This document shows positions 1-64,000 of a DNA stretch of 64,000 bases, piece by piece. The position numbers and the translations under genes are program-made. The notes beneath the pieces are model-generated. The model did no database searches and was not told the DNA's origin. It saw only the letters and a program-made list of their open reading frames with translations. The stretch is taken from the NCBI GenBank assembly GCA_019677205.1, contig JAAMXY010000044.1, positions 1,413-65,412 of the forward strand. Direction: 5' to 3'. The DNA comes from Pinguiococcus pyrenoidosus (Eukaryota; Sar; Pinguiophyceae; Pinguiochrysidales; Pinguiochrysidaceae). How positions within the stretch are numbered: position 1 is the stretch's first letter; every line of letters begins with the position of its first letter.

Positions 1-398
1 ATCGGGCCCGAAATCCCGGGGAGTACACCCCATGCTTTATCCCCTTGAGAAGACCAGCAGATCCCATTTCCGGTGCCTTGCGGCGTCGTTGATTGGCCAG
101 AAGTGGTTCGTCGCAAGCGGTGTCATTGGTTGCAACACCATTTTGGTATTACGAGCACCACAGCGTCCACTTAGTGATATCAATATTAAACTTATTTTTG
201 ATCATGAAAATCAATATTACGATATGATATGGGAAGTTTGGGCTGAGCCAAGAATATTTGAAACCAAGATGAAACCGAAGCGGGGTCTTCCCGCGCTTTC
301 TGTGCCCTCCGTGCACAGCGGTGTGGACAGGGCGCCTGTTCTTTCTTCCGAATCCCCGCAGCCTCCCGCACCGAAAAGAGAGCTGCTTCTTCACAAAC
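1..398. other. upstream region of MYCBP, no gene recognised
   Basis: No conserved coding sequence is recognisable here. The reading frames that cross it are not supported by homology. An AT-rich islet at about 176-232 stands out from the GC-rich surroundings and lies about 170 bp upstream of the MYCBP start, where a promoter is expected. Confidence 0.4.
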
Positions 399-949
399 AT
401 GTCCACTTATCAGGTGCGGCGCTGCTCTTGGAGATTTGCTCATTCTGTCTCATCCGGGGATTCAAACGTGGAGGTTTCAAAACTGAGGGCGTTTCCTTTT
501 GTGGCCACAGACGCCCGACTCCAAAAAGGAGGAGTTCAGAAAGTACCTGGAGAAGAGTGGCGTGATCGATGCGCTCACCAAGGTGCTCGTGGGCCTGTAC
601 GAGGAGCCAGAGAGACCTCCCAACGCCGTGGACTACATCAAGCGATACATGGGCGCTCCAACCGGTGTAGACATCGAGGCGATCAGGTCAGCACTGCGAG
701 GCTTTTCCCTCTGGGGTATTCTAGAGCTCCTTGGGGGTGGGATGCTGAAGCAAAGCGTTGCAGGGCAGAGAACGATGAGCTGAAGAAACAGACGGAGGAG
801 CTGCAGAAAACCAACTCGGAGCTGCTGGAGAGGGTGCGTGCCAGTCTCGCCGCGACGGACATTGGCATAGAAGCTCGCTGACCGAGGGACCACCTCATCT
901 CCTTCCCCCCTCCCCTGCACAGATCAAGAAGATTGAGGGCGATGCATAG
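399..949 (+). CDS. MYCBP: MYCBP / AMY-1 (c-Myc-binding protein family)
   Basis: Four exons: 399-413, 511-686, 764-833 and 923-949, with introns of 97, 77 and 89 nt that are all GT-AG. The spliced protein has 95 residues; human MYCBP has 103. The core after MSTYQ reads TPDSKKEEFRKYLEKSG, followed by VIDALTKVLVGLYEEPERP, which is the family signature. It ends in a charged coiled coil (NDELKKQTEELQKTNSELL). In animals the family binds Myc and A-kinase anchoring proteins, and in ciliated protists it is associated with flagella. The start is the only Met that gives the short MSTYQ lead and a clean phase-0 splice. Family assignment is secure; the role here is inferred. Confidence 0.88.
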
Positions 950-996
950 ACGGTGGAGCGAGGCGGCCCATAGAAGTTCCAAGGATTCGTGATTGC

Positions 997-2183
997 TTAG
1001 TTGTAGTGGGAATGCCCCCGATTCTGCCGCAGGTGTCCATTGCGGATGTACGCGCTTCGGGTTCCCGGCAAGCGGCCCGCGTACCCTGAGGCCACCTACA
1101 ACAGCTTGTGTCAGTCTCGAGTCTCTGCTGGATGCTGCTTGCTCGTGCTCTCGCGCTCACCGAGGCAGCGCCCACCACCGTGCCGACGGCCGCGACGTAG
1201 ACCACGAGAAGATACGTGGCGACCACTGACGCCGCAGCCAAGGCTGCCAGTCCAAAGAAGGTCAGCGCACTGAGCGGGTCCGGAGCATACGTGTACAGGA
1301 ACGACGCCAGGCTGGAGACACCATGAAGAGAAGGACGAGCCGTCAGCGAGCATATATGGACGATCCCCCTGCATCCCTCCGCGGAAGATCCACGTTACCT
1401 GAACAGGAAGGTGATGAGGGCGAAGATGAGCCCGACGGTCAGGTTCATGACCACTCGGATGAGCACGCGAAGCAGAAACTCCGGCAGGCTTTCATCCCTG
1501 CCCATGGCCATGCCAACGCCCATGAAGATGACGTCCCAGTACGTCGCCCTCTTGGCGAAGCGCTTGCCTCCAGCAAAGGCTCCCCAGAACAGGTCTCTTG
1601 CCTCTCCCACAGTGTCCGTGCTGAAGAGGCCCAGCGCCCGGTGGGCTTCTCGCACCTACCACGCGCCGCATCAGCCTTGCAACACCAGAGCCCCTCCTTG
1701 AGACACCACCAAAAGCAGAAGGACTCGCACCTGAGACTCCACCTTCTTTTGCTCCGAGTTCAGGGCCATCTGCGCGTGCTCTCGCTTGGTCTGCCAGTGC
1801 TGGCACTCTTCGTTGCAGGAGAACCAGCCTTTCCACCACAAACGCGGACGTGAGTCGGACGGGAAGAAGGGGCCCAAGAGGCGACGAAGCCGGCTTGAAA
1901 GTCGATCACCTTTGTTGTAGCGATAGTTCTCGTCCGCTTGGAAAAACGCCATCTCCAGGTCCTGGAGAGACGCGCTGTCCACGGAGTTCATGATGCGCGC
2001 GTACTCCGCGCGCTGTTGGCCGGACACGGAGAAGCCGCTTCCGAAAGCGGTGATGAAGAGGCCGAGGGCCCACAGGCCCATGGCCACATAGTTCCGCTTT
2101 GCAAAGGCGACCGTCGCGCGCACCACCACTTGGCCAAGCTCTCCGGGAGCCACGGGGCTCGCCACATCCTGCTGCGCGGACAT
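997..2183 (-). CDS. conserved multi-pass membrane protein, function unknown
   Basis: Four exons (1731-2183, 1399-1655, 1161-1311, 997-1095) splice in phase into 319 residues. The start is the Met of MSAQQDVASP; an upstream in-frame Met exists at 2336 but lies in AT-rich, promoter-like sequence. One membrane segment near residues 30-50 (VAMGLWALGLFITAFGSGF) is followed by a soluble stretch with a WFSCNEEC motif. Then come at least three more hydrophobic segments: one after GRDESLPEF, one after TYAPDPLSALTFF, and one around TYLLVVYVAAVGTVVG. The tail RNGHLRQNRGHSHYN is short and basic. Clean splicing and conserved-looking helices argue for a real gene, but I do not recognise the family. It is divergently transcribed from the DUF4079 gene at 2520. 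Confidence 0.75.
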
Positions 2184-2519
2184 GCTGTCTTCTGCGCAGG
2201 CACTTCGAGGCGGCAGCAGAAGTCGATCGATTCCGGAGGGAAGATCCGTGAGCGCCGTTTCTATAAAGTTTTGTTTTATCATATGAAAGAATATACTATG
2301 GAGTACCGAGTGGGGAGAAAACACATTTTTGAACATTAACTAAAATTCGAAGAGAGCCTCTGGAAGCCAAGTAAAGGCTGGAATGGGGAAACACAAACGA
2401 AAATTCGTCTTTCAAAACCCGGCGTACGCAGATCGAGATGCTGAAGTGGTGTGGCGCCACACTGCGCCGTCCACGAGGCCGTTCTGACCACTTGCGTCCC
2501 CGGCGATCATTTTTTCACG
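2184..2519. promoter_or_regulatory. divergent promoter region with AT-rich islet
   Basis: Lies between the divergent starts at 2183 (minus) and 2520 (plus). An AT-rich islet at about 2262-2350, with TATA-like runs such as CTATAAAG near 2260, contrasts with flanking GC-rich DNA. The promoter role is inferred from position and composition. Confidence 0.5.
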
Positions 2520-3482
2520 ATGAATTTCCGCGTCCTTGCTCTCCTTGCCATCGTCGCGCCCGCCCTCGGCTTCGCAGGTGCGCATTGGGCGCTTTTGCCA
2601 CGAAGATCCGCAGTCTGGAATGCGTCACAGCTGCAATCTGAGCGCTGCGCTGGAGGATACGACCTGTGGATGAAGTCTTCTAGCTTGCTTTGCTTGGCTG
2701 TCTATGAACTCGCCAGTGACTGCCAGTCTCTTGCCCCTCTGCGTAGGCCTCGGTCGGCGCGTTTCGATGCAAAGAAAGTCTCGGATGCCCATGAAGATGA
2801 TCGCGGGACCTTTGGATGCCATCAGAGAGCCACTGATGGTGCGTTTTCGTTGTCCGCGTTTATGCGTTTCCCTTTGAGAAAAGAGCAATGAAGCTTTGGT
2901 GCCTTACCAAGCTGTTGCACATCATCAGGAGTACTGCAACATCTGGGTGCCGACGCTGCAGGGCTTTAACTGGCCAGAGCCGGTGTTGCATTGGCTTCAC
3001 CCTGTGAACAGTACGTGCCTTTTTTCTTAAAAGAGAAGCGCGTCATGCCGAATGCTCGATGGCGCTGACAAGTCTGTTGCGCGATTACAGTGGCGATCGT
3101 GCTCTTCGCCATGGGCGGGCAAGGCACGTTTCTCGGGTGGCGCATCCGCACGCAGCCGGACAACCAGTCGCTCGACCCGGTGACCGGCAAGACTGACCGA
3201 GACCTGCATCCTCTGCTCATGGGAGGGGCCACCTTCTTCTTCCTGGCCGGAGCCAACGGCGGCCTCACGCTCGGCGCGGCCATGGGCAAGGAGATCGTGG
3301 CGTCGCCGCACGCGTACACCGCCGTCATCGGCCTCAGCCTCCTCTTCGTCCAGGCGGGCTTGATGGCCTTCTTCAAGGGCAACCCGACCGCTCGTACCGT
3401 GCACGCCTACCTCGGCACCGCGACCATGATTCTCCTGGTCATTCACGCGGGACTTGGCCTGCAGTATGGCCTGAGCTTCTAG
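2520..3482 (+). CDS. DUF4079 membrane protein, probably plastid-targeted
   Basis: Exons are about 2520-2577, 2747-2838, 2930-3010 and 3091-3482. The protein starts with a hydrophobic signal (MNFRVLALLAIVAPALG) followed by FAGLGRRVSMQRKSRM, a basic stretch rich in Ser and Arg. This looks like a bipartite ER-signal plus transit peptide with Phe after the cleavage site. The mature part has EYCNIWVPTLQGFNWPEPV, then about four membrane helices. It carries the conserved-looking motifs GGQGTFLGW, DLHPLLMGGATFFF and HAYLGTATM. DUF4079 proteins occur in cyanobacteria and plastids, and their biochemical role is unknown. Exon phases all agree. Family assignment is good; targeting is inferred. Confidence 0.8.
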
Positions 3483-4227
3483 GCAAACGTCGCTTTGGTC
3501 TTGTTGGACCGCTGTGCGAGGCGGCATGTCACAGCCTTGAGATGGGCGGTTGGTGTGGGAGGCAAACATCTCAAGAATGTCTCGTTTGAAGTTTCGCCAT
3601 TGGATGTCCTCCAGTTGTGCACCTTGTCTCCTCCTCTCTCTCCTCCTCCTCCTCTCTCTCAGCGAGCCAAGCTTCTCGCGAACTTGCCGGCCATCCCGCC
3701 CTTCTCCCAGCACCTTGTCCACTTCGCAGCCTTTTCAGTGTCCTGGCCCTAGGTTCGAGATCAGAGTTTCAGGCCCCAAAGCTAGCTTCGATTCCGTTTG
3801 AAAAAGAACGACGAACATGGTGCGCAGGCCCACCCGACTTTCTTCCTGGCGTGATCCAGAGCAAGAGAACAAAGAACGAAGAACGAAGAACAAAGACCCA
3901 AGGGAGTATGAAAATACCTCAGTTGAGTACTTTTACCGATACTCCATGGTACATGAATATGGGAGGTATCCAACCAAACATGTTGTGATGATCCTTCAGA
4001 GCAGGTTCACTCGTTCTCACTGGCGTGTTCACCCATTCAACAGCTGCGCATCCGATTGCCAAAAGCCCGCGCCACGCTCCTTCTCCTGTCCTTAAGCCGC
4101 ACAGCGCTGTCACAAGACTCTGCGGAGTTCCTCCGCGCGACTTGCGAGGCATTGGAGTCCCGTTTGGAGGGCTTTCGGAGGAAAAACAACCTAGGAGACG
4201 CACCCTCCGCACACTTTCGGCGTCGAA
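3483..4227. other. intergenic region, no gene recognised
   Basis: Spacer between the DUF4079 stop and the CDF exporter start. It contains a CT/CTC-rich low-complexity run (3627-3661) and an A/G-rich run (3854-3902). Open frames are short and unsupported. The part before 4228 should hold the CDF promoter, but I see no clear element. Confidence 0.4.
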
Positions 4228-5864
4228 ATGAGCCTTACCGACTCGTCGGAGGGCCGGCTCAAGCTGGCGATGGCGTTCGCTGTCGGCTTCATGCTGGTAG
4301 AGATCGTCGGTGGCGTGGTGGCGCACTCCCTGGCCATCATTACCGATGCGGCGCATCTTTTGACCGACGTGAGTGTGTGTTTGCCGCGGATTTCCGCAGC
4401 CGTTTTCCGACAAATTGAGCACTGACCACTTGTTGCAGGTCGCGGCGTTCGCCATGAGTCTTATCGGGATCTACTACAGCAAGCAACCGGGCTCCGGGGC
4501 CTTCACGTACGGCCTGGCGCGAGCGGAAGTGCTGTCCGCCTTGGCGAGCACGGTCAGCATCTGGTTGCTCACGGGCTATCTGGTGGTGGAAGCGGTGTGC
4601 CGCATCATCGCGTGGCTCAAGGGAGCAGGCGAGCCGGTGGACGGCCGTCTGATGTTCGTCCTGGCGTCCATCGGCTTGGTGGTCAACCTCGCGATCATGG
4701 CCATTCTCGGCGACAGCGACGCTCACTCCCACGGCGCACATGGCCATGACCATTGTGCGGCGAGAGTGGAGCATGGACATGGGCATAGTCACGGCCATGG
4801 ACACGGGCATGGTCATGGCCATGGGCATGGTCATGGGAACGGGCATGCGAACGGCCACGACCATGAGCGTGAGCACGAGCACGAGCACGAGCACGAACAT
4901 GAGCATGAACATGAACCTGAGCATGAGCATGAACATGAACACGAGCATGAACATGAGCACGAGCACAGGGATCATCACGTCGCTGCTACTGAGACGACCA
5001 GCTTGCTGTCTGGTACGTGATTACCGCATGTGCTAGATTCTCTTTGCAACTCCTTCTGGGGACTAAGTCGCCATCCTACGAAGCGTACGCGGCCTACGAT
5101 GCGTTGGACGTGGAGGCCCATGGCGAGGATCATGACCACGATGACTTCACGGACGATGATCCCGATGCAGATGGTGCGTGTTTGGCACCGTGAATGCCCC
5201 TAGCTTGCGTACGAAAGCGAAGTTGACGTGGCGTAACATATGTGTAAACTGCAACGCCCTGCAGAGCATCCGAGGCGACGAAATACCCGCAGCGTCACGG
5301 AGGATGCGGCCTACATCCATGCGCTCGGCGACCTGGTGCAGTCCATGGGCGTCATGCTGGCGGGAGCCATCTGCTGGGCGAAGCCAGACTGGGCAGTAGT
5401 GGATCCGCTTTGCACGATTCTGTTCGCGATCATCGTTTTGTACACCACCTACCAAGTGTCGAGCGCGACGCTGCGCATTCTCCTTGAAGGCGCCCCCGTC
5501 GGCTTCAGCTACAACGATCTCAAGGTAGAACCAAGGCTGACGCGGCTTTCGCTCAACCTCGTCTTGCGCTCACGGACGTTTTCCTCAACAGCGCGACCTT
5601 GCAAGTATCCCCGGCGTCGAGAATGTCCATTGCTTACACGTGTGGGTGCTTAGTCCCGGCCTCAGCGCAGGCTCGGTGCACATGCATGCCACGGACTGCG
5701 AGGCGGCCATGGGCCGAGCGCGGAGCATCTTTGGCAGATACGGCATCGAGCACACCACCATTCAAGCGGAGCCGAGTGTGCAGCGAGACGAGGAGAAGAG
5801 TGAGCGCCGATGCTACAACCGGCAGTGCTCGGACGCCAGCCGCGTGCAGTGCGCACGATCATAG
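4228..5864 (+). CDS. CDF/ZnT-family zinc (divalent cation) efflux transporter
   Basis: Exons are 4228-4368, 4439 to about 4967-5011, 5068-5173, 5265-5524 and 5592-5864. Segments TM1-TM2 carry AHSLAIITDAAHLLTD, the first H/D metal site (HxxxD-like). The fourth exon has YIHALGDLVQSMGV, the second HxxxD site. The C-terminal exon (DLASIPGVENVHCLHVWVLSPG) is the cytosolic ferredoxin-like domain of CDF proteins. Between TM4 and TM5 lies a very long loop of GH and EH repeats (about 4720-4970), typical of the ZnT histidine-rich loop but unusually large. The exon 2/3 junction is unresolved: the best acceptor (CTAAG at 5067) needs phase 0, which the best-looking donor at 5012 does not give. It probably exports Zn2+ from the cytosol. 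Confidence 0.9.
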
Positions 5865-6639
5865 CGAAAAGAGTAGAAAGAGATGATGAAGAAGGAGAAG
5901 AAATGACACCTTTTCATACACTGTTTGCCGTGGAAAAAGAAAGAAGAAAGAGGGGGTCGATGCAGACGCGGAAGAAAGGAAGGAACCTCTTTCCAAAGCC
6001 ACACACGCGTCGACGAACCACGGCGCGCTGTCGAATCTCGACGCCGGTCCTTGGGAACCACAACCCGAAGCAGCTGCTCAGGTCCAGTGGAAACCCATCA
6101 GCTGCACAAGGCGCATCGTCGCTGTGAGATCCATCAAGCGTTTTGCGTCAACTTCGACGGAAGCATCAGACGCATACGTGGCGCTGGCGGAGATCGTCTA
6201 GGCCACAGTTTCACAGTTTCCAACCCCTGTCTTTCTGTCCATTTCCTCTGAATTTCTCTGAATTTATCTGAATTTCTCTGAATTCCTCTGAGTTAATTCT
6301 TCGACTTCGCCCGGACTGGTCAGGTGAAGCTACTGAGGGACCGCCGTGTGGATCTCCTGCGCAACTTGTGCTTCCACACGACAGTTGTACTACGCATCAT
6401 CCAATCTCGTCTTCCGCTTTGAAGAACCTCTGTCCAATGCCATCTACTTACTTGATTCCGCTGCCTCACTTATCCACACCCATCACAACAACGTGGCGCC
6501 GTACGTTAGCCGCTCTTGCGCAGCAGCTGAGCTCACCATTTCGTATTGACGTCGGCGCCAGACATCCGCTGCGGCTTTGTACCAAAGCGCCACAGCATGC
6601 CTAATTGACGCCGCACAGTGCTCCGGTTCGGCTCTCAAC
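5865..6639. other. intergenic region with 10-bp tandem repeat
   Basis: Spacer between the CDF and ZIP genes, both on the plus strand. A purine-rich stretch at 5868-5985 follows the CDF stop. At 6248-6297 there are five copies of a 10-bp unit related to CTGAATTTCT. No coding sequence is recognisable; the ZIP promoter should lie in the right part. Confidence 0.45.
6248..6297 (+). repeat. 10-bp tandem repeat, five copies
   Basis: Five consecutive units of the form CTGAATTTCT, CTGAATTTAT, CTGAATTTCT, CTGAATTCCT, CTGAGTTAAT in the CDF-ZIP spacer. The last copy is degenerate. It is AT-richer than its surroundings and about 340 bp upstream of the ZIP start. Confidence 0.8.
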
Positions 6640-8079
6640 ATGACCGCCTTGCTTAAGGTGACGGTGGGGACGTTCATCCCGGCGGTGGTGGCCGTGCTGG
6701 CCGTGGCGTTTTCGCGGCGCTTTGCTACTGGTGAATAAGCGCTTGCGGCTTGGCGCCAAAGGCGCGCAGCGCGCTAATACGCTAGTGTACAGGCGCGGAT
6801 GAGGTCACCCTGGGTCTCATGCAGCTCTTCTCTGCGGGAGTCATCACCGCAGTGGCGCTCTCGCACATGTTGGCGGACGCTTCGGGCATGGTGGAGGATC
6901 TCGGTGCGTGGTTCTCCCCTGTCCTATAGCGAAGCACGTCTCTTACGCCACGAGTTCGCAGTGCCGGAACCCACCGTTGGAGTGCTCTTTGGCTCCGCGT
7001 TCCTCTTGATGTTCATCGTGGAGTCCAGCACGCACCACAGCCCCGACAAGCGCCAGGCGAGCCAGCATGAGCACGTTCACGGCGGCGAAGCGCAGCCGCT
7101 GCTGCGCAGTTCGGCGTCTCAGAGTGGCGAGACGCCGGCTTCGCAGGCTCCTGCGCCTTTGGCGAAGGGCAGCTTATGCTGCTCGGTGCCGCTGGCCTAT
7201 CGGGCGCGATCTCGGGGGCGCCACATCAGCCACGGGCCCAGCGCGGCGGGCTTCTTGGACGACGACGACGAGAACAACGTCAAGCTGCTGGTCGCGTTGA
7301 GTCTTCACGCGTTCTTCGAGGGTCTGGGGCTCGCGGGCATGGCCCTCGAGCAGGTGCGGTTGCGCCTTCACGGCTTCACGCCTTCAGCAGAAGAGAGGAA
7401 GAGAGGGAGAGATGTGGAGGATCGGACGGGTGGCTGCTCACATCTCTCTTGTTGCTTTGGGCCACAGGGTTTCTACATTCTCCTCTTCGCGATTTGCTTT
7501 CACAAGGCGCTGGCTGGGGCCACGATAGGAGCGAATAGTGCTTATGAGCATCCGGTAGGATTTTGGACAGGAGAAGGTGGCGTCGGCAGGGAGACTTGCG
7601 GATGCCCTGACGTCCCCCATCTGGATCGGCACAGACGGAAACATACTTGGCGAAAGGGGTGCTGTTCTTTGCGCTGGCGACGCCGCTGGGAGCCTTGGTT
7701 GGCTTCTTGCTCACGGAGATGGACGGGACCGTCGATGGTTTTTACACTTTTCGGTAAGCGTCCGACTCGCGCAGAGAGACATTGGCAGAGGCGCTGATGG
7801 GGGCGCCCTCTTCCTTCGCCGCCGCAGGACAATCATCAGCGGCGTTTTTGTGGCGCTGGCCGGAGGCACATTACTTTACGTGGCAGCCTTGGAGATCCTG
7901 CCGCACGGCCTTACCTGCTGTGCTTCCCACCAGGTGACGTCGCGCGGAGGAAAAGACGTAGACGTCCCTCATGAGATGAAACCATTGCTGACGAGTTGTC
8001 TCCAATTCTGCAGGCGATGGGGCTGTCCTTGCTCGTCCTCGGATACGCTGCCATGTCCGCGCTTGCCTTTGTCATATGA
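6640..8079 (+). CDS. ZIP-family divalent metal transporter
   Basis: About seven exons, starting 6640-6730 and 6793-6905, with further exons near 6960-7353, 7469-7554, 7658-7745, 7828-7931 and 8013-8079. Junctions checked by frame use GT-AG. Conserved motifs are ALSHMLADA in an early helix, SLHAFFEGLGLAGMAL (the HxxxEG metal site of helix IV) and FHKALAGATIGAN (the helix V site). The loop between the third and fourth helices holds HHSP, HEHVHGG and an acidic FLDDDDENN patch. The last exons give the final helices (GVFVALAGGTLLYVAALEILPHG). ZIP proteins move Zn2+ or Fe2+ into the cytosol, opposite to the CDF exporter next door. An upstream signal-bearing exon cannot be excluded. Confidence 0.9.
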
Positions 8080-8542
8080 GTCAAGGAAGATGCGATCGTA
8101 CTGTAGATGTGGCACAGCCGGCGTGTAGCCAAAGCCTTCCATTCGTCCGCGCGAAGCGATGGACTCAACATCGAGCCAGTGAAAATCCTGCAGGCAGACG
8201 ACGATGTTGGTAGCGAGTCCAAGCCACCGGCGCCCTGCCGCAAGCTCGTCCGTCCTGCTCATCATCGGATGATCGCTCACCGGGGTCGGGGGTGTTGGAG
8301 TGATTTCCGCAGACTCAACCCAGGACCGAGCGACGCCGAAGGTGTCGAAGGCGTCGTTGTGGCAGCCGAACTCGTGCGTCTTCGCGCCCGCATGTGAAAG
8401 CTCCGACTTTTTCTTCGATGTCCCCATCACGGAACTTCGCTGTCACCACGCCACAGCATCCGCCAACACGCTTCACCGGGTAGTTTGCTGAGGCACTGGT
8501 GGAAGCCTAGGGCGACCGGCACCACTGCGGAAAGCCTGAAGG
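8080..8542. other. intergenic region, no gene recognised
   Basis: Between the ZIP stop and the NDC1 start, both plus strand. A 153-codon frame on the minus strand (7969-8430) covers part of it but overlaps the last ZIP exon antisense and resembles nothing I know. I see no other structure. Confidence 0.4.
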
Positions 8543-10061
8543 ATGCAGCCGTCTTGCTTGGCAGTCCTTCTGCTTCTCGTAGCAGTTTCCGCCGCCGTTC
8601 CCACCGCCGTTCCCAAGATTGTGGTGGTCGGCGGGGGCTTTGGCGGGGTAGGCCCTGGTGTCGGGAGTCTGGGAGAGCCACTCTGACCCCCTAAATACCG
8701 CGTGGCATCAGGTTTATACGGCGCTCAAGCTGGCCGATTACCCCTGGGGCCTCTCCCGGAAGCCGCAGATCACCGTGGTGGACCCCAAGGAGAAGTTCGT
8801 GTTCCTGCCGCTGCTCTACGACTACGCCGTGGGCGACGCGGGCCCTGCAGAGGTGCGACAGCGGCCTCTCCGGGCTTCAAACCCAGCCAGAAAGGCTTGC
8901 AGGAAAGGCTGACGTGTTGCAACAGGTCTGCCCCGAATTCTCCAGCATCTTCCGGCGCTCGGGGGTGGCCTTCCTGCAGGCGGAGGTGACGGACATTGTC
9001 ACCGAGGACAGGCTGGTGAAGCTCAAGGGCGACGAGGAGCCGCTGTCGTATGACTACTTGGTCATGGCGCCTGGCGCCCAGTCCAACCTGGACCTGGCGA
9101 AGGGAGCGAAGGACTGGGCGATGAGCTTCAGCACCTTGGACGACGCGCTTCAGCTGCGGTCTCTCCTGGAATCCGTGGGACCCACCAAGCAGCGAGCGGT
9201 CATCGTGGGCGGCGGCTACGCGGGAGTGGAGCTTGCGTGCAGCCTGGCGGAGCGGCGGCAGGGCAACGCCTTCGACGTCGTGCTCGTGAACCGCGGGCCA
9301 GAGGTGCTCGCCGGAGCGCCCTCTGGCAATCGCCGGGCGGCGGAGGACTCGCTGAGCAAGAGCGGGGTCCGCGTCGTGCGGGACGCGACGGTCGTGGAAG
9401 TCGGAAGCAAGGCCGCGGACGGCAGCGGCGGAGCCGCCTCCTTCAGCGAGAAGTTCGTCCTGCTGGAGGACGGCACGGAGATCCCGGCGGAGCTGGTGTA
9501 CTGGACGGCAGGGAACAAGCCGTCGCCGCTGATGCAGAAGATCACCGGTCTAGAAGGTGCGTCCCGTGCTTTCCGATTCGCGTCGCGCGTCGCCGAACGT
9601 CTCATGTCGGGTCGTGCGCAGTGCCGGAGGGGGGCCGGCTGGAGGTCGACGACGTCTTGCGGGTGCAGGGATGCGATGGGCGCATCTTTGGGCTCGGCGA
9701 CGCCGTGATCTCCAGAAGCAACGGCGAGGTGGTGCCTGCGTCGGCGCAGGTGGCCTTCCAGCAGGCGGACTACGTGGCCTACAACATGTGGTCGCTGATC
9801 GCGACCCCGAAGGCCCGGCGGCCGCAGCTCCTGTCCTTCCGCTACGTGGCGCTGGGGGAGATGATGACTTTGGGAACGCCGACGAAGGCGAGCGTGGCGA
9901 CGCCCTTTGGCATCAGCGTGAAAGGCTCGGTGGCCGCGCTGGCCAGGCGCCTCGTGTACACCGTTCGCATGCCGACCCTCGGCAGTGCCGTGGGCGCCGG
10001 CTGGGGCTTTTCTTCGCACCTGATCAAGCGCGCCTTCCGCCGAACGACAGCGCAGACGTGA
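8543..10061 (+). CDS. NDC1: NDC1-type alternative NAD(P)H dehydrogenase (plastid type II)
   Basis: Exons begin at 8543, 8713, 8924 and 9622; the last ends at 10061. The N-terminus is a signal-like hydrophobic stretch (MQPSCLAVLLLLVAVSAAV) running almost directly into the FAD-binding motif KIVVVGGGFGG. A second dinucleotide fold follows at VIVGGGYAGVELA. Diagnostic for NDC1 rather than other NDH-2 enzymes are KFVFLPLLYDYAVGD, SAPDGN-like GAPSGNRRAAEDS, and the C-terminal pair AQVAFQQADYVAYNMW and LGEMMTLG. NDC1 reduces plastoquinone (also quinones of the vitamin K1 and tocochromanol pathways) with NADPH on the plastid side. The presequence leaves little room for a transit peptide after the signal. 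Confidence 0.9.
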
Positions 10062-10235
10062 CACCGTCCATCTTCCAGCTTTTCCCTCCTGCAGCAGATC
10101 TCGCCACGACGCTTCGTGCCACACAACGAAGAGACAAAGACAGAAAAACACACAGAAGAAAAGAAGCAGCGACGAATCGAAGTTGTATAGCTCGCCTGCC
10201 ATCAACCTTCATCCGCGGACAACCGCGTTGAACAC

Positions 10236-10779
10236 CTAATAGTCCGCATCGCCGCCGCCGAACATATCCATACCGCCGCCAAGGTCCACCTCCTCCGGCT
10301 CCTCCTCCTTCTCGGGCTCTGCCTCTTCCGCCGGTGCATCTCCGCCCTCAGCCCCGCCGGCTGCCGCTCCTCCAGCGGCCGCTGCGCCGCCGCCCCCGCC
10401 GCCGCCTCCGCCGCCAAAGCGGCAGATGGACAGCCCCAAATCCGCCGTCAGCGTCACTTCGCCGTCAAATCCAGTGGCCCCAACGCCTGCCACTGCTGCT
10501 CCGAGGCTGGCGTAGGCGGTGCCGTCCACCGTGTGGCTGTAGTTCTCGAACTTGTACTCGAAGCTGGACTCGCCATCGGTCAAAGTGCCGGAAACGCTGC
10601 GAAAAACGGATGAATTCGACTGCAAAAATGGCGCAAAAGGAGGAGCAGCGGTCAAGCTACCTGTACTTTAGGATGTTCAAGCCCTTGTTCTCCTCGTCGC
10701 GGGCCTCCTTGGCCAGCTTGCCGAACACCGGCGGGCTCTTCACGTTCACCTCGATGGTCTTGGAGATGGTCTGGACCAT
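10236..10779 (-). CDS. unrecognised protein with Gly/Ala linker and acidic tail
   Basis: Two exons. The first runs from 10779 (MVQTISKTIEVNVKS) to a donor near 10662; the second starts after a CGCAG acceptor near 10600 and ends at 10236. Together they give roughly 155 residues. The N-terminal two thirds looks like a small folded domain (SVSGTLTDGESSFEYKFENY, FDGEVTLTADLGLSICRF). It is followed by a run of about ten Gly, Ala/Gly repeats, an acidic stretch (EEAEPEKEEEPEEVDLGG) and the end GMDMFGGGDADY. The layout recalls the hinge and acidic tail of ribosomal stalk P-proteins, but the globular part does not match them. Splicing is in phase and codon use is like neighbouring genes. Function unknown. 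Confidence 0.6.
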
Positions 10780-11600
10780 GGTTGATCCCTTTCAATCACT
10801 ACAAAAGTTGGTGGGTTTTTGGCGGGAAAGAGCGGCAAATGCCAATAGCAATGATCGAACCCAGTATGTTTTTTTGAAATTTTTAATTTGTTTTATAATT
10901 TCTGGATTTTGAACTCAGATCCTGATGTAATTAGTTTGTTTGTACAACGGTGCATGGGAGAAGATCGGATGCTCAAATCAAGAAAGCATTTTGCTTCTTG
11001 CTTCAATCCCCTCGAAACGTCACTCGCATCCACTTTGCATGCAGCGGCGTGCTCCTGCCCCCTCTCTCTCACCCCCCCTCTCGCAGCACTTCTACTGTGC
11101 GAGGTGCGACAAGCAAGTAGCTTCTCGGCGGTCGGCACATTGACATGCACGCACGACAAGCAAGCAACAGGCAGAGCGACGAAGCACTGAATCATCATCA
11201 GCCATCGCGACGCAGCCAGCCACTGGACAAACACAGTCACACCGCCTGGCCGCTCAGGAATGCAAGGCAGTCGTGGTCACAACTCGGAAGTACCGACGGC
11301 GCGGAAAAGCTTCTTTCTTGCTTGTGTCCAGAAGCAAAAAATTCGAGTTCTCCAGCGTCGCTTCACTCTCTCCTTATTATGGCTTCCACAACGCCTCCAC
11401 TTCCAAATTCGAAAATCAATTTCCCAAGCCTTGAAGTCTATTCTCCCATACTTCATACCCGTCCGAAGAGCCACAACCGGTTCGCCCAATCCCCCTGGAG
11501 CTCCGTCCCGTCACGGCCAACGAAAATCCAAGAAAGCTGCCGAGCTTCTCGTCCTCTCATCTGCGGCGCACGTGGGCGCACGGCACAACACGGCACAAAC
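10780..11600. promoter_or_regulatory. divergent promoter region with AT-rich islet
   Basis: Separates the minus-strand gene starting at 10779 from the plus-strand ZNG1 gene at 11601. A T-rich/AT-rich islet lies at about 10864-10935. The ZNG1 reading frame stays open back to 11145, but that extension has no conserved motif, so it is treated as 5' UTR. Confidence 0.5.
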
Positions 11601-12875
11601 ATGGCCTCTGCAGAGTCCGATTCCGGCGCTGGCGCCGCGGCGGACCCGCGCATCCCAGTCACGGTGATCACCGGCTTCCTGGGCTCCGGCAAGACCACGC
11701 TGCTCAACTACATCCTCACGTCCACCAAGCATGAGCGCAAGATCGCGGTGATCGAGAACGAGTTCGGAGAAGTGGGCGTGGACGACGCGCTGCTGGCGGC
11801 CAACACGAAGGAGCATGTCGCCGAGGAGATCATCGAGATGATGAACGGCTGCATCTGCTGTACGGTACGCGCGGACTTGGTCACCGTGCTCAAGCGCCTT
11901 GCCAAGCGCGTCATCGACGGCGGCCTTCGCCTGGACGCCATCGTCATCGAGACCACCGGCATGGCCGACCCGGCGCCCGTGGCGCAGACCTTCTTCGTGG
12001 ACCCGGATGTGGAGGCCTTCGCCCGCCTGGACGGCATCGTGACCTTGGTGGACGCCAAGCACATCGAAGCGCATCTGGATGACAAGAAGCCCGACGGCGT
12101 GGAGAACGAGGCGGTGGAGCAGGTGGCCTTCGCCGACCGCATCCTGCTCAACAAGATCGATCTGGCGACCGAGGAGGAGCTGGCTCGCGTGGAGGGCCGG
12201 CTGCAGGCGATCAACCGCTTCGCGCCCATCCGGCGCTGCCAGCGCTCAGAGGTGGATGTGGACAGCGTGCTGAACATCCGGGGCTTCGACCTGCAGCGCA
12301 CGCTGGAGATGGACCCGGAGTTCCTCAACACCGACGGCGAGCACCAGCATGACGACTCGGTGAGCAGCCTGAGCATCAACCTGCCCGGCTCCGTGGACCT
12401 GGAGCTCGTCCAGGACTGGGTGCGAGACCTGCTGCGCGAGAAGGGCGCCGACATCTACCGCATGAAGGGCGTGCTGTCCATCTACCGTGCCAAGCAGAGG
12501 TTCTTCTTCCAAGGCGTCCACATGCTGTTCGACGGCACCTTCGGCGAGCCGTGGAAGGAGGGCGAGGCGCGCGAGAACTCCATGGTCTTCATCGGCAAGA
12601 ACCTCGATCACGCGGCCCTGAGGACTAGCTTCGAGGCATGCCTCGTGTCGGAAGAGGCGATGGCGAAGAAGTTGAGCAGCCTCCGCTTCGCAGTCGGTGA
12701 CCGCGTGGAGTGCAACACGCGGGAGGGATGGCTCCAGGGAGAGATCATCCAACTGATGTACCGCGAGGAATTCATGCCTCCGGGAATGGTGGCGCCCTAC
12801 CAGATCAAGCTGGACGACGGTGTCCGCATCTATGCCCCGGCCGACAGCGACATGGTCATTCGCCGGGCTACGTAA
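11601..12875 (+). CDS. ZNG1: ZNG1/CobW-family GTP-dependent metallochaperone with C-terminal SH3-like domain
   Basis: Single-exon, 424 residues from MASAESDSGAG. Motifs in order: Walker A GFLGSGKTT, ENEFGEVGVD, the metal-binding CxCC motif (NGCICCTVR), ETTGMADPAP (switch), and NKIDLATEEEL (GTP base recognition). There is a short histidine patch (GEHQHDD) and the CobW C-terminal domain (MKGVLSIYRAKQRFFFQGVH, MVFIGKNLD). ZNG1 proteins deliver zinc to client enzymes such as methionine aminopeptidase. Beyond the family's usual end there are about 60 extra residues (VGDRVECNTREGWLQGEII...YQIKLDDGVRIYAPADSD) that look like a small SH3-like beta-barrel. It lies about 3.5 kb from the ZIP and CDF zinc transporters. 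Confidence 0.92.
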   Translation: MASAESDSGAGAAADPRIPVTVITGFLGSGKTTLLNYILTSTKHERKIAVIENEFGEVGVDDALLAANTKEHVAEEIIEMMNGCICCTVRADLVTVLKRLAKRVIDGGLRLDAIVIETTGMADPAPVAQTFFVDPDVEAFARLDGIVTLVDAKHIEAHLDDKKPDGVENEAVEQVAFADRILLNKIDLATEEELARVEGRLQAINRFAPIRRCQRSEVDVDSVLNIRGFDLQRTLEMDPEFLNTDGEHQHDDSVSSLSINLPGSVDLELVQDWVRDLLREKGADIYRMKGVLSIYRAKQRFFFQGVHMLFDGTFGEPWKEGEARENSMVFIGKNLDHAALRTSFEACLVSEEAMAKKLSSLRFAVGDRVECNTREGWLQGEIIQLMYREEFMPPGMVAPYQIKLDDGVRIYAPADSDMVIRRAT

Positions 12876-13117
12876 GACATTCCTACTCGATCTACGCCAT
12901 GCGTGAGTCCATTTCAAGCTGCTCGGTGAGCAGCTTGAAATTCCGAGTGAGGAGCATACTCATTCCCAGGGCTCCAAGTGGCAGCAGGTGGCAGAGCCTC
13001 GCGGAAGCGTATTAACCTTGATCCCTTGTAGAAAGGATAGAGACTGCCGAGCCGGTGTTTCTTCTTTCTTGGAAAGGAATTTCGTTTTGCGCCACCTGCT
13101 CTGTTTCCGTTTTGATT

Positions 13118-13213
13118 TTTTCCCACGTTCCCATGTTTCCATTTTTTCCCATTTTCCCATGCTCCCATGTTCCCATGTTCCCATGTGCCCATGTTCCCAT
13201 GTTCCCATTTTCC
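13118..13213 (+). repeat. 8-bp tandem repeat (CCCATGTT-like)
   Basis: Degenerate tandem array of an 8-bp unit, mostly TCCCATGT with variants such as TCCCATTT and GCCCATGT. About ten copies lie in the convergent spacer downstream of ZNG1. It is not in a gene. Confidence 0.8.
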
Positions 13214-13535
13214 CTGCTCGCTTCATCACCCCATTCTCCTTTCTTTGCCATCCCTTTGATTGATATCGTCGGCATACCATCGGGGAAGACGCAGCTTCCA
13301 CTGCCGCCACGTTGCAGCAGTTCAGCGATATCGCAACGTAGAGGGATACAGAGGAAGAGAGGCATCGGGAGAACATGCAGGGGCGAGGATGGGAGCTGGA
13401 CCTACGAAAAGCAAAAGGAGGCTCTTTCATTCCCCGACTGTCTCATCCTTCAGCTCTGGACTTCTTGTGGGAACGGCACAGTACCAGGCAAAGACTGCAC
13501 CAAGTTGAGCTCGGGAGGAAGGGATCCTTTCCGCT

Positions 13536-13606
13536 CGCTCTTCACTTCCGGCAGGCTTGCCGTAGCTGCTAACAGCAGTTGCGACACCCGCCATCATTCG
13601 AGAACG
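13536..13606 (-). promoter_or_regulatory. SECIS element, type II (selenocysteine insertion)
   Basis: Read on the minus strand, 160 nt after the stop at 13766. Helix I is CGTTCT pairing with AGAGCG, then an internal loop (CGA/TGA). The quartet is ATGA on the 5' side and GAAG on the 3' side, giving the tandem G.A/A.G pairs. Helix II is TGGCGGG with CCTGCCG (7 pairs), a 2-nt AG bulge, then TGTCG with CGGCA (5 pairs). The apical internal loop has the conserved AA (C-AA / CTA), and above it a mini-stem CTGCT/AGCAG closes a GTT triloop. The ATGA-to-AA distance is 13 nt, within the eukaryotic SECIS range. All elements are visible directly; recruitment of SBP2 and eEFSec is known for such elements. 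Confidence 0.88.
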
Positions 13607-13765
13607 CTCGTTCCAGACGCCCACCCTCCCAAACACCCAACCCCTCACGAATCCGAGTTCAAAGCTCAACCTCAGAGTCCTACGTTCCTACAGCGGACGC
13701 TCCGGTTTCCGACCACCACTTCCCATCGCGTTTGCTTCCTACAACTTCGTGCCAAAAAAAACGCA

Positions 13766-14881
13766 CTAGGCCGCGTCCACGGGGATGCTCTTCTCATAGA
13801 GCGCGTCGTACTTGGTCGCATGCGTGTGCAAGGCGCTGGCGACCGCATTGATCACGGCCGCGGGCACCTTCTCCGAACAGTCCAGCGAGGCCAGTGCGTC
13901 GCGAGCAAGTCGCAGGATGCGCGCGTGGTCCTCCGCGTGCGTCGCGGCGGCGGAGAAGCGGTCGTCCGTCCCCGCGCCGCGGCCAAAGCCATGCGCCGCC
14001 AGGAGCTCCTCCTCATGCGAGAAGTGCGACGCGAAGACGTTGATCACCTGCTCCAGGTCGGCCGCGCGCTGCGACGCAGCCAGAGCTTCCAGCGCCTGCG
14101 TGCACTCCGCATGCTCCTCGTCCATGGACGTCACGCCCACCGACGGCAGCGCCTGCACAGCCGCAGCCTCTTCGGCGCCACAGCCCTCGGCCGCACCGAC
14201 CACTTCGCATGCGTCGCTGGCCGCGATCGCGGCCAGCAGATCCCGCTTCTCCAAGCAGCCCGACGCGTCGATGCCCAGCTGGCGCATCACGTCCTTCAGC
14301 TGCCGCACCGAGGCCGTGGCCAACTTGGCGCCGCTGAGCCTCGGCACCTGCGGCGCTTCCGCTCGCGCCGCCGTCGCCACCGCCTCCTGCCTCTCGTCCA
14401 GCTCGTCGTCGTCCAGGTCCAGGATGTGCGCGAGCGTGACCTCGAGGTCTCGAAAGGCCGCCTCGCCGGCCTCCAAGAACGCGCGCGTCGCGCCGGACAC
14501 CACGCGCGCCTCACTGTCCAACACCACGAAGCCGCTGCAGCCCAGCTGGCCGAAGCGCGGCATGTGCTCCTTGTCCTTGATGTACGCGTTCGTGACCGCG
14601 TCTAAACCGAACGAACGCTCGAACATGAGAGCGGTGGGCCGGCCCACAACGCTGATGCACAGGAAGACGATGCTCGGCCACACATTCGAGCTCGCCCACT
14701 TCTCCATCTGCATCGCGCAAGGCCGGCATCCGCCTCAGCCGTCGTTGTAGAAGTGCACCACGGTGGCGTCTGCGCCGCTGCGCGCGCGCACGAACTCCAC
14801 CAGAGACGTCTGCGGCTCTTCACCGCCCGGCGCGCGCACGTGGAACCGGAAGTCCGGCGGCACCTTGCCGAACATCGCCAT
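13766..14881 (-). CDS. selenoprotein: thioredoxin-fold domain (U-x-x-C) fused to hemerythrin domain
   Basis: Single exon of 371 residues if TGA at 14735-14737 is read as selenocysteine 49. The N-terminal domain runs VVHFYNDG-U-GGC-RPC, a redox U49-x-x-C52 motif after a beta strand. It continues through WPSIVFLCISVVG to GCSGFVVLD near residue 110, as in AhpC/thioredoxin-like folds. A linker with a helical LKDVMRQLGIDASGCLEKRDLL segment follows. The C-terminal domain is a hemerythrin with ligands H257, H286, E290, H315, H319, H354 and D359; spacings 29, 4, 25, 4, 35 and 5 match the family apart from two longer loops. No GT donor lies near the TGA, the frame stays open on both sides, and a SECIS lies in the 3' UTR. 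It may sense or detoxify O2, NO or peroxide. Confidence 0.85.
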
Positions 14882-15124
14882 CTGCGCTGCGCAGCGCCAC
14901 AGCACGAGATCCGGAGGGGACCGCGCGTCGCGACTTCGCGAGCGGACGAGAGCTCCTAGAAGATGGCGGGAAGAGTGCGGATCAGCTGATCGGGACTGCG
15001 GCGCTTCTTTTGAGCGTTTTGGGTTCTCTTCATTTTTCGGGTTTTTGTCTTCGGAGGTTCAAAGATCCGCGCGAAACGCGATCAGAATTCCGCCGATTTT
15101 GGCGCCAAAACTTTTTCAAACCGA

Positions 15125-16644
15125 ATGGAGCCGGTCGCGCTAGACACTGGCGATGCGGCGGCGGACGAACTGGCGGCTTTGGCGTCGAAACTGCCGCGGA
15201 GTGACTTGAAAACGGCCGCAGCAGCGCTGTCGGCATTCAACTCGGAGAACGAAGGTTTGCGCGCGCGCCTTTTCCTTTCGTTGGGGTTGTCTTTCTTCTT
15301 CCCACCTTTCGACTGCGCCAGACGCCTCAGCGACGGAACTAACCTAACCCAAACCCAAACCCAAACCCAAACCCAAACCCAAAAGATGAAGTGGACTTCT
15401 TGAGTCGCGCAGGCGCGACGCTCGCGGGCAAGGAAAGCCTCGTTGCGGAGCTTTTGTCGCTCTGCGCGCGTCTGCTGTCGTCGACGCCGGATTTTGTCGC
15501 GCAGCCAGTGGAGGCGCTGGCGTGTGCGCAGACGCTGCTGTGCATGCGCCTCATGCTGAGGCAGCGCAAGGGTGTGGAGCGCTTGCGCGACGATGCGGCG
15601 GTGGCGCTGTACTTGAAAGCGCTGGAGGTCCCGAGCGCCGCCAGCGACCCGGAGCGGGATGTGGCCGATCGCGGATTGAACTGCCTTGCGGTGGCGCTGA
15701 CCAGAGACGAGCAGAAGATCCGATGGTTTTGCGCGGAGAAGAGCGGCGTTCAGATGCTGCTGCGCGTGTTGAGAAGCTCCCGAGCGACAACGACGCTTTT
15801 CAACGCCGCGCGATTGCTGTACTACATCGCTGGAACCACTCCCAGCGCTCTTCAGGAGCTGGTGTCCTCGAGACCACAAGATGACTTCATCGTTCTGGCG
15901 GCGTTTCTTGTTCGAAGCCAGCACCCCCCGTTTCCCAAAGGCGCCGAGCGCGTGAGACTGGTGGCCGAGATGCTGAAGCTGCTTTTCCTGCTGCAGAACT
16001 TTGCCGTCTCGAGCGGAGCCATTGGGTCGCTCCTGGAGGAGGACAGTCCGATGATGACCGAGCTGGGCATCTTGACGTGCGAGATCATGGCGCTGCCCAA
16101 CTCCTTCATGGAAGTCGTGGACCTGAAGATGCACCTGGTGCATCTGCTGCTGTTCATGCCGGACAGCTTCGTGGCCTTCCTGGCGCTGCAGGAGACCTCG
16201 ATGGACTTGCTGGCGCTGCTGGAAGTGCAGATCACGAGGCGCCTGACCGACGAAGACATCGACGAGCGGGCCATGGGGCCCCTTCTGCAGGTTCTCCAGA
16301 AGCTGGCGCACCAAGACCAGGCATGCCGCGAGCAGATGGCGGCAGCCTTGTTCCCCAATCCGGCACCAGACCGGGGCCCGCTCCCGGTGGGCGCCCTGAC
16401 GCCCGAGGCGCGCCAGAAGTTCATGGAGGATAGGATGCATCCAGTGGACGTGCCGGAGGGGACCTTCCGCGCGCGCTTCATCCGCCTGTGCTGCAGCTTG
16501 GACATGAACGTGAAGAGCACGGCCGTCGAGATCCTCTACGAAATCTGCAATAGAGATGAGAACGTCCTCGTCGATCGAATAGGCTTCGGAAACGCAGTCG
16601 CTTTCCTCCGGATGAAGGGCCTGGTAAACGTGGCTGGCTTGTGA
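15125..16644 (+). CDS. RIC8: RIC-8 / synembryn family G-alpha chaperone and exchange factor
   Basis: Two exons, 15125-15254 and 15386-16644, phase 1, give 462 residues. The protein is built of armadillo-like helical repeats, e.g. FNAARLLYYIAGTTPSALQ and LVAEMLKLLFLLQNF. The C-terminal segment FRARFIRLCCSLDMNVKSTA followed by EILYEICNRDENVLVDRIGFGNA and FLRMKGLV is the family hallmark. Ric-8 folds and activates heterotrimeric G-alpha subunits in animals, fungi and slime moulds, so its presence implies G-protein signalling in this organism. It shares a 243-bp divergent upstream region with the selenoprotein gene. The intron ends in a telomere-like repeat. Confidence 0.85.
15341..15385 (+). repeat. 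(CCCAAA)n telomere-like repeat at intron 3' end
   Basis: AACCTAACCC followed by about six copies of AAACCC (TTTGGG on the other strand), running directly into the AAAAG acceptor of the RIC8 intron at 15385. It replaces the usual pyrimidine tract. The unit differs from plant-type TTTAGGG by one base deletion, and the first copies (CTAACC, CTAACCC) resemble TTAGGG-type repeats. Confidence 0.85.
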
Positions 16645-16899
16645 GCTTGTATGCTTTCAACGAGGCTTGTCTTGTTTGGGCGTGTTCTTGAAGGCGCGGC
16701 ACCGATGTCACACCTGCTTTTGCAGGCCGCCCTGGGCCAGCATATTGGAGCCCTCAAGCGCCCTTGGCAACGCATCTCTCCTTCAGCACCGCCCTGAAGG
16801 CACCATTCCTACGTCGTCTCTTCTTCTTCTTGCAGCGGTGCCTTTTCTCTTCTTTCATCTTCTGCTTCCTCTTCTTGTGTTGGGTTCCCAGCTCCCACT

Positions 16900-18034
16900 T
16901 CACGTGACTTCTCCGACGTTTGGCCCACCGAGGCTTTGCAACCGCCAGGAATAGTCAAAGACGCCAACAGCGACGTCAAAGTCTGGAACGCTGCGATCCA
17001 CAGAAGCATCCAATCTTTGGTACTTCATGACGCGATTCGTCGCACGCACGACGTTTCCGGCTTCTCTGTGGAAATGCACGACCGACTCGTAGTCTGCATC
17101 ATCCACGACTCTCCCATCCACAGCCACCTGTATGCATGGAGAACGCATGTATGCATCAAAAGGGGCCTGCCGTCAGTGCTGTCCTTGATGGCCTTTGCTT
17201 GGCAAGGTGTCCCCCGGCAGACTAACCTTCTGCCGCAGCACCTCTCGCGTGTAGTGGTCATCCGCGCCACTTTGCGCCCAGTCTGCCCTCTGGACGGTGA
17301 CATAGATGCTCTGCTTGTCCTTTCCCGCCGCGCCAGCCCTATCCACGTCAGCACCCGCCTCAACTCCATCTTCGGCGGCAATGTCCAGCCGAAGCCGCTC
17401 CGGATACTCGTCGTCCGGCGGAGCGTAGGCCACTTGCTCCACCACCTCAAAGCCGCTGAAGCCGTTCAGCTCGTTGACGGCATTGAAAGCTCGGTCCTGC
17501 CGGCACAGCCTACCGTACTTCTCGGTCCTCTCCGGAGTCTGGAAACGCGCGAGGTAGTTGACGCCGTCGTCTTCCGTCTCGATGGCGTCAATGGCCTGGA
17601 TCAGCGTGTCCTTGTCGACGACGGAGACGCCTCTGGGCATCGTGAAGCGCTCCGCTCGGCATTCGACTCTCCAAGTGCCCTCCAGAAAGGCCGGAAACGC
17701 CAGAATGCCTGCGCGGATCCAGAGTCTTTTAGCCCCGTGCATTGGTGTCGACGAGTCCTCGGCTCTCACCTCTTCCGCGGTCTCCAGAGGTGTCCGGCCT
17801 GCGCGGGCGGAAGGTGTCCAAGTCTCCGAGGCGCTGCTCAAGCAGCTTGGCGTTGCATGGAGCAGAAAAGTCGGCGGAACTACGAAGCAGCGGAGCTTCC
17901 GCGGCAGATCCTTGGGGGGCAAAGGGAAGAAAGGCCGCGGGAATGGCCAAAATGGTCCTCCTGGACCACCGGCGGCATTGTACCGCCTGTAGAGTAAGAA
18001 TGAAAAGCCATCTGATGCCACACCGGGGGCTCAT
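16900..18034 (-). CDS. DUF6816-like protein, probable thylakoid-lumen protein
   Basis: Three exons (17770-18034, 17227-17708, 16900-17127) splice in phase into 324 residues. The N-terminus has a first hydrophobic segment (IRWLFILTLQAVQC). A twin-arginine-like signal SRRTILAIPAAFLPFAPQGSAA follows, which fits lumen targeting behind an ER signal. The mature part has FLEGTWRVECRAERFTMPRG, DRAFNAVNELNG, VDGRVVDDADYESVVHFHREAG and ends with FDYSWRLQSL. This pattern (GxW near the start, DRAFN in the middle, YDYxxRL at the end) resembles the DUF6816 plastid family. Function is unknown. The family call is moderately sure; lumen targeting is inferred from the signal alone. Confidence 0.7.
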
Positions 18035-18161
18035 CTGACTGCACTTTGACGCACTTGTGGCGCAGAGCCCGAGAATCTTTGTCTTTTGGGAGGGGGCATT
18101 ACAGGGAGAGATTATAAGAACAACGGGAGCACAACATCTCTTCAAGCAAAGCATCTTGATT

Positions 18162-18193
18162 CTCCTCCTCCTCCTCCTCCTCCTCCTCCTCCT
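18162..18193 (+). repeat. (CTC)n trinucleotide microsatellite
   Basis: An uninterrupted CTC/TCC run in the spacer between the DUF6816-like and MCMBP genes (18035-18266), inside a longer pyrimidine-rich stretch to 18270. It is noncoding by position, between a minus-strand start and a minus-strand stop. Confidence 0.85.
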
Positions 18194-18266
18194 GCTCCTT
18201 CCCTTCATCTCCTCCTCCTTCGTCTTCTTCATCATCTCCTTCTTCCTCTTTCAGCTCTTGCTTCTC

Positions 18267-20387
18267 CTAGACACGTCCCAGTCGACTTTCCTCAAGCGCT
18301 TGCATTTTGCGCCAGTGTGACTTGTCAGCCGTGTCACAGCCGTCGCTGGCGGCAAGGAGCTTCGTGAGCACGATCCAGCGTTCCAGATCCTTCTGCGTCA
18401 CCATCGTTCTGCGCAGTTCCGAGCTCGGCACATTCCTCACGCCCAATCCACCGTTTGGGAATGTTTTCGCTTCGTTTGCCTCATTCCCCGATGCCGAAGC
18501 CGCCACCGACGCCTCTGCCGCTGCTACTGCCGCCGCCTGTCTGCGCTGCACAAATTCGTCCTCGGCTAGCTTGTGAACTTCAGTGTCGAGCGTGACCTTG
18601 AGGTACTGCTCTCTCGCTCCAGCAATGAAAGTCCAGATACCTGCCGATTGCTTTGGAGATAGCTCGCAGCCCCTCCTGCTGATGCAAGTCGAAGCAGCAG
18701 CGCCTGCGGGCTGATCAGACAGCCTGACCGCCGTGACGCACGCTCGGTCTGCTATGATGCTGGGCGTCTCGGACACGCAGATGCACACGCAGTCCGTCGG
18801 GAAGGGCTTCTGGAAGTACTGAAAGTCATACACCAGCTGCTGCTCCTCAAAGATCTTCTTGAGATGCCCAAGGCCCGCCGCTCCCTCCGCCGTCAGCTCC
18901 CCGGCGTCGAGCCGCGTTTCATCCACGAACAGCACCGAGCCCAGTGGGACCTGAAGCGCTGTGGTCAGGAGCCGGTTCTTTTGATAGTCTTTGGTCGGAG
19001 CCTTGAGACCACCGCCGTTCAGCAGCTGCCTGGTCAGTTGCAGCGAGGTGGACATCTTCGCCACTCGCTTTAGCAGATCAGCCACACGCTCGGCGAGGGC
19101 CGCATCCCCCAGAAGGTTGAGGGCAAAGGGTCCGACGCTACCATGGGGCATGCCCTGCACGGGGCAGACCCTGGACATCATCGCAAGCAAGACATACTCG
19201 GCGACTAGCTCGTCTCCGCCCAGGAAGCTTGTGAACACGTCCAACACCCGCGCTCTGGTTTCCTTGACTTCGGAACGATCTTGCTGCTGCTGTTGATGCT
19301 GGATGTGCTGCAGCCGCGTCTCTTCCGTCTGTTTCACCTCTCCAGCTTCTATCGGCGTCCAAGCAATCACATGCAGTCTCGGCACTGCGCTCTGCGGCGG
19401 GTTGCGACCACGCTCTTCATGAGGGTCCACGGGGCTGGCGCACGGCAAGCAAGGAGCATTAGCCGCAGGGATAGGCGCGAGCCCCTCATCGTCGTCGTTT
19501 CCCTCCGAGAGGAATCCCATGAAGTCGCAAGCTTCGTTCAGCTTCGGCACATCTCGTCCGTACACCTTGACGATGCAATCCAGATCCTCGGCCAAGCGCA
19601 GAAGCGTCTCGGAAGTGTTGATGTTGCTTTTGCCGTCCAGAGCAGTCTCGCCGTTGGGGCCCCGATTCTCCTCAAGCGGCATGTTCTCGTCGTTCTCAAC
19701 GTCGTTCTCCTGCTGCTCGATCACATCCGCTCGCTTCTGCTTGGAGGAGCCCTCAATAGCCGGCACGCTTGGCTGAGCCTCTCCACGGTTTCTCTTGTTG
19801 CTGCTGTTGTTGCTGCCGTTGCTGCTGCTGATGGCACTGCCACCAGACCCCTGCTCATTGTCATCGCATCGCATCAGCTCCTCCCCCGCTCCGAAACCTT
19901 CTTCGGCCACAGGCCTCGCCCACACACTCAAGCCTGGGACGGGCACGACATAGAGCGGCGTGCGCTCCGAGAGCTGCGGCTCGCCCTCTGGCTTCCCCTC
20001 CGCAAAGTCCCCCAGCACATCGGCGAACGCGGTGCAGCGACGATCTTTTCCGTGGCCAAATGCAGCCAGAAAGTACTCCGGATCAAAGACGTCCTGCACC
20101 ATTCCGCGGAAGCTCACGAGCTGTCCAGATCGGACAGATCCCGTGTGAAAGGCTTCTCTGGTCAGCGGCGCCACTCCCGGGAAGGAACCTCTTCTGATAT
20201 CTCGCGAGGACAGCAAAGTGGAGACGGCGCTGCGAAGACTTGAGGACGCAAACGGCGTGAAGGCCTCCCCGGCGTCCAGCGCCTCCAGATAAGCCGCGCG
20301 CGCGGCCTCCAGCGAGATGTGGGACATTTTCCTGGCTGTTCTCTTACGGTCCTTCTTTGGTGCGTCAGCTTTAGAAGAGCTCCGCAA
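18267..20387 (-). CDS. MCMBP: MCM-binding protein (MCMBP / ETG1)
   Basis: Uninterrupted frame of 706 residues. The start could be 20387 (MRSSSKADAPKK) or 20327 (MSHISLEAARAAYLEALD); the latter begins the conserved part. The N-terminal region has LVSFRGMVQDVFDPEYFLA, the family's OB-like segment, and PLYVVPVPGLSVWA. The middle is low complexity (Asn/Ser-rich and HQQQQQ). The C-terminal half holds FTSFLGGDELVAEYVLLAMMSRV, PFALNLLG, LQVPLGSVLFVDETRLDAG and YDFQYFQKPFPTD, all typical of MCMBP. It binds MCM3-7 in place of MCM2, stabilises MCM subunits and helps unload the helicase after S phase. Animal proteins are about 640 residues; the extra length is in the linker. Confidence 0.9.
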   Translation of the reverse strand: MRSSSKADAPKKDRKRTARKMSHISLEAARAAYLEALDAGEAFTPFASSSLRSAVSTLLSSRDIRRGSFPGVAPLTREAFHTGSVRSGQLVSFRGMVQDVFDPEYFLAAFGHGKDRRCTAFADVLGDFAEGKPEGEPQLSERTPLYVVPVPGLSVWARPVAEEGFGAGEELMRCDDNEQGSGGSAISSSNGSNNSSNKRNRGEAQPSVPAIEGSSKQKRADVIEQQENDVENDENMPLEENRGPNGETALDGKSNINTSETLLRLAEDLDCIVKVYGRDVPKLNEACDFMGFLSEGNDDDEGLAPIPAANAPCLPCASPVDPHEERGRNPPQSAVPRLHVIAWTPIEAGEVKQTEETRLQHIQHQQQQQDRSEVKETRARVLDVFTSFLGGDELVAEYVLLAMMSRVCPVQGMPHGSVGPFALNLLGDAALAERVADLLKRVAKMSTSLQLTRQLLNGGGLKAPTKDYQKNRLLTTALQVPLGSVLFVDETRLDAGELTAEGAAGLGHLKKIFEEQQLVYDFQYFQKPFPTDCVCICVSETPSIIADRACVTAVRLSDQPAGAAASTCISRRGCELSPKQSAGIWTFIAGAREQYLKVTLDTEVHKLAEDEFVQRRQAAAVAAAEASVAASASGNEANEAKTFPNGGLGVRNVPSSELRRTMVTQKDLERWIVLTKLLAASDGCDTADKSHWRKMQALEESRLGRV

Positions 20388-20980
20388 AGCAAAGGGATTT
20401 CCGCCCGATGCAGACTTTGACCCTTTTTTGAGTTTTGGCCGCAGTGGAAAAATGGCGGGAAAATCAAATGAAAATGAGGAAAACCAGAATCCGATCCAGA
20501 AGGAGGTTCCGAGCTTCGGATTGGTTTCCTTGGATGATCGATTTGTCGCCTCCTCCGAAATGAATCCACATGGTTGGACAAGGCCACAAAATGATCAACC
20601 GCTTTTGCAGCTTCCCGCCACTTCTGTCCACCAGCGCGGACAGAGACCGGCGAGCGACTCGACAGCGAGAAGACGCACGAAGACAAGACCGAGCGATGGG
20701 ATGCCCTTCTATCTAGGAGAAAGAACAGCGGAGGTGGTCGGCTGGGTGAGCCGGGTTGGCTTCTCACGGCCTCTGCGCAACGATTCTGAGAAGACAACGC
20801 AAATCCGGTTTCTTCTGGAGCAGGTTTGCGATCTGCGCAAGAAGATCAGATGTCTCCAGAGAACGGCTGGAACGGACGCTGGAGGCAGAGTGCAAAGGTG
20901 GAGCAACAATCCACGGCAGAAGACTAAACCTGATGATGGAGAAGAAGAAGATGATGAAGATGATGGCGCCTCGAGGGGCA
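20388..20980. other. intergenic region upstream of MCMBP
   Basis: Between the MCMBP start and the stop of the next minus-strand gene. A plus-strand frame (20317-21015) ends in an acidic run (DDGEEEDDEDD) but has AT-rich third positions unlike the neighbours and overlaps the next gene antisense. I treat the stretch as noncoding, with the MCMBP promoter near 20400-20500. Confidence 0.4.
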
Positions 20981-21830
20981 TTATTGCGAAACCCCCATCG
21001 ACTCCAGCATCTTGAGCAGATCCTGCTCGCTCGCATTCTCCAACTTCGCCTCCAGCGCCTTCTCATCCTGCTCCAGGAACTTGGCCGCATACTGGATCGT
21101 CGCCGGCGCGAACGTAATCTTCGGTCTCTCTGTCTCTTCCTCCGCCAGCAGCTGAAATCGCCCCATCTCAACCGCGTTGCTCTCCGGCTCCACAGCAGCT
21201 TTTGCCACCGGTCGCTGAGGTGCTCGTGCCACTCTCGGAGCGGTCTCAGTATCCGGCTGCAGCGTCTGCATCATCGCCAGGACCTCATCCGTCGATGGTG
21301 CGCTCAGCAGTCGGGCCTGTTGGCGACTTTGCGCCGCTCTCTGCGGCAAGCGCGGCGATTAGTCGCCATGTTGATGCATTTTTCGCACATCTGGACTCAC
21401 CCTCAGCCCCTCTGTCACATTTCGTCGCATCGCTTCCGCGATCTTTTGCTTCAGCTCTTTTTTGCGCTGGCGAGACGCCTCTGCAGAGCTGTACAACACG
21501 AGCAGAAGTCAGAAAAAGGCGCCCTAAGAAGGGCCACTTCTAGACTTCGACGTACTTTGTCCCCACTAATCGCTCCTCCAACATCGCGTATTCTCGCGCG
21601 ATGTCAGCGTTAGTTCCGCTGCTGCTGTTGCTGCTGCTACTACTACTACCACCACTACTCTTTGGCGCTGCGCGCAACGCCGTCTTCCTAAAAGTCGCCG
21701 CATTTCGAAGCGCTTTGGCGTTGCGACTCCGCTTCAGCAGCGCCGACGCGCCGCGACCTTTCCCCACTGCTCGGGCCTTCTTCGCAGCGGGCTTCTGAGG
21801 CCCGCGGCGGCCGCTGCGGCCTCTGCCCAT
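20981..21830 (-). CDS. basic nuclear/nucleolar-type protein, unrecognised
   Basis: Three exons (21556-21830, 21401-21488, 20981-21340) splice in phase to 240 residues. The N-terminus is very basic (MGRGRSGRRGPQKPAAKKAR), suggesting nuclear or nucleolar import, followed by a poly-Ser stretch and YAMLEERLVG. The middle exon is a charged helix (ASRQRKKELKQKIAEAMRRN). The C-terminus has ITFAPATIQYAAKFLEQDE and ends LLKMLESMGVSQ. Clean phases and the common codon bias support a real gene. The composition suits a ribosome-biogenesis or chromatin factor, but I cannot name a family. Confidence 0.65.
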
Positions 21831-22135
21831 TTTGGAAAAAGGCGGCTTTTTGCCTGCGCCTACGGAAATTTCGCCAGCTGTAGGAGAAAATCGGGGTTCT
21901 CGCTGGCGATGCAAAGGATGAAAAGAAGAATCAAAGTTTTGAATAGAGAATATTGTTTTTGTATCATGAAGTTTATAAATTTATGAATTAAAAATTAGAT
22001 GGAAGGGGATGAGCTGTCCATCCGTCACAGAAGTGGAAAAGGTCAAAATGCTCTTTCCTTGTTTCTCCCCGAGAGGGCTTCGCGGCCGTTGGACTGATTG
22101 CGGCGGATCGGTGCGGAGCGACGGCGATTGGAAGC
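21831..22135. promoter_or_regulatory. divergent promoter region with AT-rich islet
   Basis: Lies between divergent starts at 21830 (minus) and 22136 (plus). About 21941-22002 is strongly AT-rich (runs such as TTTATAAATTTATGAATT), while both flanks are GC-rich. The promoter role is inferred. Confidence 0.5.
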
Positions 22136-23814
22136 ATGGCGCAGCCAGCGAAGAAGCCAAATGGGGACTGCCAGAAGTTTCTGCTGATATTGGGCCTGCT
22201 TGGGGCCTTCGTGGCCGTGGTGTTCGGGTTGGTCTATCAACAGTTTGGCGTCACTTTCTTCTTGACTCGCACGGCGAAGTCCAACCACTTCGATACGCCG
22301 GAGGTATGCAGACTTTGGCACTTCGACTGCGGGGCACTACGTGCAGTGGAAGAGGAGAGTTGAGTCCAAACTACGGTTGTGCGTTGTTGATGTATCCGCA
22401 GAATCCTTGGCAGCAGAAACCTGGGGAAAAAGACAGAGAGAGAGAGAGAGAGGGAGGGAGAGAACATCTAGCAATGAGCACAGCAATTAAAGAAACACAA
22501 CTCCCCCAACCTCGCTACGTGTCTAGGTGGATAGCTTCTTGCGCAACCATACGCTGCTCTTCGTCGGCGGGCCGCATCGCGGTGGCACCACGATCATGTG
22601 GCAGAAGCTGCGCGAGCATCCCAACATCGCGGGCTTCGGGGATCGCGTGGGAGCGGACCTGAGCGAGGGCATTTTCATGCAGACTGTGTACCCCCACTTT
22701 GGCCTGCTGCAGGAGATCAGCGCGAGCCACATGGTAAGGCTGCGTGAGCACCCAAATTTGCGAATGGCTGCAACTCTTCTCACGCGACGCCGCAGAACAC
22801 AGGGACTGCGTCCTCTGGCAACATGAAGGGCCTGGGCAAGTACATGTTCGATCCGAAGAGCCACCTCACTGAGAAGTCATACCTGGCCACTCCCGACAGC
22901 CGGGGTAAGCAGGCGGACTCTACCGTTGGGTGTTTGGTTTTTGGCAAGTTGGGCGTCCGCGGTCGGCTAACGCCTCGTCCGTCCCAGTGGACCTCTTCAA
23001 CGAGTGGTCCTACTTCTGGCCGCTGCACGACCCGGAGAAGAAAGTGCTGCTCGAGAAGAGCCCGCCCAACATGAGGACCAGCCGATTCCTTCAGGTGAGG
23101 GAACCCAGCAGGGAGGAAGACAAAATGCTGCGCGACGCGGAGCGGTGCCTCAAGCCTCGCAACCTGCGTAGGCCGTCTTCGACATCCCGGGCGGGGACGT
23201 TCGATTCGTGTTCATGACGCGGCATCCCATCGCCAATGCTTTGGCGCACTACAAGTGGCTCGCGTGCCAGAGCCAAAGCGTCTTTGAGCTGGTTCTCCAT
23301 TGGGTAGTGGGTCACGAGGATCTGGAAGACGACCTCCCCTTGCTGAAGCACCAGAAGCTGATCAAGTAGGTGTCTCCTACTCACCAAGGAGCCGCTGCGA
23401 GCTGGTAGCAGGAGGTCGCTCGCTTGCTAACGATGCTTTCGCTGCGATACATAGATTCGAAGACTTTGTGGCTGCTCCGCGGGAGACCATGGCCGACTTG
23501 CACGAGTGGCTGGGCTTCGACGCGGAGTTCTACGGCCCTCTGGAGGTCTATCCGGACACGAACGAGAAGTACAAGAAGAAGTATTGCGAGCACTTGCGCA
23601 ACCAGCGCGGCGCCCTCGAGGCGCACAAGCACATGATCAGCCAGCTGGGGTCGCGGGTGAAGGTCTTCGGCTACGACTTGGAGGAATACAACTGCCTCGC
23701 CGGGGTAAGCATCGTCGAAGTTCCGGGAAGGTCCGAGCCGCCGCTGACGTCGAATCTTGGCTTCTTCCGCAGACGGAGGAGTACATGAGCAAGACGCAAG
23801 AGACAAGCAAGTAG
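22136..23814 (+). CDS. type II membrane sulfotransferase (PAPS-dependent)
   Basis: About seven exons (first 22136-22303; others begin near 22528, 22795, 22987, 23175, 23455 and 23773). A short cytosolic N-terminus is followed by one membrane anchor (FLLILGLLGAFVAVVFGLVY), as in Golgi sulfotransferases. The PAPS 5'-phosphosulfate loop is FVGGPHRGGTTIMWQKLREH, and the 3'-phosphate site is VRFVFMTRHPIANALAHYK. Further motifs are LLEKSPPNMRTSRFLQ and FEDFVAAPRETMADLHEWLG. The enzyme would transfer sulfate to a carbohydrate, protein or lipid acceptor in the secretory pathway; the acceptor cannot be told. Intron 1 (22304-22527) contains an (AG)n microsatellite at 22434-22465. Confidence 0.82.
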
Positions 23815-24234
23815 TCAGCTTCGTCGTGACATGTTGGGGGACATGAGAAGGCATCCAGCAGCGCCACAAACCCGGCGTTGAAGACGGAAAGACGTCGACA
23901 GCAAGTGCGTGTCGAAGGAGGCTACCAAGCCTTCCGTCTTCAAGGAAGTGAGTGTCGGGAAATCACCAATAAGATCATAATCTATACTATTTTGAATTAT
24001 ATATATTACTAAATGGTCTATAAGATCTTATAAGATTTCTCTGTGAAGACATCACTCCATTTGCGCAAAGATCGGAGATTCGATATCTGTCCGCTCTCTG
24101 TCGAAACAACCTGTCCCGTGTTGATCCCAAAACGCAAGAATTTGCGCCACAACGCCGCTCTGCCTCCCTCTCCTCAGCTTTACCACACTGCACTCTTCTC
24201 TCGGACCCTGTCGCGATCGAGTGGGCCCGGTTCC
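23815..24234. promoter_or_regulatory. intergenic region with AT-rich islet
   Basis: Spacer between the sulfotransferase stop and the PCMTD-like start, both plus strand. An AT-rich islet at 23965-24038 contains TATATATATTA and CTATAAGATCTTATAAGAT, about 200 bp before the next start. No coding sequence. Confidence 0.5.
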
Positions 24235-26053
<1,819 letters not shown>

Positions 26054-26356
26054 TTGTGTCGCTTCTTTCATCTTTTCCCCCTTTTCCCCCTTTTCGAGAG
26101 TAGCTGGGAACTGGACCAGCCGACAACACCGCTAGCGAAGAGCACGCGCATCGCTCATCGAAGCAGTCGCTAGAGGCGAACGAACGTCGTCCAGGTGTTG
26201 ATGGCTGCCATATCCAGGAGTTTGCCGTGTCCCAAGCCTGTTAAAGCGTATTGAAGTGGTTTAAGACTGCCGGGAAGCAGACGTTTAGTTTCCAAAGCGG
26301 TAGGTGCGTGTGCAGAGTTTCCCCTCATCATGGAGGGCTTGTTGGTATGTTTACGC
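26054..26356. other. convergent intergenic region
   Basis: Between convergent stops at 26053 and 26357. Contains a short C/T run (TTTTCCCCC twice, about 26074-26094). Nothing else is recognisable; both 3' UTRs should lie here. Confidence 0.5.
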
Positions 26357-29300
26357 TTAGTTCGCTTCTGTATCAGCACCAGCTTCTTCGCCCGCCGTCT
26401 CCCCTGAGACTTCTCCTTCTACGCCTCCTGTACTCCCCTCTAGTACGTTTTCCACCATCTCTTGCTCGGCCCCTTCCTCGTCTTCTTCGTTTTCGTCGTC
26501 TTTCGCCACGTCTTGTTCTTCCTCTCCTTCTTCTTCGACGATCTCTTTCCGTCCATCCTCCTCGTTTCCTGCTCCTCCACCCTCCTCGTCAGCCTCTTCG
26601 TTGCCCTCGAGGCCCTTGTCTTGAGGTCCAGCATCGTCCGCTTCTGTTGCTTGGGCAGACCCCTCTGCTGCGCTGGTCTCCTCAGCATGGGCTTCAGCAT
26701 CTTCGATATCGCTCGGCTTGACAGAGGCTTCCTCCTCTTCCTCCTCTTCCGCCTGTATCTCCGTAGCGCCTTCCACAGCCTCGTCCTTATCAGCGTGCTC
26801 CAAGTCCTCGAGTGTGATCGTATGGCTTGTCAAGAATGCCTGCAGCTCCTCTTCCTTCTGCTCCCGCTGAGGCTCCAGCTCGGCCGCTAGGTCAAAGTCC
26901 TCGTCGTCCACCGCCGCGTCGATGCGAGTGGTGATGGCAGTCAGCTCCGCATTGAGCCGCCGGAGCTCGTGAAGCTCTTCTTCGAACTCGGCGCTCCTGC
27001 TCTGCGGCAGCACAGCTTCTTCCGCTGCTTCTTCTGCGTCGCCATCGTCACCTTTTACGCCCTCCGCTGCCCCTCCTGCTTCCTCGCCTCCGTCTCCAGC
27101 TACAGCATCTTGTGCTCCAGCGTCCCCCGCGGCAGTTTCGCCCGCCGCCTCCTCCGCGTCCGCGTCCTCTTCGTCATCATCCAGCGCGATGTCGTCGAAA
27201 TCGTACCGACTCTTCAGCACATTGACCTAGAAGGGGAGCACATCGATTTAGCTTCGCCGTATGCCTTGGGAGGAAAACACAGAAAGAGACACACAACTCC
27301 ACGACTCTTCACCTCGGCTTGAACTTCCGCAATCTCCTCGTCAAACAGCAGGTCGATCGCGTTGGCCACTTCCTTGCTGAGCAGCACCGGTGTCTCTCCC
27401 TTGGCCTTGGACTGCAGCGCGCGCCGCCTTGCCTTCTTCAACGATCGAATGACATCGTGAAGCCGTGTGTAGTTGCCCACTTCGGCCTTCTGCTCTCCGT
27501 CTTTGAGCGCCTTGCGTGCGTTGACAAGCGCGGTCTGCGCAATCTCGACCTGCGGCTCCGACTCCAGCAGTTTCTGTTGCACCGCCTTCTCCTCCTTCTC
27601 CAATTCTTCCAAGCGCTGCTCGGACTGCTTGAATTCCGCCGCATAGGCGCCGGCTTCCTTGAAGTTCCTAGCTTTCGCGGCGGCCTTCTTGAGCTGCTCG
27701 ACTTGCGGTAGGCGCTGGCGCAGGCGCTTTCCCTCGTCTCGCAAGGCGTTCAGCTGCTCCGTCGCCTCCTCCAGAGCCGTCTGGGCTTCGTGCACCGCCT
27801 CCTCCGCCTCCGCCGCGGCCAGTCGCAGCGCGTGGATCTTGGCTTCGTGGTCTTCTTCGCTCGCTACGGCGCCCTGGTTCTCCCTCCGCTGATGAATGGC
27901 ATCCCTCAGCGTGCTGGCAGCAGTCACATCCGCTTGCACAGTCTCCCGGAGGGACTCAAAGCGCTGCTGGACGCTGAGCATCAAGTCCTTCTGCCGTGCC
28001 GCTTCCAACTTCTCCTCCTCGAGCTGTTGCCGCTCCTCCTCGCACTCCTTCTTGTAGACCTCCAGGCCGCGGCGTTCCTCCTGCAGCCGCTGGATCTGCC
28101 TCTCGAATTTCTTGCGCACGTCTCGAATGCCGTCTTCAATCTCGTCCTGCCGCGCGCTCAGCTCTCCCTTCGCCCGCAGCTTGGCGTCAAGCTGCCGCCG
28201 GAGGTCTTCGATTTCGGCGTCCACGGTGAACTGCTTCTCGCTGAGCACCTCCTGCTCCTCGGTGAGATCCTTCGTGAGGTGCCGGATCTGCGCATCCACC
28301 GCGCTTTCCTCGTCGTCAAGATCTCTCTCTTTTCGCGAGTTGGACGACTCCGTGAGCTTTATTCGTTCCTCTTCGGAGTTCAGCTGCCGCGACTTCTGGT
28401 CCAGCGCCTTGATGGTATCCGCGTCGGCGTCCCGGACGCGGCTTTCTTCCTTCGATTCGATGCTGCGCAGATCCTTCGCCAGCTCCTCCAGCGCCAGCAT
28501 GATCTTCTTCTTCCCCACCTTCCGCTCCTTCTCCAGGTGGTCGCAAGCCTGGGTGCTCTGGCTCAGCTCTTCGACGATCCCTCGCTTCCGCGTCTGCAGT
28601 CCCTCGATGAGGGGGTTCAACGCCTCCGCTTCTTCGTACTCCTCCTTTTCCGCCAGCCGGCTCTGCTCGCTCTCCTTCTCGATCAGATCCCGGTCGACTT
28701 CCTCCTGCTGCCTGCCCAGCTCCTGCAACTTGCTCTGGGCCCCGACCAGCTCCCTGTTGAGCTGCTCGAGCGACTGGATCTGCTTCCGGATCTGCACTTC
28801 AAAGTCGAAGACGGTCCGCGACACCTCCGCGCTCGCCCGCTCTACCGGATCCTGCGACACCTGCTTGACGTCATCCGCCTCCTCGGCCTCCGCATCGGGG
28901 TCTTTCGCTTGAGCTGCGTCTGCCGCCGATGGAAGGACGCTGGAGGCCGCCGTCAAGGGCGGCATGGCCACGCCTGGGGCAGGAAGTGGTGCTCCGGGCG
29001 AAGCTTGCGCTGCCATTCTTGGATACTCTGCATCGCCCGCTGCGGCGGATAGCTTCGATTTGGAACCCTTCTTCCTGAGCTTGTCAGAGAAGAACGAGAG
29101 GAACTTGCCTCCCTTCCTCTTTGTGTCCCCATCCGCACCGGCGTCGCTGTCCGCCTTTGCTCTCGATCCAGATGTGAGGTCGGAAGCAGCGCTCTGCTCG
29201 GCTGCAGCCGCGGTCGTGGGCTGCTCCTGCGTAGACGTGCTCTCTGGCAGCACCTTCGGCTTGGTCTCTGCCACGGCTCCAGCTCCGGATCCAGCGCCGT

Positions 29301-30258
29301 TCGTCTCCTCTCTCCGCGCTGGCCCCGCGCTGGCCTCGGAGAGCCCTTTCAGCGAGCCGCTGTCTTTCGTCACATCCTTGACCGGTTCTTCCATCACCGA
29401 TTGCAGAAGATCCGGCTGCGCGACGGACTCCGTGGCCTTTGCCGGAGGATCCTTCGCTCCGTCTCCGTCGGCAACCGTCGCAGTGTCGGCCGTAGACGCG
29501 CCGTTCAGATCCAATGGGGGCTCCGACCGCATCTCTGAGGGGGGAGGAAGGTCCAGGAGGCCTTCGCTCGCCAGGCTCCCGCTGCTGGGCGTCTTTTGCG
29601 CCGTCTTACGCGAGGTCTCCGGCGTCAGCTGCGGAGAAGCCGCCGGCGAGACGTCTTTCTGGCCCTCCAGCGCCTGGTCCCGCGCGTATCCCACTCTCTT
29701 GGCGCGTCGCTTCTTGATCACCCGAGGCGCAGACGCCCCCTTGACGCCCAGAGAGATCCCAGCCTTCTTTTCCGCCTGCGAAGCGTCGATAAACATGGGA
29801 AGATCATTAGACTTCCGAAGATCCAACGGCGCTCTCCACGCATTTCGCCTCAAAATTTCCCCCGCTTTTCGCCCCAGAGCCTCTGAAACCTACCAGACTG
29901 GCTGCTGCCAAGGCTTGCTCCAGCTGCGCCATGGATCCGTCCTTGCCCTTGACCGGTTCCGCCTTTTCTGGCGAAGTCCCACTGGGTTCCGACAGAAAAC
30001 TGAAGCTACTGGACACATTCGCCGGCTCCTATCGCGCCACAGCTTGGCGATTAGCGATCCGAGCTTTCCAAGAGTTACTCTAGAGCGCTTTAGCACCTCT
30101 GGCGCTTCTGCAGGAGGCGGCGCTGTCTCTTCAGTCCTTAGAAAGCTGAACGCGCTGCCGTTGGAGTCCTCTTCGGTGGACGTCTTGGCCGGCTCCTCGG
30201 CCGCCGGTGCCGCCGGAGCCTTCGCCTTGAGGTTCATGCCGGCGAAGAGATCCGCCAT
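26357..30258 (-). CDS. large coiled-coil protein with UVR-like motifs
   Basis: Four exons (30079-30258, 29894-30028, 27313-29775, 26357-27226) give 1215 residues, all in phase. It opens MADLFAGMNLKAKAPAAP, then SSFSFLSEP and a conserved-looking EKKAGISLGVKGAS block followed by IKKRRAKRVGY. A low-complexity Ser/Ala/Glu region precedes a long coiled coil (about residues 390-890). Three stretches resemble the UVR motif: EEYEEAEALNPLIEGLQTRK, RNFKEAGAYAAEFKQSEQRL and DEDFDLAAELEPQREQKEEE. The C-terminal 180 residues are very acidic (Glu/Asp/Ala/Gly). It may be a cytoskeletal, trafficking or scaffold protein; I do not recognise an orthologue. Confidence 0.75.
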
Positions 30259-30632
30259 CGTGACAACACGCGCGCCACAAGCAGAGCGCAAGGCGGAGCC
30301 ACAAGAAAATCCGCGGGAAAAAGTGAACAAAACAAAAACAAAACATATGGAAGGCAAACACATTTTAAAAGTAATTATAGGAGAGTCAATTCTGATCTTC
30401 ATCATAAAAACAAAATTGAAATATGAGACTGCTTTTGCCAATGTTGCCATGTAATACCCTAAATATGCCTCAAATGTAAGCAAATTTCTAAATAAAAAGC
30501 AATTTTAAATGCTCTTGGGAAATTCCAGATCGATCCTGAAACATCCGAACTCTCTTGCGCTTCGCAATTCGCAATCGCGCTATACTACGCCCGTCTTTGG
30601 CGCTCGTCCGACGTCTCTCTCCAGAATTCGCC
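30259..30632. promoter_or_regulatory. divergent promoter region with AT-rich islet
   Basis: Between divergent starts at 30258 (minus) and 30633 (plus). The stretch 30325-30512 is strongly AT-rich (many A runs), against GC-rich flanks. No open frame is supported. Confidence 0.5.
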
Positions 30633-32524
30633 ATGACGCCGACGCAGTTGCAGGTTTCTTTGCTCGCGTTCGCCGCGGGTGCGGCCTCAGTGGCCGTGGT
30701 GAGCTGGCTGTGGCGTCGGAGGGCCGCGAAGCGCGCTAGCGGGCGCGTAAAGCCGCCTAAGGTGGCGGGCGTCAGCCTTCGGGGCGCTCATATGCTACAG
30801 CCGATCTTGCCCTATCTGGAAGCGCACTTGGACGCGACTCTCAAGAGACCCTATGATCGAGAGGAGCGGCCAGATGGCATGATCAGCCTCTGCATCGCGG
30901 AGAATCGCCTCGGATGGGCCTTCTTGGAGCCGCACCTGGCGAAAATCCCGAATCCAGATGGGAGTGAGTGGCGACGTTTGGCACCAAACGCTTCTCGATG
31001 GCCTTAGAAAGCTCACCCATGGCTTTCTGAACCTTGTAGACGTCGCAAACTACGGGGAACCCCGCGGAAGCGAGGAGTTCCGCCAGGCCATCGCGGGGGT
31101 AATGACCAAGTTCATGCTCCAGGCGGAGCATTTGTCGCTTCCGGAGAGCGAGAAGCCGCCCAAAAAGGTGGTGGTGGACGCGGAGGATATCGTGGTCAAT
31201 GCGGGCGTGTCTGCAATTTTGCATCACCTGTCGATGTGCCTCTTTGATGAGGGGGAGACGATCCTCGTCGTCGCGCCGTGCTATCCGGCGTTCTTCTACG
31301 ACCCCGTGGTGCAGGCCCGACTGGATATGGTGCCGGTCGTGATGCAGCCGAACGAGGCGGAGGTGTCCAAGGAGCTGCTTGAGACGGCCATGGCCGACGC
31401 CAAGGAGGAAGGGAAGAGAGTCAAAGGTATCATGATCACCACGCCGACGAACCCCAGCGGAGAGGTGCTCACCAAGGACGAGCTTCTTACGGTCATTGAC
31501 TTCGCGGAGCGGCATGATCTGCACCTCATCAGGTACGAAGCTTCGTGGCGAAGCCAAGGTTGTTGCTTTCCCCCAAGAAGAAGTACTGACACCTTCCGTG
31601 CTTCCCGTCTCCCTCTGCCAGCGACGAGGTTTATGCCCTCAGCATGCACGCGCCGGGCATCGCACATCTCAGCGTGGCGCACCTGCGTCCGACGTTTGGC
31701 TCCAAGATCCACGTCATCTGGGGCCTGAGCAAGGACCTCTGCGCCTCGGGGGCTCGAGTCGGAGTGCTCTGGACACAGAACGAAGCGTTCAAGGTCGGTC
31801 GCTGGTGCGAACGGATCCGCAGCCTGCGCTGCCAGGCCTCGAGGCTAACGCAGCTGCCATACATGACTGTAGAGCGCCATGGGCAACGTGTCGATCTTGA
31901 CGTGGGCGTCCAATTTTGCACAGTACGCCTTCACCCCCTTGCTTTCGAACGACGACCTCATGAAGAAGTTCTTCATCTTCAACGCCGCGGAGCTCCGGAA
32001 GATGTACGGGAAGGTGACGACGGCGCTGCAGTCCATTGCCGTGTCTTTTACGCCTGCGCAAGGCGGCATGTTCCTGTGGTTGGATCTTCGAGAACTGCTT
32101 GCGGCTCCGGCGGTCGACAGTCTCGTTGGCTGGACGGCCGAAGAAGAGCTTACGGAGGTGCGCTGTTCAGGATGAATCTCGGTCATTTCGTGACGCCGCA
32201 GGACAAGCTGCTGACACCGTGGGTACTTCGCTCAGGACATGATCAAAAGCGCAGGCATCGTCTTGACGCCGGGCAAGCCCTTCCGCACCGCCTTGCCCGG
32301 ATTCTACCGCCTGTGCTTCGCATGGAACAAGGCGGACGTCACTGAAGTTGGCATCGAGCGCTTCGTCACCTACGTGCAAGAACGACGAGAGGTGAGGCAG
32401 TCCTTCGCACCTGCAGCTTCGGGCCTTTGACTCAAGTTGTTCCCCGCATGGCCAGAGAATCCGCGAGATGGACCCGGTGCGAAAGAATCTTTTCAAGAGG
32501 CTGCCATTTTCTTCTGGATTGTGA
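30633..32524 (+). CDS. ACC-synthase-like class I/II aminotransferase, membrane anchored
   Basis: About seven exons from 30633 (MTPTQLQVSLLAFAAG) to TGA at 32522-32524. One N-terminal membrane helix (VSLLAFAAGAASVAVVSWLW) is followed by RRR. The fold-type I PLP enzyme motifs follow: SLCIAENRLGW, VANYGEPRGSEEFRQAIAG, IVVNAGVSAILHHL, TTPTNPSGEVLTKDEL, SDEVYALSMH and GLSKDLCASGARVGVLW, which contains the PLP lysine. Later come NFAQYAFTPLLSND, GGMFLWLDLRELL and PGFYRLCFAWN. The pattern is nearest to ACC synthases and their ACS-like relatives. A plant-type ACC role is not established, because such proteins in algae and animals are often other transaminases or lyases. Confidence 0.85.
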
Positions 32525-32725
32525 TAGGTTTCACCATGGACTGCCTTGCAACCGGGTTGGACGGCATTTTTTGGCAGGCGTGCTGTAGACAGAACGCCGC
32601 AAGGAGCAAGACTCCCGTGGTTGGAAAGAAGAAAGGACAGACTACTTTATCTCTCTGCAGACTAGAGCGATACTGACGAAGACAACGGCGGCAAAGAAGG
32701 AGCGACGAGCAAGGGGGATCGCCGG

Positions 32726-35700
32726 CTACGTGCTGTTTCCGTCAAACATGCCCATCATCTGCGCCACCTTGTTTCCACGCGGTTTGCGGTGGCGCTTGGA
32801 AGGTGACCGAAGCATCTCGCCCTCCGCAGCCGAACCCTCGGGAATCTCTTCGTCCTCGTATTCCCAATCCTCCTCTTCACCGTGCTCTTCTTCTTCTTCG
32901 GCTTCTGGTTCAGGTTCGGCTTCGGCTTCAACCTGCTTTCACAGAGGTAATCAGCACGTCCGTGAGCCAGCCATGCGGAGGCTTTTCAGCAGGAGCCACG
33001 TATTCCCCACCTTCTTTGCCTTCGGATCGTGGAAAAGCTCCTCGAGCGGATTCTTGCCGCCGTGTTCCTAGTTGTCAATGGCCAAGTCAGTACAGAGGCT
33101 TCGCTGCAATGCGTACTTCTTCTCTCCCTCCCTCTCTTGGTCCCAAGGCTGTCCACGCAATGTACCTCTGCAATCTGCCTGGCTTCGGGGCCGGCCAGAG
33201 TGACTCTTCGTCGCGCCTTCTTCGCCTGATTCGGATTCTGACCATCTGGGACCGGATACGGCGGGCTCATTGCCAGCAGCTCAGCTGCTGACGGGCGCGG
33301 AGCCTTGGGAGGCGAAGGAGTGCCCTCCTCGTGTGGCGCCGCTGGCGTCGATTCGTCCTGCTCGCCTTCTTCAGGGTCCGCGTCCTCGAGTGACCTCATG
33401 GCGTGAACAGCCCACATCGACTTGGCCGCCTTTCGGTGCCCCTTGGCATCCTCCTTGTTGCTGCGGAAGGACGGGGCTGTCAACTGCGCCGGGTTTCGAT
33501 CCGGGAACATCTGCCGAATTTCTTCGGGGTCCACTGGAAGGTTGTGGCAGGATCGTTCGTTAGCGAGGCGGGAGCAAGCGCCGCATGACGTGCTAGGGGG
33601 TTGCAGGGCCCCTACCGTTCGGGTCCGCGCTCACGCTTGCGAAGATGGATTCGTCGTCGTCCGAGGCATCGATGGCACCATCGCGCGCGCTTCCCTGATG
33701 CTCCATGGGGTGTGGGAAGTAGACGCCACGCTCGATGCGCTTGCGCAGGACGTCATCTTCGTTCTTGCGGTTGAGCTCGTCCACGTTGATATCTGCGTAC
33801 GGGAGTCCCTCGCCGACTACCGGCACGACCATGGCTTCGCTGTCGCGCTCGGAGACGAGATCATCGTGGTCGTCCGCACCAGCAGCTCGGTGCAAGAACT
33901 CGATCTCTCCATCTCCAATGCTGTTGATGGAGCTTCGGCGCTTGTCCGGATGTCTGCAAGTTGCCCGTCGTCACCCGAAAGCGAAGAGCGGTTGCAGCCA
34001 CCAAACAACCGGCCACAAGCTCACCTGGCCTCCACCTCGGCAAATCGCTCGTGCAAAGTTTCGCGCACGATCTCGAAGCTGCAAGAGCAGGGAAAACGAA
34101 AAACAGGTCAGAACCAGTCCCCTAGTTGGGAAAGCCAAAAAAAGAAAACAAGAAACAACACCAAGAGGAAGATGGGGACGTACTCGTTCTTCTCCGCTTC
34201 CTCCGCAAAACCACCAGAAGCTCCAAATTGCTCCTCCTTGTTGACGTCCGCGCCAAAGCCATTGTCAGCCCCTTCGCCGTCCACGCCACCAACGATGATC
34301 TCCGTCTGTTCCGCGAAGGAGACGTGCCGGCTGCCCTTCTCCTACGGAAGCGATTTTGAATGAGTCATGCTATTCAAGCTTTCAACAACCTGCTAGCTAG
34401 GGAAGCATGGGTGGGTGAGCGGGGGTGGACAAGTGTCTAGCCAATTGGGCACTGACGTTGCTGTCTGAAGAAGCCGGCGCCGCTTCCGAGGCACTTGAGA
34501 GCTCTTGCGTCGTGGAGCTGAGCGACAAAGCAGCGTCGTGCTGAGGCATTTCCCGATCCTCGGGCTCCGCAGGAGCCTCGCCAGGGACCGGCGTCTCTCC
34601 TGGAAGGTCTACCGCGCTTGAGCTTTCCACGGTAAAGACTTGCTGCTCGGGATGCTTGGAGGCTTCCGGTTCCACCTCCGCGACGGCGTCCTGCTCTTCC
34701 ACATGTCTTTCTGTGGGAGCCGCCTGCTTCGCGCTTTCCGCGTCGAGCACAGACGACTGCGGATCGACTGAGACGGCCGCTTGCGTGTCGGTCGCTGATG
34801 CGGCACTTTCGGGTAGGACGCTTGCAGCTTCGACCGAATCGACTGGACTTGAGGGTTCTTCAGTCTGCGGAAGTTCGCCTCCATTCGGCTCGGAATCAGC
34901 AGCTTGCATCTGCGCGTCGAGGAGCGTTGCAGAGCTTGCACTGAGCGTATCTCGCTTATCGGTGGAGTCCTCTGCTTGCGCTAGGTCAGTCGCGGACATC
35001 TGCACATCCAGGAGAGTCATTGACGTCGTGCTGAGCGCTCGGGTCGGCTCGCTTGTCTCGGCGGCTTGCACGGGATCTTCAGACTGCTGTGTCGGCGTCG
35101 CTGGTGGCGAGGTGACTTCAGTAGGCCGTACCTCCTGCTCCTCCTCCTCAACCATGTCGCTCGACGGCTCTGGCGCGCCGTGAATGTCCAGCAGCGTCTC
35201 CGATGTGGCGTGCAGCTCCGCCTTTTCCATCTTTGCCGGAGGCTTTTCAGTTGCCTCGGCGTCTGCCTCGAGGGAATCCGCTGCCGCAACAGTCTCATCA
35301 AGTGCTGCATCCGCCGCTGGTGCATCCGCCGCTGGTGCTTCTGTCACTGGTGCTTCCGTCGCTGGAGCATCCAAGAAGCTGGCGCTTTGCATGCTCAATC
35401 GTCTCTCCTCGGGCTTTGGTCTCGCTTCTACTGGCCCGTCCGTGGCGTTTTGGGCGTCGGCGTCCTCAACAAGGCTCAGTCCCAGCAGCGCCGACTCTTC
35501 GACGGAGTAACTGTACGAGTGATTGGGCATAGCTGTACTCACATCCGTCGCCGGCGCGAAGGCGTCCTCCGTGAGTCCAATGAGATCAGGTCCGTCATCG
35601 AAGGGATTTCCGCTGCTGACGCGGGTGAGCGGCTCGTCGTTCATGAAATCCGGAGTGTTATCGTAAGGGACGTCATCGTCGTCGAAAGGATTCGAGCTGA

Positions 35701-36581
35701 AGGCCGGTGCCACGAGCGGCTGCGAAGATGTGTTCGGGGTTTCGCTCTCCACCGTCAGGGAGATCGAGGACTGCATCGTGAGAGAGGGCTTTCGGACGGG
35801 CGCCTGCGCCGCGGCGGGCGGATTGCTCGAGTCGCCGCCACCGTTTCCACCGAAAACGATAATCTGTTCCTCATCATCTTCGTCGTTGTCGTGGTCCTGA
35901 GCCGAGGAGATCGTTCGGTTATCTTGCTTGGCTTCGGCCGACGCGGCAGCCCTTGCGCCATGCGCTTCGCCGTGGATCTTGTGAAAGTTGGGGATGTCTC
36001 CAAGCTCAAAGCGTCTTCCCACGAGTGGACTGCGAGTTCGTACCTCCAGCGATTGCTGTGTGACGACGGAAGAGGAAATCAGAGGGGAGAAGACAGACGC
36101 GAACCAACGACCAGGAGAGACAGAGGGTCCGGGTCCAGCTGCGCTTGGGCAACGAACCTTGGCGTCCCCGCCGCCCGCGTCCGCAAAGCCGTCCGCGTCT
36201 CCATCCAGGGCCACCTGGCACGTGACGGTGAGAGGGCCTGTCGGACCATCCCATTCTCGCATCGCCATCAGCAAGAACGAAAAAACCAACAATGGCAGAC
36301 GCACCTCGACGAGATCATGCCCAGAGGCATCCGCATGGGTCGGTCGCGGAAGGTCGTCAGGTGACATCGACGGTCTCGCAAGGTCATCCTTTTTGGTACG
36401 CGTCGTGAGTGTCACATATCAGGGTCCTTTTCACAGGACACTCGCGAGGCTCCGGGACTCCAGGCGTAGGTTGGCATACCTCGTCGGTGAAGAAAGACGA
36501 GGTCCCCGTGGTGGTCTGGTCGGACTCGTCCGTGTCGTCTTCCGCTTTCCTTTGAAGTTTGCGAGGTTGGGTCATCAGCAT
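32726..36581 (-). CDS. long acidic protein with NPF motifs, possible endocytic adaptor
   Basis: Multi-exon minus-strand gene. Exons read from MLMTQPRKLQRKAEDDTDE (36581) through an in-phase intron to DDLARPSMSPDDLPRP, on to QSLEVRTRSPLVGRRFELGD, and across a large exon that ends near 34459. Smaller exons follow at about 34343-34192, 34080-34026, 33951-33612 and 33533-33172, with two more to the stop at 32726. There are two NPF motifs in acidic context (SSNPFDDDD and SSGNPFDDG), which bind EH domains in other systems. The middle has a repeated S-x-TLLD motif. The C-terminus is acidic then basic (KRHRKPRGNKVAQMMGMFDG). The protein is largely disordered. No family recognised; the adaptor idea rests on NPF alone. 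The true start may be further upstream. Confidence 0.55.
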
Positions 36582-37487
36582 GCCACTTCACTTGCGGTCC
36601 GTTCCAGGCTGTGCGCGCAGATTCGGCGCGTCTGGGCCGAACTTCTGAGAAATGAGTCGAATTCTCACCGCGAGCTTTTCGGTGGACTCGGGTTCGCGCC
36701 GGCCACTACGGGGTTGTGCGCCGTCTCCAGCAGGCCAGGCTCTTCGCACCACGTTTCCACATCAGTTCGTCAGCTTCCTCAGCTTCCTTGGCCGCCTTTT
36801 CAGCGTTGGGTTCCTACCGCGAGTCGGCTCGTCTTGCGCGAGGCCCAACGGATCCAGCGGATCAAAGGCGTTTTGGAGGAGCGGGTCGTCATGAAGCTTG
36901 GTGGAAAGTTGGTGCTTCCTGTTTGGCGCGACTTCTTTGAGTCCCTCTGACGCGGCGCCGAGGGCTTTTAGGCGCGCGCGCGACGCACCTCTCCGCATCA
37001 TCGCTGTTGAAACACTCTGCGCAAAGTTGCGACACTCCCATGCCCATGGTGCTTCGTCGCGCGCGTCTCGAGAAGCGAGACCGCGTTCACCACCGTCGCA
37101 CACGACCTCCACGCGCGTCGACCGGTGCGCAACCCTTCGATCCTCGCTCCGTAAGGCCGCCGTCCCAGGACGCCGCCGTGCCGAAAGTGTTCGGTTAGGT
37201 TCGCTCACCTCGATGTTTGCTGTTTTTATCAGGTGTTGTATCTATTTTACAATATGAAAATATAAATATATATTAAAATAAATGATACATTTACATTTAA
37301 AATAAGATAAATCTGCTAATATTAGACAAGACGCAGAGTTGGTCGAGCGGGAAGCAATGACGGAACCCGATTGGGCGGACGTGATGGAAATGCGGACCTC
37401 GGGCTGTATGAGGGGAGAACAAGAATGAACAACTTGGAGATGCACATCAGCGCGGACTGGCAGGAAGGAACGGAACTCACCTTAACC
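36582..37487 (-). other. unresolved region, possible 5' exons of the NPF gene
   Basis: A minus-strand frame starting MMRRGASRARLKALGAASEG at 37001 and running to about 36836 (DPLLQNAFDPLDPLGLAQDE) looks coding. After it, coding-like pieces occur in other frames (NAEKAAKEAEEADELMWKRG and ETAHNPVVAGANPSPPK). I cannot join these to each other or to the exon at 36581 with normal introns. An AT-rich islet at 37215-37330 would suit a promoter for a gene starting near 37001. Either this is the 5' part of the NPF gene with an unrecognised splice pattern, or a damaged gene. From 37331 to 37487 I see nothing. Confidence 0.35.
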
Positions 37488-37903
37488 CTAGCTCGAAACA
37501 ATTCCGAATCCTGACACGACCGACACGACCGCCAAAAATGATGACAACGAGCGATCGCGGATGATGGTGACCTTGCCCTCGCGCCCCTCGATATCCCGCT
37601 GCTTCAAAATATCTCCCCGTTTGCCCTTCCGCTCCTCGAGAGGGAGAGGACCGCCGAGCCGAGGGGTGGTGGCGTTGATTGGCAGGCTGCGTTTAGCTGG
37701 AGCGACAGCAAGCCCGCCCTGCCGGAGGAGGAAGACCCCGCCCGCCTTGACTTCGTGCGTCACTCCGACCTCCGCACGCTGGCGCTGAAGTGCTGAATAT
37801 CTTCCCTCTGTCGCCTTCGTGCTTGCCGTGGCACCTGGAGACGCACGAAGGACATGGTGATGCCAAAGGAATGGCAAAGAAAGAGTTGCGACAAGAGCGC
37901 CAT
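37488..37903 (-). CDS. small protein with signal peptide and C-terminal membrane segment
   Basis: Two exons, 37847-37903 and 37488-37778, joined by a GTGCG...CCAG intron in phase 0, give 115 residues. The start MALLSQLFLCHSFGITMSF is signal-like, then RAEVGVTHEVKAGG. The conserved-looking core is LGGPLPLEERKGKRGDILKQ with REGKVTIIRDRS. It ends in a hydrophobic stretch (SFLAVVSVVSGFGIVSS). It could be a plastid membrane protein of a complex alga, but I do not recognise it. An AT-rich islet at 37973-38063 upstream fits a promoter. Confidence 0.5.
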
Positions 37904-38155
37904 GACACAACCGTCGTCGAGAAATCTCCTCCTCTTGTGCTCTTCGGTGTCCGTGCTCTTGACCGTTGAAAATAGATCGATTTTATCTTAGAGACTCATG
38001 CTACATGATAACTCCAGCATAAAATAAAATCTAAAATTATTAAAATACAAGGGTCCCTTCATCAAACAAACAAACCAAAAAAACGAGAACAAAAGGGACT
38101 CTGGATCGTGCGCTGGATTCTCTGCGACGACGCCACCGCGTTGCGCTATCGCGGC
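37904..38155. promoter_or_regulatory. divergent promoter region with AT-rich islet
   Basis: Between the proposed small minus-strand gene (start 37903) and the TPR gene (start 38156). The stretch 37970-38063 is AT-rich with many AAAT/TAAAA runs. The promoter role is inferred from position and composition. Confidence 0.45.
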
Positions 38156-39103
38156 ATGGGTGACAGGTTTCTCTTTGCCGAGGCATGCCAGGGCAAGGCC
38201 CTTCTCGACGATGGAAACCCGAAGGCGGCGGTGGCGCACATGCACCAGGGCTTGGACGAGCTGCTCACGGCTGATTTGCAACAACTGCTGGATGAGCACG
38301 ACGGACCGAGCACCGCCATCGCCTGTGCGTGGTATGGCGACGCCTTGCACGCAGAGGGAGACTTGGATGCTGCCGAAGCCGCGTACAAGCGAGCGCTCGA
38401 GCTGGACTCCGAATGCGTGGCAGCGCTGCAGCCCTACGCCAACTTGCTGCACCGCGGTAGAAAGGACCACGAGGCAGCGATGCGGCTGTATGCTCGAGGA
38501 GCCGCGCTGGATCCACCATCGGCCACGCTCATGAGCAGGTTCGCGATGTTCCTCAAGTCGGCGCGGAGCGACACCTCGGGGGCCCAGGCAGCCCATGAGC
38601 GGGCCATTGAGATCAGCCCCGACTGCGGCGAGGTGCTGGGCTCCGCAGCCGCCTTCTACCACGGCACCTGCATCGACCTCGACCGCGCTCGGGACCTGTA
38701 CCGGCAAGCGCTGAAGGTGGATCCGTTCAACGCGAACGCCCTCTCCAATTATGGGCTCTACCTGGCGGAGGTGAAGAAGGACGTCGACAGCGCGGAGAAG
38801 ACGTACCTTCGCGCCCTGGCGCTGGACGACACGCACGCCAACGCGGCGTACAACTACGCGGTGCTTCTGGACAGCGCTCGCCAAGACAAAGCGGCCGCGG
38901 AGAAGTGGTACCGAGAGAGCATCCGACGGCAGGCCACCCATTCCTTCGCGCTCTACAATCTGTCCGTGCTTCTGCAGGACCAGAGGCCAGCCGAAGCTGC
39001 CGACGAGATCCAAGACCTGCTCCAGAGAGCCATCGAGGCGAATCCAGCAGATTCATCCGCGCAGACGGCCAAGGCGTTGAAGCTACGGGATCGGCACAAG
39101 TGA
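38156..39103 (+). CDS. TPR-repeat protein
   Basis: Single exon of 315 residues from MGDRFLFAEACQGKALL. A GTG 48 nt upstream is also in frame but not needed. At least six tetratricopeptide repeats are visible, e.g. AWYGDALHAEGDLDAAEAAY, AALQPYANLLHRGRKDHEAA, ALSNYGLYLAEVKKDVDSAE and AAYNYAVLLDSARQDKAAAE, each with the W/Y-G-A-Y-A-P pattern. It has no other domain and no clear signal peptide, so it is probably a soluble protein-interaction scaffold. Partner and pathway unknown. Confidence 0.85.
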   Translation: MGDRFLFAEACQGKALLDDGNPKAAVAHMHQGLDELLTADLQQLLDEHDGPSTAIACAWYGDALHAEGDLDAAEAAYKRALELDSECVAALQPYANLLHRGRKDHEAAMRLYARGAALDPPSATLMSRFAMFLKSARSDTSGAQAAHERAIEISPDCGEVLGSAAAFYHGTCIDLDRARDLYRQALKVDPFNANALSNYGLYLAEVKKDVDSAEKTYLRALALDDTHANAAYNYAVLLDSARQDKAAAEKWYRESIRRQATHSFALYNLSVLLQDQRPAEAADEIQDLLQRAIEANPADSSAQTAKALKLRDRHK

Positions 39104-39249
39104 GAATCGGCACAAGAGAGGATCGGCGCTTCTTCCGTGATTTTGGACCCAACGTCAAGGCAAGAACGGAAGAACAGGGAGGGTCTCCCAAGAGCAGCCC
39201 GCCTCATCAGAAACGCATGTACATTTCCCATCGCTCCCAATGCCGAAGC

Positions 39250-40032
39250 CTACGCTAGTGTGGCGCCCTTGTGCGGCAGCCAGTCGTCATAGCCGAGCTT
39301 CCACTTGGAGGACTGGTATCGAGTCAATCGAATGGACTCCACCAAGCTTGTGGATGGCCGCCCTTTGTATCCAGCCTTGCGCACGAGGGAGGCGATGGTC
39401 TCCTGCAGATGTCGAGGCGGCTTAGCTGGGCATCCTTTTCGTTGCATGAGAAGGCCGCTTTTCAGCGATCCTCTTCGCTTTCTCCTTTCCGCACACCCTG
39501 CACGCATCCGCTGGGGTCGCGACCAAGCAGCACTTACCGTCTGATCCCAACCTTGCTCGGCTGCCACCTCCGGCAGATACGTGGCTCCAAAATTGCGGTT
39601 GCCGACCCTGAAGTCGATGAGGATGCCGTGCTTGCCAACCTCCCAGTCGTACGCATTGGCGGCTTCCTCGTAGTGCACCAGGAGGCTCACGCCGCACTCC
39701 AGCTGCGGCAGCTCGTGCTGCTCGATGGGCGTGAAGCGGTGGTCCTGGAACGCGCTCTTGTAGACAAAAGTGGAAATCTCCTGCAGCGGCATGGGACTCA
39801 AGTTGCCGATGCAGCCGCGCAAGCGCAGGTCGTCGCTCTCGCGCTTGTTCCAGGTGACGAACAAGGGGCAGCTGATGCCAGCGCCGAAGGGCGGCGGCGG
39901 AGCCGCCTCATCCGGACTCTCCAGCGCCAGGCACAGCACGTCGAAGCAGTAGCGACACATCTCTTCCGTGGCGATGGGCTCCGTGGCGATGACCTCCGCT
40001 TCTGCCGGGACGGCCTCGTCCGGGGCACTCAT
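39250..40032 (-). CDS. AMMECR1: AMMECR1 domain protein
   Basis: Two exons, 39538-40032 and 39250-39402, give 215 residues from MSAPDEAVPAEAEV. Motifs in order: EEMCRYCFDVLCLAL, CPLFVTWNK, LRLRGCIGNLSPMPLQE (the family's LRGCIGxF-type signature), AFQDHRFTPI, ELPQLECGVSLL, GKHGILIDF and TYLPEVAAEQGWDQ. The end reads ETIASLVRKAGYKG followed by SIRLTRYQSSKW. The length matches the family. AMMECR1 proteins are conserved in all domains of life. The fold and the LRGCIG motif suggest an enzymatic or nucleotide-related role, but the function is not settled. Confidence 0.92.
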   Translation of the reverse strand: MSAPDEAVPAEAEVIATEPIATEEMCRYCFDVLCLALESPDEAAPPPPFGAGISCPLFVTWNKRESDDLRLRGCIGNLSPMPLQEISTFVYKSAFQDHRFTPIEQHELPQLECGVSLLVHYEEAANAYDWEVGKHGILIDFRVGNRNFGATYLPEVAAEQGWDQTVSAAWSRPQRMRAGCAERRKRRGSLKSGLLMQRKGCPAKPPRHLQETIASLVRKAGYKGRPSTSLVESIRLTRYQSSKWKLGYDDWLPHKGATLA

Positions 40033-40441
40033 GCGAGACACACGCCAACTTGGCCACTCGGTGCCAGTCCAGACCCAGACGTCGGCCGATCTCCGCACTC
40101 GGCAGCGCGACGAAAACGAGGAAAGGGAAAGCGCGGGAGCACAGCGCGGCTAATAGACAGGGTACGGCGCGCGCGTTCTGCATCAGATGTGAAGAGGAAG
40201 ATCTGGCGGCTTGCCGGAATCCCTCTTCTTTCCATCACTACCCAGGAACGACAGGAGTGACAGATGGAAGGATCCTCCATCTTCGAATCTGCTTCGCGGG
40301 CGCTTCGCGCCGGAGCGCTCCGGAGCTTCTGGCGGATTCAAACAACCGACGTGACAGAAGGACTGGCATGTCCGCTCGCCAACGCCGCTCTCAGCGCCGC
40401 ATTGCGCTGGGTACTGCTGTGTCCAAGACTCGTCACCCGCC
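40033..40441. promoter_or_regulatory. divergent intergenic region (AMMECR1 / aspartate kinase)
   Basis: Separates divergent starts at 40032 and 40442. Unlike most divergent spacers here it has no obvious AT-rich islet. A frame at 40264-40560 continues into the aspartate kinase first exon in a different phase and is not supported. Confidence 0.4.
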
Positions 40442-42319
40442 ATGTCTTCCAGAGTGGCCTTGGTGGCCCTTTGGGCCAGCTGCGCAAGCGCGTGGCGACT
40501 TCCAATGAGGATGAGCGATGGGCCGGTCCAGGCCTATCAAGCGAATCCTCAGCGCGTTAGTGCGTGGGTCATGATGACTTCGCCGCGGAGTCTTGTGAGT
40601 GTCTAACGACCGTGTGCCCAGGCTCCCTGGAGAGCGGCTCCGAGGACACTCAGCGTGTGGTCATGAAGTTCGGCGGCTCTTCCTTGGCGACTGCGGAGCG
40701 GATCGAGCACGTCTGCGACCTGGTGAAGAGCCAGATCGACCTTGGCTACCGCCCGATCTTGGTCTGCAGCGCCATGGGCAAGACCACCAACAACCTGCTC
40801 ACCGCTGGGGACTTCGCGCTCAAGGGCCGGGTGGCGATGGACGCCGTGCGGACCCTTCACGAGGCTGCTGCACGGGAGTTGCAGGCAGGCAACAGTACTC
40901 GTCTCGAGGTGAGGGAGAGAGGATGGATGGATGCATGGATGGATGGATGATAAAACCAAAAATAAGAGAGAGAGAGGGAGACAGACAGAGAAGGCACGAG
41001 AGCTAATTTGCTATGCGACCAGGTCTCAGCGCTGATGGACGAGCTCGAGAAGTTCTTGACCGGTGTGAGTCTGCTGCAGGAAATGACACCTCGGTCATTG
41101 GACCACCTCGTGAGTTTTGGCGAGCGCAGCAGCGTTCGACTTGTGGCGGCGCAGCTCAATCGCATCGGCGTGCCAGCGCAAGCCTTCGACTCGTGGGACC
41201 TTGGGATGCTCACGACCTCGGATTTTGGCAGCGCGGAGATCCTCCCCGAGGCGTACGAGAAGTTGGGCAAGAGCCTCAGGGGCCTCGATGAGAACGTCGT
41301 GCCGGTCGTCACTGGCTTCATCGGCAAGGATGTGGACGGCCGCATCACGACGCTGGGACGCGGTGGCAGCGACCTTACCGCTTCCGTCCTGGCGAAAGCT
41401 GGCAAGCTGGACGAGATCCAGGTCTGGAAGGACGTCGATGGCATCATGTCCGCCGACCCGAGGTCCGTGGCAGCCGCCGTCCCCGTCGAGGAAGTGACCT
41501 ATGAGGAGGCCGCCGAGCTTGCATACTTTGGAGCCAAGGTACGCGGGAGCTCACGCGCTTCCCTCTCGTCTCGGAGCGGCCAGGCGCCAAAAATGGCCTG
41601 GCCTGGCCTGGCATGGCCTGGCTGGCGACCCAAACGAAACCCAATCTTTGAACCTTCTTTCCGCTTCGCAGGTGCTGCACCCGATCTCGATGATGCCGGC
41701 AATGGATGCCGGTATTCCGGTGCGAGTGAAGAACAGCTACAACCCGGCTCATCCCGGGACGGTGATCCGAGCAACCCGGGACATGAGCAATTCCCTCTGC
41801 ACGGCAATCACGACCAAGAAGGGGGTGCAGATCATCGACATTGTCAGCACGCGAATGCTCGGGCAGTATGGTTTCTTGTCCCGCGTCTTCCAGGCCTTCA
41901 ACGAGCACAAGCTGTCGGTGGACGTGGTGGCGACGAGCGAAGTGTCGGTATCGCTGACCCTCGACGCGGGGGAGGAGGAAGCCATCGCGGGGGTGCTGGA
42001 GGATCTGCAGAGCATCTCGAGGGCGTCGCTGAAGAAGAACAAGGCCATCCTGTCGCTGGTTGCCAATGTGGAGCGCTCCTCCGAGGTGCTCGGTGTCGTG
42101 TTTAGTGTTCTTAGCAAGGAGGGAATCTCCGTGGACATGCTCAGCCAGGGCGCCTCGAAGGTCAACATCTCCTTGATCGTTGACGCGGACGACCTGGAGC
42201 GGGCGACGCAAGCGCTTCACCGCTGCTTCTTCGAGGAGCGAGTCATTCCCGAGATCTCTCAGGTAATCCAGTTCGACTGCAGTGCGCCCCCGAAGATGGT
42301 GAGCGAAGTGAGTGCGTAG
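40442..42319 (+). CDS. aspartate kinase with two ACT domains, plastid-targeted
   Basis: Four exons: 40442-40559, 40622 to about 40908, about 41023-41538 and about 41672-42319. The N-terminus is a signal peptide ([17 protein letters not shown]) with Trp at the predicted +1 position, followed by a basic/Ser-rich stretch, as in complex-plastid targeting. Catalytic motifs: [11 protein letters not shown] (KFGGSS), [33 protein letters not shown] and [14 protein letters not shown]. The C-terminal ACT pair is [20 protein letters not shown] and [15 protein letters not shown], ending near the stop. It makes aspartyl phosphate, the first step to lysine, threonine and methionine. No homoserine dehydrogenase is attached. 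I chose the donor at 40560 (GTGCGT) because it alone keeps the frame. Confidence 0.9.
40913..40994 (+). repeat. GGAT and GA microsatellites in aspartate kinase intron 2
   Basis: Intron 2 contains GGATGGATGCATGGATGGATGG-like repeats (40920-40950) and a GA run (40966-40990). Intron 3 has a separate TGGCC array at about 41590-41625. Both are noncoding by splice position. Confidence 0.75.
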
Positions 42320-42462
42320 CGTCTCGGTGTGCGAATCCATGAACCCAAGCTGCATTTGTCCAGAAGCTCGACCATGAGAGTTGCGGAGGAAGTCCACATG
42401 TCTTGACAACCTGGTTCTGGAAAACTCATTCATCTATGCTCTCCCTCTTGCATGTATGTCGC

Positions 42463-43375
42463 CTACATGGGCTTCCGGCCGTAGGAAGGATTCCTATGAA
42501 AGGATCGCATGTAGTTTCCATACAGGACCCCTCCGACCTCCGGCTCGACCGCATCCCGGCCGTACGCGTGGAAGATCGGCCGTCTCAGTACTCTGGCAGT
42601 CTGCGTGTCCGAATTGTCTCGCTTGAGGGCGGCCTTGCTCTCTTCTCGCACCACTGGCTTATATTTGACCACCTTGGCCGCGCGCGGCACCAGCGGTCCC
42701 TTCTTGCTCGCCTTCTGGTCGGCCTTGCTTGTGCGTTTTATCCGCTGGGTTGCGCCTGCTGCGGTAGGAACAGAAAGGAGAGAGAGCACACAAGCGCAAA
42801 AGCACATAAGCGCAAGAGAGGATGAGCGTCGGTGAGCTCTCTTGTTGCCTCACAGAAAGGATGGGATACTGTGGGATTTTCTTGTTGTCTACGAAGAAAG
42901 GGATACCTGCTTCTTCGTTGCTGGTGGCATGCTTTGTAGCGTCCTCGTCGGCGTCCTCGGCCTCCATCTGCTGCTGAACGGCCTTGGAGTCCTCGACGAC
43001 GACCCAGTCTCCTGCGGTTCCATCGGCTTGGTAGAGGAAAGAAGTGTCCTGAAACGCTGTCTGGTACTCTGTCCGCCACTGAGCCTTCTCGCCATCCATC
43101 GCGAGGCTCAGCCTGTCCGATGTCTGGGCCTTCGGAGCCTTGGACGGCGTGCAGGGACAGTTCACTAACTTCATCCGGTGGAAATCGGCGTCGTACGTGC
43201 TTTCCCAAGCGGCTGGTGGCACGTCTGGCGGAGGCGGCAGTTCTCTATCATCTTTGCAGCTAGTCATGCGGAAGTGCGTCGCTTCCGGAACCTCAGGCGG
43301 CGCACTCGGGTCAGTCTTCGGCGCTCCGGAGACAGACTGCGACTTTGGGTTGGGCCAGCTAAGCAAGCTAAACAT
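42463..43375 (-). CDS. unrecognised protein, possibly cytoskeletal
   Basis: Two exons (42907-43375 and 42463-42755) join in phase 1 to 253 residues from MFSLLSWPNPKSQSVSG; an in-frame Met upstream at 43447 is also possible. The first exon is Pro-rich with the conserved-looking stretch WESTYDADFHRMKLVNCPCT, then WRTEYQTAFQDTSFLYQ. The second exon is basic (KADQKASKKGPLVPRAA) and ends with YGRDAVEPEVGGVLYGNYMR. WxxxYxxxF-like tyrosine-rich repeats of this kind occur in some microtubule inner proteins. I know no matching family, so this is a suggestion only. Confidence 0.6.
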
Positions 43376-43871
43376 GGACGGCTGCGCCGCTCTGGGCGGC
43401 AGCCGACGCCCAGCAGCAGTCTTGCAGGGCGGAAGAGGAACTGGCATGCTTAAACACTCGAGTGGCGCAGGAGAACGCGCGGAGAAGGCGTTTTAAACTC
43501 GGTCTGAACTGCGGGAGACGAGAAGAGCGGGAAACAAGCAACGATCTTTTCAATAGGTTTTAAACTTTACATCTACACGAAGTCTATAAGATCTATACAT
43601 ATCCATATTGAATCTCTGTCCTGCAACATAGTTTCACCCATCGCATCCAAGCCACTCTCAATCCCAGTAGCAAAGCAACCAGGGGTGAAAACCACAAACC
43701 TTCCGCGAAAGGGCCCTAGTATGTTTCCCGCTCTCAGCCAATCCCTCTCCGTCTCGCCAGCCCACCTTCACCAATCAGCCCATACAAGCCGCAGCAAGTT
43801 GCAGTAGTCTGACAGGACCAGCGCGAGCGCGCCACCTCAACTTCTCTCGCACGCACCTCGCGCGCCACACC
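43376..43871. promoter_or_regulatory. divergent promoter region with AT-rich islet
   Basis: Between the minus-strand start at 43375 and the YqgE gene at 43872. An AT-rich islet at about 43546-43615 includes CTATAAGATCTATACATATCC. No supported open frame. Confidence 0.5.
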
Positions 43872-44893
43872 ATGCGCCTCCGCACTTTTTGGTTCCATCT
43901 GCTTTGGGCGCTGCCCGGCACCCTATGTCTGCGCAGCGCCAGACCGGCGTCGCGCACGTCGCGCGCGTCCCTAAGGCGCTTCGCGCAGAAGGACGAGTCC
44001 GACGACATCGAAGCCTTCCGGAGACGCCTGGTGGAGAGCCAGGAGTCCGACGTCCAGGCGTTCCGGGAGAAGCTGCTGGCTGGCGCCATGGAGTTTGACC
44101 GCGTGACCAAGGCGCAGAGCACGCCGGCGGCGGATGAGTGGGTGGCGCCCGCGGAGGCCCCTCAGGCCGGACGGCTGCTCATCGCGAACCCGGAGCTGTT
44201 TTTCTCGGATCCGACCTTCGGGAACAAGTTTGGCGCCCCGGGCACCATGGCCCAGTTCTTCTCTCCGGACCAGCTGGCAGATCTGCTGCCGGTGGTGCTG
44301 CTGTTCGCGGACAATCCGCTGCAATCCGCAGGCTACGTGCTCAATCGCCGCACGGGCAAGCTCATGGGCGACCTGGCGGAGGCGGAAGACCAGGAGATGC
44401 GCTGCTTCCAGGTGCAGCCCATCTGGTGGGGCGGCCCGGGCGCGCAGGGACAGCTCAGCATGCTCCACACGTACCCGCAAGTGGAAGGGGCGAAGAAGAT
44501 CACGGACGAGCTGTATCTGGGCGGATCGTTCGACTCGGCACAAGACGAGGTCACGAACGGCATCGCGAGCTCGTGGAACTTCAAGTTCTTCCTCCAAGTG
44601 ACGCTGTGGGGCGCAGGATCCCTGGAAGACGAGATTCGGCGGAACTGGTGGCTTCCCGCAACCTGCAGCCACCAGGTGGTCATGAAGGTCCGGGAGCGGG
44701 GAGTTGGCGCGCTGCGAGCCAAGCCAATGTGGAAAGAAGTGCTAGAGCTGGCCGGAGGAGAGTATGACTTGATTCAGAAGAAGGTACGCAGCCAATGGGC
44801 CACGTTGAATAGACGCCGCTTCGCCAATTCGCAGGCTTACAAGTGGTTCCCCCTTCGTCTTTTTTGGCGTCGCAGTTCTACGGGGAGGCATAG
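43872..44893 (+). CDS. YqgE / DUF179 (AlgH) family protein, plastid-targeted
   Basis: Two exons, 43872-44784 and 44876-44893; the last encodes only FYGEA. The N-terminus is a signal peptide (MRLRTFWFHLLWALPGTLCL) followed by an Arg/Ser-rich transit-like stretch (RSARPASRTSRASLRRFAQ). The mature domain has GRLLIANPELFFSDPTFGN, LADLLPVVLLFADNPLQSAG and YVLNRRTGKLMGDL, then PIWWGGPGAQGQLSMLHTYP and WGAGSLEDEI. These match DUF179, which in plants is chloroplast-located. The biochemical role of the family is unknown. Confidence 0.9.
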
Positions 44894-45064
44894 CGATAGG
44901 TTTTGCTTAGTTGTACCGCCTTGTTGGAAGTGTGAACTCGACAGGAAGTGTCCCCGGCCCCGCGGCTCTGCGTAGCCCAAGATAGGAAATGGCCTAGCCA
45001 ACGATCGGAAATGGCCTGGCGGAAGGCTCTGTTGCACCCCTTTCGGCGTTCCCTCCGTCCAGCA

Positions 45065-46100
45065 CTACGAGATAGAGCCTTCCGTCACGGTCGGCGTCGT
45101 GCACGGGCCGGCGGTGGTCATGATCGGAGAGCCCTTGAATGTAGCTACACCGTCGACAACCTATCGAGCGGAACGAAGTGAGATGCCTGTCGATCTGGAC
45201 ATGATTTGATGAGTTTGCAGAGGCGGCTGCTTGCCTTAAGGTTTGGGCTGACGTTCTCCCAAGCTTTCTTCTTCTTCACTTGGTTCGGCGTAAGCGCTTC
45301 TCCCTCCATGCCCTCCACGAAAACGCGCTCTCCGACTTCTGCTTCCGCGGGAGGCTCCACAAACTCCACTTTGCCCTCCGCGCTGGATCCGCAGAGCACC
45401 ATCCCGAAGCTCTCGACGCCGCCCAGCTTCGCCTTCTTCAGATTGCAGACGACCTACCCCGTCAACAACACAAGGCGAAGACACGACTCGATGAGAGGGA
45501 ATAAAGTGTGCTCAGAGAGCCTGTGGCGGATGACCAGGCGCGCACCAAGCATCTCCTGTTCTCCAAGTCGGGCAGCTGATAGTGGGCACGAAGTCCGCTG
45601 ACGATTTGCCGAGGCTCCTCCTGAAAGAAGGTTTAAGCGACGATGAGCGCCGTTCCTGGGATGGTCTGAACGCCTACGCTTCCATTCGTCGTACCTCTCC
45701 AACATCAATCTTCTCGCAAAAGAGCTTGTCCGAATCCTCATGGTGCCATGCCTCCACAAACTGGCCGACTCGGATGTCGGTGACGCTGAAGTCGAAGTCG
45801 GGCGGAGGCGGCGGTGCCTGTCCAAGAAGTTCAACCTTAGCTTGGATCCAATCAACGCGACAGAGGCCTCTGCACTGGTCCGACGCACCTCTTTGCTTTC
45901 AGCAGGAGATGGTGCGGGCGCCTCAGGGGCGCACAGCAGCCGCGAGGCAGGTCTGCAATGGCAACGTCAGCCCTGCCAAGGTGGCAACAAACGCTGAGAA
46001 CCCACACTTACCGCCGCCAGCTCGACGCCACGAAGGCCCTGGTGCCCATGCGAGTCGACAGTGCAAGCATGGCGATCAGCGCGACGGAAGTTCGCAACAT
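45065..46100 (-). CDS. EMAPII/Arc1-like tRNA-binding domain protein, likely plastid-targeted
   Basis: Six exons: 46012-46100, 45889-45952, 45695-45835, then about 45569-45622, about 45235-45453, and the last to 45065. They give about 227 residues. The start MLRTSVALIAMLALSTRM with TRAFVASSWRRP looks like a signal plus transit peptide with Phe at +1. The rest is one EMAPII-type OB fold: TDIRVGQFVEAWHHEDSDKL, EKIDVGEEEPRQIVSGLRAH, VVCNLKKAKLGGVESFGMVL and NQVKKKKAWENVSPNL, ending GVATFKGSPI. Such domains bind tRNA and are usually attached to aminoacyl-tRNA synthetases or their cofactors; here it stands alone. The last intron has a GC-AG boundary (AAG|GCAAGC...GATAG), the only one clearly seen in the window. 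Confidence 0.82.
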
Positions 46101-46788
46101 GGCCCTGTGAACCACGCAGATTCCCGGATTGTTGAACCAGCAGCCTTGGCGACGCAGCCCCTTTCGCACCACTCGCTGACCTTTCCGATCCGCAAATCCA
46201 CTCCCTTGCTCTCAGAACCACGCCAAGAGATTCCCAGCAAAAAAAGGGGGAGTCGATCCACTTGTGGCCCTCACGTGGCCGCTTTGGGGCTGTCTACGTG
46301 TTGAGCCAATCCGATAAGCTCTCTTCCATCTCGATCTTGACGCTTCTCCTTTCCATCTTCATTGTCGATAATTATCGATAACTGAGAAGATTGAGCAGAG
46401 TATCCAAACTTAGCGATAGTGATTCTCCGAGATCGATAAGTACATCCGAAACCGATAGTGACGAAGTAGTGTTGGCGCCACAACTCTCTCTCCAGTTGGC
46501 GCATTTTGCCGCCTTTCGACCTCTCGGGCCTCCTCCACCCTCTCATAGGCCAGGTACGTCGGAGGGTAAAGTTTCAGCAGAATCCGTCCCCTGCCCGGTA
46601 CCACTTGCCCCGCTGCCACCCGCCTTGCGTACCCCTTCCATAGCCGAGACGGCTTCGGTAGGCCTTGTAAGGCTTCTCCGAAGGCCCCACCGAAGTCCCG
46701 AGTCGTCTCGTCCACTTCGGCGGATCTCCGGTGCCTGGGATCCGCGCTAATCTCCGCGCTACCCGCCGCCACCGTAGAGCTGAGCAAG
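46101..46788. promoter_or_regulatory. divergent promoter region with CGATA elements
   Basis: Separates the divergent genes at 46100 (minus) and 46789 (plus). Contains a perfect 14-bp palindrome TCGATAATTATCGA at 46365-46378, then further CGATA motifs near 46376, 46413, 46433 and 46453. This clustering suggests a transcription-factor site. No supported coding sequence is present. Confidence 0.5.
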
Positions 46789-47762
46789 ATGCCTCGCAGC
46801 CTGGCGGTGCTTCTCGTCGCTTTGGCGTTCAATGCAGTCCATGAAGTGTCCGCCTACGTAAGTGTCTCCCGTAATGTCCGTCTGCTGAGCGCGCCAGCGG
46901 TGGTGAGCTTCCCTTGTGTGCCTCCTGGCATCGCCGAACGCCGCTAACCGCCGGTCCTTTCCCTGCCGGAGCAGCAAGGCCAGCTGCAAGTGGTGCCCAG
47001 AAGAGTGCGCCAGACCACCATGGCCATCGAGGCGGTGTGGGGCGCCTACACGGACCTGCTGGTGGCCAAGCCCCTGATCACCAAGTGCGTCACCGCCTCC
47101 GTCATCATCGGAGCGGGCGACGCAGCTGCGCAGGCCATCGAGAAGATGCGGGCCAAGCAGCTGGCCAGCAAGAACGGCGGCTCGGCGGACATGAAGAGAA
47201 GGTTAGACTATGCCCGCGTGCTCCGCTGGGCGTTCTTTGGGCTGGTGCTTCAGGCGCCGTGGAACCACTACTTCTTCCTCATGCTGGACAACGCGCTGCC
47301 GCCGCCGCCGGAGCCCTTCTCGCCGGTGAACTTGTTGAAGGTCGGGGTGGATCAGCTGGTGCAGTCGCCCATCTTCACGGGCCTGTGCTTCGTCTTCTTG
47401 AGCGCGCTGGAGGGAAAGACCATTGCGGACATCCGGGAGAAACTGAGGTCGGAGTACAAGGGAACCATCCTGACCAGTTGGAAGTTGTGGATTCCCGCGG
47501 CCTTCGTGAACATCGGGTTTGTCCCACCGCCTCTGCGCGTTCTGTTCATCAACACGGTGTTCTTCTTCTGGACCGGTAAGCTCCCACTACGGATAGCTTG
47601 GCTGCCAACGCGCAGCCTTGGGCGACGCTTTCGCTTTTGCTTTTGCTGACTTGCTTCCTTTCCTTCTCTCATCGTCTCTCTCTCTCTCTCTCTGCTTGCG
47701 TTTGCCTTGCAGTGTATCTTTCCCTTGTGGTGAACAAGCCCGTGGCCGAGCGTGCGAGCTAG
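46789..47762 (+). CDS. Mpv17/PMP22 family membrane protein
   Basis: Three exons, 46789-46857, 46975-47575 and 47713-47762, give 239 residues. The first exon is a signal-like peptide (MPRSLAVLLVALAFNAVHEV, then SAY). The family domain follows: WGAYTDLLVAKPLITKCVTA, VIIGAGDAAAQAIE, RLDYARVLRWAFFGLVLQAP and WNHYFFLMLD. It continues with KVGVDQLVQSPIFTGLCFVF and TSWKLWIPAAFVNIGFVPPP, and ends VFFFWTVYLSLVVNKP. Family proteins form channels in mitochondrial, peroxisomal or plastid inner membranes. The presequence here, with Tyr after SA, suggests plastid or endomembrane rather than mitochondrion. Intron 2 has a (TC)n run. Confidence 0.9.
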
Positions 47763-48158
47763 TGGGGAGATGAAAGCGTGTGTGCCCCCGGGAGTGTGCT
47801 GGCCGTGGCATGGGCGCATGAAACGCGATCGTCTAGGCATTTTGCTCGCTGGCGCTCTTCGTCGTGTAGACCTGAGAAGCACAACGACGTGTGCTCCTCG
47901 AAGAACGCCCAAAACCATTAATATTGACCATCATGGCCCGCGTCGGCTCCGCACATCTTGCATGTACGAATCCAAAGCTGAGGAAGAGCTGCCATGGAAA
48001 GGCCGCGATGCATGGCGCTGCATCGCTATGCAACATCCTCGTAAATCACATATGCGAGGATAGGCCTTGCAGCAGCCTCTCCACTTGAAGATGCACGCTG
48101 CGCGACGGGCAACCGAAGAACGCGAATGGAAGATGTACTTCTTCGCTATGCAGTACTA
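47763..48158. other. convergent intergenic region
   Basis: Between convergent stops at 47762 and 48159. No supported gene. A cluster of ATGC-rich words (GATGCATGGCGCTGCATCG) lies near 48007-48030 but has no evident function. Confidence 0.45.
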
Positions 48159-49670
48159 CTACAGGCGCGCCCGCGACCTCTCGTCGATCGTGGAGATGAT
48201 CTTCATGATCGACAGGCAAGCGGAGCTGGAGAAGATCGGAGACTCCGTCAACCCTTCCCGAAAGCAGCGATTGAACTCCTGCGCTTCATAGAACAATCCC
48301 TGGCTGTTGACGAAGTTGAACCCGGGAACTTCGCCCTCAGCATTGGAGGAGGGCAGCGCCACCACGCCCTCCGGCAAGTCAAACGAGAACACCTCCGGCT
48401 CGGTCCACTGCTCCGTCGGGTTGGGTCGGGGTCCGGGCACGGGTCGTCAGCAAGGCTTCATCCACGGAAAGCACCGAGGGCTGCCGCTCACCTGCTGGCT
48501 GCCGGCGCCGGACATGCGGACAACCTGAAATTCGGTGGGGCACCAGAAGGGATACTTCACGGTGATCACGCCTTCCGTTCCGTAGACGCTGGCATCTCTG
48601 CGAATCACAGGATGAGTGGCGCGGCCCTGTCCGTCAGCTTGCCTTCCATTCCGTCCACCCGCAGCGACGTACCGCTCCGAAACGTGGCCCAGAGAGCATT
48701 CAAAGCTTCCCATACGCTTTTGCGGAAACTGGAGCAGCGCGCTCACCTACGGAGAGCGCAAGCAGCGCGGTGCGTCTGTCAACTGCACATCTTCTAGCCC
48801 AGAAGGCCAGGCGAAGGGAAAGCTCCCGCTTACATGCGTGTCCACTCCACTCTCGTGGTCTACTCTAATGGCGCCCTGGACCTCCGCTTCCTCCCCCAGA
48901 ACCCACTGGAGGAACTGCGCGCAGTAGATGCCCGTCTCTAGCAGCGCTGAGCAGGACCCGGCGCCGTCATTCTGGCAGAAACTTGCCTTGGCTGACCGCA
49001 CTTCGCCGATCGCCCCCTCCTCTGTTCAGAGCTCTCAGTGAGGCGCCGAGCTTTTTTTTGGGGGGGGGGGGTGGCCACTTCCTAGGCATCGTTCTTCATC
49101 TTCTGAGTGGGTGACGCACCAATGAGACTCTTGATTTTTTGCATCGCGGGGAAGAAGCGGCTCCAGACGGCATGCATGAACAGCAGGTTCTTGGCCTTGG
49201 CGGTCGCCAGCACCTTCGCGGCCACTTCTGCACTGGGAGCCATGCTCTTCTCGCAAAGCACCGCCTTGCCGTGCTCCAGGCAAAGTAGGCAGTCATCGGG
49301 ATGGCGCAGACTGGGCGTCGCCACGTACACCACATCCAAAGCTTCGTCCTGCGCCAGAGCCTCGTAGCTGCTATGCCTGACGGGGATTCCCCAGCGGTCT
49401 GTTGCGCCACATGTTACGCCCTGCGACCCCAAGCTGGCAGCGGAGACCTACCTCCGAAGCGGTCCGCGCCAGCCTGGCTGCGACTGCCGACGGCGACGAC
49501 CTCGGCGTCGGGGAGCTGCTTGAGCACCTGCAAGAACATTCGGGGCTCAGGCGCCACAGCTGGGGCGGAGGGCGGGCACGTTGCCGACGGCGCACCTGCA
49601 CCATGTCGTTGGCGATCATGCCGGTGCCCATGATGCCCCAGCGGACCGGCGGCGCTTGCGACTCTGCCAT
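48159..49670 (-). CDS. Gfo/Idh/MocA oxidoreductase, dihydrodiol dehydrogenase-like
   Basis: About seven exons from MAESQAPPVRWGIMGTGMIA (49670) to the stop at 48159. The Rossmann start is WGIMGTGMIANDM, followed by VLKQLPDAEVVAVGSRSQ, the EKP-like catalytic lysine loop GKAVLCEKSM, MHAVWSRFFPAM (MExxWTRFFP in homologues) and LLETGIYCAQFLQWVLG. Later come VSALLQFPQKRMGSFECSLG, ASVYGTEGVITVKYPFWCPT and NSQGLFYEAQEFNRCFREGL. The order and motifs match animal DHDH (trans-1,2-dihydrobenzene-1,2-diol / D-xylose NADP dehydrogenase). An intron contains a T8 and G-rich homopolymer stretch (49052-49071). The substrate is probably a sugar or diol; not determinable. Confidence 0.88.
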
Positions 49671-50114
49671 TTTTAGCGAGGCCTCTGCGGCGCCCAAGGC
49701 AACGTCAGTGCCAGCGACAGAGACGACGAAGGTTACGTCATCTCAACCGCCGGAAAAAAATAAAAAAGGCCGCCGCCGTCGGAGGCTGTGACGGCCAAAG
49801 CATCATGTGGAGTGGAGAAGTGGAGAAGAGCAACGCTCTGTGCTCATGCCGCTGTGGTGCCTTCAGACCTGAAGCTCGAAGAGGCACACGCAAGAAGGAA
49901 AGCGGAACGGCGCTTCTTGTTCTTGCTTGGCCGTGTCCGTACGAGCGAAGTCTGGAGTACTGCACGGGCTTGGTGAGCTGCTTTCCACGACGCAGACAGC
50001 CCGGTGCCAAAGCCAAGCTCACAGTAGACATGAAACATCTGAGTATCCTCTTTCGAAGTGGTCGGAAATGCAGCTTCTCGCCTTCAAGCACGACGACGGA
50101 TCTGCGGCGAATCT
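49671..50114. other. intergenic region, no gene recognised
   Basis: Between the start of the DHDH-like gene (49670) and the stop of the DUF4116 gene (50115), both minus strand. Open frames on both strands (e.g. 49805-50146) are unsupported. Promoter of the DHDH-like gene is expected at the left end; I see no clear islet. Confidence 0.4.
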
Positions 50115-50876
50115 CTACTCTCCATAGACACGGTTGGCGGCCTTGACCAGCCCCGGGTCTTTCTTGCACACGGCGGGCAGCAGCTCAAAGAGCGAGTTGT
50201 CTTCAGGCAGGATCTCCTCCACCAGCATCTTCCGCAGAGACGGAATGATCGTGGCCGGAAACATCTGCAGCGTCTCCTTGGCGTTCCATTTCGCCGCAAT
50301 GACGATGAGCTTCTCAAGCACCGCGGCGTTGCCGCTCTGCCACAGCTTGCGCACCAGCTCCTGCAGCACCTCCTTTTCGAGGTTCTGCGCCACCATGTTC
50401 TCCGGGTTCAGCACCAGCAGGTCCGGGTGCACGAACAGCAGCGCCCGGGGGTCCGTCTTCAGCGCCACCGCCAGGATCTTGTAGTGCTGCCGCAGAGTCC
50501 AGTGCGCGTACTGCAGTGCGTCGCCCCGATTGGCCACCGCCGCCAGCACGGCGAGGGGGTCGCGATGGAAGCTCTTGTCGGCGTGGTAGATGGCCCGACC
50601 ATCATTGGCGATGGCGGCGTCCACCACGGCCTTCTGGGCCTTGAGCCTCGCCGAGGCGTAGCAAAGCGACAGGCCGTTCTGGCCCACCGCGGCCAACACC
50701 ACGTCCTCGTCGTCCTTTAGAGCAGCAGCCGCGTAGTACAGAGAGCTACCGTGCCTCGCCACAGCTTGCAACACCACCTCCTTGGCGCCCTTGACCTCCT
50801 CGCTGGCGAATTGCAGCTCCATGCCGTCGCGCTGCACCCGCTCGGCCACGAAGCTGGGGTCGTCCCAGCCGCCCAT
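50115..50876 (-). CDS. DUF4116 repeat protein
   Basis: Single exon, 253 residues from MGGWDDPSFVAERVQRDG. It contains about four DUF4116 repeats of the form DDEDVVLAAVGQNGLSLCYA, KEVVLQAVARHGSSLYYAAA, KAVVDAAIANDGRAIYHAD and PLAVLAAVANRGDALQYAHW. The C-terminal 90 residues are a different helical part (ETLQMFPATIIPSLRKMLVE). DUF4116 repeats are widespread in protists and giant viruses, with no known biochemical role. No signal peptide. Confidence 0.85.
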   Translation of the reverse strand: MGGWDDPSFVAERVQRDGMELQFASEEVKGAKEVVLQAVARHGSSLYYAAAALKDDEDVVLAAVGQNGLSLCYASARLKAQKAVVDAAIANDGRAIYHADKSFHRDPLAVLAAVANRGDALQYAHWTLRQHYKILAVALKTDPRALLFVHPDLLVLNPENMVAQNLEKEVLQELVRKLWQSGNAAVLEKLIVIAAKWNAKETLQMFPATIIPSLRKMLVEEILPEDNSLFELLPAVCKKDPGLVKAANRVYGE

Positions 50877-51416
50877 GATGCTCTAGATACCCCTGCTGCG
50901 AGTAGGTGGGAAAGCAAGTGGCGAGAGGGCCCCAGAGGCGTTGGCGGGCCACTTGAAGATATGGGTCGCGTGGCGACGACAAAAAAGTTTCTTCCGCCCA
51001 ATCTCACATCCTGATTGGTTCTAGGTACATTTTAGTATATGAAAAGTGTGTGGTCATGTATCTTGAAAATGAGAGACCGGTGTAAATAGTACAAAGACTG
51101 GTACTCCTTGCCTGTTCTGCCTTCTGCCTTCGTTCCTCTTTTTTGGTTTCTGGATTTCTGGATTTCTTGGTTTCTTGGTTTCTTGGTTTCTTGGTTCTGC
51201 TCTTCTCTTGTTTTGGGCATTCGGCCGCAGCTGGGACGGACACCGATTTTTCGCAAAGCTGTGACAGAAGGAATCTGACGCTGAGGAAAAAGCCGGGACA
51301 GATTCCGAAACTGCAGCAGTGTGACGGATGGACATGCGCGTCCATCCGTCCGCCGACGTTATGTCTTCCTTTTGGGGGCTTTTCGCGCTGAGCCGCTCTG
51401 CTGTGCACGAGGTAGC
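50877..51416. promoter_or_regulatory. divergent promoter region with 8-bp repeat
   Basis: Between divergent starts at 50876 and 51417. AT-richer stretch at about 51020-51075, followed by an array of the 8-bp unit TTTCTTGG and TTTCTGGA at 51146-51195. A second open frame on the minus strand (51054-51587) overlaps but is unsupported. Confidence 0.5.
51146..51195 (+). repeat. 8-bp tandem repeat (TTTCTTGG)
   Basis: About six copies of TTTCTTGG / TTTCTGGA in the divergent spacer upstream of the DoxX-like gene. A similar 8-bp array (ACTTTCCG / ACTTTCCA) lies at about 52006-52050 inside an intron of that gene. Confidence 0.8.
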
Positions 51417-52189
51417 ATGGGGCTGTTGGGATCTGTGCATCTGGCTCTCACGCTGCTGGTCGGCGTGGCCATTGGCTTCGCTGGCGTCGCGAAGCTGTCG
51501 GACCAGGTACGTGAAAGGGCCAGACTCGTGCGTCGGATCCGAAGCAGCGCCTGAGGGCAGGTTGCGGGGCGTCCATCTCTCTTGCATAGGTGGACAAGGA
51601 GCTGTACGCGCAGATGGTGGACAACTTCGAGACGAAGTTTACGCCGATTTGGACGGAAAAGGTGTTCTCGAAGGAAGTTCCAAGGTACAGAACCAGTTCC
51701 TCTGCTGCGGAACAGCTGCGGGAAGGCCTCAACTCCGCGTTTTGGCGGCCGAATCTAGTCCGCTGGATCAGCTGTTTAAGGACCTGAGCGATGCCAAGCA
51801 GCAACGTGAGCTTACGGGCAAGCTGGAGGCGGGAGGGGCAGCGGGACTGCTTGTTGGGGGCCTGTTTGGGATCTCGTTCGTCAAGTGGCTTAGCCTGTTC
51901 TTGCTAATGGGCGTTTTCGTAGCGGCGACGATGACGCACATATGGCTAGGTTCGTTGCGCAGATATTCACTTCGACTCGTGCCGATTTGCAACTTTGCGA
52001 CTCTCCAACTTTCCGACTTTCCGACTTTCTGACTTTCCAACTTTCCAAGGCTCATAAGCTCATGTGCTGTTTCCTTCCTTTCGGCCTACAGAGGAGGATC
52101 CGTCACCGCCGGCGACGCTTCTCATCGTCCTCCTGTTGGTGGCGATGACGGCGCCCGCGCGAAGGAGAGTCAAGGCAAAGGATGCCTAG
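51417..52189 (+). CDS. DoxX/TMEM35-like small membrane protein
   Basis: Four exons: 51417 to about 51507, about 51591-51685, 51758-51951 and about 52091-52189. The middle junction uses donor AG|GTACAG and acceptor AATCTAG, in phase. The first membrane segment is SVHLALTLLVGVAIGFAGVA followed by KLSDQ (GxxKL is typical). Then FETKFTPIWTEKVFSKEVP, LTGKLEAGGAAGLLVGG (the KxxGxxExxGGxxLL motif) and two more helices, ending RRRVKAKDA. TMEM35/NACHO and DoxX proteins are ER or membrane assembly factors in other organisms. Family fit is fair; function inferred. Confidence 0.65.
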
Positions 52190-52553
52190 CGCTTGATGCT
52201 CCTTGCCAGCTGCCGATTGTCCAAGAAGCTTCCCTCGGCCAAACCCACTCGCAGCTGACGCAGGCTTCATAGACGGAGCGCTTGGTTGTTCTGGATGCCG
52301 GACCTTCGACTTGATGGCGGTCCCGACCATTTTCCGCGATGAAGCGCATCGGCGAAGCGTTTCTGTCGTCTGCACGGAAACATATAAAGCTTTGTTGTGG
52401 ACGTTGAGAAGCTTGTCACTTGTTGGACCTGACGGAATGCGGAGGACTTGACAGATTCATTTGAGACGCGCGGAAGCTTCCTGCACACCTTTGCGCTGCG
52501 GCGCGCTGCGCTGCGGTGCTGCAGTGCGTGCAAGGGACCTTTCCTTTTCGCCA
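52190..52553. other. convergent intergenic region
   Basis: Between convergent stops at 52189 and 52554. A GCGCTGCG-rich stretch at 52493-52520 is slightly repetitive. No supported gene; both 3' UTRs should lie here. Confidence 0.45.
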
Positions 52554-55323
52554 TCAGCTCATCATCATATTCCGCGTCTTCCTTCCGTCGAGCAGATTGT
52601 CTGCAGAGCGACTTCTGCGGTAGTAGAAGTTGGCCATGGAACTGGTCTTGATCACCTCGTTCTCGTTCGTAAGGACCGGCACGTTCACCGGTACGGCAGG
52701 CAGCTCCGGTGACTTATGCGGCAGCGCAGGCGCGGAAGTCGACCCTCCCATGATCTGCTCCTGCAGCTCCTTGTGGTCAATGCTGTCGTTCGCGACGTCC
52801 TCGGCCAGCACCTCTAAGTTGCTTGCGTAGCTGGACGCAGCGGAAGGATGCGACGCTTCTCCGGCGCGCCCGGCCGTCTGTGAAGCGGGGCAATGACTTA
52901 GAGCGGCGTCCTCGTGATAGGAAACTTCCCCCCGGATGCATGAGACCCTCAAGTGGCGCCTTCGCACCGGCACTTACCGGCGTGATGCGCACGTCGGGAA
53001 TGGTCACATTGTCCGAGACGGCGAGGCCGGACAGCTTGACCAACGATGGGCTGGTGTAGAAGGACGGCACGCGTCCCCTGCCCGAGAGCCCGCCCATCTT
53101 GTCCGGCTCCCCGGCCGCGTAGTCCCGCAGAGCGTTTCTCGTCGCGAGCTTTCGGCGCACGATCTGAATGCACTTCTCAAACTCCTGCTCAATGAGGCAG
53201 TGGCTCCGGATCATCGCGACGCTGGCCCAGGTGTTGGCCTCTCCGCCCATGACCATCCTCTCAAACTCTTCGCGACTCGGATTCTCGAGCATCTTCACAA
53301 AGCTGGAGATCAGGCCCTCCTTGCCGCGCCAGGGCCAGATCGTCACGTCCTGGTCCCTGCCTTCGTACTCTTGCGTGAAGAGCTGGGTCAGGCCCTGCCG
53401 CAGGGCCCACTGCGTGCTGCTGGTCTGCCGACCAACAAGCTCGACGAAATGCTGATACCACGTGCGAATTTGGTCCTTGAGGAAGCGGACGATCCCGACA
53501 AGCAGGCCGAGCACCGGATGCTGCCAGATCCCGCTGTGCAGGCCGAGCGTGCTCAGGAGCGTCGCGTGAGGGTTCACCTGAGACACCACAAAGTGATTCA
53601 CGTTGAAGAGCTCGCTGAGCTGCGCCATCGGCAGGTCGGCCTCCATGCTGCCATCCGCAAACTTGTCGCCGTCCAGGGTCTCCGGACGCACGACGCCGTC
53701 GCTCTCCTTCACATACAGCGGACTCGCCTCGAAGACGCCAGGCACCGAGCTGGACGCCAGCGCGGCGCTCCACACCAGAACGTGCGGGGCCGTGAGGTAG
53801 TTCAGCAGCCTCGGCGGGTCCGTCCGGTTCTTGGGGCTCACGGTGATGTTGATGATTCGCCCCGTTCGATCGAAGGCCTCCTGGAACGTGTAGAGGCCAA
53901 TGTTGTGTCTCAGCACGGCGCGGAAGTGCTCCGTGTCCATCTTGAGGATCGATTCGTTGTGCCAAAAGAGCGTTAGCACGACGTCGCCCAGCCAGCGGAG
54001 CGCCGGCGGAAGAAACAGCGTGAAGGACGCCTTCGGTCCCGCGGCGCCACGCTCGCCTCCTCCGGCGTCCGGGGCGTCCAAGGGATCGCCGATGCTGGGC
54101 TTCCGCGAAGTGCGTCGGTGAGGCATGAAGAAGTTCAAGTTCAGGGTCTCGCCGGTGAAGAGCGGGATGAGCTCGTCATTCGTGCGCACGCCCACCAACG
54201 CGGTGAGGATGCTCCCCGCGCTCGCGCCGGAAATGACTCGCGGGAGAAGCCCCTGGACAAGGAGTGCCTTCACAACGCCAGCGTGGTAGAATCCCATCGC
54301 GGCTCCACCGCTTAGGAGCAGCGCGGTCCGCCCGTACGCGTGCCGGATCTCGTTGAAGAAAGCAAGCTTCGCCTCCAGGGGAATGCTGAGGTCGGCGGTG
54401 TCTTCCTCAGCGATGAAGTGCAGAACCTTGGCCACCGTGTTTTGGTACTCCGCCACCAAGATCTTCGTCCCTCCGTGAGCGCGCGTGAAAAGCCCTCGGT
54501 GGAGCAGGCCGTACTTGTTGCGCGCCAATCCACCGCGAAGGCGAAACATGAGGTCGAAAACCTGCGCCGCAGCAAGAAGACGAGCAACGATGCAAACACT
54601 GCTGAGTTCACCCGTTCGCATGATGCATATAGATAGACTTTGGTTATTTTTCCCCCATCTTTTTCTTCATCTGGACTAACCTGACCATCTGCCATGAGCG
54701 TCTCGAAGTCTTCGATGTGGCGCCGCAAGATGCGTTTGTCGTAGATGGTGGAGTTTGGGTCCTGTCTCCAGACGTCGTTTCCCTCGAGGGCATCGAGCCG
54801 GTCGGCGGCTAGACACCACTGCTCGTACGTCTGCGCTTCCCGTAGCGCTTTCCGCGTGAGCGTGATCTCTCGGCCATTGCTGCTAAAGTGGTTGAGCGCT
54901 CGACGAACCAGGACGTAAAACTGCTCCCAAGACAGCAGGCCGACCTGTCCGTTCAAACAGTTCAGAAGTGCCGCATCCAACATCTCCGCGGAAATTGCCT
55001 TCCAAACGAGCGATGACGCGCACCTGCAGCACCGTGGCCGCCACGATCTGCTGTAGAATAGCCCTCGGCGTGAAGATCACGTTGATCACGTAGTAAATGT
55101 CGCTCTCCAAAGTGGGCAGTTTCTGGATGAGTTGGTGGACCAGGCCTTGCACCAGCTTGTGAAAGGTCTCCGCGGAGATTTCGCCCACTCTCGCCACGAG
55201 CTTCAGCGTCGCCTCCGAGTCCAGGCTGAGCGTGAGCTCTCCAGTGCGCGAGAGCGCGTCCTGGACGAGTCGTGACGCCCCAGCGGCAAAGTCTTTGGCG
55301 TCCAGAACCCATAGCTCCGCCAT
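52554..55323 (-). CDS. SDP1/TGL-type patatin triacylglycerol lipase
   Basis: Four exons (55024-55323, 54681-54983, 52978-54561, 52554-52877) give 836 residues. Exon 1 encodes a helical N-terminal extension (about 100 residues). DUF3336 follows: TYEQWCLAADRLDALEGNDV then RRHIEDFETLMADGQ. The patatin core has the oxyanion loop LLLSGGAAMGFYHAGV, the nucleophile elbow ISGASAGS (GxSxG) and the catalytic Asp in KFADGSMEADLP (DGS), forming a Ser-Asp dyad. HFVVSQVNPH is also typical. The C-terminus is Ser-rich with RSRSADNLLDGRK. Homologues SDP1 (plants) and Tgl3/4/5 (yeast) hydrolyse storage triacylglycerol on lipid droplets, the expected role here. Confidence 0.92.
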
Positions 55324-55742
55324 CGCGGTTTAGATGCGCGGTGTGTCGCGGAGAGTTCGGTACCCAAGCTTGTAGAGCACCTAGATAAGGACTGCGCGAG
55401 CGCGACTGTGCGGTTGGAACGTCCGCAGCTGTAGGTTTGCGCCCATTTGCGCCGCTGCTGCGAGAAGCTGCGTCACCTGCTCGCGGTCAGCTGATTGACA
55501 CTTGCGAGAGGAAGTTGCTTCTGGAGCGCTTCCCGCTCACCCATTGGGCAGACGCTGTTTTTCCTTCATTTTCAGCTTTCTGGATTGGCCATTGCCATTG
55601 AATTCTTTCTATCGACTCATAGCACGGGAAAATTGGCGGCGAGAAGTTCTCGAGCGGCGGAGTCGGCGCCATTTCGAGTCCCGAGTCGCATGTCTGCCGA
55701 TTTGCCGGAGAAGAAGGCAGCAGCTGAGGGCCCTCGCACACG
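55324..55742. promoter_or_regulatory. divergent intergenic region (lipase / Hikeshi)
   Basis: Between divergent starts at 55323 and 55743. Slightly AT-richer around 55555-55640 but without a strong islet. No supported coding sequence. Confidence 0.4.
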
Positions 55743-56693
55743 ATGAGCAACGCGGCCGGACCTCCAGCGCAGTTTGGGGTGGTGGTGCCCGGTCGACCGC
55801 TGATCACCGACTTCTCTCCCGTAGACACCCAAAAGGCCGTCGCGTTGCTGGAAGGTGAGGCTGCTTCCAGGGCTTTGGCGGACCCCTTTCGCTTGTCCTC
55901 GCGTCTTCTCTGTGTCACTTTGATGCCGTACTTCCTGACCGCGTTGCTTCTGGATTGAGTTGCTCCAGCTCGCCTCCCTGAGCTTGCCTTGGTTGGCACT
56001 CCGCGAGGACGTCGAACTCCGGTTGGGGACTGACGAGCTGCTTTGCTTCTGCGTTCCCAGATCCAGCCGACGTGGAGGAGCTTACTTTCTTCCTCCTGCC
56101 GTCTTCGCCGGTCCCTCAAGGACATGGGGTGGTGCTCTACTACAGCGCGCCGCCTCCTTTTGAGAGCTGGGAAGTTCTCGGAGCAGTCTTCGCGGAGAAA
56201 CCCAGCGGAACCTTTCGAACAGGGGCGGGTTGGAAGGAGCAGCTGCGCGGGCAGCCGGCGGTGCAGTTAGGCATCAGCTTGGAAACAATAGAGTTCATCG
56301 AGAATCTTCAGCTGGGAGCGAGCGGGCGGGACGATCGAATGGCTTACGGCACGGCGGTCGGACGAGATTTGTACAACTACCTCATGTCGTTCGAGCAGCC
56401 ACTAGGTGCGTGCGCTTCTTGATTGTCAGCCCCGTCGCCTCCGTCGCGTCCCGTCATGCAAGGCTGGGCGGCGCGGGCGCACCCGTTTGCAGTTTTTTGG
56501 GTTGTTTTGCTTATGTCTTTCTTGTCCTCTTCTAAGCTAGTTTTTTCATATTTATTTTGTTTTTCTTTCGTCCACAGATGCGCCGCAAGGTCTGATGGTG
56601 CTACCACATCACGCCGTGGACAACTGGCTAAAGAGTTTCGAGCGGAAAAGTCGGCTAGATCCCAACTTTGTTTTGAAGAACAATATCCAATGA
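55743..56693 (+). CDS. HIKESHI: Hikeshi / OPI10 family Hsp70 nuclear import carrier
   Basis: Three exons, 55743-55854, 56061-56405 and 56578-56693, give 190 residues; human Hikeshi has 197. The N-terminal domain has FGVVVPGRPLITDFSPVD, DVEELTFFLLPSSPVPQGHG and VVLYYSAPPPFESWEVLGAV. The C-terminal part has QLGISLETIEFIENL, NYLMSFEQP and HAVDNWLKSFERKSRLDPNF. Hikeshi carries nucleotide-bound Hsp70 into the nucleus during heat stress in animals. All splice phases agree. Confidence 0.92.
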
Positions 56694-57096
56694 TGCGACG
56701 GCGCGACGCGCAGCCTAGCCTGAGAGGAGCGAGGCTTGCCCATGCCGAGTCGTAGATCCAAGTCTAAAGTACAGAGAAAGTAACCACCCCTAGCAAAGCA
56801 GACTGGGGACCTCTTGCCTTCCCCTCCACCTCTCTCTGGCGTTCAGATCTTACGCTACGTCCTGGCCGCACCAACTACTCATGAACAGTCCACTTCGGAT
56901 CTCATCTGAAAAAGCGATCGCGCAACCAACGAGATCAGCGCAACCATAAAGATCAGCGCCACCAGCAAGATCAGCGCCACCAGCGAGATCAGCGCAACCA
57001 GCTGGATCAGCGCCACCAGCGAGATCAGCGCAACCAGCAAGATCAGCGCAACCAGCAAGATCAGCGCCACCAGCGAGATCAGCGCCACCAGCGAGA
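56694..57096. other. convergent intergenic region with minisatellite
   Basis: Between convergent stops at 56693 and 57097. The right half is occupied by an 18-bp minisatellite. A minus-strand frame through the repeat would encode six-residue ADLAGG-like repeats; it has no other support and is not annotated. Confidence 0.5.
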
Positions 57097-57107
57097 TCAG
57101 CGGTCAG
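56924..57107 (+). repeat. 18-bp minisatellite, about 10 copies
   Basis: Near-perfect tandem copies of an 18-bp unit, GAGATCAGCGCCACCAGC, with variants at the first two bases (AA, GA, TG) and at C/A in GCGCMACC. It abuts the stop codon of the GFA-fold gene at 57097 and overlaps its last codons. Confidence 0.9.
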
Positions 57108-57567
57108 CTTCGTCCGCGGAATCCGCGCCTTCGCTCTTCTTTGCTCCTTGGAACAGCGCAATGGTCTCCTCTCTCGTCAGCGTGGGCGTCTCGTGGGCGG
57201 ACAGCAGCGCCTGGGGCGTCTGGTCGAAGAATATCCGTCGAGACAGCTCGGGGATATCGCTGTTGTCGTCCAGACTGCCAAGCGTCGTGGCCATCATGCC
57301 GGGAGGGACGGTCCTCCAGAAGAGATTCGTGCCGCAGTTGCTGCAGAAGCCTCGCTCTGCGCCCTCCGACGAGCGGTAGAACGTCAGCTTGTCCTCTCCT
57401 TCGTCGATCTGGATGCCATCCGAAAAGACGATCGCGTTGAACGGCCCGCCGCACCACCTCGTGCAATCCGTGCAGTGACAGCTCTGCGCCAGAACCGTGC
57501 CGCGGCCTAGGTAAACCACCTCTCCGCAGTGGCATCTGCCCCTGCGGGACCCCACCTCCTCCGTCAT
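57097..57567 (-). CDS. GFA-domain protein (glutathione-dependent formaldehyde-activating fold)
   Basis: Single exon, 156 residues from MTEEVGSRRGRCHCGEVVYL. Zinc-binding cysteines are visible in the family pattern: RCHCGEV, CHCTDCTRWCGG and GFCSNCGTNLFW. The rest, including PGMMATTLGSLDDNSDIPEL, fits the GFA fold. Family members bind zinc, and some bind glutathione adducts; the enzymatic role of most eukaryotic members is unproven. The frame is open upstream to 57804, but the extension has no domain. The last codons lie in an 18-bp repeat. Confidence 0.88.
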   Translation of the reverse strand: MTEEVGSRRGRCHCGEVVYLGRGTVLAQSCHCTDCTRWCGGPFNAIVFSDGIQIDEGEDKLTFYRSSEGAERGFCSNCGTNLFWRTVPPGMMATTLGSLDDNSDIPELSRRIFFDQTPQALLSAHETPTLTREETIALFQGAKKSEGADSADEADR

Positions 57568-58115
57568 GTCGAACTCTCTTCGCAACCCGAAGCTCCGGAG
57601 CCCCGGCGGACTTCGTGCGGCGTCCAAGACTTCGCGACGCCAACCGGCGTGGACATCGCTCGCAGCTAATGGAAATGAAAAATGATCGTGGAAGCTTCTA
57701 GGGTTCGGCTCCGGAGGGTCCCGGAGCAACGCAGGTGCGAAGACCATCAGCTGAGCATCAGCAGTACCGTAGTATGAGGGAATGAATGGATGCATCACGA
57801 ACAATCAAATTAAAAAAGAGGAGAACTGGGAGGCGACTGGTAGGACGGTGAGACACCGGGAAGGAAGGGTCCGCTGGCTGCGTCTTGAATCTTGTGGCAA
57901 CGTGCTGCAAAGCAAGTGCGCAGCGCTCGATCCTACGCTGTTGTCTCGTCTACTGATGGCTGTCACGACTGTACAGCCTCGTTTGTTCATCCGGCAGCAC
58001 ATCAGCGCTGTCCACCACGACAACACACGCGCATCCCCCGCATTCGTGTGCAGAGCTGCCAGTCTACCCTATCGCTGTCTGCTATACGCGAGTAACCGTG
58101 CCTTGGACTCGCAGT
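57568..58115. other. intergenic region, no gene recognised
   Basis: Between the GFA gene start (57567) and the stop of the next minus-strand gene (58116). A short AT-rich part at 57790-57830 may be the GFA promoter if transcription starts there. No supported coding sequence. Confidence 0.4.
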
Positions 58116-58798
58116 CTACTCGGCCTTTCGTCGCTCCTTGCGCTCGGAGTGGAGCTTGGAGACGTATCCCACGGCAGCAAGCGCGATGACCGCGCCGCCC
58201 ATGCCGGAGAAGATCAGCAGGAAGATGAAGCCCCACTGCGGCTTCAAGCACTCTTGCCTGGCCTCGTCGACTCCTGCAACCGGGGGAAAAGCCAGGGGAT
58301 GAGCCCAGAGCGTCCGTCTTTGGTCGAAAGGCCCAGCGCCGATGGCTTGGGTCACGAGGAAGGCAGCGGGAGCCGAGGAGCCTTACCTTTGCGGTACGCG
58401 TAGAAAGCCGGCTCGCACGCCGTGGCGTTGCTGCCTTCACACTGGTCTGCCTCCGGAGCCTGGTCGTCGATGTCGAAGCGGTACCAGCAGCGCTCATGGA
58501 TGGCGTTGAGAACGGCTCGCCGGCAGCTCCCGGAGCAATCGACCTCGAAATTGGCGTGGAAGTCGCAGCATCCGTCCGGAAAGCACGCGCAGTCGCCCAG
58601 CGGCGGGTCTCCGTAGCACTCTCGCCACACATCCTGCACCTCGTCCACCTTGTACTCCTGATAGGGAAACGAGTCGTCGAAGTCCTGGAAGTTCTTGCAG
58701 ATTTCGTCGGCGAGGTCATCCGCGTCGGCCGCCTTCGCAACAGAAACGAACAGCGCCAGGGCCACGGCGGCTTTCATAGCGCTCTTCTTTCCAGCCAT
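58116..58798 (-). CDS. Cys-rich type I membrane protein, unrecognised
   Basis: Two exons, 58387-58798 and 58116-58273, give 189 residues from MAGKKSAMKAAVALALFVSV. The start is a cleavable signal peptide (cleavage near AKA). The luminal part has about 11 cysteines (ECYGDPPLGDCACFPDGCCD, EVDCSGSCRRAVLNAIHERC, and ACEPAFYAYRKG). A single membrane helix (GFIFLLIFSGMGGAVIALAA) and a short basic cytosolic tail (SKLHSERKERRKAE) follow. This is a secretory-pathway or surface protein. I do not recognise the cysteine pattern. Confidence 0.7.
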
Positions 58799-59383
58799 TG
58801 CGAGTCGTGATTCCCGAGCGCGCCTCCGCGCGAAGAGCCGCGGCGTCTTCGCCTTGTGTGTGGCGCACGGGGACAGTCTCTGTCTGCGGCCTTGGAGTTC
58901 CCGTTCAAGATCGAGCGCGCAACGCCCGGGAGGCCACCACGGTGAGCCGAGCAGAGCTTCGAGCAGCTCTGCCGATTCAGGCGGAAGTCTTCGGACGGCG
59001 CTGGATTCTGCGGTGCGGTCGATCCAGGTTTTGGCGCGAAAGAGGGTGTAGAGGGCGCGAAGTTGTGGTAAAGATCTGTGCACCGAATGAGATGTCGCGA
59101 GAGGCTTTTGGAAGCCATGCGGTCTGTAGTTTGAGCTTTGATATGCGCTTGTAGACGCAAGCGGACGGTTTCATGCGTCTTTCGGAAGGCTATTCACATT
59201 CTCCCTCTTATTACTTGAAACGGCTGTGTTCAGATACTCCCTCTGGATTGGACAATTCATTTCAATCTTCCACTTCAAAAAATCATAAAAAAGTTGTAAT
59301 TTTGCAATGGAATAGCCTCATTCGGTTCAACGTCGCGCACATTCTGTGCGCTCGAGTTTCCCGCCAAAAACGAGGGCCACAAG
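58799..59383. promoter_or_regulatory. divergent promoter region
   Basis: Between divergent starts at 58798 (minus) and 59384 (plus). Left part GC-rich; right part, about 59185-59335, is AT-richer with A-runs at 59275-59300. The minus-strand frame stays open to 59083 but the upstream part has no signal peptide logic. Confidence 0.5.
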
Positions 59384-61153
59384 ATGACCATCGAGCCCGA
59401 TAAGGAGGCTCCGGGGCCTCCCCTGCGCAAGGTGGAGGCCAGGGCGAAAGCCGGCCTCGGCCGTCGAGGCGCGCTGCCGCCCAAGGCCTTGGCGCTGCCC
59501 AATCGAAGCCAGAGCTGCGGCTCCACCAGCACGGAAACGGACGACAGTGCGGAGATAGAGACCCAACTGCGCTTAGAGCGCGCCGAGCAGCTGAAGCTGA
59601 TGAGGAGGCTTCACGAGGTCACGCGCGCGGCGGTGCAGCTGAGCGCGTTTCTGCCGAACGCCACCGACGGAGTTCACCCCGTTCGGCGGAAACTGCCTCC
59701 GGGCGTGTACAACGCCGACATGCTGGGCGTGGAGGTCAGTCGCATCCACGAGGAGGAGCGGGTGCAGATCTGCCACGGGCCCACGGTGCTTCTGGGCGTG
59801 TGGGACTCGCGCTACCAGAGCATCATCACCTACGGCTCCGGCGCGCTGGTGGACGTGGAGCGCCGCAGCGGCGACGCCGCAGCGGCGGTCGCGAGGGACA
59901 AGCTGGAGAGTCTCCGCGAGGAGCAGGAGACGCAGCGCAGCAGGGCCTTGCTGGATTTCGAGGCGGATGCCACGTCGCTGCTGGTGTCCGGCAGCAGCCC
60001 GTTGATCCTCACCGCTGCGCATGTGGTGCATCCGCAGGTGCCGGGCATCAGCGAGGTGCGCACGGGAGGGCTGAGGAGGAGATACTCCAGGCCGCAGCGC
60101 TTTGAGCAGCGCATCCTGGTGGGCCTGCCCGTGAGCGACAGGGAGACCGCGTGGCGCTTCGAGGCGCGCGTGGTGGACCTGGAAGGCACGGGCTTCTGCC
60201 ACAAGAGAGAGCGGCAGTTCCTGGACATTCTGATTCTAGAGGTGATCGGGCAGCTGCCCCAGACGGCAGATCAGGAGCGAAGTGATGGCGGCAGCCCAAG
60301 GGGGGGCCGACGGGCGCTCAGCCCAGTGCGCGACGAAGAGCTGAAGTGGGACCCATCGAAGTCTTGGGTGCCGCCCCCGGCGCGCGAGATCCCGGCGGAT
60401 CTGGAGCAGAAGCTGCACAGACTGACGCTGCACTCGGCGACGACGCCGGGACAGCCGGTGGACGTCTTTGGCTTCGGCCAGACGGACCTCAACCCCGGCG
60501 GCCCGCTGAACGGGCTGACCTGCGCCAGAGGCGTGGTCAAGGACGGCACCGTCCTCGACTACGTGGCCAGCGATCAGATAGACCCCACCATCGGAGACAA
60601 GGTCATCTATGTGTACGAAGGGAGGATTCCGCAGACGCTGCGGACGGCGTCGGACGCCGCGAGGGCCCAGTACGGCTGGGTGCCGCTGGAGTTCGAGGAG
60701 CCGGTGGCCTACCGAGATCTGTCCAGCGACCACCACCTGAACGTCACCATCGCCGACCACGGGCAGGGGATGAGTGGCGGCCCGGTGTGCAACCACAAGA
60801 ACGAGCTGGTCGCGGTGCTCAGTAGGCACACGACCTTCTTCCAGAACAAAAAGAGGGAAAGGCAGCACGTCACCGAGGGTCACGGGGTCCGCGTCTCGGC
60901 GATTTCCGAGGCGCTCGAGAAGCTTTGTCGCATTCGGAAGGGCCTGCGCGAGGGCACGATTCTGTCTAGTGCACAGGGTATTCTTTCCACGCGCCACCGC
61001 GATCTGCAGATGCTGCAGCCCCCCCTGCATCCCAGCGAGCGAAGTGTGTCTTCCCCGGTCCTGAGACACTCGGGACCCCTTCTCTCCATCCGCAGCCAAA
61101 GCGCCGCGCAGCCCAGTGATGATGTCCCTCCCAATGCGATTTTGTTCGATTGA
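59384..61153 (+). CDS. trypsin-like (S1/HtrA-type) serine protease
   Basis: Single exon of 589 residues. After a disordered N-terminus and a short coiled coil (LERAEQLKLMRRLHEVT), the chymotrypsin-fold domain is seen. The catalytic His is in PLILTAAHVVHP, the Asp is in RQFLDILILEV and the Ser is in DHGQGMSGGPVCN (GMSGGP). The three motifs have the right order and spacing for S1/S1C proteases. The C-terminal tail is Ser-rich with SERSVSSPVLRHSGPLLSI. No PDZ domain and no signal peptide are visible, so it is probably cytosolic or nuclear. Substrate unknown. Confidence 0.82.
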   Translation: MTIEPDKEAPGPPLRKVEARAKAGLGRRGALPPKALALPNRSQSCGSTSTETDDSAEIETQLRLERAEQLKLMRRLHEVTRAAVQLSAFLPNATDGVHPVRRKLPPGVYNADMLGVEVSRIHEEERVQICHGPTVLLGVWDSRYQSIITYGSGALVDVERRSGDAAAAVARDKLESLREEQETQRSRALLDFEADATSLLVSGSSPLILTAAHVVHPQVPGISEVRTGGLRRRYSRPQRFEQRILVGLPVSDRETAWRFEARVVDLEGTGFCHKRERQFLDILILEVIGQLPQTADQERSDGGSPRGGRRALSPVRDEELKWDPSKSWVPPPAREIPADLEQKLHRLTLHSATTPGQPVDVFGFGQTDLNPGGPLNGLTCARGVVKDGTVLDYVASDQIDPTIGDKVIYVYEGRIPQTLRTASDAARAQYGWVPLEFEEPVAYRDLSSDHHLNVTIADHGQGMSGGPVCNHKNELVAVLSRHTTFFQNKKRERQHVTEGHGVRVSAISEALEKLCRIRKGLREGTILSSAQGILSTRHRDLQMLQPPLHPSERSVSSPVLRHSGPLLSIRSQSAAQPSDDVPPNAILFD

Positions 61154-61379
61154 ATCGACCTGAGCCACGTTTATTTCGTCTTGGCGTCGTCGTAGCGTGT
61201 AAGCAGCTTTGTGCAGATTTGGTGGCTGTTCGTTTGTTCACTTGGTGATACTTGCACATGGATGAGAAGAAGAAGAAGCTCAGCAGAGGGACGTGCATGT
61301 CCTCTGCGACCTGCGGTGGATTATGGATCCCAGATAGAGAGAGTGCCAGCTTAACTTTTCTTTGGTGAGACATCAAGAC

Positions 61380-63977
61380 CTAAGCGCCCAGGCTCTTCGT
61401 GAGCACCTCGTACAAGTCCTTGGACACGTTGGGCAGCTCCTTGAGCTTCGTCAGCTCAGCCTTCATGAGCTCCTGGCGCTTCTCATCGTAGCGCCGCCAC
61501 TGGGAGAGCGGCCCACACATGCGAGAAGCCATCTGCGGATTCATGGTGTTCAGCTCTCCAATCACGCCGCCAAGGAACGCGTAGCCCGAGCCGTCGTCCT
61601 TGTGGAACGCGTTGGTGTTCGCCACGAAGCCGCCCACGAGGGCTCGCATCCGGTTGGGATTCTTGATGCTGAAGTCGGGATGCTTCCGAAGCGCTTCCAC
61701 CTTCTGCAGAGCTTCGTCCGAGTCCGCGGCAGCCTGGACGGAGAACCACTTGTTCACCACCAAGGCGTCCTTGTTGGCGTCGGCATAGAACTGATCCTTC
61801 ACTTCGTCCGCCTTGGCCCCGCCGATGTCCGCAAGGGTGGAGAAGGCGGCAATCTTCTCGGTCATGCAAGTGGCAGCCTTGGCCTGCTCGTACGCCAGGC
61901 TCTCCGCTGCCTCGTCCTTGAAGCAGCAGTACAGATCAAGGCAGGCGTTCCGCAGGCGCCGACGGCTGATGGCCGCCGGATCGACGCTGAAGACCTCGCC
62001 AGCTGGGGGCGCGAGCTTGTTGTAAAGCTCTAGAATCTTCTCGCGATGCGTCTCGGCAAGAGCCTTCTTCACGTCGCCTCGCGCCTTCGAGACGGCAACG
62101 GGATCAATCAGCTTCCCGGACGAGGCAAGCTCGTCGGACAGCGTGGAGACGTCCGGCAGCATCAGCGTCAGCGCGGCCAGACTGAGGTCCATCTCGTTCT
62201 TGAGCGCGAGGTCCAGGATCTCGCCGAAGGCCTGCGTGAGCACGCCCAGCCCTTCGACGCAGGATTCCTGGCCGCCTTCCAGGTACGCGAGCACCACCCG
62301 CGTGCCCAGGCGCTGCGAGGCCTCCCACTTGTTGAACTCGTCGGTGTCCTTCGCTGCCAGGAACGCGAGCTCTTCGTCGGTCTGCTCGATCTTCAGGCGC
62401 ACCGGCGCGCTGAAGCCGCGAAGCACCGAGGGGATCACCGAGGCCGTGCTCTTCGGAACAGCGAGCTCAAACACTTGCTCCGCCTCGGTGAGCTCAAGGA
62501 CGGTCGAAGGGACGATCTCGTTGCCCGTGTCCTTGTCCAGCAGGCCCACTTCCACGGGGATGAGCAGAGGCAGCTTCTCCGACTGGTTCGGCGTCGGCGG
62601 GGTCATCTGCGACAGCTTGAGCTTGTAGACACCAGCGGCGGCGTCCAGCTCGCCGCTTGCCGTCACGACAGGCGTGCCGGCCTGAAGGTACCAGCGCTCG
62701 AACTGCGTCAGATCCTTCCCGTTGGCGTCCGCCATGGCGGAGCGGAAGTCATCACAGGTCACAGCGCTGCCATCGTGGCGCTCGAAGTAAAGGTCCATGC
62801 CCTTGCGGAAGCCATCCTTGCCGAGGAGGACCTCGTACATGCGGATCACCTCAGCGCCCTTCTCGTAGACGGTGACCGTGTAGAAGTTGTCCATGGCGAT
62901 GTAGCTGTCTGGCCGAATCGGGTGGGCCAGCGGCCCCGCGTCCTCCATGAATTGCCGGCTTCGCAGCATCCTCACGTCACGAATGCGCTTGACCGCCTCG
63001 CTGGAGCCCACGTCCGCCGAGAACGTCTGGTCACGGTAGACGGTGAGGCCCTCCTTCAACGTGAGCTGGAACCAGTCTCGGCAAGTCACGCGATTCCCAG
63101 TCCAGCTGCAGGAAGGGACGTCAAAGGGGAAACGAAGAGCAAGATGATGTGAGATTGCCATTCGCCATACACAGGAATCGCGCCAGGAATCTTACTTGTG
63201 GAAGTATTCGTGGCCGATGACTCCCTCGATGCGCTCGTAGTCCAAGTCCGTAGCCGTCTCCGGCTTCGCGAGGGTGAGCGCGGTGTTGAAGATGTTCAGG
63301 CCCTTGTTCTCCATCGCGCCCATGTTGAAGTCGTTCACCGCGACAACGTTGTACGTGTCAAGGTCGCACTCCAGACCGAAGGTATCCTCGTCCCACTTCA
63401 TGGCCTTCTGGAGCGACAGCAAGGCATGATCCAGCTGATCCACGTTGTCGTGCTCGCTGAAGATGCCAAGGTTGACCGTGCGGCCGGACATCGTGGTGTA
63501 CGTGCCCGTGATGGATCCAAGGTTCCCCGCGACCAGGGCGAAGAGGTAGCACGGCTTGAGCCACGGATCCTCCCACACGGCGTAGTGGCGACCCCCTTCG
63601 AGGTCTCCGCCCTCGATGAAGTTGCCGTTGCCCAGCAGGACCGGGCAGCTCTCCTTGTCGGCTTCGAGGCGCAGCTTGAACTTCGCCATGACGTCCGGGC
63701 GGTCTTGGAAGAAGGTGATCCGGCGGAATCCCTCGGCTTCGCACTGCGTGCAGTACACGCCATTGCTCTGGTACAGGCCGCTCAGCTGGGTGTTCTCCTC
63801 CGGCTTCGTGGGCTCCACCACCGTCGACAGGGTGAACTTGCTCTTGCCCTTGAAGGCCTCGCCTTGGATGCTCAGCAGCTCGTCCTTGTAGCTATAGAGC
63901 GTCGGGTCCACCTCGGCGCCGTCGATCTTCAGGCTCTTGAGCTGCAGGTCTTCTCCGTCAAGGACCAGAGCGTCCGT
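61380..63977 (-). CDS. M1 family aminopeptidase N (PepN type), 3' part
   Basis: Two exons seen: about 63194-63977 and 61380 to about 63106; upstream exons lie beyond the window. The first visible exon has SSLKIDGAEVDP-like sequence, QSNGVYCTQCEAEGFRRIT, the GAMEN motif (NMGAMENKGLNIFN) and GVIGHEYFH, the HExxH zinc site, which is split by the intron. The next exon begins NWTGNRVTCRDWFQLTLKEG, with the third zinc ligand (Glu) in KEGLTV. The C-terminal exon includes the DUF3458 Ig-like fold and the helical alpha-solenoid. Sequence is closer to bacterial PepN than to animal APN, as in many algae and plants. It removes N-terminal residues from peptides. Confidence 0.9.
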
Positions 63978-64000
63978 CTACAGCGCGCCACAGCCTCTCC

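Follow-up and report, generated by a model that had tools for sequence, protein, structure and literature searches.

The window analysed here, a stretch of 64,000 nucleotides from the genome of the alga Pinguiococcus pyrenoidosus, carries on its minus strand a coding sequence of 371 residues (positions 13,766..14,881) that ends in a TAG stop and runs in one frame, unbroken except for a TGA at codon 49 (14,735..14,737). We take this TGA as selenocysteine (Sec, U49), a reading to which a SECIS-like stem beyond the gene, codon use and the starts of homologous proteins all point. The predicted product consists of an N-terminal thioredoxin-fold domain, a helical linker and a C-terminal hemerythrin domain; all features of the gene discussed below lie on the same strand. 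An earlier note on this DNA had described the 372-codon frame, the TGA that interrupts it and the motif FYNDG-U-GGC-RPC around the TGA, and all of these are present as it gave them. The genome search recovered a single copy of the gene.

The TGA at codon 49 sits inside one continuous coding frame. Position-specific GC content is 0.71/0.46/0.92 over codons 1–48 and 0.70/0.48/0.89 over codons 50–371, and the in-frame codons ahead of the ATG differ, at 0.68/0.56/0.58. A coding score trained on codons 50–371 and applied to codons 1–48 was matched by none of 2,000 base shuffles. The similar codon-position GC on both sides of the TGA, taken together with the shuffles, therefore indicates that the region before the TGA is coding and that the ATG at 14,881 is a sensible start.

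Three protein searches returned 39 proteins (P0002–P0040), among which P0002 is the window's own, leaving 38 homologues; the two larger searches scored 7,998 candidates sharing most words, so that distant or Cys-containing forms may be missed. Two members are named to species, P0014 from the diatom Nitzschia inconspicua and P0033 from the dinoflagellate Prorocentrum cordatum. Alignment A2 holds 36 proteins and P0001, 37 rows in total. A common start is evident from these rows: 31 of the 36 aligned homologues open with M-x-x-W at precisely residue 59, which lies ten residues past the Sec site, and three of the 31 (P0027, P0036 and P0037) derive from MMETSP transcripts. The exceptions are P0007, P0038 and P0039, which begin at a later Met, P0033, which is labelled partial, and P0005, which reads A-F-F-E-G-G-C-R-P-C and crosses the site with no stop and with a gap in place of residue 49. 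No homologue has Cys at that position, but P0005 alone extends upstream that far. The recurrent starts just past the Sec site suggest a conserved stop codon there, the conservation of the TGA across species being read from the protein starts. A scan for DNA of relatives with the family alignment gave 14 pattern matches in viral contigs and 43 in genome contigs, but no stretch among them codes for a relative. When the first 160 residues, with Cys written for Sec, were used as a query for Cys forms or stand-alone domains, three of 58 candidates proved to be matches, all with the GQLGCSGF motif of the family.

The same starts lend themselves to another interpretation, in which the TGA is a true stop and the product, beginning at or near Met59, is the plain hemerythrin-like protein of the protein database. 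The database entry for this gene (P0002) begins at the next Met-like position, MEKWASS, and shares this start with the 31 homologues. Against a true stop, codons 1–48 carry the coding signature of the remainder, and a Met59 start would drop strand 39–45 and the first half of helix 52–65 from the predicted thioredoxin fold. The TGA moreover occupies the redox position and is followed downstream by the SECIS-like stem, and P0005 has GGCRPCAMQ upstream of the Met. We regard termination at this codon as improbable. A sequencing error or a pseudogene is more improbable still: only one copy of the gene was recovered, but the homologue starts recur at one place (31 of 36), the remaining frame is open and codon use is intact.

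Removal of the TGA by an intron, which would leave a mature protein lacking Sec, has similarly little to recommend it. There are 104 frame-keeping GT..AG pairs of 30–400 nt, and the absence of residues at the Sec place in P0005 is compatible with such splicing. The earlier statement that no GT donor lies close enough is wrong as worded: 11 GT dinucleotides occur within 144 nt upstream of the TGA, the closest at a distance of about 20 nt. None of the 11, however, fits GTRRG, an intron would cut into the active-site motif or delete it entirely, and the three homologues derived from MMETSP transcripts likewise start just past the site. We put the chance of splicing at this site very low and continue with U49 as a translated residue.

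The sequence around the TGA reads V-V-H-F-Y-N-D-G-U-G-G-C-R-P-C, with the putative active site U49-G-G-C52-R-P-C55 at 14,717..14,737. With Cys written in place of Sec in the phmmer query, UGGC aligns with the CGHC of PDIA4 and the CGAC of a trypanosomal QSOX, both weak matches (E 0.19 and 0.33). The Sec would accordingly lie where a thioredoxin-type CxxC sits, the location that the earlier note had proposed. Two further cysteines had escaped that note. C55 extends the motif to U-x-x-C-x-x-C, and C115 (codon at 14,537..14,539), located in a G-Q-L-G-C-x-G-F motif, is invariant in all 37 rows of the alignment. The latter motif occupies the place where thioredoxin folds, we presume, usually carry the cis-Pro loop.

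Residues 2–157 (14,411..14,878) form a ResA/TlpA-like thioredoxin-fold domain in the predicted structure. The model has a mean pLDDT of 86.4 and a pTM of 0.58, so that it does not fix how the domains are arranged with respect to each other. The U-x-x-C motif is predicted at the start of helix 1, with U49-G-G-C52 leading into helix 52–65. No cis-Pro precedes the core strand—the sequence L113-G-C115-S-G-F118 has no proline, the place being assigned from model strand 119–122. Because this residue is absent, the domain is called only TlpA/ResA-like.

Structural comparison of the model likewise indicates a ResA/TlpA-type thioredoxin fold, with peroxiredoxin and deiodinase folds tied in Z: the iodothyronine deiodinases 9h48 and 4tr3 score 12.8 and 12.6 and several thiol peroxidases 12.4–12.6, level with the DsbE-like match. 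On the predicted structure, the fold alone does not discriminate between the three groups. Deiodinases resemble the present protein in bearing Sec, but U-x-x-C followed by a further Cys is not a deiodinase active site, nor that of a typical peroxiredoxin. Compared with thiol-disulfide oxidoreductases of the ResA/TlpA/DsbE type, the present protein has Sec in place of the first Cys and an additional C55, reads G-C-S-G-F, with no proline, where a cis-Pro is usual, has no long hydrophobic stretch at its N-terminus as judged by eye, and carries an added C-terminal hemerythrin domain.

The two domains are joined by a predicted helical, SAP/ARMET_C-like linker (residues 184–221, 14,219..14,332), assigned from the structural model and a weak match to ARMET_C (E 0.0046) that falls below the cut-off; ARMET_C is matched in 3 of 37 family members. 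Several members differ in this region: P0007, P0019, P0024–P0027, P0029, P0030 and P0033, the last being the P. cordatum protein, show by eye an SH3/KOW-like insert and Cys-rich stretches between the domains, replacing the SAP-like segment.

A candidate SECIS element follows the gene in its putative 3' untranslated region. This type II SECIS-like stem (13,536..13,606), which does not figure in the earlier note, was located by a pattern scan and folded with RNAfold. Its AUGA core starts 169 nt beyond the TAG stop, and helix II comprises 11–12 pairs with a 2-nt bulge. The apex contains a CAA bulge and a CUGCU-GUU-AGCAG mini-stem, with GGAA on the 3' side opposite the AUGA. The strict scan pattern required the AUGA core, AA in the apical region, a 3' GA and helix II. 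In the 890-nt intergenic 3' region it matched once, at −20.9 kcal/mol, whereas 150 dinucleotide shuffles of that region gave a mean of 0.027 strict matches; one shuffle had a match at −18 or below and none at −22 or below. Over both strands of the whole window the pattern matched twice, the other match lying at −12.3. The stem is both the minimum-energy and the centroid structure in RNAfold, with a modest energy z of about −2, 5 of 200 shuffles folding equally well or better. Rfam models, run with the gathering cut-off and with relaxed ones, returned no SECIS match and left the stem unscored. The strict scan also gave no match in the 1.3-kb 3' flanks of two Sec-type glutathione peroxidase-like (GPX) genes of the same genome (L007 and L009), and for this reason it stands without a positive control. 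A relaxed candidate in the L007 flank was rejected, as it folds no better than shuffles (z 0.73).

The assembly (23.7 Mb in 768 contigs) encodes several components of the Sec machinery: a tRNA-Sec (72.3 bits, anticodon tca), SepSecS (400.6 bits) and SelD, which scores 256.8 bits across two adjacent matches within a frame of 875 residues. This SelD frame (L013 and L014; G000:C403:30829-31824) exceeds SelD alone and may be fused to another domain. No eEFSec was identified among the best three of 23 selB-model matches, which by eye are an EF-Tu on a plastid-like contig, an EF-1alpha and an IF-2. The plastid-type EF-Tu fits an algal origin of the genome. Two of three GPX-like genes, L007 and L009, have TGA at the expected Sec site, in the contexts V-A-S-Y-U and V-A-S-F-U, a position which we take to be the known Sec site of this family; L009 has a second TGA in an apparent intron. 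The third gene, L008, has Cys at the Sec place and no TGA. Matches to the Rdx family, L011 with an internal TGA and a TAG and L012 with no stops, did not resolve into a clear selenoprotein.

Open TGA codons in the present gene and in two GPX genes would also be expected if TGA had been reassigned to an amino acid throughout the genome. An EF-1alpha-like gene of the genome terminates in TGA, however, and TGA is thus also an ordinary stop. No stop interrupts the matched parts of SepSecS and SelD or those of the top three selB-model matches, and the TGA of the GPX genes falls at what is presumably a known Sec site. Genome-wide reassignment consequently has a negligible probability. We consider it very likely that the TGA at codon 49 is read as Sec. 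The SECIS-like stem, the Sec machinery, codon use, homologue starts and the fold together lend good support to the reading proposed earlier, of a selenoprotein that joins a U-x-x-C thioredoxin-like domain and a hemerythrin.

The C-terminal hemerythrin domain (residues 247–364, 13,790..14,143), identified by alignment and predicted structure, is modelled as a four-helix bundle. All seven iron ligands named in the earlier note—H257, H286, E290, H315, H319, H354 and D359—are found at the given positions. The family profile matches myohemerythrin with an E of 4e-7. The single protein scores below the curated Pfam and NCBIfam hemerythrin cut-offs, although in the genome search the hemerythrin domain taken by itself clears the Pfam one, at 26.2 bits for a threshold of 25.3. 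That a diiron centre is bound here is likely. Known hemerythrins, bacteriohemerythrins and myohemerythrins differ from it in that here the domain is fused behind a selenoprotein thioredoxin domain. Across the family the ligand set HHEHHHD is complete in 18 of 37 rows, this protein included; 14 rows have only the first five ligands, and five are fragments or diverged. The rows lacking H354 and D359 (P0005, P0008, P0010–P0018, P0020, P0021 and P0023) stop short of the last helix, in most cases a few residues past a conserved Cys. Loss of the last helix in these N. inconspicua-like members could be a real truncation, or a last exon missed or an intron read through by gene callers. The genome encodes a second hemerythrin-domain protein, L018 (G000:C125:7211-7567), in a frame of 650 residues that continues into zinc-finger-like Cys clusters and a RING; by eye it presumably resembles the BRUTUS-type iron-sensing E3 ligases.

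A protein of this kind is already in print. Jiang et al. (2020, BMC Genomics 21:699, PMC7539508) reported a hemerythrin domain in an algal TlpA selenoprotein, and the earlier note's claim that no described protein has this architecture does not hold. In the main text of that paper 'Hemerythrin' appears once, in a single sentence, and we noticed there neither an experiment on it nor the SAP-like linker; 80% of the TlpA family members are given as Sec-containing. Among open-licence papers with hemerythrin and selenoprotein or selenocysteine, this is the only one that appears to concern such a protein. The algal TlpA selenoprotein shares with the present gene the Sec-containing TlpA-like domain and the hemerythrin, the two being matched by description and fold, not by sequence, and the present gene is by description a further member. 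Beyond that description, the present analysis supplies a complete gene together with its SECIS-like element, a third Cys in the active site, the linker and the way in which iron ligands are lost across the family. Because 31 of 36 database entries begin after the Sec site, the redox half is lost from them; reading the TGA as Sec restores that half.

Judging from motif and predicted fold, on which both the redox and the diiron halves rest, the product is most likely a soluble Sec-dependent thiol oxidoreductase. Stated more loosely, with the inferred details left flexible, the overall reading as a Sec-dependent oxidoreductase tied to a diiron domain has a somewhat better than even chance of being correct. 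Coupling between the two halves, the substrate and the cell location are inferences. In a coupled mechanism, the U49 selenolate would attack a peroxide, disulfide or nitrosothiol substrate, and C52 (possibly C55 or C115) would resolve the resulting selenylsulfide. A thioredoxin- or glutathione-type system might then recycle the Sec centre, while the diiron hemerythrin would bind O2, peroxide or NO and either gate the redox domain or supply the oxidant. We put forward this coupling of the U49 centre to the diiron hemerythrin tentatively, at rather less than an even chance.

About as likely is a real selenoprotein in which the hemerythrin is a regulatory or structural module, serving iron sensing, metal storage or partner binding, and not a gas-binding centre coupled to Sec. 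In 14 of the 37 rows the ligand set is without its final two members, while C115 is kept in every row, a pattern that such a module would accommodate. L018, a hemerythrin-like protein with Cys clusters in the same genome, offers a parallel through its presumed likeness to iron-sensing E3 ligases. A dinoflagellate hemerythrin-like protein described in PMC8070245 as a RACK1 partner in yeast two-hybrid points the same way; it may or may not belong to the present family. Against such a module, the full set of seven ligands is kept here and in 17 further rows.

Returning to the coupled mechanism, no full-length Cys form occurs among the 38 homologues, almost all of which stop short of the Sec position, and the chemistry may therefore require selenium. 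It is a doubtful but conceivable extension that this family of eukaryotic plankton combines both centres in one device, in which O2, peroxide or NO would be captured at the diiron site, and the Sec centre would either reduce it or pass the signal on to partner thiols. Should such coupling exist, it would connect selenium and iron with the handling of oxygen or NO in algae, in a way open to experiment.

Three repeat features were noticed by eye in the sequence flanking the gene. A perfect hairpin, ATTTCAAGCTGCTC-acc-GAGCAGCTTGAAAT, lies at window positions 12,911–12,941 between two convergent genes. Beyond the SECIS-like stem, positions 13,115–13,215 hold a minisatellite-like run of GGGAACAT-type units. 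On the other side of the gene, TTTGGG units form a run on the minus strand at 15,335–15,385 and resemble degenerate telomere repeats.
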